Assembly: GCA_949825065.1 (NCBI GenBank)
Contig: CATKWJ010000009.1
Location: forward strand, 310,001-374,000
DNA: 64,000 nt
Direction: 5' to 3'
Origin: Odontocerum albicorne
Lineage: Eukaryota; Arthropoda; Insecta; Trichoptera; Odontoceridae
Numbering within the stretch: the stretch's first letter is position 1; the number at the start of each line of letters is the position of its first letter. A model generated the notes under the pieces. That model worked only from the letters and a program-made list of their open reading frames with translations. It was not told the DNA's origin and did no database searches. The position numbers and the translations under genes were made by a program. Positions 1-64,000 of the stretch are shown here, in pieces.

Positions 1-53
1 TGTTTGTTTCACATTTGAATGCATTAGTTTTTTCAATTGGTGATCCACTTTCT

Positions 54-627
54 TCACAATAATTTTTTTTCTTCGAGTGATTTCGATTTAATTTTATTTT
101 TCAAATATTCAACTGTTCTTTCCCTCTCCGGCAAAACATCAATCAAATCACCAATATGACTGTACTTTGATGGTAATGCTCTTAACATTAAGTTCATTTT
201 ATCTAGTTCAGTTACAGTGGCGCCGGCCTGTTTTAGTTCGTTCACGGACCTCTCAAAATCATCGAAAAATGAACATAAATCTGAGTAACTTTTTAATTTA
301 ATATTTTCTAGGTTACTTCTACACACGATCTGTAATGACGTGGAAGTTTTTAAATACATGTTATCAAATTTAGCAATTATTTCAAAAGCAGACTCACATT
401 CATGGATGTATTCCAACTGTTTGTTGGTTATCGCGCCATATATATATATAATTTGTTGCTAGAATATCTTTTTCTTCCCAGTCCTCCTGATTATCTTTGG
501 CATGAGCCCTTCGCAGTATTACTTCCTTGCATTTTTTTAACTGCAAGGATTTTATCATTCTCACTATCCAGTTAAAATATTCTGCACTGTCAAATAGTGG
601 TATATTGATTTCACTATTTCTTGCCAT
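54..627 (-). pseudogene. Ty1/copia-type gag relic (two frames)
   Basis: This is the gag end of a Ty1/copia-type LTR retrotransposon, read on the minus strand. The first part (627 to about 440) starts MARNSEINIPLFDSAEYFNW. The second part (416 to 54) contains FFDDFERSVNELKQAGATVT and a LRALPSKYSHIGDLI segment, both typical of the copia gag (UBN2-like) fold. The two parts are in different frames, and the break falls in a (TA)n run near 438-452, which points to repeat slippage. A TGA stop at 54-56 closes the frame, so no zinc knuckle, protease or reverse transcriptase is seen before the window edge. Family assignment is from motif recognition only. Confidence 0.7.
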
Positions 628-726
628 TTTTAATTTTTGTTAAATATATACTTTTACAACTTTTAACTATTAATTAATTAACCTCGGACCTCTAACAACG
701 GGTCTATAACCACGGATCTCAAACAA

Positions 727-739
727 GGCTATGCTACCA
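727..739 (-). other. Candidate copia primer-binding site
   Basis: On the minus strand this reads TGGTAGCATAGCC, directly after a CA dinucleotide (TTAACA). It resembles the TGGTATCAGAGCC-type Met-tRNA primer site used by many copia elements. It lies about 100 bp upstream of the gag start on the same strand. The LTR that should sit beyond 740 is cut off by LINE sequence that begins near 755. Confidence 0.4.
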
Positions 740-754
740 TGTTAAGTTTATTTA

Positions 755-1769
755 ATTATCGCAAGATCTGGTATACCACAAGGATCCAATTTAGGTCCCC
801 TACTATTCCTCATATTAATAGACGACATTCAAAATTCCATAAGTCACTCGACATGTTTATTGTTCGCTGACGACTTGAAAATATTCAAAAATATCAATTC
901 ACCTCACGACTGTGCACAGTTACAACAGGACCTAGACTCCCTAGTCTCCTGGAGTGAGCAAAATCATCTTCTGTTCAACATTAATAAATGTGTCTGTGTA
1001 TCTTATAGTCGATCGTTTTCACCAATCCACCATCAGTATACTATACAGGGAGTGGCACTAAACAGAGTTTCTGAATTCAAGGATTTGGGTATAACCTTCG
1101 ATGTCGGACTCACGTTTGTTAACCATGTCTCACGTTTGATATCGAACTGTTACAAACTACTCGGTTTTATAATGAGAATATTAAGAGAATTTAACAGCAC
1201 CGATATCCTCCGAAACTTATATAATTATCTAATTAGAACCAAATTAGAATATGCATCTACGGTTTAGGCTCCTCATCAGCTCAAATATAAAAACAATATA
1301 GAACAAATACAAAAAAAATCCTCAGATATCTATGGTACAGAACAAAGGGCGATTACCCAAAATATGCTCACTATGCCGAACTTCTCACGGTGTGTAATTA
1401 TAGAAGCCTCGAAACAAGAAGGCAAGAATCCATTGCGATATTCCTAATAAAGGTTTTCCAAGGTTCCTTTAACTGTCCCGCGATTCTAGAAGCACTAAGT
1501 TTATATGTACCCAATAAATATAGCCGTGCAAGGAATCACCCTCTGTTCTACATACCAACTTACCGGACGAATATCATGGCTAAACACTCAGTCACGCATG
1601 GTATAGAGATATTGAACCAACTGAATGACACGGTTGATATATTCTCGGTACCGACAAGCAGTATGAGAAGAATCCTGGCTGATATTATTTCTAAGGAATA
1701 AGCTAACGCTAGAAGCAGACCCTCTTTGTGTAACATGAGAAATCCGTGCAAAGTGGATAAAAAAAAAAA
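755..1769 (+). pseudogene. 5'-truncated non-LTR retrotransposon (RT domain and 3' end)
   Basis: The sequence begins inside a reverse transcriptase domain: a GIPQGSNLGPLLFLILIDDI segment at about 770-850, then FADDLKIF with the catalytic DD pair from about 866. The frame runs to a stop at 1267. A second piece (about 1390-1701) resumes the C-terminal region with RRQESIAIFLIKVFQG, a YVPNKYSRARNHPLFY stretch and RTNIMAKHSV. This pattern is common at the C-terminus of jockey/CR1-type LINEs. An A-rich run near 1759-1769 probably marks the 3' end. The stop and frame change between the two pieces make it a dead copy. The exact clade is not certain. Confidence 0.75.
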
Positions 1770-1989
1770 TATAAAAAATAATGCAGGACACAAGTGAAGC
1801 ATGATCTGCTATTTATATAGAGCATAGTAAACTTGGAAACCACACAATGTATTGTGACAATACAGAACAAAATATATTCAGAACACTGTGACAGAGTATT
1901 GTCAATATGGTGAATATAAATGTACCTACAAATCAACAATAATTACACATTTATAGACATTTTCTTTGATAGTACATATTTTTTCTTTC

Positions 1990-2235
1990 CTTACGGTTCG
2001 TTGCCAAATAATCGTGAAGCGGTCATCACCGTGAAGCGGCCATCACCGTAAAACGATCCGAATGTGAAGCGATCAGAATGTGAAGTGGTCATCACCGTGA
2101 AACGGTCAGAATGTGAAGCGATCAGAATGTGAAGTGGTCATCACCGTGAAATGGTCAGAATGTGAAGCGGCCATTACCGTGAAACGGTCAGAATGTGAAA
2201 TGGTCATCACCGTGAAGCGGTCAGAATAAACCTCT
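1990..2235 (+). repeat. Minisatellite of about 17-bp GTGAAGCGGTCA units
   Basis: Alternating 16-17-bp units of the form GTGAAGCGGTCAGAAT and GTGAAGCGGTCATCACC are repeated about 14 times with small changes. The array is followed by AACCTCTTAATCGATAACGT, which also follows a single such unit in R1 copies (for example at 9910-9960). The array is therefore an expansion of a short segment of the R1 repeat. Confidence 0.85.
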
Positions 2236-2334
2236 TAATCGATAACGTGATCAACTGGCAAAAAAGAAAGAAACAAAAATATCAAACAATCAAAGCAACA
2301 CCTAATTGACAGGACTATACTTCAGAAAGTCTAG

Positions 2335-2645
2335 GATGAACCATGCGACCTTTACATTTGAAATGTCATATCTCAAAGGGATGGGGTAAAATCATTTTTT
2401 TTTTACAAATCGAATCGAATGTTTTGCAGATTGGGATCGAGATGTGCACTTCGACAATTCATGTGAACAGAACTTCATTATAAATGTCCGTGAAAGTTGT
2501 ACTTCTGATTCTGATGAAAATTTGCAATGTGCTTCTTTATCAAATTCGGACTAAAATGTAAGTTTTATGTTTAAATTATCTAAACTGACGTTTTAATTCC
2601 TAATTTTCATTATACTGACGTTCATTATACTGACGTTTTTAAAAA
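2335..2645 (+). repeat. R2 repeat copy with an inserted coding-like tail
   Basis: This stretch shares a TTTGAAATGTCATATCTCAA core and the following AGGGATGGGGTAAAAT with 11115-11370, and with 53929-59805 in the other orientation. Between about 2430 and 2555 it holds unrelated sequence with a short open frame ending in an acidic Ser/Asp tail (SDSDENLQCASLSNSD, then a stop). I do not recognise that tail. The R2 family appears to have TA target duplications and TACTAGAGAAAATGTAG termini (see 53929-59805). Confidence 0.55.
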
Positions 2646-2654
2646 AAACTCAAA

Positions 2655-2765
2655 ATCGTGATGGAAAATCGCAAAGTAAAGTTGCGTGAGATAGCTGACA
2701 TTCTGAAGATATCATTTGGTAGTGTTAACACTATTTTGCATGAACATTTGGTCATGAAGTGGATT
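2655..2765 (+). pseudogene. Mariner transposase fragment (HTH region)
   Basis: From ATG at 2661 the frame reads MENRKVKLREIADILKIS and continues FGSVNTILHEHLVMKW. This matches the second helix-turn-helix of mariner transposases (the family pattern is REIAEELNIS.GSVxxIL). The fragment stops there, and the catalytic domain is absent. It directly abuts R2 sequence, so R2 may be a mariner-derived element. Confidence 0.65.
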
Positions 2766-3170
2766 TGTCATATTTAATAAAACATATGTGTTGCTATATT
2801 TTTGACATAATTTTATATAAAGAATAAAATGAAATTAATGCATTGCGTTTCATATGTTATATTTTTTAGAGCAGAGATAACTTTGAATTCAATTTAAGGA
2901 AAAAATCATAAAATTTTACCTAAATGAGGTATAAAATATAACAGAATATCAACATACCACGATTAATCACCTTTTTACTTATTTTAATGATTTAAATATT
3001 TTCAAAATAAAAATGTTAGAAACATTCTGGCCTAAAGATACACAGCACCTTATCCATGCCTGGTATGGAATATGTGGTGTGTACCTGTAGGTTAAACAGC
3101 ACTCTTACAACATAAGTTACGTTGAATGATTGTCATATCTCACATATTTATTTTATTTTAACAATATACA
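2766..3170 (-). pseudogene. Intron-1 remnant of a broken zinc-finger gene copy
   Basis: This block matches about 7620-8030, the intron 1 start and exon 1 edge of copy A, in the same orientation. It also matches 18840-19010, 38045-38220 and 48915-49060 inverted. It contains the TATTCCATACCAGGCATGG-type segment and the TTAACAATATNNNNTTATT edge of exon 1, but no exon 1 coding sequence. The remnant belongs with 4027-4660, and a Tc1 relic now sits where exon 1 should be. Confidence 0.7.
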
Positions 3171-4026
3171 GTCTGTTTGACAAGAATGTGTACGGAGAAA
3201 CCTGAAAAACCATTTGGGATAAGGCATTAAAAAAAAAATACACACATACTACATGATATAAACTGTGATGCTTTATTATTAATAAGTTTTCCAGTCGCCT
3301 CCACTAGTAATAATTGCCCGGCATCTCCGAGGCATACTTTCTACTCATTTTATAGCATAATCCAGGGGCAAAGACTTCCATATAAAACACATCTGTCAAA
3401 ATAACCGCTTGACGTTCCAGATCTTTTTCTCTCGGAGCTTAAACTTCATGAGTGCCCGAACATTTTATATGGGATTTTCATCTGGTGACTGCGACGGCCA
3501 ATCCATTACATCAATGTCATTTCCTGTTTCCACATAGTACAAAGACGACTCCGATGTTTTGGGTCATTCTTGCAGTAGCTAAATTTAATTTTTTCTTATA
3601 AACCACCTTTGGGCAGGTAGTAATAAAGCCTTCTGATATATTTTAACCATTTTGGCAGTGTTTAAATTATTTGTGAAGATGTGCAAAGTGCCACATCCCT
3701 GCTTGAGAAACAGCCCCAGACGTGGACTTTTACCGGGTGTTTAACGGTCCGCTGGATGAGTCTATCGGTGCGGGTACACCAGGTATGATTAATGAAAGAA
3801 CATGCCCAAAAAGAAGTTTCGTCCGAAAAAATTACGTTGTCCCAATCGCGGTTCAAATTTTCTTTCACCCAAGTAAGTCTTTTTTCGACTTGTTTTTTGA
3901 ACAGTAGTGGTTTCTTCACAAGGCTTCGAAATTTCACTCCATGAACTGGTAAATGTCATCTTATAGTGTCACATGACACAATTAGACCCTTTTCACGCAA
4001 AACCGCCTGTCTGCTACGCAATGATA
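3171..4026 (-). pseudogene. Tc1-like transposase relic
   Basis: Minus-strand frames give, in order: a SCDTIR segment near 3960, KFRSLVKKPLLFKKQVEKR, then NLNRDWDNVIFSDETSFW with the first catalytic Asp, VHVWGCFSSR, and after frame breaks MDWPSQSPDENP near 3485-3520. These are characteristic Tc1-family motifs (WDNVIFSDES..., DWPxQSPDLNPI). Only 3662-3937 is an open frame; the rest has stops and shifts. The 5' part, with the paired-like DNA-binding domain, is missing. The end near 3171 (CAGTCTGTTTGACAAG) is a plausible terminal repeat, but no partner is visible at the other end. Confidence 0.8.
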
Positions 4027-4660
4027 GACGATTTAAATTTACAATTTAACAGATAGTTTAGTATGTGTTCACAATATAAAACAATAATTATTAACATACA
4101 TTGTAAACCAAAAAAAGAAAACATACAGTGATGGTGAAGTCAATATGAAACAAAACATTGATGCAGAAGCTACTTCGTGGCGTAAGGATTCTAATTATGA
4201 AAGTCATCCAATCGAATTAAAGAAGTCGGCAAATGTGAGGTAGGTACTTGCAATGTTAGAAAAATATTTTTTTCTTAAACAGACATACAAAATACATGAA
4301 AATCCCAAACAGATATATAAAACAAATTTGTTGGCTTTGTTGAAATTAACCTTTGAAGTGACAATTTACAAGTCTCAAAGAGTGGTGGGCTGCCTACTGA
4401 TAGGGCGGGTTTGTGTGGCTTTAATTGAATTAGGGTGGTTGATATTTGTTTTTATACAGGCATAATGTGTATCTTTACACTGAATGATGCTAATGTTAAG
4501 ACAGGAAACATTTGTCTGGTGGGCAAGGTTTCTTGAAGTTGTCGTGGGGAGATTGTCATCCCCACTCAGACAGCTCGCATCATTCCTAAGAAAGGAGTAA
4601 AATTTCTGCAATGGAAGAAAAATAGGAATCTGGCAATGAAGATTATATTTCCATGCCATA
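4027..4660 (-). other. Conserved 5' flank of the broken gene copy
   Basis: This is the same far-upstream block seen before copies A (8940-9560), B (17190-17770), C (36540-37140) and D (47540-48120). It includes the TTTAACAGATGG-type segment and the GTGGGGA...TCCCCAC inverted repeat at about 4540-4565. No coding sequence was found. It lies 3' of copy A on the minus strand, so a second gene unit once followed copy A head to tail. Confidence 0.6.
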
Positions 4661-4679
4661 AATCGTAATTAAAAAAAAA

Positions 4680-5033
4680 TTGACAGCCTTTTGGATATCA
4701 TGCTGTTTCATTATAATAAAAATATTAATCAAGCCGGTATGGCGAATAGCGCAACATAACACAAACTATTCATTTAAAAAAATCAAACGAAAATAGTGTA
4801 GCAACAAATATAACACCTGAAAAATTATTTCAAAAGTAATGAAAAATAGTAAAGTGACAAAATAAAAAATGTAGTTTTACTATAGCTTTTTTAAAAATTA
4901 ATTTCTTGATAACTTTAATTTAAAAATGCAATTCTACACTATGAGTCCTTGCATAAAATATTAAATAACCTTTTTCTAAGAATGTCTTCGCTCAATTTCC
5001 ATAGATTTGAGGGCTCCTATCCACTATGAATCC
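4680..5033 (-). other. 3' UTR and decayed last fingers of zinc-finger copy A
   Basis: The segment nearest the stop still resembles zinc-finger sequence (HSG linker, then stops), as in copies C and D. The rest aligns with the 3' UTRs of C (41350-41640) and D (52440-52740). Where C and D have the poly(A) signal AATAAA, the A copy has AATGAA on the minus strand near 4710. That may weaken 3' end formation at this site. Confidence 0.6.
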
Positions 5034-6541
5034 TTAAATGGTGGACTCAACTTCTATTGTTTGAGAAGGCCTCTCTCCACGATGACTCATTTCATGAGAA
5101 TTCCAACGATCTTTTCGTGAGAATGTCTTATCACATTGTCCACACTTGTAAGGCTTCTCTCCACTATGAATCCTTTCATGATATTTTAAATTATCTATTC
5201 GTGAGAATGTCTTATCACATTGTCCACAGCTGTAAGGCTTTTCTCCACTATGAATCCTTTCATGAGAAATCAAACAATCTTTCCGTGAGAATGTCTTATC
5301 ACATTGTCCACAGCTGTAAGGCTTCTCTCCACTGTGAATATTTTCATGATATTTTAAATTAAATATTTGAGAGAAAGTTTTATCACATTGTCCACAGCTG
5401 TAAGGCTTTTCTCCACTATGAATCCTTTCATGAGATTTCAAGTCACCTTTTCGTAAGAACGTCTTATCACATAGTCCACAGCTGAAAGGCTTCTCTCCAC
5501 TATGAATCCTTTCATGAGAATTCAAAAAACCTTTGCGTGAGAATGTCTTATCACATTGTCCACAGCTGTAAGGCTTCTCTCCACTATGAATCCTTTCATG
5601 AGAATTCAAACAACCTTTCCGTGAGAATGTCTTATCACATTGTCCACAGCTGTAAGGCTTCTCTCCACTATGAATCCTTTCATGATATTTTAAATTTACT
5701 ATTTGTGAGAATGTTTTATCACATTGTCCACAGCTATAAGGCTTTTCTCCACTATGAATCCTTTCATGAGATTTCAAGTCACCTTTTCGTAAGAATGTCT
5801 TATCACATTGCCCACAGCTGTAATGCTTCTCTCCACTATGAATCCTTTCATGATATTTTAAATTACCTATTTGTGAGAATGTCTTATCACATTGTCCACA
5901 GCTGTAAGGCTTCTCTCCACTATGAATCCGTTCATGATATTTTAAAAGGCATTTTTTTGAGAATGTCTTATCACATTGTCCACAGCTGTAAGGTCTTTCT
6001 CCACTATTATTCATTTCATGAGATTTTAAAGAATCTATTCGTGATAATGTCTTATCACATTGTCCACAGCTGTAAGGCTTCTCTCTACAATGAGTTCTTT
6101 CATGAGATTTTAAAATATGATGTTTTAGTGATAATGTCTTATCACACTGTCCACAAATGAAAGGTTTCTCTCCAGTATGAATACTTAAATGAAATACTAA
6201 ATTATTTTTAACAGAGAATGCCTTTCCACATTGTCCACAGCTGTAAGGCTTCTCTCCACTATGAATCCTTTCATGATCTCTTAATTTGTCTTTTCGTAAG
6301 AATGTCTGTGAACAATTTCCACAACCATAAGAATTCCCTCCAGATGGATTATTTTTATGATGTTTTAAACTCATTTTTTGTGTAAATAACTTTTTACAAT
6401 TTTTAATGCTGCAGGGATTTTCCCCTCTATGAATTCTGAATTTACATTTTAAATTTGAACTGTTTCCACAATGTTCAAAGCCATGAGAACCACTTTCACT
6501 GCTTTTCTCTTTCCTAAATTGGTTGCTCATATCACCTGAAT
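5034..6541 (-). CDS. Poly-C2H2 zinc-finger protein copy A, exon 3
   Basis: This is the terminal exon of a predicted 648-aa nuclear zinc-finger protein. It joins exon 2 at an AG acceptor (6542-6543) and encodes SGDMSNQF-type sequence before the array. Two degenerate fingers (FEHCGNSSNLK, shortened relative to copies B and C, and CSIKNCKKLF...HHKNN, which has lost its last His) precede about 15 C2H2 fingers. One of these (HEMNN) also lacks the final His, and one has an extra residue (LSLKHHILKSH). Linkers are mostly HSGEKPYSCGQCDKTF instead of the usual HTGEKP. Helix residues vary (RKGDLKSH, QIGNLKYH, RKGCLNSH, RIDNLKYH). Long multi-finger arrays usually bind specific DNA and repress transcription; the target is unknown. 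The last residues (GERPSQTIEVESTI) are not finger-like and come from decay of a further finger. Confidence 0.85.
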
Positions 6542-6786
6542 CTAAAAATATATGAAAATTAAGAAAAAATCACTAAATTATTGAAAAGATAGATCTCAGT
6601 TCTTTTTGTTATAAAGCATTTCTCAAATTCGAGTTCTTTGATCGACACAACAATTAACATGTATTGAATTGTTTATTTAGGCTTAACTTGAATCCTATTT
6701 CAAATCAAATAAAACAATGATGTTCTTCTGAATTTAATAATTAAGCTAAAAGTTTTTCAGATAACAATTAAAATAATTATACTCAC

Positions 6787-7041
6787 TCGTTATTGTATGC
6801 GTGTCAGAAACATCAACAGTCTCTGTGTTACTGTCCCGAGCACATTCCTTTTTTATATCCGCTTCCTGTATGTCCATAGCAAAATCAGGTAATACTGGCG
6901 CAGTATCCTCTGGTAAATTTTCTTCTTTTATGAAAAAATCTGAACAAATTTCCAATTCCAAATCATAGGATTGCCTTTGTGAACTCATTACTGAGGTAAT
7001 TTCTTTATTGAATATATCATAAGATGGCTGGGCTTTAATAT
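6787..7041 (-). CDS. Zinc-finger protein copy A, exon 2 (acidic module)
   Basis: This 255-nt symmetric (phase 1-1) exon lies between an acceptor TTCATAG at 7042-7048 and a donor GTGAGT at 6786-6781. It encodes IKAQPSYDIFNKEITSVMSS, then an acidic stretch with IKEEN and ADIKKEC. Both Lys sites fit psi-K-x-E, the SUMO-attachment consensus. The module repeats the pattern of exon 1 (KEE, DTA, P, DI, EADIK, EC). In many insect zinc-finger proteins such acidic N-termini act in protein interaction; no known named domain was recognised. Confidence 0.8.
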
Positions 7042-8036
7042 CTATGAACAAAACATACAAGTTCAAATCTTCTGAAGTAATAAAACAAATAGACAACATA
7101 TTATCAACAACTCGAAACCTCGTTTGTTTCACTTTCTGTTAATAAGTCTGAACTGACAATAAGGCCAACACAGCACTAATAGACCTATCTTATCTTAAAA
7201 TGGCATGGCTTTTTAGCTAGTACGATGTGACTCAAGAAGATTATTAGGTTGAATGCTCAAGAAGATTGATGGTGCAGTTAATATATGTAATAGTTCCAAG
7301 TTAGGGGCGGAAGAAAAACAAGAGCGATGATTTGGTTCTCATCAGCAGAACTACCTTATATTTAATGGTCTTCAGATGATATTGATTCATTTTTTAACAG
7401 TTTCAATGGCAAGCACTGAATAATCCACATATAAATTAGTACCGCACAGGCCAGCATGGCTTTATAAGCATGAATAATGTTGAGTGTATATTACCGATTC
7501 GACATATGGTACTAATTCTTTATAATAAGTATAGATACTGCCATCTCTGTAGTAGATCATGAATAGTTCTGTCACTTGTTCTGATAAATTCTGATCCAGA
7601 TATTGTCATTTTTCTTAAGTGATCCATTTGACAACCATTATGTGTTACAATATTTTTTGGCATAATTTATACAATGAACTAAATGAAATTTGTGCATTGT
7701 GTTTCATATTCTACAGTTTTTAGCGTAGTGATAACTCTGAATTCAATTTAGTGACAGGAAAAAATCATTAAATTTGATCAAAATGAGGTATACAACATAA
7801 CAGAACATCAACATACCGTGGTTGATATATTTTTTACATATTATGATTTAAATATTTTTCAAAATAAAAATGTCAAAAACATTCTGGCCTAAAAGTACAC
7901 ACCGCCTTATCCATGTCTGGTATGGAATAGGTGGTGGGTACCTGTAGGTTAAACACCACTCATACAACATAAGTTAATTGCTTGTCACATCTCATATATT
8001 TATTTTATTTTAACAATATGAGTTTATTAAGTTTAC

Positions 8037-8220
8037 TTGGATCGGTGGGATTATCAACAACATGTCTGGAATCTGCGCTGATATCTTGCGCACATTCCTG
8101 CTTGATATCTGCCTCATGTACACTGATATCATACTGGGGGAACACTGCTGCAGTATCTCCATCTTTTGCCTTTTCTTCTTTCACCATTACATCTGCACTT
8201 TTGTGTAGCTGAGGATCCAT
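8037..8220 (-). CDS. Zinc-finger protein copy A, exon 1
   Basis: The start codon at 8220 begins MDPQLHKSADVMVKEEKAKD. The exon ends at 8037 before donor GTAAAC, leaving one base that completes a codon with exon 2. It holds VKEE and ADIKQEC (psi-K-x-E sites). The sequence is nearly identical in copies B, C and D. A CCAG sequence about 10 bases upstream of the ATG (TTTCCAGGTTATAGATGG) could be a splice acceptor of an untranslated first exon; this is uncertain. Confidence 0.8.
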
Positions 8221-9560
8221 CTATAACCTGGAAACATTCACAATAGTTCAACAATGAGTTTATAATACGTTTACTCTTTCACGTAAGAAAGCATTAAACT
8301 ATATTCAATGCCTGATATTAGTAAATTAAACCAATCCTTACATGATAATCTTTTTTGTAATTGGACAAAACACGACTTGCTTGTGCTCCCTGATGACGAG
8401 GTGAAAACCTTGAAACCGGTAGGGTTATACTATTACATAAAATGGAATAAACAGCGTTTGATAAAACAAATTAAAATGTCTTTAAACCTCCACAAACTGA
8501 ATGCCTTATCTAAAAATAATATAATTTATTTGCTAGTGGTGTGTGGAGATTTGTTTTCCAGAGGTCTTTTAAAAATATTAATGATGTTGTATGAACACTA
8601 GACACATGCATTACACTACATCTAAAGTTAAATGTGTTACTGTCACATATCAGAAGAGTTTTAAAAGTGTTTTTGTAGTTTGCCTGGCCTTGGTAATTTT
8701 ACTTTTTTTCTTACCAAATACGTTTTTCTGAACATTTGCAAATGCGGAGTAGTACCTTATCTAATGGTCACAACCACTACCTTCCTATCATAACACTCAA
8801 CTTATACATACTTAGTTTGTAATATTGTCATTGGCCAATAATAGTGAATTGAAATACAGAGTTAGATAACCCTTGACGTTGTCTGCTATCTAAATGGTGC
8901 TATATACATTGTCCTTTTATAACAATAAGAACAGAGTTACAATTTAACAGATGGCATAGTATTTGTTCACAATATAAAACCATAATTAAAAACATACAAT
9001 ATAAAAATTCAATCATGTATTTTGCCTAATGCAGTAAGCCGAAAATGAATACATAAAGTGATGGATTAGTGAAAGTGACACACATAAATGCAGAAGCTAC
9101 TGCGTGACGTGAGGATTCTAATTTAGAAAGTCGTCCAATTGAAGTAAAACAAGTCCACAAACGCAAGTTAGGTACTTGCAATGTTAGAATAATTTATTTT
9201 CCTTTAACAGATTATCAAAACAAATGAAAATAAATTTATCATTGTTGAAATTGACTTTATTAGTGACAATGTACAAGTCTCAAGGAGTGGTAGAGAGCCT
9301 ACCGGTGGGGCGGGTTTGCATTTCCATTGAATAAAGGTAGTTAGTATTTGTTTTTATACAGGCTTTATGTGTGTCTCTTCACTGAATGATGTTATAGTTA
9401 AAACAGGAAGAAGTTATCTGGTGTGGAAGGATTTCTTAAGTTGTCGTGGGGAAATTGTCTTTCCCACTCAGAGAGCTCGCAGCATTCCCAAGAAAGAAGT
9501 AAATTCTGTGTAATGGGAGAAAAAGCAAATCAGGCAAGGAAGATATTAGTGAACAGCAAT
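8221..9560 (-). other. Upstream region of copy A
   Basis: This non-coding block is shared, with small indels, by all copies. Next to the ATG is a conserved TACGTGAAAGAGTAAACGT segment. Further out is a segment with TTGAAACCGGTAGGGTTATA (about 8405-8430), a long AT-rich part, and the GTGGGGAAATTGTCTTTCCCAC inverted repeat near 9447-9470. Promoter activity is likely by position, but no TATA box can be singled out with confidence. Confidence 0.5.
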
Positions 9561-10345
9561 TTTTTTCATTCAATCTAGTCCTTTCATCCTGAACATAGAG
9601 AGGATCTCCATGCAGCTATTCACTGATTCAAATTAATTTTAAATGGAAAATATGTTTTGGTTGCTTTGTACAGGATGTCTTAAAAACAACATAAAAATGT
9701 CATTTTTCGTATAAAGTATAGTAGAGTTTGAACCAAACAACTTGATTTTATTGTAAAAGAACTAATATAGTTTATGGAAAAAAGTGTAAAACCTCTATTG
9801 TACTGATATAACGCTATCCCAGCAGATCAACTGTCAAAATGAACTGAGGTAAATGTATGCCTTTTTCAAACACAAAATGTCACTTTATCAAGCAGCGCAC
9901 ACTGATGTACTATCACCGTGAAGCGGTCAGAATGAACCTCTTAATCAATAACATGATCAACTCATTAAAACGAAATAATATTGACAAAATAAATCGTATA
10001 TTTTCAATACCTAATGGACAGATCAATTCGACAGGAATAACACTATTCTTTCTGAATAATGGCCATGCAATCCTATATCTGATGGAGTATACGCAGTGAT
10101 TTCATCTTGGCCGTGAACGTAAGGTATTGAGTATTCACCAGATACGCGGTGTCTTCTTCTTAAATAATGGCCGTGAATTCCTATATATAAAGGATATACG
10201 CCTTGTCAAATTATTTTATTGACAGTTATACTCTATAGACAAAACCATAGACTAAAAGTCTCGCTCTCTCTCTTTGAATGATGGCCGTGAACTCCTATAT
10301 ATGAAGGAGTATACGCCAATTCTCGCTCTCTAGCACAGATTGCCT
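9561..10345 (-). repeat. R1 repeat, inverted copy upstream of copy A
   Basis: R1 is a non-coding repeat of about 1 kb. Its markers are AGCAGATCAACTGTCAAAAT, TCACCGTGAAGCGGTCAGAA, and a cluster of about 60-bp units reading GGCCGTGAACTCC...GGAGTATACGCC. The same order, inverted, is found at 13850-14244 plus 16869-17240, at 46620-47640 and in other copies. Four units with the ACTCC...GGAGT core are visible at about 10053-10320. Its class is not recognised. Confidence 0.7.
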
Positions 10346-10514
10346 TAATAGATGGAACACTACATAGTAAATTGCTTACATAAATAATTCATTTTATTGA
10401 GGTCAGAGAGTGCAAGTAAAAATTAAATTATAAAGTTGCACTGAAAACAAATATTAAAATGTTAGGTATGGGTGGATTGCTTATTAAAAAGAAAACCTAT
10501 ATGTAACTTTCTTG

Positions 10515-10799
10515 CAGTGCTTCCCAAGTTGGGAGCCGCGGGATTTCTCGTGGGGGTCGTGAAAATATTCAGTTCAAATATTTATGTGAGTATTAAATTG
10601 TTTCATGTGAGTATAGTTTTTATTTAAAAAAAAAGTTTTTAAGCAAGTTCCTATAATTTTGTGTTGAATATAAATATGTGGATTTTAATTGTAATAATTA
10701 TTGCCAAATAAATCTTTAACTATAAAAAAATGTTTTGGGGGGGGAATTAATTACTTCAGATTTAGGGGGCCGTTACATGAAAGTAATTGGGAAGCACTG
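10515..10799. mobile_element. hAT-like MITE (CAGTGCTTCCC termini)
   Basis: The 285-bp element begins CAGTGCTTCCCAAGTTGGG and ends TAATTGGGAAGCACTG, giving inverted termini of at least 13 bp with the CAG/CTG ends usual for hAT-type MITEs. The inside is AT-rich without coding capacity. A matching 8-bp target duplication is not visible, because a second repeat begins directly at the right end. Confidence 0.65.
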
Positions 10800-10940
10800 C
10801 CATAGAGGATAGACCACGGAAGTCACTCTGCACCCTAGAGTATAAATGTCATATGCGTCATACATGATTTGTATGATGCAACGTCGTTTATACTCTGGTG
10901 TAAAACGTAACTCCCGTGGTTTATTCTCTAGGGTACAGAA
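10800..10940. repeat. Fold-back MITE, copy 1
   Basis: The left half (CCACGG, CACCCTAGAGTATAAATGTC, ATGCGTCATACATG) is an imperfect inverted copy of the right half (TTGTATGATGCAACGTCGTT, GGTTTATTCTCTAGGGTA). The whole sequence could fold into one long hairpin. A second, more perfect copy is at 34500-34690. Ends of the type TACCCTAGAG...CTCTAGGGTA resemble the CCCTAGA start of some piggyBac termini, but no TTAA duplication flanks it. Confidence 0.65.
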
Positions 10941-11114
10941 ATAAAAATTGACCCTGGGCCCGATCAAGTAAAACTATTGGAAGAATCCGATCCTTTTGTC
11001 ATATAAAAATGTAATACGCAAAGATATATTCTATCTTTATTCAAAATTCGTATTTATTTAAGTGTCACAATCAACAAGTATTTAGTTCCATGGGCTTTGT
11101 AGCTTTAGCTATAC

Positions 11115-11370
11115 TCAAGAAAATGTAGCATGGGCCTTGTGACGTTTGAAATGTCATATCTCAAAGGGATGGGGTAAAATTGTTTTTTTACAAATGAAAT
11201 CGTTTTTTATAAATCGAAAAATTGTTTGTCTCTAAACTGACGTTTTAATTCCAAATTTTCATTAAACTGACTGTCTAATGTATTTTATGATTTGTATCTA
11301 TCTTCAACAATACCAAGATCCACTATGAATTAATACTTATTACGAACATTTCATTTTAGGTACCGTCAAA
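11115..11370 (+). repeat. R2 repeat, partial copy
   Basis: It starts with an ATACTCAAGAAAATGTAGCA terminus and continues with TTTGAAATGTCATATCTCAA and a segment around ACTATGAATTAATACTTATT. The same parts lie near both ends of the 53929-59805 element. No coding sequence was found. From 11370 to 11828 I see only AT-rich unassigned DNA. Confidence 0.6.
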
Positions 11371-11828
11371 TCCACCAACATTGCCCGTTTTTGACAATAA
11401 ATTGGCATTTACGAGAATAAAATGCATGCAATATAATTAATATTATTAAGAAATTGGGTACACGTGACATTATTTTATCTTATAAATAGCACAAGGGGAT
11501 GGTTGAGTAGTTTAATCCATGTTTGTTTTTGTTTTTTTTTCTGATCGGACAAAATTGGATCCATTTCTGCCAACGTTGCCCACCTTCATTTTTCACTGTA
11601 AAATCGCCTTTTAGTGAATGTATTGAAGGGATATTATATGAATTTGGATAAAGTTGCCGTTACATATAACCAATCAAAGGAAAAAAAATAGTTTCACGAA
11701 GAACGTGTTGGGCAATGTTACCGTCCCTTTTATGGGATCTTTCATACTGGTTCCTTTTTTAAGAAGCGGTGTCACAAAGTAAAAGCAGTTTAATTTTTTT
11801 AAAAGCTTTATAACAGCTTACCTCATTA

Positions 11829-12200
11829 TTATAGGTAGGTATTATTCATTACACATTCAGAAAATTGTGACTTACGACCAGACGTAACGGCAAGACAATA
11901 GATTATACTTCTTACTAAAACGTAATTTTTTTCACATAAATCAACTACAGTGGGGCTTAGATGACTAGATAAGTTGCCACAGGTGACTGCCTTAGGGCCT
12001 GGAATAGATTTAGCCCAGTCTAGTATGATAGTTTTGAAGTAATCTTCAAATACCTTCGAGTCAAACCAACCTGACATTATATTATTATATATAGTATAAC
12101 TTGGGCCGCCTCTTACCCATTCCCAATTTGCAGCTTTATAAACAACGTACGTTGGCAAACATGTATCATCTGCTGTAGCTAAAAACATTGAGGAGAACAT
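11829..12200 (-). pseudogene. pogo-type DDE transposase fragment
   Basis: A minus-strand frame reads MFSSMFLATADDTCLPTYVV, GGPSYTIYNNIMSGWFDS, FEDYF and then PGPKAVTCGNLSSHLSP followed by DLCEKN. The family pattern is GGP..T.Y..SKSGWM, F..WF, and PGPKVLIGDNLSSHLSP..I.LC...NI. The catalytic Asp of GDNLSSH is replaced (CGNLSSH). The end drifts out of the family pattern, so this is a truncated dead fragment. About 35 bp at its 5' end (containing CATGTATCATCTGCTGTAGC) are tandemly duplicated at 12160-12232. Confidence 0.7.
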
Positions 12201-12239
12201 GTATCATCTGCTGTAGCTAAAAACATTGAGGATATACAT

Positions 12240-13230
12240 CCTTTTGTAAAGTATGTGATTCAATCCGGGTATTTTATATTCCGATAAATATAACCTTTGA
12301 AGATTCAGGGTTATCTGAGAAAAAATCGAAAATCCTTCTCAAAAATCGAAAGTTCTTCTGAATTATTTTGCTTTGCATTCCATAGACAAATATGTTTATT
12401 TTATTAATATGACATTTATTGGGTAACACTTAGACGTTGCTCAAAAGAAACATGAATAATATCAAGTGGGAAATATTTTCCTTCGGTCCAATTCAGGGTT
12501 AAAATAATGTTTTGTATTTTTTTTTCAATCATTTTAAGTACTTATTTATCATATGTTCATTTCCATATAAAAGACACTGTTGTGTCGTAAATTAAATAAA
12601 TAAAAGTCTAACTAAAGTTCTGAATGAAAACATTGCTGACATTTAAAATTAAACATTTAAACAAATAATTCATAATGGTTTTGACTGCTTAACCCTTTCT
12701 TCCCTGTGATGTGTAACTAGTACACATTGCTTCTAAACACTTTAATATCTCTATAAATATAATAAATACCAGTGTTCAGGTTTAAGGTATTCCTCCGTAA
12801 TACATTTACGCATTGAATGAAAAAATAATATTTAAAACAATAAGCACTTATCGGCCACATCAGAGATATTTTGTGAAAAACAGGAATAAATTCACCAATA
12901 CAATCAAACGTGTGACAGTGTGTGGAGTAGGTATATTCATTCTAAAAACCGCTACGGGTGAAGAAGCGACACTATTCACGTCTCACTTTACTTCGGTATA
13001 TGGAAACGCAAAAAATAGTATCTCAGTTCGGTCGCTTCTCTTTTTTAGTAGCCAACTGGTTTTCGTTTGAGGTGGTCGCTCCGTCCGTTTTGTGAATATC
13101 GTCCAATGTATTTTTTTCATGTTTTCAGCAATTCAATTTCTATTATTATCACTTTTGACTTCTAATTTAATTAATTTAAGCCAATCGGTTATAAATATTC
13201 TTATATTTCTGATTTCAAATCGCTCATTTT
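12240..13230. other. AT-rich region without recognised genes
   Basis: Short open frames occur (for example 12813-13070) but show no recognisable motif. A TTAACCCTTTCTTCCC sequence at about 12690, followed by a small palindrome, looks like a piggyBac terminus, but no partner terminus was found downstream. Confidence 0.5.
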
Positions 13231-13233
13231 TAC

Positions 13234-13520
13234 ATGTGCATTGAATACACAGCACCGGAACGCGCGAATTTTTATAAGAATATGAAGGAAAGGTTAATTG
13301 ATTTTTTCTGTGAAATTGAAAATCAAACTGAAAATTGGAGAAATTTTTGCCAACACGTAGAAAAAATTGAAAATAAATACTATGGCCAAGATAATACACT
13401 ATATGGGAATATGGATGACCTCATCATAAATCTAAATATAGTAGCAGCGACAGCGAAGACGAGTTCGATGTTGAATTGACAGAAAACGAGTCTACTCTTT
13501 CGGGGGGCGAATTTTTGATT
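13234..13520 (+). pseudogene. Unrecognised coding-like fragment with acidic tail
   Basis: One frame reads MCIEYTAPERANFYKNMKER and continues with Glu/Asn-rich helical sequence to about 13425. After a frame change it reads SSSDSEDEFDVELTEN, and a further shift would give a terminal DSDYD and stop near 13532. Acidic tails of this kind occur in several transposase families. I do not recognise the protein. Confidence 0.3.
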
Positions 13521-13849
13521 CAGATTATGATTAAACATTATTATTTTGGTTTTAATTTAATAAAGATTTCATAAACTTTATCTCGATTTTTCATTTCGAG
13601 TAAAATGTATTTTTGCCCTAACTTTGGTAGATCCCTATGAAGATAATTTTTTTACGTGGTAAATTATATAATATCAAGAATTTTGAGTTGCGAACAAAAT
13701 TATATTGCGTCAAGTAAAAATCGAGAATTGTCGTATTCAGTTTAATATCTCAATCCGTTTTTTTTAAAAAGGAATGCTGTTTCAGGAAACTTAAAACAAT
13801 GTATTACAGCGCCCTCATTCATTTTCAACTCGTTTTTGACAGACTGTAC

Positions 13850-14244
13850 GTTCACGGCCAAGGTGAAGTCACTGCGTATACTCCATCAAATATAGCAATG
13901 CATGGCCATTATTCAGTAGAATAGTAATAATATCACTTCACACTGGCGTATACTCCTTCATATATAAGAGTTCACGGCCATTATTCAAAGAGAAAGAAGA
14001 ATAGTATTATTCTTGTCGAGTCGAATTGGTCTGTCCATTAGGCATTGAAAATATGCGATTTATTTAGTCAATATTTTCGTTTTTGTGAGTTGATCGTGTT
14101 ATTGATTTAGAGGTTCATTCTGACCGCCTCACGGTGATAGTATATCAGTGTGCGCTGCTTGATAAAGTGTCATTTTGTGTTTTAAAAAGACATACTTTTA
14201 CCCTGTTCATTTTGACAGATGATCTGCTGGGATAGCGTTACATC
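13850..14244 (+). repeat. R1 repeat upstream of copy B, left part
   Basis: It contains two to three of the GGCGTATACTCC...GGCCATTATTCA units, then GGTTCATTCTGACCGCCTCA and GATCTGCTGGGATAGCG. It is interrupted at 14244 by the hAT element and resumes at 16861. The order is inverted relative to the R1 of copy A. Confidence 0.7.
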
Positions 14245-16860
14245 CAGGGCTGTGGAGTCGCTTAAAAAAAAACACGACTCCGACTCCGACTTCGATTCCT
14301 ATATTTACCAACAATACGACTCCGACTCCACAACTCCGACTCCACGACTCCGACTCCACAACTCCAACTCAAAAAAGCTCAATTTTAGCAGGTTGTTTCC
14401 TACCTTTGCATATAGCCATTTTTTTTCATGTTATAGGGATATAAATAAAACAAGATCAAACTTTAATTATTATTTAATATAATTTATTCTTAAAAACAAC
14501 ATTGCTTCTATTAAATCTGTATTCGTAGAGGCTCTCAAATCAGAATTGAGAATTTTAAGAGCGGAAAATAACCGCTCTACGGATACTTGGGTTGGCGGTA
14601 ATGCTGTAACGATCAATGCTGAATCTTTTACGATTTCTAGATACCGCTGTATTGCCATTTCAACATTTAACTTATAAGATCGGTCAATTTTTTCCATTAT
14701 TTTCAATGCATCATAAAATTCAATTTTAAATTTTGAAATAGAGTCTCCTTCATCCATATTGGGACTGTGATTCAAACGAGGACGTTTTAGTTTATCTTGT
14801 TCATTGAGATATTTTTCAAAATCGTCTTCAGATTCAGCGGTGTCGGATGAAGATGGTGATACTTCGTGTACGCTGCCTGCTGTCGTCTCTTTTTCTAGTC
14901 GAAGGCCTTTCATACGAACGGTTAATTCAAACAGAGCGTTTTTAGCTCTATTTATTTGTTCTTCCGTCAATATGGATCGAACCATGGGGTCAACATAGAT
15001 CCCAGCCAACAGAATATTGTTGTCCAGTAAATGTTTTTCTCTACATAGCATGGCGTTTTTAATTCCACCAGCAAGAGTATTATTTAGAATCTTCGACAAA
15101 CGAAAAATGATGTTTTTCCACTCTTTGAAAAATAAACCAGGAGTCAAATCTTCCGCTTGCATTACTTTTGTAGCGATATAAGGATGGCGAAGCACGAACT
15201 CAAGATCCTCCACTTCTTTCCATTGAATTTCAGTCATATTCACGTTCGGGCTGGCCATGCCATGCCATGTCCTCGAGATAAAATTTCAGTTCAAGAAGTC
15301 GCTGTATCATTAAGTATGTACTACCCCATCTTGTAGCTTGATCCAAAATCGCTCCCTTTCCAGCTCTTCGTTTGATTATGGCATGTATTTTTGGTGTTCT
15401 GGCGGCTATTGCGACGTTTCGTACATTTTCACAAATTCTCGTTGCATGCACTTCTCTCAAGCCATCACGGATTGCCAATTGCAACGTATGTACTGCACAT
15501 CGCATATGATGGATCTTAAAAAAAGTAATCATCAATATCGTCTTCCGCCTCAATAGTACTTAATTTTTCGACAGTACTCAGCATATTACGAGCGTTGTCT
15601 GTCACAATTGATACAATTTGTTCTAGTTTAATATTAAACTCTTTCAGAACATCCATCACAAGCATTTTTAAATAATCGCTCGAGTGATCAGATTTAGTGT
15701 CTTTGATTGCCAGTAAACGTGTTACTATTTTTTTATTATTATCAATGAATTGAACATTAATTCCCAAGTAATTTACCCGATGACGTGTACATGTGTCCAT
15801 TTTTAAATAAACAAACTTTCCGTGTAAGAGATTTTTAAGTTCATTCTTCTGTTTTTTAGCGTTCTCTATTACTAAATTTCGTACACTGCTTCTTTCTAAA
15901 GATACTCCGACTTTACGAGCCATTTCCCCGTTTAATTTAATAAACGCTGGACTGGAGAAAAAAGTGATAGGCAAAGAATTTTTATATACCATTTCACTGA
16001 TGCAGTCCTTAAATTTGTCGGCCGTCATATTTACGGTAACATTATCACTTTTAAAATACTTAGTTACTGGCACTTGATGATTTAAACTACTGTTGTCTTT
16101 CTCACAAATGATCTTATATAAGTTTGGGTGATGGCGTTGAATGTGACGCTTCATATTCGATACCCTACTGGGCGCACTAGATACTTTCCCACCGAAAGCA
16201 CTGATTTTTACACCACAGATTTGTTTTTCAGGGTCATCCTCAGCTTGACATACAAAAAATTTATCGTCCTCAGTCATCTTAAAATATTTATAAACCGTAG
16301 ATTTTTTCTTAGATCCCTGATACATCTTGAATAAGGGGGGATTGTTCAATTTTTATTTACACTAAAAAAAATTAACCTATTATATATGATAATTTAAATA
16401 AAAAATTAAATATGTTATTACAAAGGGAACGTACATCTGATCCCTGCTATTACAAAAATTAATAGAGAAATGGAGAGAATTTTGTTTCTGTAACGCAATG
16501 ATATCAACACGTGGACGTGACCAATGCAGAACGATGACTGGCAAAAAAATGCGCGCAAATTGCGTGCAAACAAAAGGAGAAACAAATGCTCCTTTTCTTT
16601 CGACGTGAGAAAGAAGGAGACAAACACATTTTTGTAGACTTTATGCATTAAATGGATCTCGGTGATTCACCATATCGGCGCGACTTGCGCCTGCAAGTTT
16701 AATATTCGCGCACAATACACATTCATTATAATAATTAAAAAAAAATGTTTTTTAAATTTTAACGAAAAAGTAGTCGGAGTCGCTCGTTTTTTACGACTCC
16801 GATCCGACTCCGGCCCAAACACCGCGACTCCGCGACTCCGACTCCGACTCCACAGCCCTG
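14245..16860 (-). mobile_element. hAT transposon with 8-bp target duplication
   Basis: The element starts CAGGGCTGTGGAGTCG and ends CGACTCCACAGCCCTG (perfect 16-bp inverted termini). It is flanked by GTTACATC on both sides (14237-14244 and 16861-16868), the 8-bp duplication expected of hAT transposition. The related R1 copies at 47260 and 9810 have the unoccupied sequence. Both subterminal regions carry many ACTCCGACTCC repeats, likely transposase binding sites. Total length is 2616 bp. It contains a broken transposase gene on the minus strand. Confidence 0.95.
14470..16349 (-). pseudogene. hAT transposase (BED finger to hATC domain), two frameshifts
   Basis: The N-terminal frame (16349-15516) has a BED-type zinc-finger region ending NMKRHIQRHHPNLY, then a catalytic segment with LKMDTCTRHR and SIVTDNARNM. 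The middle frame (15553 to about 15250) has HHMRCAVHTLQLAIRDGL, the usual C..H.L.L, and RWGSTYLMIQRLLEL. The C-terminal frame (15258-14470) ends with the hATC dimerisation motif TQVSVERLFSALK plus LFLRINYIK. Two frameshifts, near 15520-15550 and near 15240-15260, break an otherwise complete gene, so it cannot make functional transposase as read. Confidence 0.9.
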
Positions 16861-17240
16861 GTTACATCAGTACAATAGAGGTTTTCCACTTTTTTCCATA
16901 AACTATATTAGGTCTTTTACAATAAAATCAAGTTGTTTGGTTGAAACTCTACTTACTTTGTACGAAAAATTACATTTTTATGTTATTTAAAAAAAAATCC
17001 TGTACAAAGCAAACAAAAATATATTTTCTCAAACATTTTCCATTACATGGAGATCCTCTCTATTTTCAGGATGAAAGGACTAGATTGAATGGAAAAAAAT
17101 GCTGTTCACTAATATCTTCCTTGCCTGATTTGCTTTTTCTCCCATTACACAGAATTTACTTCTTTCTTGGGAATGCTGCGAGCTCTCTGAGTGGGGAAGA
17201 CAATTTCCCCACGACAACTTAAGAAATCCTTCCACACCAG
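16861..17240 (+). repeat. R1 repeat upstream of copy B, right part
   Basis: After the hAT right target duplication the R1 sequence continues with CAGTACAATAGAGGTTTTCC, AAACTATATTAGG and the AT-rich part. It then merges into the conserved far-upstream block of the gene (GAGTGGGGAAGACAATTTCC near 17190). Confidence 0.65.
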
Positions 17241-18615
17241 ATAACTTCTTCCTGTTTTAACAATAACATTATTCAACAAAGAGACACATAACGCCTGTAT
17301 AAAAAGAAATACTAACGCCTGTATAAAATAAATACCTTATTATAAATAACACATAACGCCTGTATAAAATAATTACCTTATTCAATGGAAACGCAAACCC
17401 GCCCCATCGGTAGGGGTAGGCTGTCCACCACTCGAGACTTGTAAATTGTCACTATACAAAAGGTCAATTTCAACAATGACAACAAATTTATTTTCATTTG
17501 TTTTGATAATCTGTTAAAGAAAAGTAAATGATTCTAACATTGCAAGTACCTACCTTGCGTTTGTGGACTTGCTTTACTTCAATTGGACGACTTTCTAAAT
17601 TAGAATCCTCACGTCACGCAGTAGCTTCTGCATTAATGATGTGTGCCATTTTCACTTCACCATCACTGTATGTTTTCATTTTTGGCATTACAGCATTGGG
17701 CAAATTACATGATTGAATTTTTAAATCGTATGTTTTTAATTATGGTTTTATATTGTGAACAAATACTATGCCATCTGTTAAATTGTAACTCTGTTCTTAT
17801 TGTTATAAAAGGACAATGTATATAGAACTATTTAGACAGCAGACACCCTGAAGGGTTATCTCACTCTGTATTTCAATTCGCTATTATTGGCCAATGACAA
17901 TATTACAAACTAAGTATATATTATATAAGTTGAGTGTTATGATAGGAAGGTAGTGGTTGTGACCATTAGATAAGGTACTACTCCACATTTGCATATGTTC
18001 AGAAAAACATATTTGGTAAGAAAACCACAGTAAAATTACCAAGGCCAGACAAACTACAAAAACACCTTTAAAACTTTTGATGATGAAATGAAAGCCTTGA
18101 AACTGATAGCGTTATACCATTACAAAAAGTGGAATAAACAGTGTTTGATAAAACAAATTACAATGTCTTTATAACATTTCTGATATGTGACAGTAACATA
18201 TTAAGCTTTAGATGTAGTGTAATGCATGTGTCTAGTGTTTATACAACATCATTAATATTTTTAAAAGACCTGGAAAACAAATCTACACACACCACTTGCA
18301 AGGAAGATAGTTATATTATTTATAGTTAAGGCATTAACTTTGTGGAGGTTTAAAGACATTGCAATTTGTTTTATCTAACGCTGTTTATTCCTCTTTATGT
18401 ACAGGTTTAACCCTACCGATTTCAAGGTTTTCACCTGGTTGTCAGGGGAGCACAAAAAAGTCATGTATTGTCAAATTACAAAGAAGATTATCATGTCAGG
18501 AAAGGTTTCATGTACTAATATCGGGCATTGAATATAGTTTAATGCTTTCCTACGTGAAAGAGTAAACGTATTGTGAACTTATTGTTAAACTATTGTGAAT
18601 GTTTCCAGGTTATAG
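17241..18615 (+). other. Upstream region of copy B
   Basis: It is collinear with the upstream regions of the other copies. A short local triplication of the ATAACGCCTGTATAAAA segment is seen at about 17285-17370, absent from copies C and D. Close to the ATG it has TACGTGAAAGAGTAAACGTA and TTTCCAGGTTATAGATGG. No separate gene was found. Confidence 0.55.
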
Positions 18616-18799
18616 ATGGATCCTCAGCTACACAAAAGTGCAGATGTAATGGTGAAAGAAGAAAAGGCAAAAGATGGAGATACTGCAGCAGTGTTCCCCC
18701 AGTATGATATCAGTGTACATGAGGCAGACATCAAACAGGAATGTGCGCAAGATATCAGGGCAGATTCCAGACATGATGTTGATAATCCCACAGTCCCAA
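18616..18799 (+). CDS. Zinc-finger protein copy B, exon 1
   Basis: It begins MDPQLHKSADVMVKEEKAKD and ends one base past a codon boundary before donor GTAAAC (18800). The 184-nt length equals that of copies A, C and D. It carries the same VKEE and ADIKQEC sites. The following intron is 4286 bp because a piggyBac element has inserted into it. Confidence 0.8.
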
Positions 18800-19478
18800 G
18801 TAAACTTAATAAACTCATATTGTTAAAATAAAATAAATATTTGAGATATGACAATCAATTAACTTATGTTGTATGAGTGGTGTTTAACCTACAGGTACAC
18901 ACCACCTATTCCATACCAGGCATGGATAAGGTGGTGTGTACTTTTAGACCAGAATGTTTTTGACATTTTTATTTTGAAAAATATTTAAATCATTATAATA
19001 AGTAAAAAGTTGATTAACACGTTCACTGCGTCGAACACGGCTCCCGTGTCCATACAAATATTGCAGCCACGCGTTGAACACGGGAGTCGTGTTCATGTCA
19101 TCTTTACCATGCATTGAATCGAAAATACTACGGCATCGCTTCAAAGGTTGACGAAAGTTATTAGCGTAACTATATACGCTTCAGTTTATGTCAGTACTTC
19201 GTGCTGGTCAGTCAAAGCAGCGGTTTTTATGATATACTCATATAAAAGGTCGTTCACACATATACAAATACAATTCGTATGGTGAACGATTTTTTTTTTG
19301 CAAAACATTTGTTTCGGGATTTGTTGTGTTTTATTTTTATCACGCGGTTATATTTTTTTCTAAACTGTGTCATTAGTGTGACTCATATTGAACTTTTCAT
19401 TGTTAGTGATTTTTTACTGTCTACGTATTATTGTGTTTTTTTTGTGATAATTTCCATTTACTTCATAACCTTCTGAAA

Positions 19479-20341
19479 ATGGATCAGCCATCTTGCTCAA
19501 AGAGACCGAGAACAAATGAAAGCGATGACTCAACGGCTGATAGTAATGGCAGTGGTTTTGAGAACATTATATTCGACTACAACACAGAATTGAAATTAGA
19601 ATCAGACGATAGTGAAAATGAAATATGTTCGCAATCTATTGTGACGTCAAATTTAACCGCTAAGTGGTCATATTCTTAAAAACAAGCCACGCCCATTCAG
19701 TTTTCTGGAACAGCCGGCATACAGGTGGAAATGAATAGCAAACATCCAATTGATTATTTTCACCTTATGGCAAATGACGATTTTTACAACTTGACCATCA
19801 ATCAAACAAATGCGTATGCAGTCGAAATACTAACCCAATCAGAAGGTGATAGAAGTCGTATAAGTCAATGGAAAGACATCACAATTGAGGATTTCAAATT
19901 ATGGTTGGGTATATTATATTCCATACAGGAACAATAAGTTTGAATGATTATCGGGAGAGTCACTATCTTTTCAACTTGACTGCGTTTTCACAATTTATGT
20001 CTAGGGACCAATTTTTACTTATACTTAGAGCGATGCATTTCAATAGCAATGAAATAGACAACTCTAGTTTGGGAAAAATACAGACACTGATCGATTTTTT
20101 CAATCAGATGATGCATACCATTTATTCTCCGAAAAAAAAAAACCTTTCGATCGACGAATCATCGGTTTTGTGGCGTGGTAGGCTTATAATACGGCAATAT
20201 ATAAAAGAGAAGAAATCAAAATATGGTATCAAACTCTATATGCTCGTCGAGTCTTGTGGTTTGGATCTAAAATTTATTGTTTATGGCGGGTCGGCAGATA
20301 TGGAGTCGGGTGGCAAAGACCATACCAATAAAGTTGTCTGA
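19479..20341 (+). pseudogene. piggyBac transposase, broken and truncated
   Basis: The frame starts MDQPSCSKRPRTNESDDSTA, an acidic N-terminus typical of the family. It has an in-frame stop at 19677-19679 and continues with PIDYFHLMANDDFY and IEDFKLWLGI. A frameshift near 19920 leads into FHTGTISLNDYRESHYLF and then LSIDESSVLWRGR, which holds the first catalytic Asp, and KYGIKLYMLVES. It ends in a stop after KDHTNKVV. The second and third catalytic Asp regions and the Cys-rich C-terminus are missing. Confidence 0.9.
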
Positions 20342-20565
20342 AAACTAATGGAAGGAAAAACGGTTTCACAGTGTACCAGACATTATATTATATATTCCGA
20401 TATTTGTTGCACCGAAATTTTCAAAATCGTATACTTATGAACTTAGCAGTGTCTAAAACAATATGAAGTCATCGTTTTTTTATGTATAATATATAATAAA
20501 ACTTTTCGCTTTATAAAAAATATAATCCCTGTTTTGAACTATTTCTATAGTAAATATATTATATA

Positions 20566-21852
20566 TTAGGTCCTTACATATGAAATTGGCGTTTTGCCGT
20601 ACTGGCAACTTTGATCTCAAATATCTTCTCTTTGGTTAGGAATTTCAAATTCAAATTTATACAGCTATTTACTCAAGTATTTGTGTTTCGAAAATTATAA
20701 TTCATTTGTTTTTTCCTCAATTGTTTTTTTTCTTTGCGTCACTCAGTTTACAAAATGGAAAACTTGAAATATCGCGTTATTTACGAGTACGAGTTCCACC
20801 GTGGCACCAGTGCTGCAGAAACGGCTCGAAGGATTAATGATGTGTATGGCGACGGTGCCGCAAAAGAAAACACAGTGCGTTTTTGGTTCCAACGTTTTCG
20901 TTCTGGAAATTTCGACCTGCAGAAAAAGCCCCGTGGACGGCCGGAGACCAAAGTTGATAATGAAGAATTGAAGGCTTTTGTGGAAGCGGATCCATCGCAA
21001 ACCACGTCCGAGTTAGCTGCAGGCTGCGGTGTTAGTGATAAAACTGTTTTAATCCACTTGAAGCAAATTGGGAAGGTGAAAAAGCTTGAAAGGTGGGTAC
21101 CTCACGAATTGAGTGAAGCAAATCAACAAACGCGCGTTGACTGCTGCGTTGCATTACTCAACCGGCACAATAATGAAGGGATTTTGAATCGAATCATTAC
21201 CTGTGATGAAAAGTGGATCCTGTATGATAATCGGAAGCGCTCATCGCAATGGCTGAACCCTGCCGAACCAGCCAAACCATGCCCCAAGCGAAAATTGACT
21301 CCAAAAAAGTTACTTGTGAGCGTTTGGTGGACTAGTGCTGGTGTCGTTCACTACAGCTTTCTTAAATCTGGCCAGACGATTACGGCAGATGTCTATTGTC
21401 AGCAACTGCAAACCATGATGGAAAAGCTAGCTGCTAAACAACCGAGGCTGGTTAATCGCTCTAGGCCACTGCTGCTTCATGATAACGCTAGACCACACAC
21501 TGCACAACAGACGGCTACCAAATTAGAAGAGCTTCAATTGGAATGTCTAAGACATCCACCGTACTCTCCGGACCTTGCCCCAACAGATTACTATTTTTTT
21601 CGAAATTTGGATAACTTCTTGCAAGGGAAAAAATTCAACTCCGATGGGGCAGTCCAAACCGACTTCAAAGATTTTATTGATTCCCGTCCGAATGGTTTTT
21701 TTAGTAAAGGGATCGATGAACTACCTATGAGATGGCAAAAGTGCATAGATAGCAATGGTACATACTTTGATTAAATAAATATATTATATTAAAAAAAAAT
21801 CAACTTTATGTTCCTCCCAAACAAAACGCCAATTTCATATGTAAGGACCTAA
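20566..21852 (+). mobile_element. Complete mariner element nested in piggyBac
   Basis: This 1287-bp element has inverted termini TTAGGTCCTTACATATGAAA and TTTCATATGTAAGGACCTAA. It is flanked by TA on both sides (20564-20565 and 21853-21854). The size, TIR length and TA duplication fit the mariner family. It lies inside the piggyBac element of copy B's intron 1, so it arrived later. Confidence 0.95.
20755..21774 (+). CDS. Mariner transposase, apparently intact (339 aa)
   Basis: This is a DD34D transposase that cuts and joins mariner ends. ATG at 20755 (MENLKYRVIYEYEFHRG) is the best start; the open frame extends seven codons upstream, but only to a TTG. Residues 1-110 hold two helix-turn-helix units (ENTVRFWFQRFRSGNFDL, then TSELAAGCGVSDKTVLIHL). 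The linker motif WVPHEL is at 114-119. Catalytic residues are D151 (ITCDEKW), D243 (LLHDNARPH) and D278 (YSPDLAPTDYYFF), with exactly 34 residues between the last two. The C-terminus is SRPNGFFSKGIDELPMRWQK...GTYFD. The sequence is closest in style to the cecropia/Hsmar1 group. No stop or shift is seen, so it may be active or recently active. Confidence 0.95.
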   Translation: MENLKYRVIYEYEFHRGTSAAETARRINDVYGDGAAKENTVRFWFQRFRSGNFDLQKKPRGRPETKVDNEELKAFVEADPSQTTSELAAGCGVSDKTVLIHLKQIGKVKKLERWVPHELSEANQQTRVDCCVALLNRHNNEGILNRIITCDEKWILYDNRKRSSQWLNPAEPAKPCPKRKLTPKKLLVSVWWTSAGVVHYSFLKSGQTITADVYCQQLQTMMEKLAAKQPRLVNRSRPLLLHDNARPHTAQQTATKLEELQLECLRHPPYSPDLAPTDYYFFRNLDNFLQGKKFNSDGAVQTDFKDFIDSRPNGFFSKGIDELPMRWQKCIDSNGTYFD

Positions 21853-23085
21853 TATATACGTAGTGTAAAAAATAGTGAATTGTGATAGTGTGTGTATCTT
21901 GTACTTAGTTCAAATTATGAAACTAACGTTTTTATTATCTCAGTTGTTTTGTGTACATTCTCAACTTGAAGAAGTAAATTGATAAAGTTCAACGGCTGTA
22001 AAACAAAAGAGAAATAGAAAAAAAGGCAAGAATTATTATGTTGAAAATAAATACAGAATGCTTGTGTGGTGTGCACGCACATTTAGTTCACTCGGCCTTG
22101 AATGTTTAGTGCCCTCATAAACTTCTCTCGATAAGGATTCGTCGCCGGTTTCATGTGTTTTGAAGACACGAAGGAATACACTTGTATATGATGTTTCAAT
22201 AGAAAGTAGAATTTGATTTTTAACAAAGTTATGGGTTTTCAAAAATTCGCGAATTTTCAGCATCTCTGTATGACATTAAGTATTTTATACGCAGTGAACG
22301 TGTTAATCACGGTATGTTGATGTTCTGTTATGTTGTATACCTCATTTTGATCGAATTCTATGATTTTTTCCTGTCTCTTAATTGAATTTAAAGTTATCAC
22401 TACACTAAAAACGGTAAAATATGAAACACATTGTACAAATTTCATTTCGTTCTTTATATAAATTTAAGTCAAAAAATATTGCAATGCCAATAAGGCTGTC
22501 AAATGGATCACTTGAGATGACCATATCTAAATCAGAATTTATGTTAACTTGTGACAAAAATATTCATGATCTACTACAGAGATGGCAATATCTGTACTGA
22601 TTGTAAAAAATTATAACCATATGTTGAATTGGTAATATAAACTCAACATTATTAACGCTTATATAACCACACTGACCTGTGCGGTACTGATTTGTAATGT
22701 GGATAATTCAGTGCTTGGCATTGAAACTGTTAAAAAATGAATCAATATCATCTGAAAACCATAAAATATAAGGTAGTTCTGCTGATGAAAACCAAATCAT
22801 CGCCTTTATTTTTCTTCTGCCCCTAACTCGGAACTATTACATATATTAACTGCACCATCAATCTTCTTGAGCATTCGACCTAATAGTCTTCTTGAGTCAC
22901 ATCGTACTAGCTAAGAAACCATGCCATATTAAGATAAGAGAGGTCTATGAGTGCTGTGTTGGCGTTATTATCAGTTCAGACTTTTTAACAGAAAGTGAAA
23001 GAAACGAGGTTTCGAGTTGTTGATAATATGTTATCTATTTGTTTTATTACTTCAGAAGATTTGAACTTGTATGTTTTTTTCATAG

Positions 23086-23340
23086 ATATTAAAGCCCAGC
23101 CATCTTATGATACGTTCAATAAAGAAAATACCTCAGTAATGAGTTCACAAAGGCAACCCTATGATTTGGAATATGAAATATGTTCAGATATTTTCATAAA
23201 AGAAGAAAATGTAGAAGAGGATACTGCGCCAGTATTCCCTGATTTTGCTATGGACATACAGGAAGCGGATATAAAGAAGGAATGTGCTCGGGACAGTAAC
23301 ACAGAGACTGTTGATGTTTCTGACACGCATGCAATAACGA
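23086..23340 (+). CDS. Zinc-finger protein copy B, exon 2 (acidic module)
   Basis: The acceptor is TTTCATAG ending at 23085 and the donor is GTGAGT at 23341. The 255-nt symmetric exon encodes IKAQPSYDTFNKENTSVMSS followed by IKEENVEEDTAPVFPDFAMD and ADIKKEC. The psi-K-x-E sites and the DTA/P/EADIK layout repeat those of exon 1. Confidence 0.8.
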
Positions 23341-23675
23341 GTGAGTATAATTATTTTAATTGTTATCTGAATAAGTTTTCGCTTATTCATTAAATTCTGA
23401 ACAACAAATTTTTTTTATTTGGTTTGAAATAGGATTCAAGTTCAAGGATTCAAGATTCAAGTAGCTCAAATAATAAAGTTTAAATATTTTTATCTTAACT
23501 CTGTCAATTTTTCTTAGTTAACAATTTAATACAAGTTAATTGTTGTATAAATAAAAAAACTCACATTTGAGAAATGCTTTATTACAAAAAGAACTATAGT
23601 CTATCTTTTCAACCCTTCAATATTCAAAAAAATATGTATTTCAGAGATTTTTCATTAATTTTCATGTATTTTTAG

Positions 23676-24658
23676 GTTCAGGTGATATGAGCAACCAATT
23701 TAGTAAAGAGAAAAGCAGTGAAAATGGTTCTCATGGCTTTGAACATTGTGGAAACATGTTCTCAAACAGTTCAAATTTAAAACGCAAAATAAGAATTCAT
23801 AGAGGAGAAAATCCCTGCAGCTTTAAAAATTGTAAAAAGTCATTTACAGAAAAAAATAATTTAAAACATCATAAAAATAATCAATCTGGAGAGAAATCCT
23901 ATGGTTGTGGAAGTTGTTCACAGATATTCTCACAAATAGATACATTAAGACATCATGAAAGGATTCATAGTAGAGAGAAGTCTTACAGCTGTGAAGAATG
24001 TGATAAGACATTCTCACGAAGATATGATTTAAGAGATCATAAAAGTATTCATACTGGAGAGAAGCCTCACAGCTGTAGAGAATGTGATAAGACATTCTCA
24101 CGAAAAGGTGATTTGAAATCTCATGAAAGGATTCATAGTGGAGAGAAGTCTTACAGCTGTGGACAATGTGATAAGACGTTCTTACGAAAAGGTGATTTGA
24201 AGTCTCATGAAATGACTCATAGTGGAGAAAAGCCTTACAGCTGTGGACAATGTGATAAGACATTCTCACGAAAATGTTATTTGAAATTTCATGAAAAGAT
24301 TCATAGTGGAGAGAAACCTTACCATTGTGGACAATGTGATAAGGCATTCTTACGAAAAAACAAATTAATATATCATGAATGGATGCATAGTGGAGAGAAG
24401 CCTTACAGCTGTGGACAATGTGATAAGACATTCTTACGAAAAGGTGATTTGAAATCTCATGAAAGGAGTCATAGTGGAGAAAAGCCTTACAGCTGTGGAC
24501 AATGTGATAAGACATTCTCACGAATAGATAATTTAAGAACTCATGAAAGGATTCATAGTAGAGAGAACCCTTACAGCTGTGAAAAATGTGATAAGACATT
24601 CACACGAAAAGATTATTTGAATTCTCATAAAAAGATTCATAGTGGAGAGAAGCTTTAA
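23676..24658 (+). CDS. Poly-C2H2 zinc-finger protein copy B, exon 3, truncated by Harbinger insertion
   Basis: This is the terminal exon after acceptor TTTTTAG (23675), giving SGDMSNQFSKEKSSENGSH. Two degenerate fingers are followed by nine C2H2 fingers, from YGCGSCSQIFSQIDTLRHH to YSCEKCDKTFTRKDYLNSH. Linkers are HSGEKP, HSREKS or HTGEKP. The frame ends at GEKL followed by TAA, where the stop is built by the target site and first bases of an inserted repeat. Past the insertion the array remnant reads YSCRQYSKDIIK and stops (25538-25573). Copy B thus has the shortest array (predicted 473 aa in total), and its original 3' end and 3' UTR are lost. Confidence 0.82.
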
Positions 24659-24820
24659 GGCGCAATCCCACTGAGGCAACATGTAGCATGCGGCATTGAC
24701 GCATTGATAAGACATTCACACGAAAAGATTGTTTGAATTCTCATAAAAGGATTCATAGTGGAGAGAAGCCTTAAGGCGCAATCCCACTGAGGCAACATTT
24801 AGGCAACATGTAGCATGCGG
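24589..24820 (+). repeat. 116-bp tandem duplication across the Harbinger junction
   Basis: Unit 1 (24589-24704) and unit 2 (from 24705) both run from TGATAAGACATTCACACGAA through a finger, the GGAGAGAAGC linker, TTA and about 47 bp of Harbinger left end to GACGCAT. In unit 2 the transposon end continues into the full element. The duplication happened after the transposon inserted, since it copies the junction itself. Confidence 0.85.
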
Positions 24821-25534
24821 CATTGACGCATGCTACACACAGTCTTTCAATCGAAGGAACACGAAGCGACAAGAAGCAAGGATCTTTGTAGCGTGCTACA
24901 TGTTGATTAATGTTGCAGGGACGCATTCGTCACCTCTCGACATGTTTCATTGTGTCCAACAATGTCGCCGTTATCCGAAAGTCAGCGGATCGGTGCGGCT
25001 TGTAGCGTGCGACATGGAGTGGAATATTGATAAATCTACCTTGTTTATTGAAGATTATCATAATTCACCGGAGTTATGGAATATTAAAATTAATGATTAT
25101 ATGCAACAGGATAAGAAATGATAAACTGAGGCAGTTAGCGAGTAAATACGATTGCACTGTAATCGATGTGAAAAAAAATCAAGAATTTGCATTCAGCTTT
25201 TCATCATTCTGAGCTTCTTGACTACCAACATAGAATTCTCTTCTCCAGCACCGTGGCTTTGTTTTTTTCTACGATTCAAAACTATTACGAAATATGCAGT
25301 TGCCGCGATTGTTTGTCAAGACATAATGTACCAAACTGACGTTGCCTCCATAGTATTGTTTAAGACGCATGTTACACGTATCGATGACAAAGCGCATGTG
25401 ACTTGGGGAGTCAAAATCCGCATGCGACATTGTTAAAATTTGTGACACATAGTGGTATACCTAGGAACAGGCAACACTAGGTAACATGTCGCATGCCTCA
25501 TGTCGTTCAGTGTTTCCTCAGTCGAATTGCGCCT
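24774..25534 (+). mobile_element. PIF/Harbinger-like element with TTA duplication
   Basis: Left terminus AGGCGCAATCCCACTGAGG; the right terminus, read inverted, is AGGCGCAATTCGACTGAGG. Both ends abut TTA (24771-24773 and 25535-25537), the 3-bp target typical of PIF/Harbinger. It carries a broken MADF/Myb-like gene, the accessory protein of this superfamily, but no transposase, so it is non-autonomous. Total length is about 761 bp. It sits inside the finger array of copy B. Confidence 0.88.
24930..25300 (+). pseudogene. MADF (Adf-1-like) protein of the Harbinger element, broken
   Basis: The first frame reads WNIDKSTLFIEDYHNSPELW, then NIKINDYMQQDKK and a stop. A shifted frame continues LRQLASKYDCTVIDVKK, and another shift gives KIKNLHSAFHHSELLDYQHR. 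Together they match the MADF pattern (FI..Y...PELW....Y..R..K..AW..LA......V..KIK.L.S.F). In Harbinger elements this protein helps bring the transposase to DNA. At least two frameshifts make it non-functional. Confidence 0.75.
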
Positions 25535-25547
25535 TTACAGCTGTAGA

Positions 25548-26110
25548 CAATATAGTAAAGACATTATAAAATAAATTGAAACTGTTAAACAATAAATGAA
25601 TATCATCTGAAGACCATAAAATATAACGTAGTTCTGCTGATGAAAACCAAATCCTCGGCGTTATATTCTTCTGCCCTTAACTTGGAACTATTACAGATAA
25701 TAACTGCCATCGATTCTTGAGCATTCAGCCGAACAATCTTCTTGAGCCACATCCTACTAACTGCAAAGCCCTGCCATATTAAGATAAGATAGCCCTATGA
25801 GTGCTGTGTTGGCCTTATTATCAGCTCAGACTTATTAACTGAGTTCGAGTCAAAGAAAATAAGTTTCATTTTGTGTATAATATATAAGATATATCATCTA
25901 TTTGTTTTATTGCTTTAGAAGATTTGAATTTGTATGTTTTTTCCTAGATTTTAAGTCCAGTCATCTTATGATACATTCAATAAAGATATGGCCTCAGTCG
26001 TGAGTCCACAAAAGCAATCACATCACTTGGTCTTTCAAATCGATTCAGATTTTTCCATAAAAGTAATTGCAAGTGAGTATTTGCCATATATTATGAATAC
26101 AATATAAGAG
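25548..26110 (+). pseudogene. Broken zinc-finger gene copy (intron 1 plus exon 2 remnant)
   Basis: Sequence like the end of intron 1 (CATCTGAAGACCATAAAATA, the GAAAACCAAATCCT segment, AGATTTGAATTTGTATG) leads to an exon-2 remnant at 25948-26072. That remnant starts after TTCCTAG and ends at donor GTGAGT, but is only 125 nt long and has lost the acidic core. A short finger-like piece (GAGATCATGAAAGGATT) follows at 26107 and is joined directly to R3. Exon 1 and the finger array are absent. Confidence 0.7.
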
Positions 26111-26119
26111 ATCATGAAA

Positions 26120-26640
26120 GGATTGTTTTCCACTTGCTCCGTACATTTTGTGATAGCATGAACATGGATAATTTCATACATTCGCCGTGTTTATTTACAT
26201 CACACCTTGTATTTTTTAAATATTGGTCTCTCCGGAAGTTATTTCAAAGTTTAATGTCAAATTTGGATGTGAAATTACACCAAATACTTGCAAATTATGC
26301 TTTTCAATGTTTATTTTAGTATCTCAGCGATCCCTCGTGTCATAAGATCAGTGGTAGTTGGCCTTCCAGAGACGAGTGGTAATTGGTTTTCTATAAAATA
26401 AAATGATAAGATTATTTTGATTAAGATAAAATATATCTAAAGAATTGCACCAAATGCTTGTGAATGATGATTTTTGGTATTTAATGTATCTCAGCGATCC
26501 CTCATGTCATAAACCATAAATAAAACAAAACTTCTATTTTAATATTTGTTTTCAGTGCAACTTTATTATAGAAAATTTATTTACACATTATATCTTTTAC
26601 CCTCTGGGTAAAATTAATTATTATATTAATTTGCTAGTGT
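26120..26640 (+). repeat. R3 repeat (downstream spacer)
   Basis: Markers are CCACTTGCTCCGTACATTTT, the ATGAACATGGATAATTT segment, GTATCTCAGCGATCCCTC and an AT-rich tail with CTCTGGGTAAAATTAATTAT. It is also found at 33085-33391 plus 34931-35030, 41850-43025, 53030-53928 and 62880-63290. It follows each gene and leads straight into R1. Non-coding. Confidence 0.7.
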
Positions 26641-26930
26641 TCCATCTATTAAGGCAATCTGTGCTAGAGAGTGAGAATTTACATCTATATTTTTTTCTAT
26701 TGAGTGTAACTGTCAATCAATAAAGCATGGCATAATTTGACACAGCGCGTTCTCTTGACACTAATTTTTTCATTCATATATAGTTCACGGCCATTATTTA
26801 AGGGGAAGACAGCGTATATCTGACGTTTCTCCATACCTAGAAGTTCACTGCCATTATTTAAGAAGATGAAGACACTTCGCATACTTCAACAAATATAGGA
26901 GTGCATGGCCATTAACTAAATTCAGTTTAA
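26641..26930 (+). repeat. R1 repeat, 5' part only
   Basis: It contains AGTGTTCCATCTATTAAGGC, the CATTCATATATAGTTCACGG unit and two further ATTATTTAAG units, then stops where LINE X 5' sequence starts. The rest of R1 is missing. Confidence 0.6.
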
Positions 26931-26999
26931 TTTAGATCATTTAAAAATTAACCTTTCACTCTACCATTATTTATGTACATGTTATATTATACCTTAGAT

Positions 27000-28706
27000 T
27001 GTGTACATATTAGTGTTTACTTTCATCATAGAAATACTGGTAGGTTTTTTCTCTCTCTCGTTCCTCTTTTAAGTTTATTCAAATTTTTTGAAAAACGATT
27101 CCCCGCAAACCCCCTGATATAGCCTTTGATAGCGAATTGGTAACCGAGGAGGAAATCTCAGTTTAAAAAAGTTAAAAGAAAGAGAACGAGGAACCTAAAG
27201 CCTGAGAGTCATCGAAGATTACCTGAAAGAAAATTAACTCCTCTTACTGTACCATCGACCGAAACAGTCATAACCCTTACAACATCCTCCCCTATACTCC
27301 CTGCATCCCCTTCTCTTCCCCAGGTTAGGGAATAGGACAACCATGACCGATCTCCTTACGTGGTACACGTGCAAAAAATTACAGATTCACCACAAACATC
27401 CATTAATTTAATTACTTTTGGGATGTTCCTTAAAAACAATAAAACACCACATATGTCACCGATAAACAGTATAAAATTAATAGGCCGGAATAGATTGGCT
27501 GTAGCCTTTGATAAATACCCATCGGCTAATAATTTTCTACAAAATGGAGCCCTTACCGAGTATGGCTTTAAATAATTTATTCCTTCTTTCATAGTCACCA
27601 AAATGGGCCTCGTAAGAGGAATCCCGGTTGAGTGGAAGGAGGAAGAATTCCGAGAAAACTTGGAAGTACCGGATGGAAGAGTCCAAAAAGCCAGAAGACT
27701 TAATAAACCCAATAAAATCACCCACCTCATATTTTACCTTTTATCAGAACGCTCCATCTTTCTATCAGTGGATGAGGTGTCTCTCTCAAGAACAGTTTGC
27801 AGGGGTCTTCCTCAAGGGTCAGTCCTTAGCCCTCTCCCTTATAACATTTATATGGCAGATCTTTCGCACCCGGTTCCTCTCAATATTGCCGTATTACAAT
27901 ATGCGGAGGATATCGTGGTTTATACGTTCAATGAATCTTTTAAAATAGGAAAAAAAAAATACTTCACTTTCTTTCCGAGTGGCTCGAAAATCATGGATTA
28001 GATATTTCCCCCGCCAAAAGTTTTATTGTCATGTGTTCGTGAAAATCTACTTCTAATATTTGTATTGGCAATATTTATATTATCAACAACAGTTCACACT
28101 TATTCCTTGAAATTACATTTGACTTCAGGTTATCTTGGAAAAACATAACATCAACCTGCCAAAAAAAAAATATATTGCGGTATTAGGTTTGGTGGGGGGC
28201 ACTCCCAACTACTTTGAAACTTCTATACACTGCCCTCATTAGAAGCTACCTTGATTATGGTTGATTCTACTTGGACCCTACATTTAAATATATCCTCCAT
28301 AAACTACACCTCATTCAATTTCAGGCCCTTCGATATATAGTTGGATCTATGAAATCTACGCCGACAAATGCTCTACAGCTCGAATGTGTGGACCCACCGC
28401 TCTGCTTTCGAAAACAGTTCTTAGGTATCCGATACTTCCCCGATATCTCCAAAACAATATCCCATCCTCTTCGATTGTCTATGTTCCCTTCAAGCAATAG
28501 GAAAGCACCCATTTCGATCCCCAAATAGTATAACTCTTAATATAATGGAAACCATATCCAACCTTGAAGAGGTGGGCCTCGGTGTCGCTCTGGCTTGGGT
28601 TCCCACCGTCTAGGCATTTCAGGTAACGAAGATGCAGATATCTTAGCTAAAGTGGCAAGATTTACTGGAAACACAGACAAATTTAAGTACACATCTGCAC
28701 AAGACT
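27000..28706 (+). pseudogene. LINE X copy 1: ORF1 fused to RT and RNase H by deletion
   Basis: The ORF1 part (about 27260-27720) includes SPYVVHVQKITDSPQTSINL, IKLIGRNRLAVAFDK and TKMGLVRGIPVEWKEEEF; its CCHC knuckles are deleted. It runs directly into the RT domain at about 27720: LSRTVCRGLPQGSVLSP, then LQYAEDIVVYTF at about 27895-27930. RNase H follows (GISGNEDADILAKVARF at about 28610-28660). An RNase H after RT and CCHC knuckles in ORF1 are typical of I-like/jockey-group LINEs. Many stops and a roughly 2-kb internal deletion relative to 60655-62812 make it dead. A Tigger element interrupts it at 28707; it resumes at 32142. Confidence 0.8.
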
Positions 28707-28988
28707 TACAGTGGAACCTCTCATAACGAGTTATTCGCATAACAAGCTTAACAGATTGTGAAAAAAATGCTCCCTTAACGAGCGACATTTCGCATAACGA
28801 GTGACGCAGAAATGGGGAAGTCCCATCTTCACGTCACTCACTTGTGAGCCGGGACTTCCGCGCCAGTGCGTCAGTCTCTGGTTAGCACTCGTTCCGCTAG
28901 CACGTTAGTGTCACATGTGATCACACATTTTTCCAAACTTGTGTTCAGACATTATTTGTATTTATTTTTGCGCAAAGTTTAATAACCC

Positions 28989-29395
28989 TTGCAAAAAAAG
29001 CCACAAGAAGACAGCCATAAGAGAATAAAAGTAACTGTAGAAATGAAACGTAAAATCATTGAAAAGCGAGAACGAGGTGTTAGCGTGGCTGATCTAGCGC
29101 GCACATACAATCGGTCTACATCAACGATTTGCTCTATCCTCGAGAACAAGGACAAAATTAAGAAGACAGATGCTTCAAAGGGAGTGTCAAGAATGTCTAC
29201 GAAACGGTTACCTATTCTTGATGATGTTGAAAGGTTGCTTCTCATATGGATAAACGAAAAGTAATTGCAAGGCGATACTATTAACCAAAACATCATTTGT
29301 GAGAAGGTGAAGGTTATTTTCGCCGACCTCTTTAAGAAGACGCCAGGATCATCAACTGCCGAAAAAGAAGTACAATTTAAGGGAAGTCATGGATG
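28989..29395 (+). pseudogene. Tigger transposase N-terminal (CENP-B-like HTH), 5' part
   Basis: The frame reads VTVEMKRKIIEKRERGVSVA, then LARTYNRSTSTICSILENKD, the CENP-B-type helix-turn-helix of Tigger transposases. An in-frame stop follows INEK (29262-29264). The reading then continues LQGDTINQNIICEKVKVIFA up to GSHG, where the LTR element cuts it. Removing the LTR element joins it to WFEKFKRRTG at 31692. Confidence 0.85.
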
Positions 29396-29974
29396 TGTAA
29401 CGATGGTCGGTATCAGTGTAGCATGTGTCCTATTAGGACGTGCTGATGATTTTGATATCGACATCGTTATCTTTATTTTAGTCGATTCTGCATTCCCTCT
29501 CGTTCAGGGTCATCAATATAGCGGGTTGCTTATGTTTATTTGTCGTGATGATCTTGATTTGTAGCCAATGAATATAGACTCAGGAATGCGGATATAAATC
29601 GATAAGTGGACAGCAGGTAAATAAATATCAAGTCTTGACAGTTGAATGAATGACAATACTAATGTGTTTATTTCTCGGAGCGCAGGTATTTTATACAGAT
29701 GAGTGAACCAGTTCGCGCTACATGCTCCGTCTCACTCTGGCACGTGAATTGGCGGTAGCTTATTTATTTGTATTTGGAGATGGCTAGACAAATCGCGGGT
29801 ACTACAAAAATAGTAAACATTGTCGCCGTCCTTGACGTGTAGCAATCTATGAATACTTCATCGGTCATTGCCCCTGTATGTTTATTATTAACAATAATTA
29901 ATTTAATTTATTTGTGTTTTAACAATTCACTTATTATTTTGACAATTATTTATTTACTAGGTAGGTATCCTACA
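29396..29974 (-). repeat. 3' LTR (579 bp)
   Basis: It matches 31295-31689 almost base for base over its first 360 bp and its last 30 bp. It has about 185 bp (29758-29945) not found in the other LTR. TG...CA ends are present in either orientation. The one clear base difference noticed in the shared part (TTTATTTTAG versus TTTGTTTTAG) suggests a recent insertion. Confidence 0.88.
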
Positions 29975-30224
29975 TGGCTCCCTTCTTAGTGAACGCAGAG
30001 GGCGCGTGCCTTGCGTGAACGTTAGGTTCCGGTGCATCTGACGTCGGGCTGGCTATCCGTTCTCCGTGTCGAAGTAGGTACGTGGATAACATCAGCGCGT
30101 GGCGTTTTTTTCCCAGATCTGTCGGTCAGATGGGTGATGCGGAACGGGGGGTAGGCTTGGTCGTCTCTCACTAAATTTGAATTGTCTGCGGTGCTTGGTT
30201 GGTCGTTGCGTTGATCGTCGATGA

Positions 30225-30665
30225 TTGGTTGTGTGGATCAAGTTGCAGATGGCGTCCGCGGTGGAAGGTGGATCTGCAATTGCTTGATGATGGTGGTGAT
30301 GGTGTGGATCAAGTTGCAGATGGCATCCGATGAGGATGGTTGATCTGCGGTTGCTTGATGATGATGGTGATGGTGTAGATCAAGTTGCAGATGGCATCCG
30401 ATGTGGAAAGTTGATCTGCGGTGGCTTGATGATGATGGTGATGATGTTGATCAAGTTGCAGATGGCTTCCGATGTGGAAGGTTGATCTGCGGTGGCTTGA
30501 TGATGATGTTGATCAAGTTGCAGATGGCGTCCGATGTGGACGGTTGATCTGCAGGTGCTTGATGATGGTGGAGTCTGCGGTGCTCGTTGCTGCAGCGTGG
30601 TTGTATCGTGGTTGTAGCGTGGTTGTAGCGTGGTTGTAGCGTGGTTGTAGCGACGTTGTGGCGAT
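30225..30665 (-). repeat. Two minisatellites inside the LTR element
   Basis: At 30225-30560 about five units of 62-72 bp share GATCAAGTTGCAGATGGC and GGTTGATCTGCGGTGGCTTG. At 30590-30660 a 12-bp GTGGTTGTAGCG unit recurs about five times. On the minus strand an open frame (30451-30780) starts one base after the H2B stop and translates the repeats into His/Thr/Gln-rich low-complexity sequence. It shows no known domain. Confidence 0.8.
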
Positions 30666-30781
30666 GCTTGTCTGCTCCAGCGTTTTGTCGGTCAGTAGTT
30701 CGTCGAGGGAGGCAATCCTGTAAATCGTGTGGCTGATCGCCAGGACTGACCTCACATGAGCTGGCGTCGGGCTCGTCCATA

Positions 30782-31033
30782 TCAGATGTTGTGTTGTATC
30801 TGAGTGACGGCTCTGGTGTCCTTGCTGGCGGCGTGCTTGGCCAGTTCGCCGGGGAGTAGAATCTTGACGGTTGTCTGGATCTCTCTGCTGGTGATGATGT
30901 TCATCTTGTTGTAGTGGGCGAGGCGGTTGGCGTTGGCGGCGGTGCGCTCGAAAATCTTGTTGACGAAACTGTTCATGATGCTCATTGCGTTGCTGCTGAT
31001 AATGGCGGTGTCGAGTTGCACTTGTTCTGACAT
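30782..31033 (-). CDS. Histone H2B-like protein captured in an LTR element (83 aa)
   Basis: The uninterrupted frame begins [20 protein letters not shown], continues [58 protein letters not shown] and ends QIQHNI. It covers all three helices of the H2B histone fold plus the C-terminal helix. By eye about two thirds of residues match canonical H2B, with one extra residue near the start (AII for GI). The basic N-terminal tail is absent and an ATG sits where the fold begins. Codons mostly end in C or G, unlike the AT-rich surroundings, as expected for a gene from another genomic context. It is in sense with the retroelement and replaces gag-pol. Whether it is expressed is unknown; it could also be a neutral passenger. 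Confidence 0.88.
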
Positions 31034-31074
31034 TGCTGTCGAGTCGGCGATATTCGATATAGTCGAGGTACGTA

Positions 31075-31294
31075 TTCAGTTTTCGTGCGGGTTCAGTTTT
31101 CGTGCGGGTTCACCAATGTAGCGATGGTGGCGATGGTACGTCGTTGTCGAAATACGTGTTCGGTTTTCGTTCGGGGTCAATGTAACGATGGTGTAGTTCG
31201 TCGATGTACGTGTTCGGTTTTCTTTCGGGGTCACCAATGTAACGATGGTGTAGTTCGTCGATGTACGTGTTCGGTTTTCTTTCGGGGTCACCAA
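31075..31294 (-). repeat. Tandem array of LTR-end/PBS junction units
   Basis: On the minus strand the unit is ACCATCGTTACA (LTR 3' end), then TTGGTGACCCCGAAAGAAAA (primer site) and CCGAACACGTACATCGACGA. The LTR junction copy is followed by two close copies (one missing GGTGA in the PBS) and a more degenerate copy with TTGGTGAACCCGCACG. The period is about 61 bp at first, then shorter. The element therefore has one true and up to three extra primer-site-like sequences. Confidence 0.85.
31280..31294 (-). other. Primer-binding site of the LTR element
   Basis: It reads TTGGTGACCCCGAAA on the minus strand, immediately next to the LTR end CGTTACA. A TGG start next to the LTR is typical of tRNA-primed elements. 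The tRNA was not identified. Confidence 0.7.
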
Positions 31295-31689
31295 TGTAAC
31301 GATGGTCGGTATCAGTGTAGCATGTGTCCTATTAGGACGTGCTGATGATTTTGATATCGACATCGTTATCTTTGTTTTAGTCGATTCTGCATTCCCTCTC
31401 GTTCAGGGTCATCAATATAGCGGGTTGCTTATGTTTATTTGTCGTGATGATCTTGATTTGTAGCCAATGAATATAGACTCAGGAATGCGGATATAAATCG
31501 ATAAGTGGACAGCAGGTAAATAAATATCAAGTCTTGACAGTTGAATGAATGACAATACTAATGTGTTTATTTCTCGGAGCGCAGGTATTTTATACAGATG
31601 AGTGAACCAGTTCGCGCTACATGCTCCGTCTCACTCTGGCACGTGAATTGGCGGTAGCAATTATTTATTTACTAGGTAGGTATCCTACA
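31295..31689 (-). repeat. 5' LTR (395 bp)
   Basis: This is the direct repeat partner of 29396-29974, with an internal deletion of about 185 bp where TTATTTATT occurs on both sides in the longer LTR. It is followed on the plus strand by the target duplicate GATG (31690-31693). Confidence 0.88.
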
Positions 31690-31830
31690 GATGGTTCGAG
31701 AAATTTAAGAGAAGAACCGGCATCCACAGCGTTGTGAGGAACGGTGAAGCAGCAAGCTCTGATACAAAGGCAGCAGAGAACTTCATTATCGACTATAAGA
31801 AGCTCGTAGATTCTGAAGGTTACCGGATTT
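31690..31830 (+). pseudogene. Tigger transposase N-terminal, 3' part
   Basis: It continues the frame interrupted at 29395: GWFEKFKRRTGIHSVVRNGE, then AASSDTKAAENFIIDYKKL and VDSEGY. This is the end of the CENP-B-type DNA-binding region. The DDE domain is absent, and the reading runs into AT-rich DNA and the right terminus. Confidence 0.85.
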
Positions 31831-32141
31831 TACTTATAGTGAAAAAGAATTAATTATTTGTCATAAATTCATAAATAAAAAACTAATTATTTCGATTTTT
31901 TTATTGTTTTTTGCAAATCGAAATCGCATTCCGGGTTATTACTCTCCTTAACAATTTATAAGTACGTAATTTTATTTGAATAAACGTTAAAAATAAAAAA
32001 AAATGTATTTTTTTCGGCATGGAACGCATTATCGTATTTTACATTGATTTATATGGGAAAAATTGTTTCGCTTAACGAGTGTTTCACATAACGAGTAAGA
32101 TTCTGAAACGAATTATTCTCGTTATGAGAGGTTCCACTGTA

Positions 32142-33019
32142 TTACCTTTGGCACACTCTTCGATGATGGAGGAGTGGGCAAATCACTGGAACGTCACGAG
32201 CCGCACCAAATGAAAAAGATATGCACCAATTCAGCCCCATATTCCAGTCAAGCCTTGGTTTTCTAAATATAGAAGCAGTCGGAGAGAAACAGCACTTATA
32301 AGCCGACTACATTTTGGACATTGTTGTTCCCCTGTCCACCTGGCCAGACTCCATGCAAGGGATCCTTCTTTGTGTGAGTGTGGTCTGGATGACCTTTAGG
32401 AAAAAATATAAATATTCCTCCCCGCAATTCTCCCCTTCCTGTTGAGCCTCAATAAAATGTCCATACTTAATAGCATCATTCATTTTATTAACCATAACAA
32501 CATGAACCTATAATATAATATATTGTCGCCGATACTGCAGGAACACGTCTCTTCGATTGACCAAAATTTACACGGGAGACAAAAAAACAATTTTTCTGTA
32601 AAAATATAATACAATAAAAACGTCATTTGGTATTGCAGTTATGAATTAATGCGTTCCGCGTTGATAATAAATATATGTGCTAATGCAAAAATGTGTCAAT
32701 GATACAAGAGATGACAAAAATTAAAAACGTTACTTATACCAAAAAATCGAGTAACGTGTTCCTGCAATATCGGCGACGATATGTATAAATTGGGAGTCAT
32801 TTAAATTGAAATCATTCGCTCACTTACAGACATTTAAATCTCATCTTATTGTAAATATTCATTTAGTTGTAAAATCGTTTCTCTATAGTATCTGACTAGA
32901 TAACAGTAGGCCTAGTTGCTTAAGTATATTCAAAATACCAACCACGGACGCGACAACCGAGTGCGCTGATGTCGCCCATGCGAATAGAACTATCAAGATC
33001 CTGTGAAGTGGACACCACT
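32142..33019 (+). pseudogene. LINE X copy 1, 3' part
   Basis: The sequence resumes the LINE cut at 28706: HSSMMEEWANHWNVTSR, then KPWFSKYRSRRETALISRL and HFGHCCSPVHLARLHARDPS with the CxC of the terminal Cys motif (LCECGLDDL) near 32380. A 254-bp MITE interrupts the 3' UTR at 32524. The last common sequence with copy 3 is AACTATCAAGATCCTGTGAA just before 33010. Confidence 0.75.
32524..32777. mobile_element. MITE with GTCGCCGATA termini
   Basis: The left end GTCGCCGATACTGCAGGAAC and the right end, inverted, GTCGCCGATATTGCAGGAAC form inverted termini of about 24 bp with one mismatch. The inside is AT-rich and non-coding. No clear target duplication was found, so the superfamily is open. Confidence 0.7.
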
Positions 33020-33391
33020 AGACATTGGCGTATACTCTATCATATATAGGAGTTCACGGCCATTATTCACGAAGAAGATGGCATAATTTGAATAGCCACG
33101 GTACATTGTTACAGTATTGTGGTTGGCAGAGAGATCAGATCTTAATTTCATTCAGCTTCCATATTTGCTGTCTACTTGCTCCGTACATCTTGTTATGCCA
33201 TGAACATGGATAATTTTATACATTCCTCATGTTTATTTTCATCACACCTTGTATTTAATAAATATTGGTTTTCCGGAAGTTATTTAATTTTTTTTAGGTC
33301 ATGTTTAAATAAGGAAGTGCACCAAATACTTGTAAATTATGGTTTTTGGTATTTTATATATTTCAGCGATCCCTCATGTCATAAACTATAA
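33020..33391 (+). repeat. R1 unit followed by R3
   Basis: One unit GGCGTATACTCTATC...GGCCATTATTCA (33028-33070) is followed by R3 (ACAGTATTGTGGTTGGC, CCACTTG/CTTGCTCCGTACATCT, CAGCGATCCCTCATGTC). The same junction occurs at 62813-62900 after LINE X copy 3. R3 is interrupted at 33392 by a piggyBac element. Confidence 0.65.
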
Positions 33392-33429
33392 TCAACCCTT
33401 TGACTACCGTCAAAGTTTAGTATTAAAAT

Positions 33430-33750
33430 GGACCTCGTTACCGAATTCTCTTTTTTCCATGGTTGCAGTCCTAAGACTGGTTTGCAGCAATTTCAACTCT
33501 TCTCCTCCATTCCCCCCTGTCCAGTGCGGCTCTTTTTAAATCTGTATATGTTGAGCAGCGCACGTCCACCAACAGGTCCTCCAGGTACTCTCGGCGTGAG
33601 CGTCCCCTAGAGTTTGTCCCCTCGGTCATACCCTCCATTATGGCATGCAAGAGGCCCTCTTGTCGTATTATATGACCGATCCATCTTGCACGCCTTTCGG
33701 ACAGGATCCTGAGCAGGTGCCTTCCTCCTTCGATTCGTTGGAGAACCTTA
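33430..33750 (-). pseudogene. LINE 3'-end fragment (RTE-like tail)
   Basis: The minus strand gives RIEGGRHLLRILSERRARWI, GHIIRQEGLLHAIMEG and RSRREYLEDLLVDVRCS followed by DRGEWRRRVE-like sequence. This pattern (RRARWxGHxxR ... GRxRxxYLxDL ... RxxWRR) is found after the RT domain of RTE-like elements. It is a short dead fragment inside the piggyBac relic. Confidence 0.7.
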
Positions 33751-34019
33751 TACCAAGAATAATGAAATTGACTTAGTGTTTCTGTACAAACCGAGACTTT
33801 TTTTTATTTTTAATGTTTTTTTATTATTTATTGTTGGGTTTGAAATTCTTTATTTTTCTACATTAAAATAATTAGTAAAAAAAATTAATAAAAGATTGAT
33901 CATTTTATTTCACAAAAGTACAAAAAAACACTTATCTACTTTTTTTTTATTAAATCACTACATTATAATATATCCGGAGTATGGTATATGTCTTCCGGAA
34001 AGAATCTTGAAAATGGTAA

Positions 34020-34420
34020 AAAAAAACTAACCTGCTGGTTTCTTCAGCGATAGCGATCCAGAATGTTTCTGGTAAAAATAATTTATATGCCGCGTGCTCA
34101 GTTTCATTGCCGTTTTGTAATAAGTTTGCCGCCGTCCTTGAAAGACCGGGAACTCCAGTCGATGGGATCTGAAAAATTCCCGGAGTGTCATCCTAAGTCC
34201 AGGAGCTGTCGTTCTTCGGTTTTTTGGCAGGCGGTGGCTGGTTTTCGTTAACATTTTCGTCATCCAGGCACAAAACGTCATTCCCACATGGGTCGATTTC
34301 GTCATCCAAAACATCGATATCAGAGTCTTGCCATCCTTGAATCGTGGACTCTTCAATGAATAAATCATCGAAGTCGTCCTCAGTGTCATTCCACTATCAC
34401 GGTTATTTAAAATATGATCC
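34020..34420 (-). pseudogene. piggyBac transposase N-terminal fragment
   Basis: The minus strand shows an acidic segment DSDIDVLDDEIDPCGNDVLC, then NENQPPPAKKPKND with a stop, and after that NGNETEHAAYKLFLPE and FWIAIAEETSR. The last part is the usual piggyBac start of the DDE region (F..FF...... I..ET.R). Only the first fifth or so of the protein remains. Confidence 0.65.
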
Positions 34421-34499
34421 GATTCAGCGTGTGATTTTTTTCGTTTCGTAATCGCGTGAGTCGGCGGCTATTTTGTAAAAACGTCAACAAACAATAATT

Positions 34500-34690
34500 T
34501 ATGTACCCTCGAAGATAAACTACGGAAATCACTCTGTACCCTAGAGGATAACCGTCATATGCGTCATACATGAGGATAAATACCCTAGAGGATAAACGAC
34601 GTTGCATCATACAATTGTATGATGCAACGTCGTTTATCCTCTAGGGTAAAATGTGACTCCCGTGGTTTATACTCTAGGGTACAGATTTAT
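34500..34690. repeat. Fold-back MITE, copy 2, with a perfect 68-bp palindrome
   Basis: Positions 34581-34614 (TACCCTAGAGGATAAACGAC then GTTGCATCATACAA) are the exact reverse complement of 34615-34648, with no spacer. Outer arms (GTACCCT...ACTACGGAAATCACT and GTGACTCCCGTGGTTTATAC) extend the hairpin with mismatches. It is related to 10800-10940. Confidence 0.88.
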
Positions 34691-34930
34691 TCTACCGCGT
34701 ACAAATTTAAAAATATATATTAAAGCTTTACACCAGCAAGACTATTTTATTCATTATCTATTATCCTTTTAAAAAATCCAGGGAAGTGCCAGAACAGAAT
34801 ATAGCAGTATAAAATAATAAATATTATTTAACATAATATACATATCACAGGGTTCTCGTAGGTGCGGTCGATTATTTGGTCCTGAAGATGTAGGCTATCT
34901 CTCAGGTGCGGTCGGTAAGCAAAAGGTTAA

Positions 34931-35700
34931 AACATAAAACTTCTATTTCAATATTTGTTTTTAGTGCAACTTTATAATTGACCTTTTATTTACACACATT
35001 AAATCTGGTACTCTCTGGGTAAATTTAATTATTTACGTTAGCAATAGCTAGCGTTCCTTGTCTTAAGGCAATCTATGCTAGAATTTGCGTCTATGGTTTT
35101 ATCTATGGAGTGTTACTGTCGATAAAGCGTGCCATGCCTTTACACAGCGCGTTGTCTTGACACTCGTTTTTTCATTCATATAGTTCACGGCCGTTTTTTA
35201 AGGGGCAGACGGCGCATATCTGACGTTTCTCCATACATAGAAGTTCACTGCCATTATTTAAGGAGATGAAGACACCGCGCATACTCCATCAGATATAGGA
35301 GTGCGTGGCCAACATTCAGGAAGAAGAGTGTGTTATTCTTGTCGAATTGAAGTGTCAATACGGTATTGATTGTATGTGATTTATTTTAGTTTTTTTCTGT
35401 ATTTCAGAGTTCATTACATATATAAAGGTATATTTTTTACCTCAGCTCATTTTGACAGTTGATCTGCTTGGGAAGCAATCACCGTTACACCAGTACAATA
35501 GAGGTTTTACGCTTTTTTCCATAAACTATATTAGTTCTTTAATGCTAAAATCAAGTTATTTGGTTCAAATTTGATTAACTTCACTTTTGATGAAAAATAA
35601 CATTTTGATGCTATTTTAAAGATGTTTTCCTTAATATTATACTGTTTAATATTTAAAAAAATTGTCAATTCCACAAGAACGGCGTAGTTTGTGTTTTTTT
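34931..35700 (+). repeat. R3 tail and R1 upstream of copy C
   Basis: The R3 tail (CTTCTATTTCAATATTTGTT, CTCTGGGTAAATTTAATTAT) leads into R1. R1 here has AGGCAATCTATGCTAG, the CATTCATATAGTTCACGGCC unit, two more units up to 35320, GTCAATACGGTATTGATTGT, and TTGACAGTTGATCTGCTTGG at 35450. The segment with the CACCGTGAAGCGGTCA motif is deleted here. Confidence 0.65.
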
Positions 35701-36170
35701 TATGGTTTAGCAATATTTTTAGATTGCAGAAGCTAGGAAAGGACTTCAACAACCCCAGATTACAAACATACATACCATAATGCCATTTCCCTGTCAGTAT
35801 AGTCAGAGTGCCAGGTCTTCCTATCTCGGCACATATCCTTAGCCTCTTCTATAACTTCTCTGACTTTCTACATCAGAATATCATTTACTTTATCCAACAA
35901 TACTTTTCTTGACTTTCCTCTCACATTTGCACTATACTATTGCACATACTATACTATTCATTCTTTCCACATGCCGTTTGTTATCCCTCTTAACTCTTAT
36001 ATTGTAATTGCTTTTCCTTTCACTCTTTTGTATCACCATCACTTTGAAGTTTACAACATTCATTCTCAGATTATTCTCTTCGCATCTCTCATACATTGGA
36101 TTACAAAAATACTTTAAATAAAGAAAATATGTCACACTGGAGGATGAAAAAGTTAGTGGTGGTACCGACA
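35700..36170 (-). pseudogene. LINE Y fragment (C-terminal RT region)
   Basis: The minus strand near 36090-35935 reads YERCEENNLRMNVVNFKVMV then IQKSERKSNYNIRVKRDN. This is the segment after the RT active site in RTE/jockey-like LINEs (CEENNLRMNV.KTKVMV...SE). Nearer 35780 is DMCRDRKTW-like sequence, also found at 45050-45255 in the other orientation. It is degenerate and truncated. Confidence 0.65.
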
Positions 36171-36229
36171 GGTTAAATACCACAATGTTGAAATTTGTAT
36201 TAAATGGGAAGATGGGAAATAAAAAACAA

Positions 36230-37600
36230 TATAATTTTTTTAATAATTTATACTATAGAAGTTGTTTGAACAACACAAAAGTCACCATTTTTTTCAAAGA
36301 TTGGACAATGCTGTAAAATTATCCCTGGCCGCCACAAGGTCAGGATGGTCAGTTGGACCGAAGGTAGTTCGGTGGATAGCTGTATGGAGCTTCTCCCTAT
36401 TTTCAGAAAATACTCCACAAAATGCAGTCGGTGGGTTGATCTGAGTAGCCACACAAATTGCAACAGAATGAAAAGACAAGATTGAATGGAAAGGATTGCT
36501 GTTCACAAAAAAATACAAAGGGCCGTCAAACTTTTTTAAAATTATATTACAATTTATGGCATGGAAATATAATCCTCATTGCCAGATTCGTATTTTTCTT
36601 CCATCACCGAGATTTCATTTCTTTAGGAATGATGCGAGCTGTCTGAGTGGGGATGACAATCTCCCCACGACAACTTCAAGACTCCTTGCCCACCAGACAA
36701 ATGTTTCCTGTCTTAACATTAACATCATTCAGTAAAAAGACACACATAATGCCTGTATAAAAAATACTAACCACCCTTATTCAATGAAAACCCGCCCTGT
36801 TGGTAGGCAGCTCACCACTCCTTGAGACTTGTAAATTGTCACTTCAAAGGTTAGTTTCAACAAAGACAACACATTGGTTTGGTACATCTGTTTGGGATTT
36901 TCATTTGTTTTATATGTTTGAGAAAACAGAATTATTCTAACATTGCAAGTACCTATCTTACATTTCCCGACTTCTTTACTTCGATTGTATGACTTTCATA
37001 ATAAGAATCCTTACATCACGAATTAGCTTGTGCATTAATGTTCAGTTTCATATTTACTTCACCATCACTGTATGTTTTCTTTTTTGGCTTTACATTGTAT
37101 GTTAATAATTATTGTTTTATATTGTGAACACATACTGAGCCACCTGTTAAATTGTAACTCTGTTCTAATTATTAGACAGAAGACTCTCCTCAAGGGTGAT
37201 CTAACTCTGAATAGGAATTCACTATTACTGGCCAATAACAATATTACAAACTTAGTATATATAAGTTGAGTGTAACGATAGGAAGGTAGTGACCATTAGG
37301 TAAGGTACTCTCCACATTGTATATTTTCAGAACATATTTGGTAAGAAAACCCCATTAAAGTTATGAAGGGAAGACAGGCTATAAAAAATTCTTTAAAACT
37401 CTTCCGATATGTGACAGTAACACGTTAAACCTTAGATATAGTGTAATGCATGTGTCTAGTGTTCATATAACATCATAAATATTTTCAAAAGACCTCCCAA
37501 ATTGAATATAGTTTTATGCCTTCCTACGTCAAAGGGTTTAACGTATTGAAAACTCAATATCAAATTATTGCGAATGGTTCCAGGTTATAGATGAATCCTC
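36230..37600 (+). other. Upstream region of copy C
   Basis: It is collinear with other upstream regions from about 36480 (GTGGGGATGACAATCTCCCCAC at 36649-36670, TTAACATTAACATCATTCAG, the AAATTGTAACTCTG block). It lacks the CCGGTAGGG block seen in the other copies (about 37400-37560 is shortened). The part at 36240-36460 contains a run without stops but no recognisable domain. Confidence 0.5.
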
Positions 37601-37828
37601 AGCTAAGCAGCTAAATTGTTAGGTTCAAACTCTGAAATGGAATCCTATTTAAAAAAATCTGCTTTCCAGCTGGGATCGAACCCGCAACTTCCGGATCGGC
37701 AGACAAGTATCTTACCACCAGGCCACGGAGGTCGTCGTTGCGTTACATTTAGTTCGTATTTCCTACGTGAAAGAGTAAACGTATTATAAACTCATTGTTA
37801 AACTATTGTGAATGTTTCCAGGTTATAG
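37575..37828 (+). promoter_or_regulatory. Duplicated 5' leader of copy C split by a SINE
   Basis: The leader (TTTAACGTATT, CAAATTATTGCGAATG, GTTCCAGGTTATAGATGA at 37574-37594) is followed by ATCCTCAGCTAAGCAG, then a tRNA-like SINE. A second, better conserved leader then leads to the true ATG at 37829. The first leader keeps ATGAATCCTCAGCTAAG but has no open frame (TAG/TAA soon follow). Only copy C has this double leader. Confidence 0.6.
37611..37745 (-). mobile_element. tRNA-derived SINE
   Basis: On the minus strand an A box-like TGGCCTGGTGG (37715-37725) and a B box GGGTTCGATCCCA (37671-37683) are spaced as in a tRNA. The sequence between them reads TAAGATACTTGTCTGCCGAT. The region then continues into a non-tRNA tail (TTTTTTTAAATAGGATTCCA), as in SINEs. 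It is not a functional tRNA, since no acceptor stem closes around it. Confidence 0.7.
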
Positions 37829-38012
37829 ATGGATCCTCAGCTACACAAAAGTGCAGATGTAATGGTGAAAGAAGAAAAGGCAAAAGATGGAGATACTGCA
37901 GCAGTGTTCCCCCAGTATGATATCAGTGTGCATGAGGCAGATATCAAGCAGGAATGTGCGCAAGATATCAGCGCAGATTCCAAACATGTTGTTGATAATC
38001 CCACAGACCCAA
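37829..38012 (+). CDS. Zinc-finger protein copy C, exon 1
   Basis: It begins MDPQLHKSADVMVKEEKAKD and ends before donor GTAAAC at 38013. The 184-nt length and phase 1 match the other copies. Differences from copy A are few (for example SKHVVD for SRHVVD). Intron 1 is 660 bp, the shortest in the family here. Confidence 0.82.
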
Positions 38013-38672
38013 GTAAACTTAATAAACTCATATTGTTAAAATAAAATAAATATGTGAGATATGACAATAAATTAACTAATGTTGTATGAGTGGTGTTTAA
38101 CCTACAGGTCCACACCACCTATTCCATACCAGGCATGGATAAGGTGGTGTACTTTTAGGCCAGAATGTTTTTGACATTTTTATTTTATAAAATATTTAAA
38201 TCATTATAATAAGTAAAAAGTTCATCAATAACGGTATGTTGATGTTCTGTTATGTTGTATAACTCATTTTGCGGTACTGATTTATATGTGAATAATTCAG
38301 TGCTTTGCATTGAAACTGTTAAATTAATCAATATCATCTGAAGACCATAAAATATAAGGTAGTTCTGCTGATGAAAACCATATCCTAGGCCTTATTTTTC
38401 TTCTGCCCCTAACTTGGATTACATACTCGTATATTAATTGCACCATCAATCTTTTTGAGCATTCGCCCTAATAATCTTATTGAGTCGCATAATTGTAGCA
38501 AAAAAGCCATGCCATATTAAGATAAGAGAGGTCTTGTAGTGCTGTGTTGACCTTATTGTCAGTTCAGACTTATTAACAGAAAGTGAAAGAAACGAGGTTT
38601 CAAGTTGTTGATAATATATTATCTATTTGTTTTATTACTTCAGAAGATTTTAACTTGTATGTTTTTTTATAG

Positions 38673-38921
38673 ATATTAAAGCCCAGCCATCTTATGATAC
38701 ATTCAATAAAGAAATTACCTCAGTAATGAGTTCACAGAGGCAATCCTATGATTTGGAATTCTGTTCAGATTTTTCCATAAAAGAAGAAAATGTAGAAGAG
38801 GATATTGCGCCAGTATTACCTGATTTTGCTATAGACATACAGGAAGCGGATATAAAAAAGGAATGTGCTCGAGACAGTAACACAGAGACTGTTGATGTTT
38901 CTGACACGCATGCAATAACGA
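38673..38921 (+). CDS. Zinc-finger protein copy C, exon 2 (acidic module)
   Basis: It lies between acceptor TTTATAG (38672) and donor GTGAGT (38922). At 249 nt it is two codons shorter than in A and B (DLEFCSD instead of DLEYEICSD), as in copy D. It carries IKEENVEEDIAPVLPDFA and ADIKKEC. Confidence 0.82.
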
Positions 38922-39245
38922 GTGAGTTTAATTATTTTAATTGTAATCTGAATAAGTTTTCGCGTATTCATTAAATTCTTGGCAACATAATTTTTTTATT
39001 TGGTTTGATATAGGATTCAAGTTAAGCCTTAGCGCAAATAATAAAGTTAAAATATTTTTATCTTAACTGTGTCAATTTTTTGTAGTTAACAATTCAATAC
39101 AAGTTAATTGTTGTGTGAATAAAAAAAAAACTCATATTTGAGAAATGCTTTATTATAAAAAGAACTAAGATCTATCTTTTTAACCCTTCAATATTTAAAA
39201 AAATGTATAATTCAGAGATTTCCATTAATTTTCATATATTTTTAG

Positions 39246-40732
39246 ATTCAGGTGATATGAGCAACCAATTTAGTAAAGAGAAAAGCAGTGAAAATGGCTC
39301 TCATGGCTTTGAACATTGTGGAAACATGTTCTCAAACAGTTCAAATTTAAAACACAAATTAAGAATTCATAGAGGAGAAAATACCTGCAGCTTTAAAAAT
39401 TGTAAAAAGTCATCTTCACAAAATATGAGTTTAAAACATCATAAAAATAATCCATCTGCCGGAAATTCCTCTGGTTGTGGAAATTGTCCACAGAAATTCT
39501 CACAAAAAGATCATGAAATGATTCACAGTGGAGAGAAGCCATACAGGTGTGGACAATGTGTTAAGACATTCTCACGAAAATATAAATTAAAACTTCATGA
39601 AAGGATTCATACTGGAGAAAAGCCTTACAGCTGTGGACAATGTAATAAGACATTCTCACTAAAATGCGTTTTAAAATCTCATGAAAGGATTCACAGTGGA
39701 GAGAAGCCTTACAGCTGTGGACAATGTGAAAACACATTCTTACGAAAAGGTGATTTGAAATCTCATGAAAGGATTCATAGTGGAGAAAAGCCTTACAGCT
39801 GTGGACAATGTGATAAGACATTCTCACAAAAAAATACATTAACATTACATGAAAGGATTCATAGTGGAGAGAAGCCTTACAGCTGTGGACAATGTGATAA
39901 GACGTTCTCACAAAAATACTTTTTTAAATCTCATGAAAGGCTGCATAGTGGAGAGAAGCCTTACAGCTGTGGACAATGTGATAAGACATTCTCTTATAAA
40001 CGTTATTTGAAATCTCATGAAAGGAGTCATAGTGGAGAAAAGCCTTACAGCTGTGGACAATGTGATAAGACATTCTCACGAATAGGTTATTTAAAAACTC
40101 ATGAAAGGATTCATAGTGGAGAGAAGCCTTACAGCTGTGGACAATGTGATAAGACATTCTTACGAAAAGGTGATTTGAAATCTCATGAAATGAGTCATAG
40201 TGGAGAGAAGCCTTACAGCTGTGGACAATGTGATAAGACATTCTCACTAATAGGTTATTTAAAAACTCATGAAAGGATTCATAGTGGAGAGAAGCCTTAC
40301 AGCTGTGGACAATGTGATGAGATATTCTTACGAAAAGGTGATTTGAAATCTCATGAAAGGAGTCATAGTGGAGAAAAGCCTTACAGCTGTGGACAATGTG
40401 ATAAGACATTCTCACGAATAGGTTATTTAAAAACTCATGAAAGGATTCATAGTGGAGAGAAGCCTTACAGCTGTGGACAATGTGATAAGACATTCTTACG
40501 AAAAGATTGTTTGAAATCTCATGAAAGGAGTCATAGTGGAGAAAAGCCTTACAGCTGTGGACAATGTGATAAGACATTCACACGAATAGGCAATTTAAAA
40601 TCTCATGAATTGATTCATAGTGGAGAGAAGCCTTACAGCTGTGGAAAATGTGATAAGACATTCTCAAAAAAAAGTTATTTGAAATCTCATGGAAAGATTC
40701 ATAGCGGAAAGAAGCCTTACAGCTGTAGATAA
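39246..40732 (+). CDS. Poly-C2H2 zinc-finger protein copy C, exon 3
   Basis: This is the terminal exon of a predicted 639-aa protein. After NSGDMSNQFSKEKSSENGSH come two degenerate fingers, a shortened finger (GCGNCPQKFSQKDHEMIH) and 14 regular C2H2 fingers. From about the seventh regular finger the array alternates RIGYLKTH and RKGDLKSH helices, as if a two-finger block had been copied three times. The last finger (KKSYLKSHGKIH) is followed by HSGKKPYSCR and a TAA stop. Linkers are HSGEKPYSCGQCDKTF almost throughout. The role is most likely sequence-specific DNA binding in the nucleus, with repression as the usual outcome for such arrays; the target is unknown. Further finger-like sequence after the stop shows that the array used to be longer. 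Confidence 0.85.
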
Positions 40733-41245
40733 TGTGATTAGACATTTTCTCAAAAATTTCGTTTCAATTCTCATGAAATGATTCATAGTGGAGGGAAGCC
40801 TTACAGCTGTGGATAATGTGATAAGTCATTCTCACTAAAATATTTGCATTTGAGAAAACAAATGCTAATTTAATACGCCATCTGAGGATTCATAGTGAAG
40901 AAGAAGCTCTATAAATGTATGGATTGTGCGAAATCGTTATTTTTTATGCCATTCATACTAGAAAGAAACCCTACAGCTGTGGAAATTGTGTGAAGAAATT
41001 CTCAAGAAAATATTATTTGAAACATATTAGAATTCATAGTGGAGAGAAGCTCTACAGCTGTGGGCAATGTGACAAGAATTTCAAAAAAAGCTATGTATAT
41101 TATTATGAAAGGATTCATGGTGGAGAGAAGACCTGCAGCTGTGGATATTGTACAAAAAAATGTCATGAAAGGATTCAAAGTAGAAAGAAACTTGACAGCT
41201 GCGGACAGTGGAAAGCCGTCTTAAACTACAGAAGTTGAATAGACC
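40733..41245 (+). pseudogene. Decayed extra fingers and tail of copy C
   Basis: Directly after the stop, sequence continues with C2H2 features and repeated stops: HSGGKPYSCG, then KKPYSCGNCVKKFSRKYYLK, HSGEKLYSCGQCDKNF and GGEKTCSCGYCTKKCHERIQ. The 40915-41238 piece is an open frame but has irregular fingers. Copy D has the same decayed tail (52070-52440), so decay predates their separation. Confidence 0.7.
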
Positions 41246-41249
41246 ATTT

Positions 41250-41850
41250 AAGGATAAGAGCCCTTAAAGCTATTGAAATTGCGAGAAGACATTCTTAGAA
41301 AAAGGTAATTTAATATCTTATGCAAGAACTCATAGTGTCGAGAAACACTCAAACTCCATTGTAGAATTGCATTTTTAAATTAAATCTATCAAGAAATTCA
41401 TTTTCAAAAAGGGTGTTAAACATTTTTTTTTTATTTTATCACTTTACTATTTTTTATACCTTTTGAAATAATTTTTCAGGTGTTATATTTTGTTGTTTCA
41501 CTATTTTCGTATGATTTTATTAAATGAATAGCCTGTGTTATGTTGCTCTATTCTGCATACCGGCTGGATTAATATTATTTTTAATATCAATAAAACAGTG
41601 TGAATTATTGGCAATTTTTTACTGTATAATCCTTAAACTTTGATACTTTTAAAGAATTCGTATCTAGAATGTGTTTTTTTTTCTTAAAATTTTTTCAAGG
41701 AAATAAGTTAAGGAAAAAAATGTTTATAAAAAGCCACCGGGGTGATTTATTTAAATGTGTTATATAACATTAATTACCAGCAATGTTTAAATAACTTTTA
41801 TTTGATTCAATGACTGAATTATGGTTCAGTGTCTTTGTCACTTATTGACT
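41250..41850 (+). other. 3' UTR of copy C
   Basis: It aligns with 52440-52880 of copy D and, inverted, with 4680-5000 of copy A. A poly(A) signal AATAAA lies at 41589-41594, preceded by the TGCATACCGGCTGGATTAAT segment. Non-coding. Confidence 0.6.
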
Positions 41851-43025
41851 TGGGGGCGAATAGCCAAGATACAATGTCACAGTATTTGGCAGAGAGATCA
41901 GGTCTTCATTTCATTCAGCTTCCATATTTGTTTTCCACTTGCTCCGTACATCTTGTGATGGCATGAACATGGATAATTTTATACATTCGTCATGTTTAAT
42001 TACATCACACCTTGCATTTTAAAAATATTGGTCTCTTCGGAAGTTGTTTCAAATTTTGATGTTAAATTTGAACGTGAAATTACACCAAATACTTGTGAAT
42101 GATGGTTTTCAATATTTTTAGTATCTCGGCGATCCCTCATGTCATAAAATCAGTGGTACTTGGCCTTCCAGAGACGAGTGGTAATTGGTCTTCCATAAAA
42201 AAATGACAAGATAATTTTGATTAAGATAAAATACCCGTAAGAAATCGCACCATATGCTTGTGAATTATAATTTTTGGTATTTAAATAAATAAATAAATAT
42301 TAGGTTTATTGACAGCAACATAGTATGTACAAGATCACACCTGAATAACACTTCTAAAACACATAAATTGCAGACAATACATCAGACACAGAAGCTGTCA
42401 AAAGGTCTGGGCTCATCTAATAGCATCCCCTCGGCCAAAATACACCCCACCAATATAGGGCGAACCCAGCCACGGGGACACCAGATGTTTTTCAGCCCAC
42501 ACCCTTAAACACGTAGAAACAGGAATATATACAAAAAAATAAACACAGAAAATAAATATAGTAGATGACAAAAAAAGAAAAAAATACATTCAAGAGAGAG
42601 TATACCAAAAGGTCCGGGCTCATCCCACAAACATTCCCACGGCCGAGATACACCCCACCAATGTAGGGCGAGCCCGACCGCAAGGGTATCAGGTGGCTTC
42701 CATCCCACAACCCCGCATATCTAGATTAAAGAATAAATGTAATGAAAAAGAAAAAAAAAACAAAAACGTATGGCAGAAAACAAAATAAAAAGTAAACCCA
42801 CATATACCACCTCAGGTTAACTGCCATTTTATGTATCTCAGCGATCCCTCATGTCATAAACCATAAATAAAACATAAAACGTCTATTTCAATATTTGTTT
42901 TTAATGCATCTATATTATTTAATTTTTATTAACATACATTAAAGCTTTTATCTTCTGGGTAAAATTAATTATTTATGTTAACAATTAGCGACTGTTCCAT
43001 CTATTAAGGCAATCTGTGCTAGAGA
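41850..43025 (+). repeat. R3 repeat downstream of copy C, with insertion
   Basis: R3 markers are collinear with other copies up to TTTTTGGTATTTAA at 42280, then resume with TTATGTATCTCAGCGATCCC at 42830. The 550 bp between are a separate LINE tail. R3 ends in CTTCTGGGTAAAATTAATTA and passes into the first bases of R1 (TGTTCCATCTATTAAGGC). Confidence 0.65.
42282..42830 (-). mobile_element. LINE 3' UTR insertion with internal duplication
   Basis: It begins with (AATA)n at 42283-42297, which on the minus strand is a TTTATTTATT tail preceded by GCTGTCAATAAACC. This is the usual end of a non-LTR element. It contains two copies, about 209 bp apart, of a segment with ATACACCCCACCAAT and GGGCTCATC. 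No coding sequence of the parent remains. Confidence 0.55.
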
Positions 43026-43059
43026 GCGAGAATTTACATCTAAATTTAATTTAGATCAT

Positions 43060-44420
43060 TCAACAAAATAACCTTTCACTCTACCATTATTTATATACAT
43101 GTTATATTATACCTTAGATTGTGTACACATTAGTGTTTACTTACATCATAGAAATGCTGGTAGGTTTTTTTCTCTCGTTCCTCTTAAATTTATTCTAATT
43201 TTTTGAAAAACGATTCCACGCCAATCCCCTGATCCTAAACCTCCAGATATAACCTCTGATAGCAAATTGGTAACCGAGGAGGAAATCCCGGTATAAAGAG
43301 TTAAAAGAAAGAGAACGAAAAACCTAAGCCCTGAGAGTCGTCGAGGTTTGCTTGAAAGAAAATTATCCCCTCTTACTGTACCATCGACCGAAACACTCCA
43401 AACAGTCATAACCCCTACAACACCCTCCCCTATACTCCCTGCATATCCTCTTCCCCAGGCTAGGGAATAGGACAACCATGACCGATCTCCTTATGCGGTA
43501 CACGTGCAAAATATTACAGATTCACCAGAAACATCCATTAATATAATTACCTTTGAGATGTTCCTTAAAAACAATAAAATACCAGATATATCACCAATAA
43601 ACGGTAGAAAATTAATTGGCCAGAATAGATTGGACGTAGCCTTTGATAAATACCCATCGGGAATAATTTTATACAAAATGGAATACTTACCGAGTATGGC
43701 TTTAAATAATTTATTCCTTCTTTCATAGTCACCATAATGGGCCTCATAAGAGGAATCCCGGTTGAGTGGAAGGAGGAAGAATTCCGAGAAAACTTGGAAG
43801 TACTCGATGGATGGATGGATGGCTATGGAAGAGTCCAGAAAGCCAGAAGACTTAACCTTAGGATAACCAACTCAGGTGGTGTGACATGGGTCTCTACACA
43901 AACAGTAGTACTAACATTTGATGGACAGGCCCTACCTCATAGGGTCAACACGTTCTGCAACTCTTTAGTGGTACAAAAGCATTATGTCTCAACCATCCAG
44001 CGTTTCTAGTGCTGCAGATACGGACACACGAAGCATCAATGCAGATCATCCTCACGTTGCTTCAAATGTGGCCAATCCCACCTCGGTAAAGCCTGCTTGG
44101 TGACGGCTCCAACGATGTACTGAATGACGGCTGACCTACCCGATTGACAGCACCGAATCAAAATTTAAGCGCAACAGATTTATCTATGCTATCGTGGAAT
44201 GTAGTGACTTATCCCCACGGGAGTGATCATCTTCCCATGATCATTACTTTTCCATCACCTCATCCTCCATTCATCAACTCCATCTGTAGTAAATTTTACA
44301 CTGATAAGGCCAATTATAACAAATTCTCCCATTCTCTCGATGCCTCAATACAACAACTAGATTGGCCGACACACAAAATCTTCCATATTTTGTATGGTAA
44401 ATTGTGGAGTTGGTGATCCA
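43060..44420 (+). pseudogene. LINE X copy 2 (ORF1 with CCHC knuckles, EN remnant)
   Basis: The ORF1 parts are VQNITDSPETSINIITFEMF, RKLIGQNRLDVAFDKYPSG and MGLIRGIPVEWKEEEFRENL, then SGGVTWVSTQTVVLTFDGQA. At about 44010-44105, after a stop, comes a CCHC knuckle region (CRYGHTKHQCRSSSRCFKCG, then QSHLGKACL). After a deletion, the last piece (44144-44416) has the endonuclease end GSDHLPMIITFPSPHPPF with the SDH motif. The RT is missing. From 44420 to 45045 I see only AT-rich unassigned sequence. Confidence 0.8.
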
Positions 44421-45049
44421 GGCGGCTCACTCTTCGAAATCCGGGAAAAAAGTGTATTGATCTTATAAAAATAACACGACTGACTCAAATTTTATTCTTC
44501 GCAAAATAAGAGCCTAGTGGGTTTCACGAGAGTTGGCACTACTGGTCTAGGGTGACCATATTTTAATATATTTTTAAATATTGTCTATCTAATACTTTAT
44601 ATTCCAATAAAATACCATAATAATAATATTATATCAGATTGAGGTATTTACCTAATGACAATAATGAAATCAATAGTTAATATAAAATCAAATTATTTAT
44701 TCAATAGGCAAATAAAATACAATTAACACCAATTAATACTAAGACCAAACAAATTATGATTTTGAACGAGTTTCTTTTTTGTTTTGTTTATCGTAAGTGA
44801 ATCAGTGAGGCTTTCAGAGAAGCCATTATTTGTAGCTATATTTTTTACCAAATATTTATGCCCAAATGGCAACAGGGGGACACAACTAGCAGACCCGGAC
44901 TCGGAATATCGGTTTTATTCTAGATTTCGTGTTTTTGTTGCGGGTAAATTATTAAAATAAATATTTTTCTAAAAAATTTTTAACAAAACACATATATAGT
45001 ATGGTTTAAATGTGAGAGAAAGGTGTGCGAGAAGAAGATCAAGATAATT

Positions 45050-45255
45050 ATTGTTAGATCAAGTAAGTGATATTCTGAAAGGACTTGTAGAAAGTCAGAG
45101 AAATCATAGAAGTCATATGAAAAGGTGTATGGATGTAGAAGAGGCTAAGGATGTGTGCCGAGATAGGAAGACCTGGTACTCTGACTATACTGACAGGGAA
45201 ATGGCATTATGGTATGTATGTTTGTATTCTGGGGTTGTTGAAGTCCTTTCCTAGC
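45050..45255 (+). pseudogene. LINE Y fragment, plus orientation
   Basis: It reads MDVEEAKDVCRDRKTWYSDY with flanking sequence matching 35770-35830 inverted and 60560-60680 in part. It resembles the RxxWR tail of RTE-like LINEs. It leads directly into an inverted R1 copy, as R1 leads into LINE Y at 35700. Confidence 0.55.
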
Positions 45256-45960
45256 TTCTGGAATCTAAAAATATTGCTAAAACATCAACAACACAAACTA
45301 CGCCGTCCTTGTGGAATTTACATTTTTTAATTTGAAGTATCGCTCCAGTTGAATAGTTTTGATCTCAACTCAGACAATTAATTTTTAAAATATTAAAGTC
45401 TATAATGACAAGGAAAACATATTAAAAATAGCATCAAAATGTTATTTTTTGTCAAATTTGGACCAAATAACTTGATTTTAGCATTAAAGAACTAATATAG
45501 TTTATGGAAAAAAGAGTAAAACCCCTATTGTACTGATGTAACGGTGATTGCTTCCCAAGCAGATCAACTGTCAAAATGAGCTGAGGTAAAAAATATACCT
45601 TTATAAATCATAAAATGCCACTTTATCAAGCAGTGCACACTAATATTCAAATAATCACTGTGAAGCAGTCAGAATGAACCTCTTAATCAATAAAGTAATG
45701 AATTTTTAAATACAGAAAAAAACTAAAATAGACAAAATAAATCACATACAATCAATATCGTATTGACACTTCAATTCAACAGGAAAAACACACTCCTCTT
45801 CCTGAATAATGGCCATGCACTCCAATATCTGATAGAGTATGCGCGGTGTCTTCATCTTCTTAAATAATGGCCATAAACTTCTATGCATGGAGAAACGTCA
45901 GATATGAAGTGTCTTCCCCTTGAATAATGGGCGTGAACTATATATGAATGAATAAACGAG
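45256..45960 (-). repeat. R1 repeat, inverted
   Basis: In inverted order it has AATAGCATCAAAATG, GGTGATTGCTTCCCAAGCAG at about 45540, the CACTGTGAAGCAGTCAGAAT motif at about 45655 and three GGCCATGCACTCC/GGCCATAAACTTC-type units at 45810-45935. The orientation is opposite to that of the neighbouring R1 copies. Confidence 0.65.
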
Positions 45961-46560
45961 TTACGAATGAATACTCTTTATTGAATGTATCATAAGATGA
46001 CTTTGCCTGAAAATCTATGAGAAACATACAAGATCAAATCTACTGAATAAAATAAATAGATTACATATCTTATATATTATCAACAACATGAAACCTCTAC
46101 GATGTGACTCAAGATTATTGTGCCGCATGCTTAAGAATCGAGGGCGCAGTTATCACCTCTGTTGAATATTGAAAGGTTTTTTGTACCTTATGTATACCGA
46201 CTTATTTTACTTGGACTGAACGTGTTTCCTAATTGAACTACTCACATCATGCAGTAGCTTCTGCAAATATGTTTTGTGTCATTTTCACTTCACCGTCACG
46301 ATATAATTTATGTCCTTTTTAGCTTAACGGCATTAGGCAAATTATACAGTATATTTTTTGTATTTCATTGTTACAATTATTATTATACATTATGAAAAAA
46401 TATAATTGCCATCTATTTAATTGTATGTTACCTCTGTAATTTTAATAAAAAGACTAGTTTTATAGGTCCATTTAGAGAGCAAAGTCTCTCCCAGGGCGCT
46501 CTAACTCGTGTAACATGTTCTCAAACAGTTCAAATTAAATAAGTCATATAAAATTTATAA
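45960..46560. pseudogene. Debris of zinc-finger gene copies
   Basis: 45970-46110 is an inverted piece of the intron 1 end and exon 2 start (TTGAATGTATCATAAGATGA). 46170-46500 resembles the upstream block in plus orientation (CAGTAGCTTCTGC, ACTTCACCGTCAC). At 46507-46530 it jumps to an exon 3 start fragment (ACATGTTCTCAAACAGTTCA). No coding potential remains. Confidence 0.6.
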
Positions 46561-46619
46561 TAAATAAATTCCCTGTGGCTTCCCTGGTAATTTAACATTT
46601 TTATGCCAAATTTAAATGT

Positions 46620-47640
46620 GAAGAACTCTCTCTGCATAATGGCCGTGAACTCCTATATATGAAGGAGTATACGCCAGTGTCAAGTGTTGATAATACTAAT
46701 TATTTATATTAGTAATGCTAGTGTTCAATCTATTAAGGCCATCTGAGCTAGACAACGAGAATTTGAATCTATGGTGTTAAACTGTCAATGAAATCGTTAG
46801 GCAATGGCGTATATCCTTCATATATAGGTGTTTACGCCAATTATTCAAGAAAAAGAAATGACAATAAAGCAAAAAATATTCCTTCAAATAGAGGAATTCA
46901 CGGCCATTATTCAAGACGAAGACACCGCGTATCTGGCGAATACTCCATACCTTACGTTCATGGCCAAGATGAAGTCACTGCGTATACTGCATCAGATATA
47001 GGAATGCTTGGCCATTATTCAGAAAGAATAGTGTTATTCCTGTCCAATTGATCTGTCCATAAGGTATTGAAAATATGCGGTTTATTTTGTCAATATTTTC
47101 GTTTTTGTGAGTTGGTCATGTTGATTTAGAGGTTCATTCTGACCGCTTCACAGAGATAATAGTATATCAGTGTGCGCTGCTTGATAAAGTGACATTTTGT
47201 GTTTTAAAAAGGCATACTTTTACCCCAGTTCATTTTGACAGTTGATCTGCTGGGATAGCGTTACATCAGTACAATAGAGGTTTTACAAGTTTTCTCACAA
47301 ACTATATTAGTTCTTTTACAATAAAATCAAGTTGTTTGGTTCAAACTCTACTTACTTTATACGAAAAATTACATTTTTATGTTGTTAAGACATCCTGTAC
47401 AAAGCAACCAAAACATATTTTCCATTTAAAATTAATTTGAATCAGTGAATAGCTGCATGGAGATCCTCTCTATGTTCAGGATGAAAGGACTAGATTGAAT
47501 GGAAAAACGTGCTGTTCACTAATATCTTCCTTGCCAGATTTGCTTTTTCTCCCATTACAGAGAATTTACTTCTTTCTTGGGAATGCTGCGAGCTCTCTGA
47601 GTGGGGAAGACAATTTCCCCACGACAACTTGAGAAATCCT
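46620..47640 (+). repeat. R1 repeat upstream of copy D
   Basis: This is the most complete R1. One inverted unit lies at 46633-46675, several plus units at 46804-47020, then TTGACCGCTTCACAGAGATA-like sequence at 47150, GATCTGCTGGGATAGCGTTA at 47245 and GTACAATAGAGGTTTTACAA. The unoccupied GTTACATC site for the hAT element of copy B is at 47260-47267. Confidence 0.7.
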
Positions 47641-48697
47641 TCCACACCAGATAACTTCTTCTAGTTTTAACTATAACACCATTCAGTGAAGAGACACACA
47701 TAACGCCTGTATAAAAACAAATACTAACCACCCTTATTCAATGGAAACGCAAACCCGCCCCACCGGTAGGCTGTCCACCACTCCTTGAGACTTGTAAATT
47801 GTCACTAAAAAAGACAATTTCGACAATGACAAATTTATTTTCATTTGTTTTGATAATCTGTTAAAGAAAAATAAAATATTCTAACATTGCAAGTACCTAC
47901 CTTGCGTTTGTGGACTTGTTTTACTTCAATTGGACGACTTTCATAATTAGAATCCTCACGTCATGCAGTAGCTTCTGCATTAAAGTTGTGTTTCATTTTC
48001 ACTTCACCATCACTGTATGTTTTCATTTTCGGCTTTACAGCATTGGGGAAATTACATGTTTGAATTTTTATATTGTATGGTTTTATATTGTGAACAAATA
48101 CTATGCCATCTGTTAAATATTAACTCTGTTCTTATTGTTATAAAAAGGCAATGTACCATATATAGCACCATCTATGGTAGATAGTAGACACCCTCAAGAG
48201 TTATCTAAATCTATTTCAATTCGCTTTTATTGACCAATGATAATATTACAAGCTAAGTTTATATAAGTTGAGAGTTATGATAGGAAGGTAAGTAGGTAGT
48301 AAGTTAGTAGGTAGTTGAGAGTTAAGATAGTGGTTGTGACTATTAGATAAGGTACTACTCCGCCTTTGCATATTTTCAAAAAACATATTTCGTAAGGAAA
48401 CCGCAGTAAAATTACCAAGTCCAGACAAACTACAAAAACACCTTTTAAACTCTTCCGATGTGTGACAGTAACACATTAATGAAATGATATAACCCTACCG
48501 GTTTCAAGGCTTCCACCTCAACATCAGGGGAGCATAAACAAGTTGTGTCTTGTCAAATTACAAGGAAGGTTATCCTGTCAAGAAAGTTATTGTTTTCTAA
48601 TATCGGGAACTGAATATAGTTTTATGCTTTCCTACAAGAAAGGGTAAACGTGTTATAAACTCATTGTTAAACTATTGTGAATGTTTCCAGGTTATAG
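47641..48697 (+). other. Upstream region of copy D
   Basis: It is collinear with the upstream region of copy B. A local GTAGGTAGTAAGTTAGTAGG simple duplication is present at 48288-48318. The CCGGTTTCAAGGCTTCCACC block (about 48497) is followed by GTGAATGTTTCCAGGTTATA next to the start codon. Confidence 0.55.
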
Positions 48698-48881
48698 ATG
48701 GATCCTCAGCTACACAAAAGTGCAGATGTAATGGTGAAAGAAGAAAAGGCAAAAGATGGAGATACTGCAGCAGTGTTCCCCCAATATGATATCAGTGTAC
48801 ATGAGGCAGATATCAAACAGGAATGTGCGCAAGATATCAGCACAGATTCCAGACATGTTGTTGATAATCCCACACACCCAA
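48698..48881 (+). CDS. Zinc-finger protein copy D, exon 1
   Basis: It begins MDPQLHKSADVMVKEEKAKD, is 184 nt and ends before donor GTAAAC at 48882. It differs from copy A by a few codons only (ISTDSRHVVDNPTHP). Intron 1 is 1448 bp and contains a hAT-like MITE and a LINE tail. Confidence 0.82.
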
Positions 48882-49069
48882 GTAAACTTAATAAACTCAT
48901 ATTGTTAAAATAAAATAAATATGTGAGATATGACAATCAATTAACTTATGTTGTATGAGTGGTGTTTAACCTACAGGTACACACCACCTATTCCATACCA
49001 GGCGGGGATAGGCCAGAATAGTTTTGACACTTTTATTTGGAAAAATATTCATATCATTATTATTTAAAT

Positions 49070-49397
49070 CAGGGGTCTCCAAACTATGGCTCGTGGGCCA
49101 ACACCGGTTTGCGAGCACCACCAATCTGGCCCATCATAGTTTATTTTGATTACATTGTAAAATTTACAATGTAAGCATACATAATGAAACTGAACATTTT
49201 AACTGTAATTAATTATGTGAGAACGGAGCGGAGTCCACCCCCGCACCCTGCGCCATAGATATTTCACTCCAATATGAAAATTTGCGCATAATTCAAAACT
49301 ACGGTATGTTGGTATGATGAACTAGCTAAGTCTTGGCCCTTGGGACTTAGTGGAGGAGTCAGAGTGGCCCTTAGACTAAAAAGTTTGGAGACCCCTA
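49070..49397. mobile_element. hAT-like MITE in intron 1 of copy D
   Basis: It starts CAGGGGTCTCCAAACTATGG and ends AAAGTTTGGAGACCCCTA. The inverted termini are about 15 bp, and the 8-bp duplication ATTTAAAT flanks it (49062-49069 and 49398-49405). It has no coding capacity. Copies B and C have no such insertion at this place. Confidence 0.88.
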
Positions 49398-49454
49398 ATT
49401 TAAATCAAGTAAAAAGTTGATTAATCACGGTATGTTGATGTTCTGTTATGTTGT

Positions 49455-49570
49455 ATACCTCTCTCTCTCTCTCTCTCTCTCCTTCCTGGCACTGTCCCAA
49501 CTCATTGCCTAGGTAGGCTGTTGGGGTCGGCTCTCCTCGTTCTCAGGCTGTTTATTCTTATGTTTTAGGT
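49455..49570 (-). pseudogene. LINE 3' tail with (CT)n microsatellite
   Basis: A CT dinucleotide run (49461-49482) is followed by sequence that on the minus strand reads GAACGAGGAGAGCCGACCCC, AACAGCCTACC and GCAATGAGTTGGGACAGTG. This matches the end of the RTE-like LINE at 53540-53620. It is a short 3' fragment of that family inserted in reverse in intron 1 of copy D. Confidence 0.7.
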
Positions 49571-50329
49571 GTCACTTTCATCAAGGCCGTTTCCCTGCAG
49601 GATTTTGGAACATTGAGTTGTTCAGGAGTTCTTTGGTTTTCCTTCTGTTAAACCTTACAGCTGTTATATTGTATACCTCATTTTGATCAAATTCAATGAT
49701 TTTTTTCTGTGACTGATGGCACATAATACAATAGCTATTAAGTGGATCACTTTCTGTGACTGATGGCACATAATAGCTGTCAAGTGGATCACTTTCGAAA
49801 AATGTGCACTATCTGGATCAGAATTTATTTTAACAAATGACAAAAATGACTAAAATATTCATACTAATTGTAAAAAATTAAAACCATATATTGAATTGGT
49901 AATATGAACTCAACATTATTAACACTTATATAACTACACTGGCCTGTGTGGTACTGATTTATATGTGGATAATTCAGTGCATGGCATTGAAACTGTTAAA
50001 AATGAATTAATATCATCTGAAGACCATAAAATATAAGCTAGTTCTGCTGATGAGAACCAAACCCTAGGCCTTAGTTTTCTTCAGCCCCTAACTTGGAACT
50101 ATTACATATATTAACTGCACCATCAATCTTCTTGAGCATTTTACCTAATAATCTTTTTGAGTCACATAAAAGTAGCTAAAAAACCATGCCATATTAAGAT
50201 AAGATAGCTCTATGAGTGCTGTGTTGGCCTTATTGTCTGTTCACACTTATTTATTTCAAGTTGTTGATAATATATTATCTATTTGTTTTATTACTTCAGA
50301 AGATTTGAACTTGTATGTTTTTTTCATAG

Positions 50330-50578
50330 ATATTAAAGCCCAGCCATCTTATGATACATTCAGTAAAGAAATTACCTCAGTAATGAGTTCACAAAAGCAA
50401 TCCTATGATTTGAAATTCTGTTCAGATTTTTTCAAAAAAGAAGAAAATGTACCAGAAGATACTGCGCCAGTATTACCTGATTTTGCTATGGACATACAGG
50501 AAGCGGATATAAAGAAGGAATGTGCTCGGGACAGTAACACAGAGACTGTTGATGTTTCTAACACGCATGCAATAACGA
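50330..50578 (+). CDS. Zinc-finger protein copy D, exon 2 (acidic module)
   Basis: It lies between acceptor TTTCATAG (50329) and donor GTGAGT (50579). The 249-nt exon encodes IKAQPSYDTFSKEITSVMSS, KKEENVPEDTAPVLPDFAMD and ADIKKEC. The first psi-K-x-E site is altered to KKEE. Confidence 0.82.
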
Positions 50579-50856
50579 GTGAGTATTAATAATTAAATTG
50601 TTTTTTGAATAAGTCGCTTTATTCATTAAATTCTGAACCACATAATATTTTTTATTTGGTTTGAAATAGGATTTAAGTTAATCCTTAGGGCAAATAATAA
50701 ATTTAAAATATTTTTATCTTAACTCTGTAAATTTTTTCTATGTTTATAATTCAATACAAGTTAATTATTGTATTGACTCAATTTTGAGATATGCCTTATG
50801 AAAAAAAAACTGATTTATCTTTTTAACCCTTCAATGTAAAAAAATACAGTATAAAG

Positions 50857-50975
50857 TCAGGGGTCTCCAAACTATGGCAGGGTAACAGGCTTTTTTGTAC
50901 TCCCCTGAAGATGAGGTGAAAGCCTTGAAACCGGTAGGGTTATACCTTCATAAAAAGTGGAATAAACAGTGTTTG
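50857..50975 (+). repeat. MITE end and upstream-block fragment in intron 2 of copy D
   Basis: CAGGGGTCTCCAAACTATGG, the left terminus of the hAT-like MITE at 49070, is joined to a piece of the upstream block (AAGCCTTGAAACCGGTAGGG ... AAGTGGAATAAACAGTG). Both are out of place in intron 2, which explains its larger size (451 bp against 245-335 bp). Confidence 0.6.
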
Positions 50976-51029
50976 TTAAAAATAAATTACAAATTATAAA
51001 GTTTTTTCTTAATTTTCACATGTTTTTAG

Positions 51030-52069
51030 GTTCAAATGATATGAGCAACCAATTTTGTGAAGAGAAAAGCAGTGAAAATGGTTCTCATGGCTTTCAACAT
51101 TGTGGAAATAGGTTCTCCAACTGTATAAATTTAAAAATTCATAATGGAAAAAATCCCAGCAGCTTGAAAAAATGTAAAAAGTTCTTTACAGAAAAATTAA
51201 GTTTAAAACATAAAAATAATCCTTGTGGAGAGAAGCCCTATGGTTGTGGAAATTGTTCAAAAACATTCTCAAATAAAAAAAATTTAAAATCTCACGAAAG
51301 GATTCACAGTGGAGAAAAGCCGCATAGCTGCGGGAAATGTGGAAAAACATTCTTAAGAAAGTGTAAATTAAAATATCATGAAAGGATTCACAGTGGAAAG
51401 AAGCCCCATAGCTGTGGACAATGTGGAAAGACATTCTCAGAAAAAAGTATTTTAAAACGTCATGAAAGGATTCATACCGGAGTCAAGCCTTACAACTGTG
51501 GACAGTGTGATAAAACATTCTCACAAAAATGTATTTTAAAATCTCATGAGAGGGTTCATAGTGGAGAGAAGCCTTACAGCTGTGTACAATGTGATAAGGC
51601 ATTCTCTCAAAAGTGTCGTTTAAAGTCTCATGAAAGGATACACAGTGGAGAGAAGCCATACACCTGTGGACAGTGTGATAAGACATTCTCACAAAAAGAT
51701 AATTTAAAATCTCATGAAACGATTCATAGTGGAGATAAGCCTTTCAGCTGTGTAGAATGCGATAAGACATTCTCACGAAAAGATAAATTAAAATCTCATG
51801 AAAGAATTCATAGTGGAGAGAAGCCTTACAGCTGTGGACAATGTCATAAAATATTCTCACTAAAATGTACATTAAAAACTCATGAAAGGATTCACAGTGG
51901 AGAGAAGCCTTACAGCTGTGGACAATGTGATATGAAATTCTCTCTTAAATGTCGTTTAAAATCTCATGAAAGGATTCATAGTGGAGAGAAGCCTTACAGC
52001 TGTGCACAATGTGATAAGACATTTTCACGAAAAGATAAATTAAAATGTCATGAAAGGATTCACAGTTGA
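51030..52069 (+). CDS. Poly-C2H2 zinc-finger protein copy D, exon 3
   Basis: This is the terminal exon of a predicted 490-aa protein. After SSNDMSNQFCEEKSSENGSH come two degenerate fingers and ten regular C2H2 fingers, from YGCGNCSKTFSNKKNLKSH to YSCAQCDKTFSRKDKLKCH. Helices differ from the other copies: KCKLKYH, EKSILKRH, KCILKSH, KCRLKSH, KDNLKSH and KDKLKSH, giving more Lys/Arg at contact positions. The frame ends at HS followed by TGA where the linker codon GGA (Gly of SGEK) should be. A single base change therefore cut the array. The next finger (EKPYNCEKCVKTLSDNTNLL) is still readable after it. Copy D's fingers are the most distinct in sequence of the four. Confidence 0.85.
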
Positions 52070-52440
52070 GAGAAGCCCTACAACTGTGAAAAATGTGTGA
52101 AGACATTATCTGATAATACTAATTTATTATGATTTTTGAGGATTCATAGTGAAAAAAGCCTTACAGCTGTGGAAATTGTTAAGAAAATATTATTTGAAAT
52201 ATCATAATAGAACTCATAGTGAAGAGAAGCTCTAGAGCTGTAGGATATGTGAGAAGCTCTTCAGCTGTAGAACTTCAGAAAAAAAGCTATAAACATCCTC
52301 ATGAAAGGATTCATGGTGGAGAGAAGACCAGCAGCTTTGGATATTGTATAAAAAAAATGTCATGAATGGATTCAAAGTAGAAAGAATCTTGACAGCTGCG
52401 GACAGTGAAGGACAGCAGTCTCAAACTATAGAAGTTGAAT
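52070..52440 (+). pseudogene. Decayed extra fingers of copy D
   Basis: Finger-like pieces continue with stops and shifts (EKPYNCEKCVKTLSDNTN, HSEKSLTAVEIVKK, GGEKTSSFGYCIKKMS). They are collinear with 40733-41245 of copy C. Confidence 0.65.
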
Positions 52441-53029
52441 AGACCATTTAAGGATTCATAGTGGATAGGATAACTGCATTGTAGAATTACATTTTTTAAT
52501 TAAAGTTGTCGAGAAATTTACTTTTCAAAAAAGTAGGAGCGTAAAACTTTTTTTTTAAATGTTGCAACTATTATATTTTATAACTTTTAAAATAGATTTT
52601 CAGGTGTTATATTTTCTTGTTTTAATACTTTTGTATGAGTTTTGTAAATGTATAGCCTGTGTTCTGTTGCACTATTCTGCACACTGGATGGATTCATATT
52701 ATTTTTATTATTAATAAAACTGCATGAATTATTGGCAATCTTTTATTATATAATCCTTGGAAACTTTTCAGGGATTCATATATCTACGATGTTTTTTTTT
52801 TCTGGAAATTTTGTAAGGAATTAAGGAAAGAAAAACAATATTTAAAAAAAAAAAGCCACCGGAATTATTTGTTTAAATGTATCTCATTGAATATCAGCAA
52901 TGTTCTTATAAATAACTTTTATTTAATTCAATGTCTGGAATAGTTCAGTAGTTTTTTCTCTGATAGAGAATTATCTGGTGATAGGTAAAGACAGTTTTTC
53001 GCAGAAACTGTTTACTTATTGACTTGCGG
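52441..53029 (+). other. 3' UTR and downstream DNA of copy D
   Basis: It is collinear with the copy C 3' UTR. A poly(A) signal AATAAA lies at 52713-52718. The rest is AT-rich with a GAAAAACAATATTTAAAAAA run and no genes. Confidence 0.6.
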
Positions 53030-53928
53030 GCGGCGCAATGTTACAGTATTGTGGTTGACAAAGAGATCTGGTCTTCATTCTATTCAGCTTCCATGTTTGT
53101 TGTCTACTTGCTCCATATATCGTGTTATACCATGAACATGAATGATTTTATACATTCGTCATGTTTATTTACACGCACTCGTCTATGGCTCCGAATGCTG
53201 GACAATGTATAACTCTTACTCTAGGCAACTTGAAACTGCTGAAATGCACGTGCTAAGATGGTCAGCTGGTGTGTCCCTAAGAGACAAAATAAAAAGCTCA
53301 CGCATTTGTGGATGCCTAGTTGTTATACATACATCAACAGCAAGATGGAGGAGAGGCGATTGAGATAGTATGAGCACTTTGGACGCAGAGCACCCGATCA
53401 CGTTGTGAACCAGGCAATCTCCATGGATCTTCCTCGAATAACAACCAGAGGAAGACCAAAGAATTCATGAGTGGTGCATAAAGATAACCTGATGCAGAGG
53501 CACGGCCTGGGGGACGTAGTCAGGGACAGAAGAGCATACAACCTGAGGACGAGGAGAGCTGACCCCAACAGTCTTCGCAGGCAGTGAGTTGGGATGGAGC
53601 CAGGGAGAAGAAAAGTTAAGTCTTGTTTATTTACACCACAATGATTTTATACATTCGTCATGTTTATTGTATATAAAAAATATTAGTCTATCCGGAAGTG
53701 ATTTCAAATTTTAAGTCATATTTAAATAGGAAATTGCACCAAATACTTGTGAATTATGATTTTTGGTATTTTATGTATCTCAGCGATCCCTCGTGTCATA
53801 AACCATAATTAAAACATTTAACTTCTATTTTAATATTTGTTTTCAGTGCAACTTTATAATTTATCTTTTATTTACAAACATTAAATCTGGTACTCTCTGG
53901 GGAAAAGTAATTATTTATGTAAACAATT
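53030..53928 (+). repeat. R3 repeat downstream of copy D, with LINE insertion
   Basis: R3 runs 53030-53173, is interrupted by a LINE fragment, and continues at about 53640-53928 with GTATCTCAGCGATCCCTCGT and the AT-rich tail. At 53800-53815 it shows the unoccupied TTAA site used by the piggyBac element at 33392-34930. Confidence 0.65.
53174..53630 (+). pseudogene. RTE-like LINE 3' fragment with 13-bp target duplication
   Basis: The frame LVYGSECWTMYNSYSRQLET, then AEMHVLRWSAGVSLRDKIKS, is the post-RT region of RTE-like LINEs (LLYGxETW...AEMRxLRWxxGVxxRDRIRN). After shifts come RTTRGRPKNS and the DRRAYNLR-type tail. TGTTTATTTACAC stands at both ends (about 53161-53173 and 53624-53637), a target duplication fitting target-primed reverse transcription. 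It is 5' truncated and frameshifted. Confidence 0.8.
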
Positions 53929-54372
53929 ATACTAGAGAAAATGTAGCATGGTCCCTGTGACGTTTCACAAATTTTCCCCAGTACAACCTTGTAAGGATGT
54001 TCAGTATTTTTAATTATTTTATCAACTTTAATATAAGCCTCGATTCTAATAAATAGCAAGTTATTTAGGTAAATACATTACATAAAACTAACAATAATGA
54101 CAAATTAATACATCTTGTCACAAATTAGCAAAAATGTGGCAGTTTGTTAAAATCAAATAATATTTGGCGACGTTCGTCAAAAGTCACTACGTTAGTCCGC
54201 ATTGGCTGGCTATGGATGGGTATACGATAATTGGATTTTCGATTTTTTTATACCCAAAATTAAATGTTCGTAATTAGTATTAATTCATAGTAAATCTTGG
54301 CCTATTTAACATTTGCCTCTCTGTGCTAAAAAATCCCGCCAGCTACTACATTGTTGGTTCTAAGTGTACAGT

Positions 54373-54693
54373 TTAACTCATTCAGACCCTGTGTGCATAA
54401 TTATGCACACTTATTTCAAAGCATAATATAACGAATAAAATACTCGTAATATAACGAATAGCATAATATAACGGCAAATTTTCTTTTAAAAACCTATGCA
54501 ACAAGATTGTCTTTTCAGTCGTCTGTGTACGTTGAGACCTGTTGGGCATAATTATGCACATGTTCAATTTCCTAGTAAAAAAAAAAAAAAAAAAAAAAAA
54601 ACATTTTTCTTCTATTAAAACCCCGATGAAGCCTTATCCACTCTTAAATATTTTTTTTCTCCCTTAACAATAATTCAGGTCTGAATGAGTTAA
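54373..54693. mobile_element. piggyBac-like MITE, TTAA-flanked
   Basis: It starts TTAACTCATTCAGACC and ends GGTCTGAATGAGTTAA, giving 16-bp inverted termini including TTAA. Near both ends of its left half is the palindrome TGCATAATTATGCA. A long A run (54576-54601) lies inside. No coding capacity. Confidence 0.85.
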
Positions 54694-54963
54694 AATGCAT
54701 GTTTTAAATTAAAATTATACATAATCTGCTGGGTTATTTTTTTGTAATTAGCTATAAAAATCATTTTATTATGTAATAAAATGTCGAACAATATAAAATA
54801 AGTGTAAGAAATCATAAAAGAAGAGCTGAAACAGAGAGGCGACATTTTTATAAGAATATCATTTTTACACTGCGTCATTATGTCTGCGTAGTGCTCAGAA
54901 TGCCCCTCTCCTGCGCATGCGTGACAAGAGATTTCCAACCTTTTATTTTTTTTCATAAAATTA

Positions 54964-57238
54964 CAGGCGAACCTCGACTTTCGCACATAATTGGTTCCTG
55001 AAAATGTGTGCGAAAGTTAAATGTTCGAAAGTAGAGGGAAGAAAAAAAAACACCAAAGATTGTATATACTTCAAAAATTTTATTTGTCAAAAATTACTCA
55101 GTACATATTAAATTGAAATTATATTTTTTTAACGAAATTGTCAAGAGTTTTTTGTATTTTATTATTTTTTTTCTTTTCTTCATAGAGAGTTCTGTAACAC
55201 GCAGTGCTATTATGGATCTCCCTACGCACTTTAGATATGCGTTCTCCATTTGGGTCACATTCTTCTATAATATTTAAAAATTTCTCAATATGTGTTAAAG
55301 CTTCGTTCAAGTTTTTTAATGTTAAGGTATTGGGTATTTCTTCTGGTTCTTCTTCCTCACTTTCGTTTTGTACGTATGAACTAGAATTTTCATTCTCGTG
55401 ACGATCCATAAGAAATTCATTTGACAATGGTTCAGAATGTGATTCTATCAATTCATTAACATCTTCGCTATTGACTTCAAGGCTTAGTTCATTCATCAGG
55501 TGAACTATTTCAAGAGTTATGGTTTCTGGGGTATCATCAAAATTTTGAAAATCACTCATCATCTGTGGGCATAGTTGCTTCCACGAACCTTTCATTGTTG
55601 ACTCTTTTATTTCAGCCCATGCATCTCCAATATTATTTATTGCATTCCATATGTTATAATTTTTCCAGAAATCTATTAATGTGGGCCCACCTTCCATTTC
55701 AGTTGCCTTGATGGCCTGATTCATGATCGACCGCATATAATATCGTTTAAACGTAGCTATCACCGTTTGGTCCATGGGTTGTATGAGACACGTAGTATTG
55801 GGGGGAAGAAACACTACATTGATTTCTGGGTATAAATTTTGTAGAGATTTTGGGTGTCCTGGAGCATTATCTAAGATTAATAATGCTTTAAATGGTAAAT
55901 TATTAACTTCACAATAATGTTTTACTGCTGGTACAAAATGTGAAGTAAACCAATATTTAAATATTAAAGCGGTAACCCAGGCTTTTTTATTGGATTTCCA
56001 AATGACTGGAAGCAATTTTTTATCTTTCCCTTTCAATGCTCTAGGATTTTCTGCTTGATAAACTAACAATGGCTTCAATTTTAAATCACCAGCTAAATTT
56101 CCACCAAGAAGCAATGTCAATCGGTTTTTAGAAGGTTTATGGCCAGGCGCAACTGATTCATCCTTTGATAAGAATGTACGATTAGGCATCTTCTTCCAAA
56201 ATAAACCAGTCTCATCTACATTGAATATTTGACTAGAGGTATATTCTCCATCTTCAATAATTTTGGACAGTGACGGAATAAAGTCTTTTGCAGCATCTTT
56301 ATCCGCATCGGCTGATTCTCCGGTGAATTTAATATTGCGTAAAGAATACCTTGTTTTAAAATTTGAAAACCAGCCGTTACTTGCATGAAACACCGTGTCA
56401 GAATCATTTTTTAGTCTAGCCTTCCAATCATTATGCAAGCTAATAGCCCTAGCTTGAATCTCCGAAGTACTCAGAGGTACGTCTTTTTGATTTTGGTCAC
56501 TAATCCAATACATCAAAGATTTCTCCATTTCATCAATTACTATGCCGTGCTTTTTGGAAACAATTTTTGATGATATATTTCCACAATTTTTTACATATTC
56601 CTTAATTTTATTTTTATTCTTTAATATCGAACATATCGTAGACCTGTTTATATCATACGATCGGCCAATTGAAGCAAACGACTCTCCATTTTCAGATCGT
56701 TTTATTATATCCATCTTCGTTTCGATTGTATGAAGTTTATGGGTTCTTGGTTTTTTTTAGCTATATTTACTTCACAGTTTTTTCGTTTCTCACTCATGTT
56801 AAAACTTTTTTTTTTTTTTTTTTAAACAAAATAATTTATTTAATATTACTACTGTACAACTTCTCCCAAAATAAATTATGTTAAAACGGGTACGTAATAT
56901 TTGAAACAAAACTCGCAGAACAATTCATCTGTGCGTATGCTAACGCAAGACTGAACCTGTCGAGATCAGACGGGAGTGTGTACAAATTAGTAAATTCAAA
57001 TGCATGCGTTTGATTCGCTCGCTCTCGTATGTTAATGCATATGTGCGAACATATGTGCGAACAGGACATAACACTTTTCACAGTGCGGACTGGGCTCATA
57101 AGCGTTTCATGGTGCAACAGGGAAACAAAACATTTTTGCATTATTTCGGGAAAAAAATAATTAAAAAACTATTTTTCAAAAATGTGCGAAATAGCGAATT
57201 GTGCGAAAGTCGAATGTGCGAAAGTCGAGGTTCGCCTG
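54964..57238 (-). mobile_element. Tigger-type transposon, nearly complete
   Basis: Termini CAGGCGAACCTCGACTTTCG and the exact inverse are flanked by TA (54962-54963 and 57239-57240). Subterminal GTGCGAAAGT motifs are repeated in both ends. Length is 2275 bp, usual for a full Tigger/pogo element. It encodes the long transposase frame at 55119-56714. Confidence 0.95.
55119..56714 (-). CDS. Tigger/pogo transposase (531 aa readable), N-terminal frameshift
   Basis: This is a DDE transposase of the pogo/Tigger group, related to TIGD proteins. Residues 1-35 hold the end of the first CENP-B-type HTH (SFASIGRSYDINRSTICSIL). Residues 60-125 hold the second DNA-binding unit (ASNGWFSNFKTRYSLRNIKF). The catalytic core has D167 (FNVDETGLFWKKMP), D282 (LLILDNAPGHP) and D315 (CLIQPMDQTVIATFKRYY). 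An acidic C-terminal part (NESEEEEPEEIP) and a coiled-coil-like end follow. The ATG at 56714 is probably internal to the original gene: in another frame upstream there is MSEKRKNCEVNIAKK (from about 56798). The two frames meet at an eight-A run near 56750-56760, where one extra A would join them. This may be a true one-base deletion or a homopolymer sequencing error. Confidence 0.93.
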   Translation of the reverse strand: MDIIKRSENGESFASIGRSYDINRSTICSILKNKNKIKEYVKNCGNISSKIVSKKHGIVIDEMEKSLMYWISDQNQKDVPLSTSEIQARAISLHNDWKARLKNDSDTVFHASNGWFSNFKTRYSLRNIKFTGESADADKDAAKDFIPSLSKIIEDGEYTSSQIFNVDETGLFWKKMPNRTFLSKDESVAPGHKPSKNRLTLLLGGNLAGDLKLKPLLVYQAENPRALKGKDKKLLPVIWKSNKKAWVTALIFKYWFTSHFVPAVKHYCEVNNLPFKALLILDNAPGHPKSLQNLYPEINVVFLPPNTTCLIQPMDQTVIATFKRYYMRSIMNQAIKATEMEGGPTLIDFWKNYNIWNAINNIGDAWAEIKESTMKGSWKQLCPQMMSDFQNFDDTPETITLEIVHLMNELSLEVNSEDVNELIESHSEPLSNEFLMDRHENENSSSYVQNESEEEEPEEIPNTLTLKNLNEALTHIEKFLNIIEECDPNGERISKVRREIHNSTACYRTLYEEKKKNNKIQKTLDNFVKKI

Positions 57239-57244
57239 TATACA

Positions 57245-57490
57245 ATAAAATGTAGCGTGTATTTTTTTGGCAATAAAAACATAATTCGAATTAAGACAAT
57301 AAATAACATATAAACAAAATATAAAATTAATATATAAATTCAAAAATCAAGATTTAAGGGAGTGAAATTTATATAAACAAACACGAAATTCAAAATTATA
57401 TATACACAAACACGAAATTCAAATCAATAAAATATGCAATTTAGAAAATATTAACACTACAGAAACTTTGAAAATAGGACAAATATATAT
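57245..57490. other. AT-rich low-complexity DNA
   Basis: The sequence is rich in AAACACGAAATTCAAA repeats (two copies at about 57383 and 57410) and poly-A/T tracts. No gene was found. Confidence 0.5.
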
Positions 57491-57494
57491 AATC

Positions 57495-59170
57495 AAAGTT
57501 TAATCCTGTGGAGAAATCCTATCGCAATTGGGGCACGAAATAACTTTTGTTTCTATTCTATGTACTAAACATGCAGGTGTATGACAAATATTGCAGAATA
57601 ACCTGGTTCTCTTTCTCGAATTTTTTAAATAAAATCCACAACTTCCTCTTTTGAGGATCTCACGGGGTGCCAACAGGATATTATTTACTGATGTTTTGGG
57701 TATTGACATCTTGTTGCTTGTGATATTTGATGTTGCTATTTTTCCTTTTTAGGATATTGGGCTTTGCCAATTCCATACTTAACTCTCTTATGATATGTTT
57801 TTAGTGTCATTTATTATTTTGTTTCCACTCTGGATATTTGTCTATCCATAAGAGGTATGCATTCAATGCAGCCATATCTATAATTTCCATAAAAAGACAG
57901 AAAGGCCATCTTCTCGTTGACCTTGAGCAAGAGTACTCTCAAGTAATTTGGTCTCCCGTATCTACTCCAATTTTCGTATTATTATAATGATGTATAATTA
58001 CTATCGTGGCTTTTGTTTTTCTGAATAATCAATTTCTGCATCATTGAATTAAGTGGATAATAATATATCTGATTTATTTTTTGTGGTACACACGAAACAA
58101 GTATTTTATTTTCAGCTACTATGGATTGTTTTCTCTCTAGACGGTATAAATTCAAGTGAGATTACTCTTTTATTTTTTCGAAGCGTGCCAGTTAGAGTTA
58201 AACCTTGTAATAAAAGATCATCGGCTAATTTGATGGAAGTAATAAAAATACCTGTGGTTATCCCCCTGTTCGTGCCATACTGCGGTTGAACCATTTCCAT
58301 AACTACCTTGATTTATCTCTCTACGATTGATTATTTATCATAAACCTGTAAATTTGTTATGTGTCATATGCCGTCGCAGAGTCAGCATCAGCCCAGATTT
58401 TGATGCCATATTTACCAAGTTTAGACTTCATGTACGCGCAAAATGAACAATTCCCTCTTAAGTTTGCCAAACTTTCGTCTACAGTTATATTCGAAGATGG
58501 AGAATAATTGCTTTTGCACGTATCCACAAACATTTTTAAAATCCACTTAGTTGGTTCTAATTTATCTGAAGAAACCTGATATCTATCTTCTCGGGTTTTT
58601 TAGCATCAAAACGAATATAATTGTAAATATACAATAGATGAATCTATTTTGAGACAGAGCTGTTGTGAAAAATGACTGGCAAAAGGGACTTTCACTTATC
58701 CACAATTCACTCAAAGATAGCTTTCGTGTTCGATTTCTGCCAGGTGCGAGCAATATTCCAATGAATTCATATAACTCGTCTTTTAATATTGGTTGGTTCT
58801 TTTCTGAATGAATTCGATTTAAATGACGATTTGTTTCTTAACTATCACTTTTACCACCTCTTCATTTACAAACAGACAACACATATATTTTATGGAACAT
58901 ACATTTATACTTGAATTTCTCAGTCCAGAATCTTCGGTGAGAATATTTGATGCCCGACGCCTTGAAGATTGAGGTGGTAATGAACTCCATTCGAATCCAT
59001 GTTTTAATGTAAATAATATTTCTTCATCTTCCTCACTGGCCTCCAAACCAGAATCTACTTCATCCTGTACCTCGACAAAATCTTCTGATTCTGATATATT
59101 GCCTGTCGCCTTTCGTTCCAAATCGCTATCATCGCTATCGATATTTCCCGCCATCTGAATTAATTTTTTT
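57495..59170 (-). pseudogene. piggyBac transposase relic, N-terminus to Cys-rich end
   Basis: On the minus strand the relic runs from MAGNIDSDDSDLERKATGNI (start about 59155) through an acidic N-terminus. Then come DELYEFIGILLAPGRNRTRK (about 58770), GNCSFCAYMKSKLGKYGIKI with IWADADSA (about 58390-58460) and RWPFCLFMEIIDMAALNAYL (about 57860-57920). Last is the Cys-rich end with CGFYLKNSRKRTRLFCNICH and CLVH (57500-57709). The order is that of a complete piggyBac transposase. Several frame changes and stops break it. No TTAA-flanked termini could be paired. Confidence 0.85.
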
Positions 59171-59805
59171 TGGAAAATGAAATAATAAAGAAAAATGTAA
59201 CAAATATACATTTATCATAAAAAAAGTAACGGTACAATAGAACATACCAGATAAAAAATAACAATAGAAAAAACATACCAGATAAAAATAGCAAACAATA
59301 AAAAACAACAATCAGGATTATAAAACTGGTGCGAATCGCTGGAACAGATGTAAAATATGAACTGTCAAAAAAGAATGAGTCATGCGCAGGTGTTTGACAT
59401 TTCGTCGATTCTTGGTTCAATATTATTCATTTCTGTTGATATTTATGAATGTTTTTATTTCGTAATGACATCATTCAAATCATAGAGGTTTCGATGAGGA
59501 ATACATAAAGTATGAAGACCCTGCAAGCAGTATATTTCGAGAAATTAAATAAAATGTAAGTCCTGGTCACTCGCGTCCGATCACAGATCGGCAAGTGTTA
59601 ATCAACATACATAAAAATCATATAATACATTAGAAAGTCAGTATAATGAAAATTAGGAATTAAAACATCAGTTTAGACAAAAACCTTTTTCGATTTCTAA
59701 AAAAACGATTCGATTTGTAAAAAAAAAAAACAATTTTATCCCATCCCTTTGAGACGTGACATTTCAAACGTCCAGGGATCATCCTACATTTTCTCTAGTA
59801 TAGCT

Positions 59806-60650
59806 AGTATTCTATCTATTGATGCAATCTGTGCTAGAAACCGAGAATTGCGTCTATGTTTTTTTTTCTATGGAATGTAACTGACATTGAACCATTGAAT
59901 AATTTGACACCGCGCCTTCACATCTTGACACTGACGTATACTCCTTCACAGTGCATGGTTATTATCCAGGAAGAAGACGAAGCGCCTTCACATAACACTA
60001 GTATATTCTTCATATATTTGAGTTCACGGCCATTACTCGAGAAGAAGACATCGCGTATCTTGCGTATACATCATACATAAGAGGTCGTGGCTATTTAAGA
60101 AGATGAACACACCGCGCATACTCCATCAGATATAGGAGTGCATGGCCATTATTCAGGAAGAAGAGTGTGTTAGTCTTGTCGAATTGAAGTGTCAATACGG
60201 TATTGATTGTATGTGATTTATTTTCTGTGTTTTAGTTTTTTTTCTGTATTTAAGAGTTCATAACGTCATTGATTAAAGTTTAATTCTGACCTCTTCTCGG
60301 TGATTGTTTGTATATCAGTGTGCACTGCTTGATTCATAAACTATATTTACATACACTATGGTATATTAGTTCTTTTACGCTAAAATCTAATTTTTTGGTT
60401 CAAATTTTGATGATATTTTAAAGAAATTTCCCTTATCAATATTCTGTTTTATACTTAAAATTAATTGTCTGAGTTCATATCAAAACTATTCAACTTCAGC
60501 GATACTTCAAAATAAAAAAAATGTAAATTCTACAAGGACGGCGTAGTTTGTGTTTTTGATGTTTTAACAATATTTTTAGATTCCAAAAGCTAGAAAAGTA
60601 CTTCAACAACCTAAAATTACGGACGTTTAGGCCATTTCCCTATCAGTATA
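59806..60650 (+). repeat. R1 repeat after the R2 block
   Basis: It resumes exactly after the R2 terminus with GCTAGTATTCTATCTATTGA, continues with four of the ATACTCC...GGCCATTATTC units (59935-60150), GTCAATACGGTATTGATTGT and GTGTGCACTGCTTGAT. It then has the AATTTTTTGGTTCAAATTTT block and the LINE Y edge (GATTCCAAAAGCTAGAAAAG). Confidence 0.65.
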
Positions 60651-60654
60651 GCCA

Positions 60655-62812
60655 GAGTGCCAGATTTTCCTGCCGTCCAACGGTGCCAAAGAAATATTAA
60701 ACGAAACTAAAAATGTACAAAATTTAATCTACCAAAACAACACACTTGATGAAATAGATGCAATAATTAAATATTAAAAATGGCTGAAAGAAGCTCATAC
60801 CTATCATCAAGAATATTGCAATGGAATAGTCGTAGCTTCCCCTCCAACAAGCCCCCCCCTTCTGATGCTAGGTGAGTTCTGCCCATCTTTGGCCGCCGTC
60901 TCGGAGACATGGCTATCTCCGGGGGCATTATTTAATGTTCCCGGGTACTCGTGGCTACGGGACGATAGGGCGGATGGAAGGGGTGGAGCAGCCCTTTTCA
61001 TCTTATCATCCATTCCATATACGCAAGTGGTTCTGGGTTCTCGGGACGCCAGCTTCAATGCAGTCGCTGCGAGAGTCCAGAATATTACGTATATATCAAT
61101 TTATATCCCGCGCCCGTCATCCATCATCATCTCACAATTAAGGAATATAATAGCAACATTACCTCATCCTGTCGTTTTACTTGTAGATATGAACTCCCAT
61201 CACATGTAATGGGGATCACCCAGAACATGTATAGTTGAATCTGAACTTGTAAATATTCTGGACGACTTTGAACTTTGTGTACTGAATGGCGGACTCGCCT
61301 GCCCGATTGACAGCGCCGAATCAAAATTCAAGCGCAATAGATTTATCAATCTGTTCAGCCACATTAGCCCTTATGCTATCGTGGAATGTAGTGCCTGATC
61401 CCCACGGGAGTGATCATCTTCCCATAATCATTACATTTCCATCACCTCATCCTCCATTCATCAACTCCATCTGTAGTAAATTTAACACTGGTAAAGCCAA
61501 TTGGAACAATTTCTCGCATTCTCTCGATGCCTCAATACAACAATTAGATTGCCTTTCGTAAATCACGCAGTGCTATGGATAATTTAGCTATTCTCACTAC
61601 TGATATTCATTCCGCATTTACTTATCAAAACCCCCTTATAGCCGCTTTCTTAGATATTACTTCAGCTTATGACAATGTCATTTTATCTATTTTAAAACAA
61701 AAGAAGCTGCACAAAAATACCCAATAAAATCATCCGCCTCATATTTAACCTTTTATCAGAATGCTCCATCTTTTTATCAGTAGATGAGGTGTCTCTCTCA
61801 AGAACAGTTTGCAGGGGTTTTCCTCAAGGATCAGTCCTTAGCCCCCTCCTTTATAACATTTATATGACAGATCTTTCGCACCCGGTTCCTCTCAATATCG
61901 CCGTATTACAATATGCGGAGGATATCGTGGTTTATACGTCCAATGAATCTTTTAAAATAGCAAAAAAAAACTTTTCACTTTCTTTCCGAGTGGTTCCAAA
62001 ATCATGGATTCGATATTTCCCCCTCCAAAAGTTTTATTGTCGTGTTTTCGCTGAAACCTACTACAATACTAATATTTGTATTGACAATGTTCCTATTCTT
62101 AACCACAGTTCACACAAACTCCTTGGAATGACACTCGACTCTAGGTTATCTTGGAAAAATTATGCTGAAAACATTACATCAACCTGGCGAAAAAACATAA
62201 ACATTCTTCGCAAGGTATCAGGAGTCTGGTGGGAGACACGCCCAAGTACTTTGAAACCTCTATACACTGCCCTCATCAGAAGCCACCTTAATTATAGTCA
62301 TTTCTGCTTGGACCCTACCTTCAAATATATTCTCCATAAACTAGACATTCAATTTCAGGTCCTTCGAATTATAGTTGGAGCTATGAAATCTACGCCGACA
62401 AATGCCCTTCAGGTTGAATGTGTGGACCCACCGCTCTGCTTTCGAATACAGTTCTTAGGTATTCAATACTTCCTCGATATGTCCAAAACATCATGCCATC
62501 CTCTTGTTTTGTCTATGTTCCCTTCAAGCAATAGGAAAGCACCCATTTCGATCCACAATTAGTATAACTCTAAATATAAGGGAAACCATGTCCAACCTTG
62601 AAGAGGCGGGCCTCGGTGTCGCCCTGGCTTGGGCTCCCGCCATCGAGGCATTTCAGGTAACGAAGAGGCAGATGTCTTAGCTAAAGAGTATATCACTAGA
62701 TAACAGTTGTCCTAGGCCTAGTTGCTTCAGTATACTCAAAATACCAACCGAGTGCGCCGATGACGCCCATGTGAATAAAACTATCAAGATCCTGTGAAGT
62801 GGACACCACTTG
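60655..62812 (+). pseudogene. LINE X copy 3 (endonuclease, RT, RNase H, 3' end)
   Basis: ORF2 starts near 60780 (MAERSSYLSSRILQWNSRSF). The AP-type endonuclease shows VSETWLSPGALFNVPGYSWL, DGRGGAALFILSS and VVLLVDMNSHH, then GSDHLPIIITFPSPH after shifts. The RT (about 61650-62560) has FLDITSAYDNV, LSRTVCRGFPQGSVLSP and LQYAEDIVVYTSNESF, then LGMTLDSRLSWKNYAENI. RNase H remnants (GISGNEEADVLAKE) are at about 62640-62690. Several stops and a deletion between endonuclease and RT make it dead. The active-site motif reads YAED instead of the usual YADD/FADD, as in copy 1. Confidence 0.82.
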
Positions 62813-63290
62813 ACATTGGCGTATACTACATCAAATATATAGGAGTTCACGGCCGTTATTCAAGAAGAAGAAGACGCATTATTTAAATAACTACTGTATA
62901 ACTTTACACAATTGTGGTCGACAGAGAGATCAGGTCTTCATTTCATTCAGCTTCCATATTTGTTTTCCACTTGCTCCGTACATCTTGAGATGGCATGAAC
63001 ATGGATAATTTTATGCATTTCTCATTTTTATTTACATCACACCTTGTATTTAAAAAATATGGTTTTCCGGAAGTTATTTAACATTTTTAGGTCGTATTTA
63101 AGTAAGGAAGTACACTAAATACTTGTAAATTATGATTTTTGGTATTTAATGTATCTCAGCGATCCCTCATGTCATAATCCATTATTAAAACATAAAATTT
63201 ATATTTTGATATTGGTTTTCAGTGTAACTTTCTAATTGAATTTTTATTTATTTACATTAAATCTGGTACTCTGGGAAAAATTAATTATTA
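62813..63290 (+). repeat. R1 unit and R3 repeat
   Basis: One GGCGTATACTACATC...GGCCGTTATTCA unit is followed by R3 (GATCAGGTCTTCATTTCATT, CCACTTGCTCCGTACATCTT, GTATCTCAGCGATCCCTCAT). This is the same junction as at 33020-33391. Confidence 0.65.
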
Positions 63291-64000
63291 ATGTTAGCAA
63301 TAAACTAGTGTTCCTCTCTCTCTCTCTTTGAATAATGGCCGTGAACTCCTGCATATGAATGAGTATACGCCAGTGTTCCTCTCTCTCTCTCTTTGAATAA
63401 TGGCCGTGAACTCCTATATATGAAGGAGTATACGCCAGTGTTCCTCATATTAAGGCAATCAATGCTACATGGCGTGAATTTGCATCTATGGTTTTTTCTA
63501 TGGAGTGTAACTGTCAATAAAGCATGGCATAATGTAACACAGCGCCTTCCCTTGACACTCGTTTTTTTTCCATTCATATGTAGTTCACGGCCATTATTTA
63601 AGGGGAAGACAGCGTTTTTATTACGTTTCTCCATACATAGAGGTTCACTGCCATTATTTAAGAAGGTGAAGGCACCTCGTATACTCCATCAGGTATAAGA
63701 GTGCATGGCCATTATTCAGGAAGTGTTAACTTTGTCGAATTGAAGTGTCAAGACGGTATTGATTGTTTGTGATTTATTTTGTCTTTTTTTTCTGTATTTC
63801 AAAGTTCATTACGTTATTGATTTAGAGGTTCATTCTGACTACTTCACGGTGATTATTTGTATATCAATGTGCACTGCTTGATAAAGTGGCATTTTATGAT
63901 TTATAAAGGTATATATTTTACCTCAGCTCATTTTGACAGTTGATCTGCTTGGGAAGCAATCACCGTTACATCAGTACAATAGAGGGTTTACACTTTTTTT
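63291..64000 (+). repeat. R1 repeat running off the window end
   Basis: It contains two tandem 67-bp units with CTCTCTCTTTGAATAATGGC...GTATACGCCAGTGTTCC (63311-63445), then CCATTCATATGTAGTTCACG, GTCAAGACGGTATTGATTGT and GATCTGCTTGGGAAGCAATC. It is cut at 64000 in GTACAATAGAGGGTTTACAC. In three other places this point is followed by the upstream region of a zinc-finger gene copy. Confidence 0.68.

Follow-up and report, generated by a model that had tools for sequence, protein, structure and literature searches.

LTR elements are known to capture host genes, and DNA transposons and Helentrons to capture histones. TR-GAG elements are gag-only LTR elements, with a Gag ORF between the LTRs and no pol. 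In acutely transforming retroviruses, gag-onc fusions carry host sequence that replaces viral coding sequence downstream of the gag start, and a helper is needed. An early example of an LTR element with pieces of host genes, none of them full-length, is Bs1 of maize, as described in the available part of the source (PMC13317346). Histone sequences are reported from elements of other classes: a hAT transposon of Pseudocercospora fijiensis captured the core histone H3 and was amplified to hundreds of copies (PMC6710886), and Helentron-Cq-32A, an insect element from Culex, carries fragments of H4 and H1 and is present in eight copies (PMC4067079). Among the papers listed by narrow term searches of the open-licence PMC literature, none described an LTR family whose gag holds a core histone.

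The locus considered here lies in a stretch of 64,000 nucleotides from Odontocerum albicorne, referred to below as the window. With a probability of roughly three in four, we regard it as one member of a non-autonomous LTR family akin to gag-only elements, in which a histone H2B segment replaced a piece of gag and probably travels as a passenger.

The element is 2,294 bp long with an interior of 1,320 bp (Table 1), and it displays the hallmarks of an LTR retrotransposon: two LTRs, TG...CA ends, a target-site duplication (TSD), and stretches resembling a primer-binding site (PBS) and a polypurine tract (PPT). The LTRs differ by 1 mismatch over 395 shared bases, the right LTR being without 184 bp. 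On the minus strand, the PBS-like TTGGTGACCCCGAAAGAA comes after the right LTR, and the PPT ACTAAGAAGGGAGCCA comes before the left LTR. These two stretches place the element on the minus strand and the H2B frame, therefore, in sense, as the initial annotation had proposed. That annotation also described the element as non-autonomous, with neither gag nor pol. The second half of this description stands, since no pol of its own (protease, RT, RNase H, integrase) was seen in the ORFs and translations read by eye, while protein-family scans covered the H2B frame, ORF2, and the Gag of one other copy (L074) only. The first half does not: gag has left remnants in the ATG and in the sequence beyond H2B. 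TRIMs are bound by a size limit below the length of this element and, as a class, are very small and without coding sequence; its size and its ORF place it outside that class. ORF2 (30451-30780, minus strand) was considered as a second gene and rejected: it has no homologue, and its ATG occurs in just one copy out of 40, that of the window. Rfam, which includes the histone 3' stem-loop, gave no match at gathering score within 29300-31800, either to the stem-loop of replication-dependent histones or to any other family.

Table 1. Features of the window copy, in window coordinates.
Feature	Position	Strand	Basis or remark
Target-site duplication GATG, left	29392..29395	none	sequence
3' LTR, 579 bp, TGTAGGAT...CGTTACA on the minus strand	29396..29974	-	TATAAA at 29695, AATAAA signals
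Polypurine tract (PPT-like) ACTAAGAAGGGAGCCA	29975..29990	-	
3' internal segment	29975..30225	-	query for second copy sample
71-bp tandem repeats, 4.9 copies	30231..30571	-	
11-bp tandem repeats	30594..30663	-	
Gag remnant, out of frame with the H2B frame	30670..30802	-	alignment to L074 gag ORF
H2B-derived segment, residues about 47-119 (human numbering)	30803..31024	-	junctions uncertain by a few bases
Open frame: gag start codons, H2B segment, and out-of-frame gag tail (IQHNI*)	30782..31033	-	
Leader with 57-bp repeats duplicating the primer-binding site	31034..31294	-	
Primer-binding-site-like sequence TTGGTGACCCCGAAAGAA	31277..31294	-	
5' LTR, 395 bp, without 184 bp between short TTATTTATTT repeats	31295..31689	-	
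Target-site duplication GATG, right	31690..31693	none	sequence

Several other features of the window were noted. The PBS and the end of the LTR are tandemly duplicated at 31034-31306 and in other leaders, with 1 to 4 PBS-like copies per leader (30 in view). The insertion target is a plus-strand frame resembling, by eye, a pogo/Tigger-type transposase (29043-29395 and 31694-31850), and a similar-looking transposase frame of 531 aa, also named by eye, lies at 55119-56714 on the minus strand. A mariner-like transposase ORF of 346 aa without stops, again named by eye, occupies 20734-21774. Long C2H2 zinc-finger ORFs form a cluster by eye (5034-6530 on the minus strand, 23687-24658, 39203-40732, and 50969-52069). 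Some of them have similar acidic ORFs nearby (6746-7132 on the minus strand, 22995-23393, and 50212-50589), and several of the finger arrays face long antisense ORFs, both likewise seen by eye.

The H2B frame comprises 83 codons, from ATG to TGA, and reads from 31033 to 30782 on the minus strand. It matched PF00125 in Pfam (E 3.7e-8) and H2B chains in the PDB (E about 1e-28). Among 5.8 billion proteins, the best 120 of 3,868 matches (46-145 aa) were 68-75% identical to it, and for longer proteins the best 120 of 2,105 matches came no closer than 76%; closer relatives were sought in these two sets and none was found. Three of the four top matches inspected (P0002-P0004) have duplicated H2B stretches, which raised their scores. 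A search of IMG/VR found no relatives. The alignment to P0079 contained 55 identical residues out of 75 and 20 replacements. Judged by these alignments, a chance origin of the H2B match is excluded, and the Pfam, PDB, and protein matches bear out the H2B frame named in the initial annotation.

Homology to H2B starts at residue about 46 (44 in the Drosophila chain 2nqb) and ends at about 120. It extends over most of the core domain and covers what we take to be helices alpha2, alpha3, and alphaC. The N-terminal tail is absent, as annotated, and so is helix alpha1; the whole H2B fold claimed initially is thus reduced to one without a complete alpha1-alpha2-alpha3 arrangement. Helix alpha1 was also sought in another upstream frame and rejected, the 120 nt upstream resembling the H2B N-terminus no better than shuffles did (P 0.34). 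GC at third codon positions of the frame was 0.79 against 0.35 for the whole window, in agreement with the description of GC-rich codons in AT-rich DNA. An AlphaFold2 model of the frame was weak (pLDDT 67.6, pTM 0.46), too weak for a fold search. Replaced residues include K120Q, R86M, T88I, E113K, D68K, and E76N, at positions that we assume to be ubiquitination, DNA-contact, acidic-patch, and H4-contact sites; residues with presumed roles in the hydrophobic core were mostly kept. Other copies have more canonical H2B states (DTGISSK in L037, L039, and L040; VND in L063, L064, and L067), so that the extra residue and the lysine of the window copy at these places look derived within the family.

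To count copies, we searched the 1.287-Gb genome with two queries. The region 30700-31100 gave 580 candidates, of which 40 were scored and all 40 read. These 40 lie on 24 contigs, and the 39 scored matches besides the window are 95-98% identical to it over about 400 bp. The 3' segment (29975-30225) gave 445 candidates; 40 were scored, 25 of them were new relative to the first 40, and 20 of these 25 were fetched. Identity over the 3' segment was 95-98% in the 39 best other matches and 88-98% in another set of copies. H2B sequence was present in 57 of the 60 copies read, and a Gag frame took its place in the other 3. The H2B frame was open with an ATG in 47 of the 60 (37 of 40 in the first sample and 10 of 20 in the second), open without any in-frame ATG in 4, and broken in 6 (L027, L031, L046, L059, L060, and L062), L059 being without the middle of H2B. 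The ATG-less copies (L065, L070, L072, and L077) form a subgroup with a differing leader end and an H2B segment 97.6-98.0% identical to that of the window. In none of the 32 copies examined was the longest stop-free frame (148-324 codons) the H2B frame itself; in our reading, such frames result from GC-rich third positions together with the gag remnant.

In other copies that have both LTRs, the interior spans about 0.7-1.5 kb. Fourteen of the 32 copies fetched with flanks (the window and 13 others) have exact 4-bp TSDs, and these differ in sequence. In 26 of these 32 copies, 280 or more bases of the LTR pair could be aligned, and the median mismatch within their pairs was 0.63% (range 0-2.9%). 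Thus, the copies are separate, young retrotranspositions. A histone-gene array or an assembly error, in place of a mobile element, would have nothing beyond the H2B match in its favor. It is refuted by the many dispersed copies with LTRs and TSDs, no other histone was noticed by eye in the ORF list of the window, and the Rfam search of the locus gave no match; we consider its probability negligible. The initial annotation had looked to many dispersed copies with H2B as support, and these were found. Of the two refutations it had named, an assembly error joining a histone locus is ruled out, since H2B occurs in 57 copies and several of these have target duplications of their own. The other was an H2B copy both unexpressed and unique within its LTR family; relatives without H2B do exist (3 of 20), yet the window copy is far from unique.

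These three relatives (L068, L074, and L076) came from the 20 copies picked by the 3' segment. Each has a Gag frame; that of L074 is complete, with 292 aa, and those of L068 and L076 run off the end of the DNA fetched. The L074 Gag matched PF23055 (DUF7041) at residues 29-108 (E 3.8e-12), a domain that we take to be that of insect gypsy Gag, and the CYYHNRFGKNALRC in the frame is, in our reading, putatively zinc-knuckle-like. Clues to a Ty3/gypsy membership consist of the DUF7041 Gag and the 4-bp TSD, no pol having been found for phylogeny. In the 1.15-kb stretches of the three copies, no pol was found between gag and the 3' segment: the gag stop is followed by the same tandem repeats and then by the 3' segment, so that no pol lies in between. 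All three thus have gag without pol in the stretches seen. With no pol seen in either the H2B or the gag kind, both were presumably moved in trans.

The end of the leader, the start codon, and the residues MSKQ are common to the gag copy and the H2B copies. From 30802 onward, the window copy realigns with the L074 gag in a different frame, which accounts for the IQHNI and the stop that close the H2B frame. The distance from the ATG to this rejoining point is 400 nt in L074, against 231 nt in the window copy. H2B residues about 46-120 stand for about 385 nt of gag, from the fifth codon to codon about 133, DUF7041 included. We infer that the gag copies represent the older state and that the replacement arose when reverse transcriptase twice changed templates between the element RNA and a histone H2B mRNA, the 5' switch perhaps aided by shared Lys-Gln codons (MSKQ of gag and LKQ of H2B), with reverse transcriptase and integrase supplied in trans. 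The alignment with gag and the copies show that the resulting chimera uses the leader and start codon of gag and has retrotransposed many times. The initial suggestion that a non-autonomous LTR element captured a segment of H2B is supported. The dating of this capture as not very old needs correction, for it predates the window insertion and is common to the family.

The captured piece could be a functional cargo. A truncated H2B of 82-83 aa, translated from the gag start, would bind H2A or nucleosome-assembly factors and help the element, e.g., through looser silencing or guided integration. The 47 copies open with an ATG are in keeping with such a role. The ATG codon was present in 40 of 40 first-sample copies, and in 27 of the 30 copies with the first PBS-like site in view no other ATG occurs from that site to the start, a second point in favor of a cargo. 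However, gag starts at this codon too, which explains both the kept ATG and the ATG-free leader.

Amino-acid changes were about as frequent as neutrality predicts and were probably not strongly removed. The 51 open frames (4 without ATG) contained 58 nonsynonymous and 17 synonymous variants (pN/pS 0.87), the shared ones numbering 29 and 8 (0.93), and the 37 open frames of the first sample contained 42 and 11 (pN/pS 0.96). The shared variants reject an omega of 0.3 (P 1.6e-4) and of 0.5 (P 0.018) and are compatible with 0.7 (P 0.13), in tests that assume independent variants, an assumption weakened by recombination and descent. The dN/dS below 1 expected initially of a functional cargo was not borne out by these ratios, with values near 0.7 still compatible. 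Two stops were observed in the first 40 copies against 1.4 expected among 55 point variants. In simulations of neutral substitution amounting to 20 replacements (substitutions only, no frameshifts), 57% of runs contained no stop, and an open frame alone is therefore weak evidence. Replacements relative to canonical H2B were slightly conservative (mean BLOSUM 0.15, against -0.35 for neutral change; P 0.084). A weak frame-keeping signal remains in the indels: in the alignments used, two of the three classes of indel within H2B (40 copies) preserved the frame compared with 1 of 28 outside it (Fisher P 0.019), the comparison set being the 3' segment in 19 copies and the 3' LTR in 17. L064 has a further in-frame deletion in H2B, and L060 and L062 have frameshifts.

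A functional protein gains from these in-frame indels and from the mostly kept core residues, if their roles are as we assume. It loses from a pN/pS of about 0.9 with shared variants included, the absence of helix alpha1 and the weak structural model, the replacement of K120 and of presumed DNA-contact residues, and the four copies without an ATG. On balance we find such a cargo unlikely. Likewise unlikely is an LTR lineage that swapped its capsid domain for a truncated H2B, translated from the gag start and kept in frame, and that acts in trans on chromatin or on H2A-H2B supply so as to favor the spread of the family. The near-neutral variants, the neutral stop count, the ATG-less copies, and the replaced key residues favor a passenger, and the H2B segment is likely a passive one. 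Young copies and GC-rich codons, rather than a chromatin function, best account for its open frame, which is short, with GC-rich third positions and gag's own ATG.

A different possibility is that the piece is of use at the RNA or DNA level, as a spacer or for packaging, in place of gag sequence needed for length or dimerization. Divergence between copies was 0.024 in H2B, 0.032 in the post-H2B sequence, 0.040 in the 3' segment, and 0.096 in the LTR (21, 21, 19, and 17 copies, respectively), in a sample chosen by similarity of the H2B region and with the neighboring non-H2B interior nearly as uniform. An interior less divergent than the LTRs would suit this explanation, as would the similar synonymous and nonsynonymous rates. 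However, LTR subfamilies recombining with a common interior would yield the same contrast, and LTR and H2B distances correlate weakly (r 0.30). Moreover, L059 and the gag copies exist without an intact H2B segment, and the region had no Rfam match. A role as RNA or DNA is, in our judgment, improbable.

This locus is a clear case of a host core-histone segment captured inside a retroelement, one in which gag-bearing relatives make both breakpoints readable. It also calls for caution more generally: if copies are young and codons GC-rich, a domain that looks conserved and stays open in many of them can still be near-neutral. Should the weak frame-keeping signal grow with more copies, a retroelement-made histone would become testable.

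Set against the gag-onc fusions, the family is not a virus, gives no sign that its cargo acts, and continues after the captured piece with gag out of frame. PbTRIM of an ant is similarly non-autonomous, young, and multi-copy, with a 4-bp TSD, but the available part of its description mentions no host coding cargo (PMC3532108). Helentron-Cq-32A, although an insect element with histone fragments, is a rolling-circle element whose fragments carry a stop, a frame shift, and indels, according to the portion of the report at hand (PMC4067079). Bs1 is, like the window family, an LTR element with transduced pieces of host genes, but it comes from a plant and, as far as the available text of the source goes, its three host genes encode a membrane ATPase, a xylan endohydrolase, and a beta-1,3-glucanase and include no histone (PMC13317346). 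The hAT of P. fijiensis comes close in having amplified a core histone, but it is described, in the text available, as a fungal DNA transposon with H3 copies inactivated by RIP, (PMC6710886), whereas the window family is of the LTR type, and the internal piece of H2B that it holds has its frame open in most copies.
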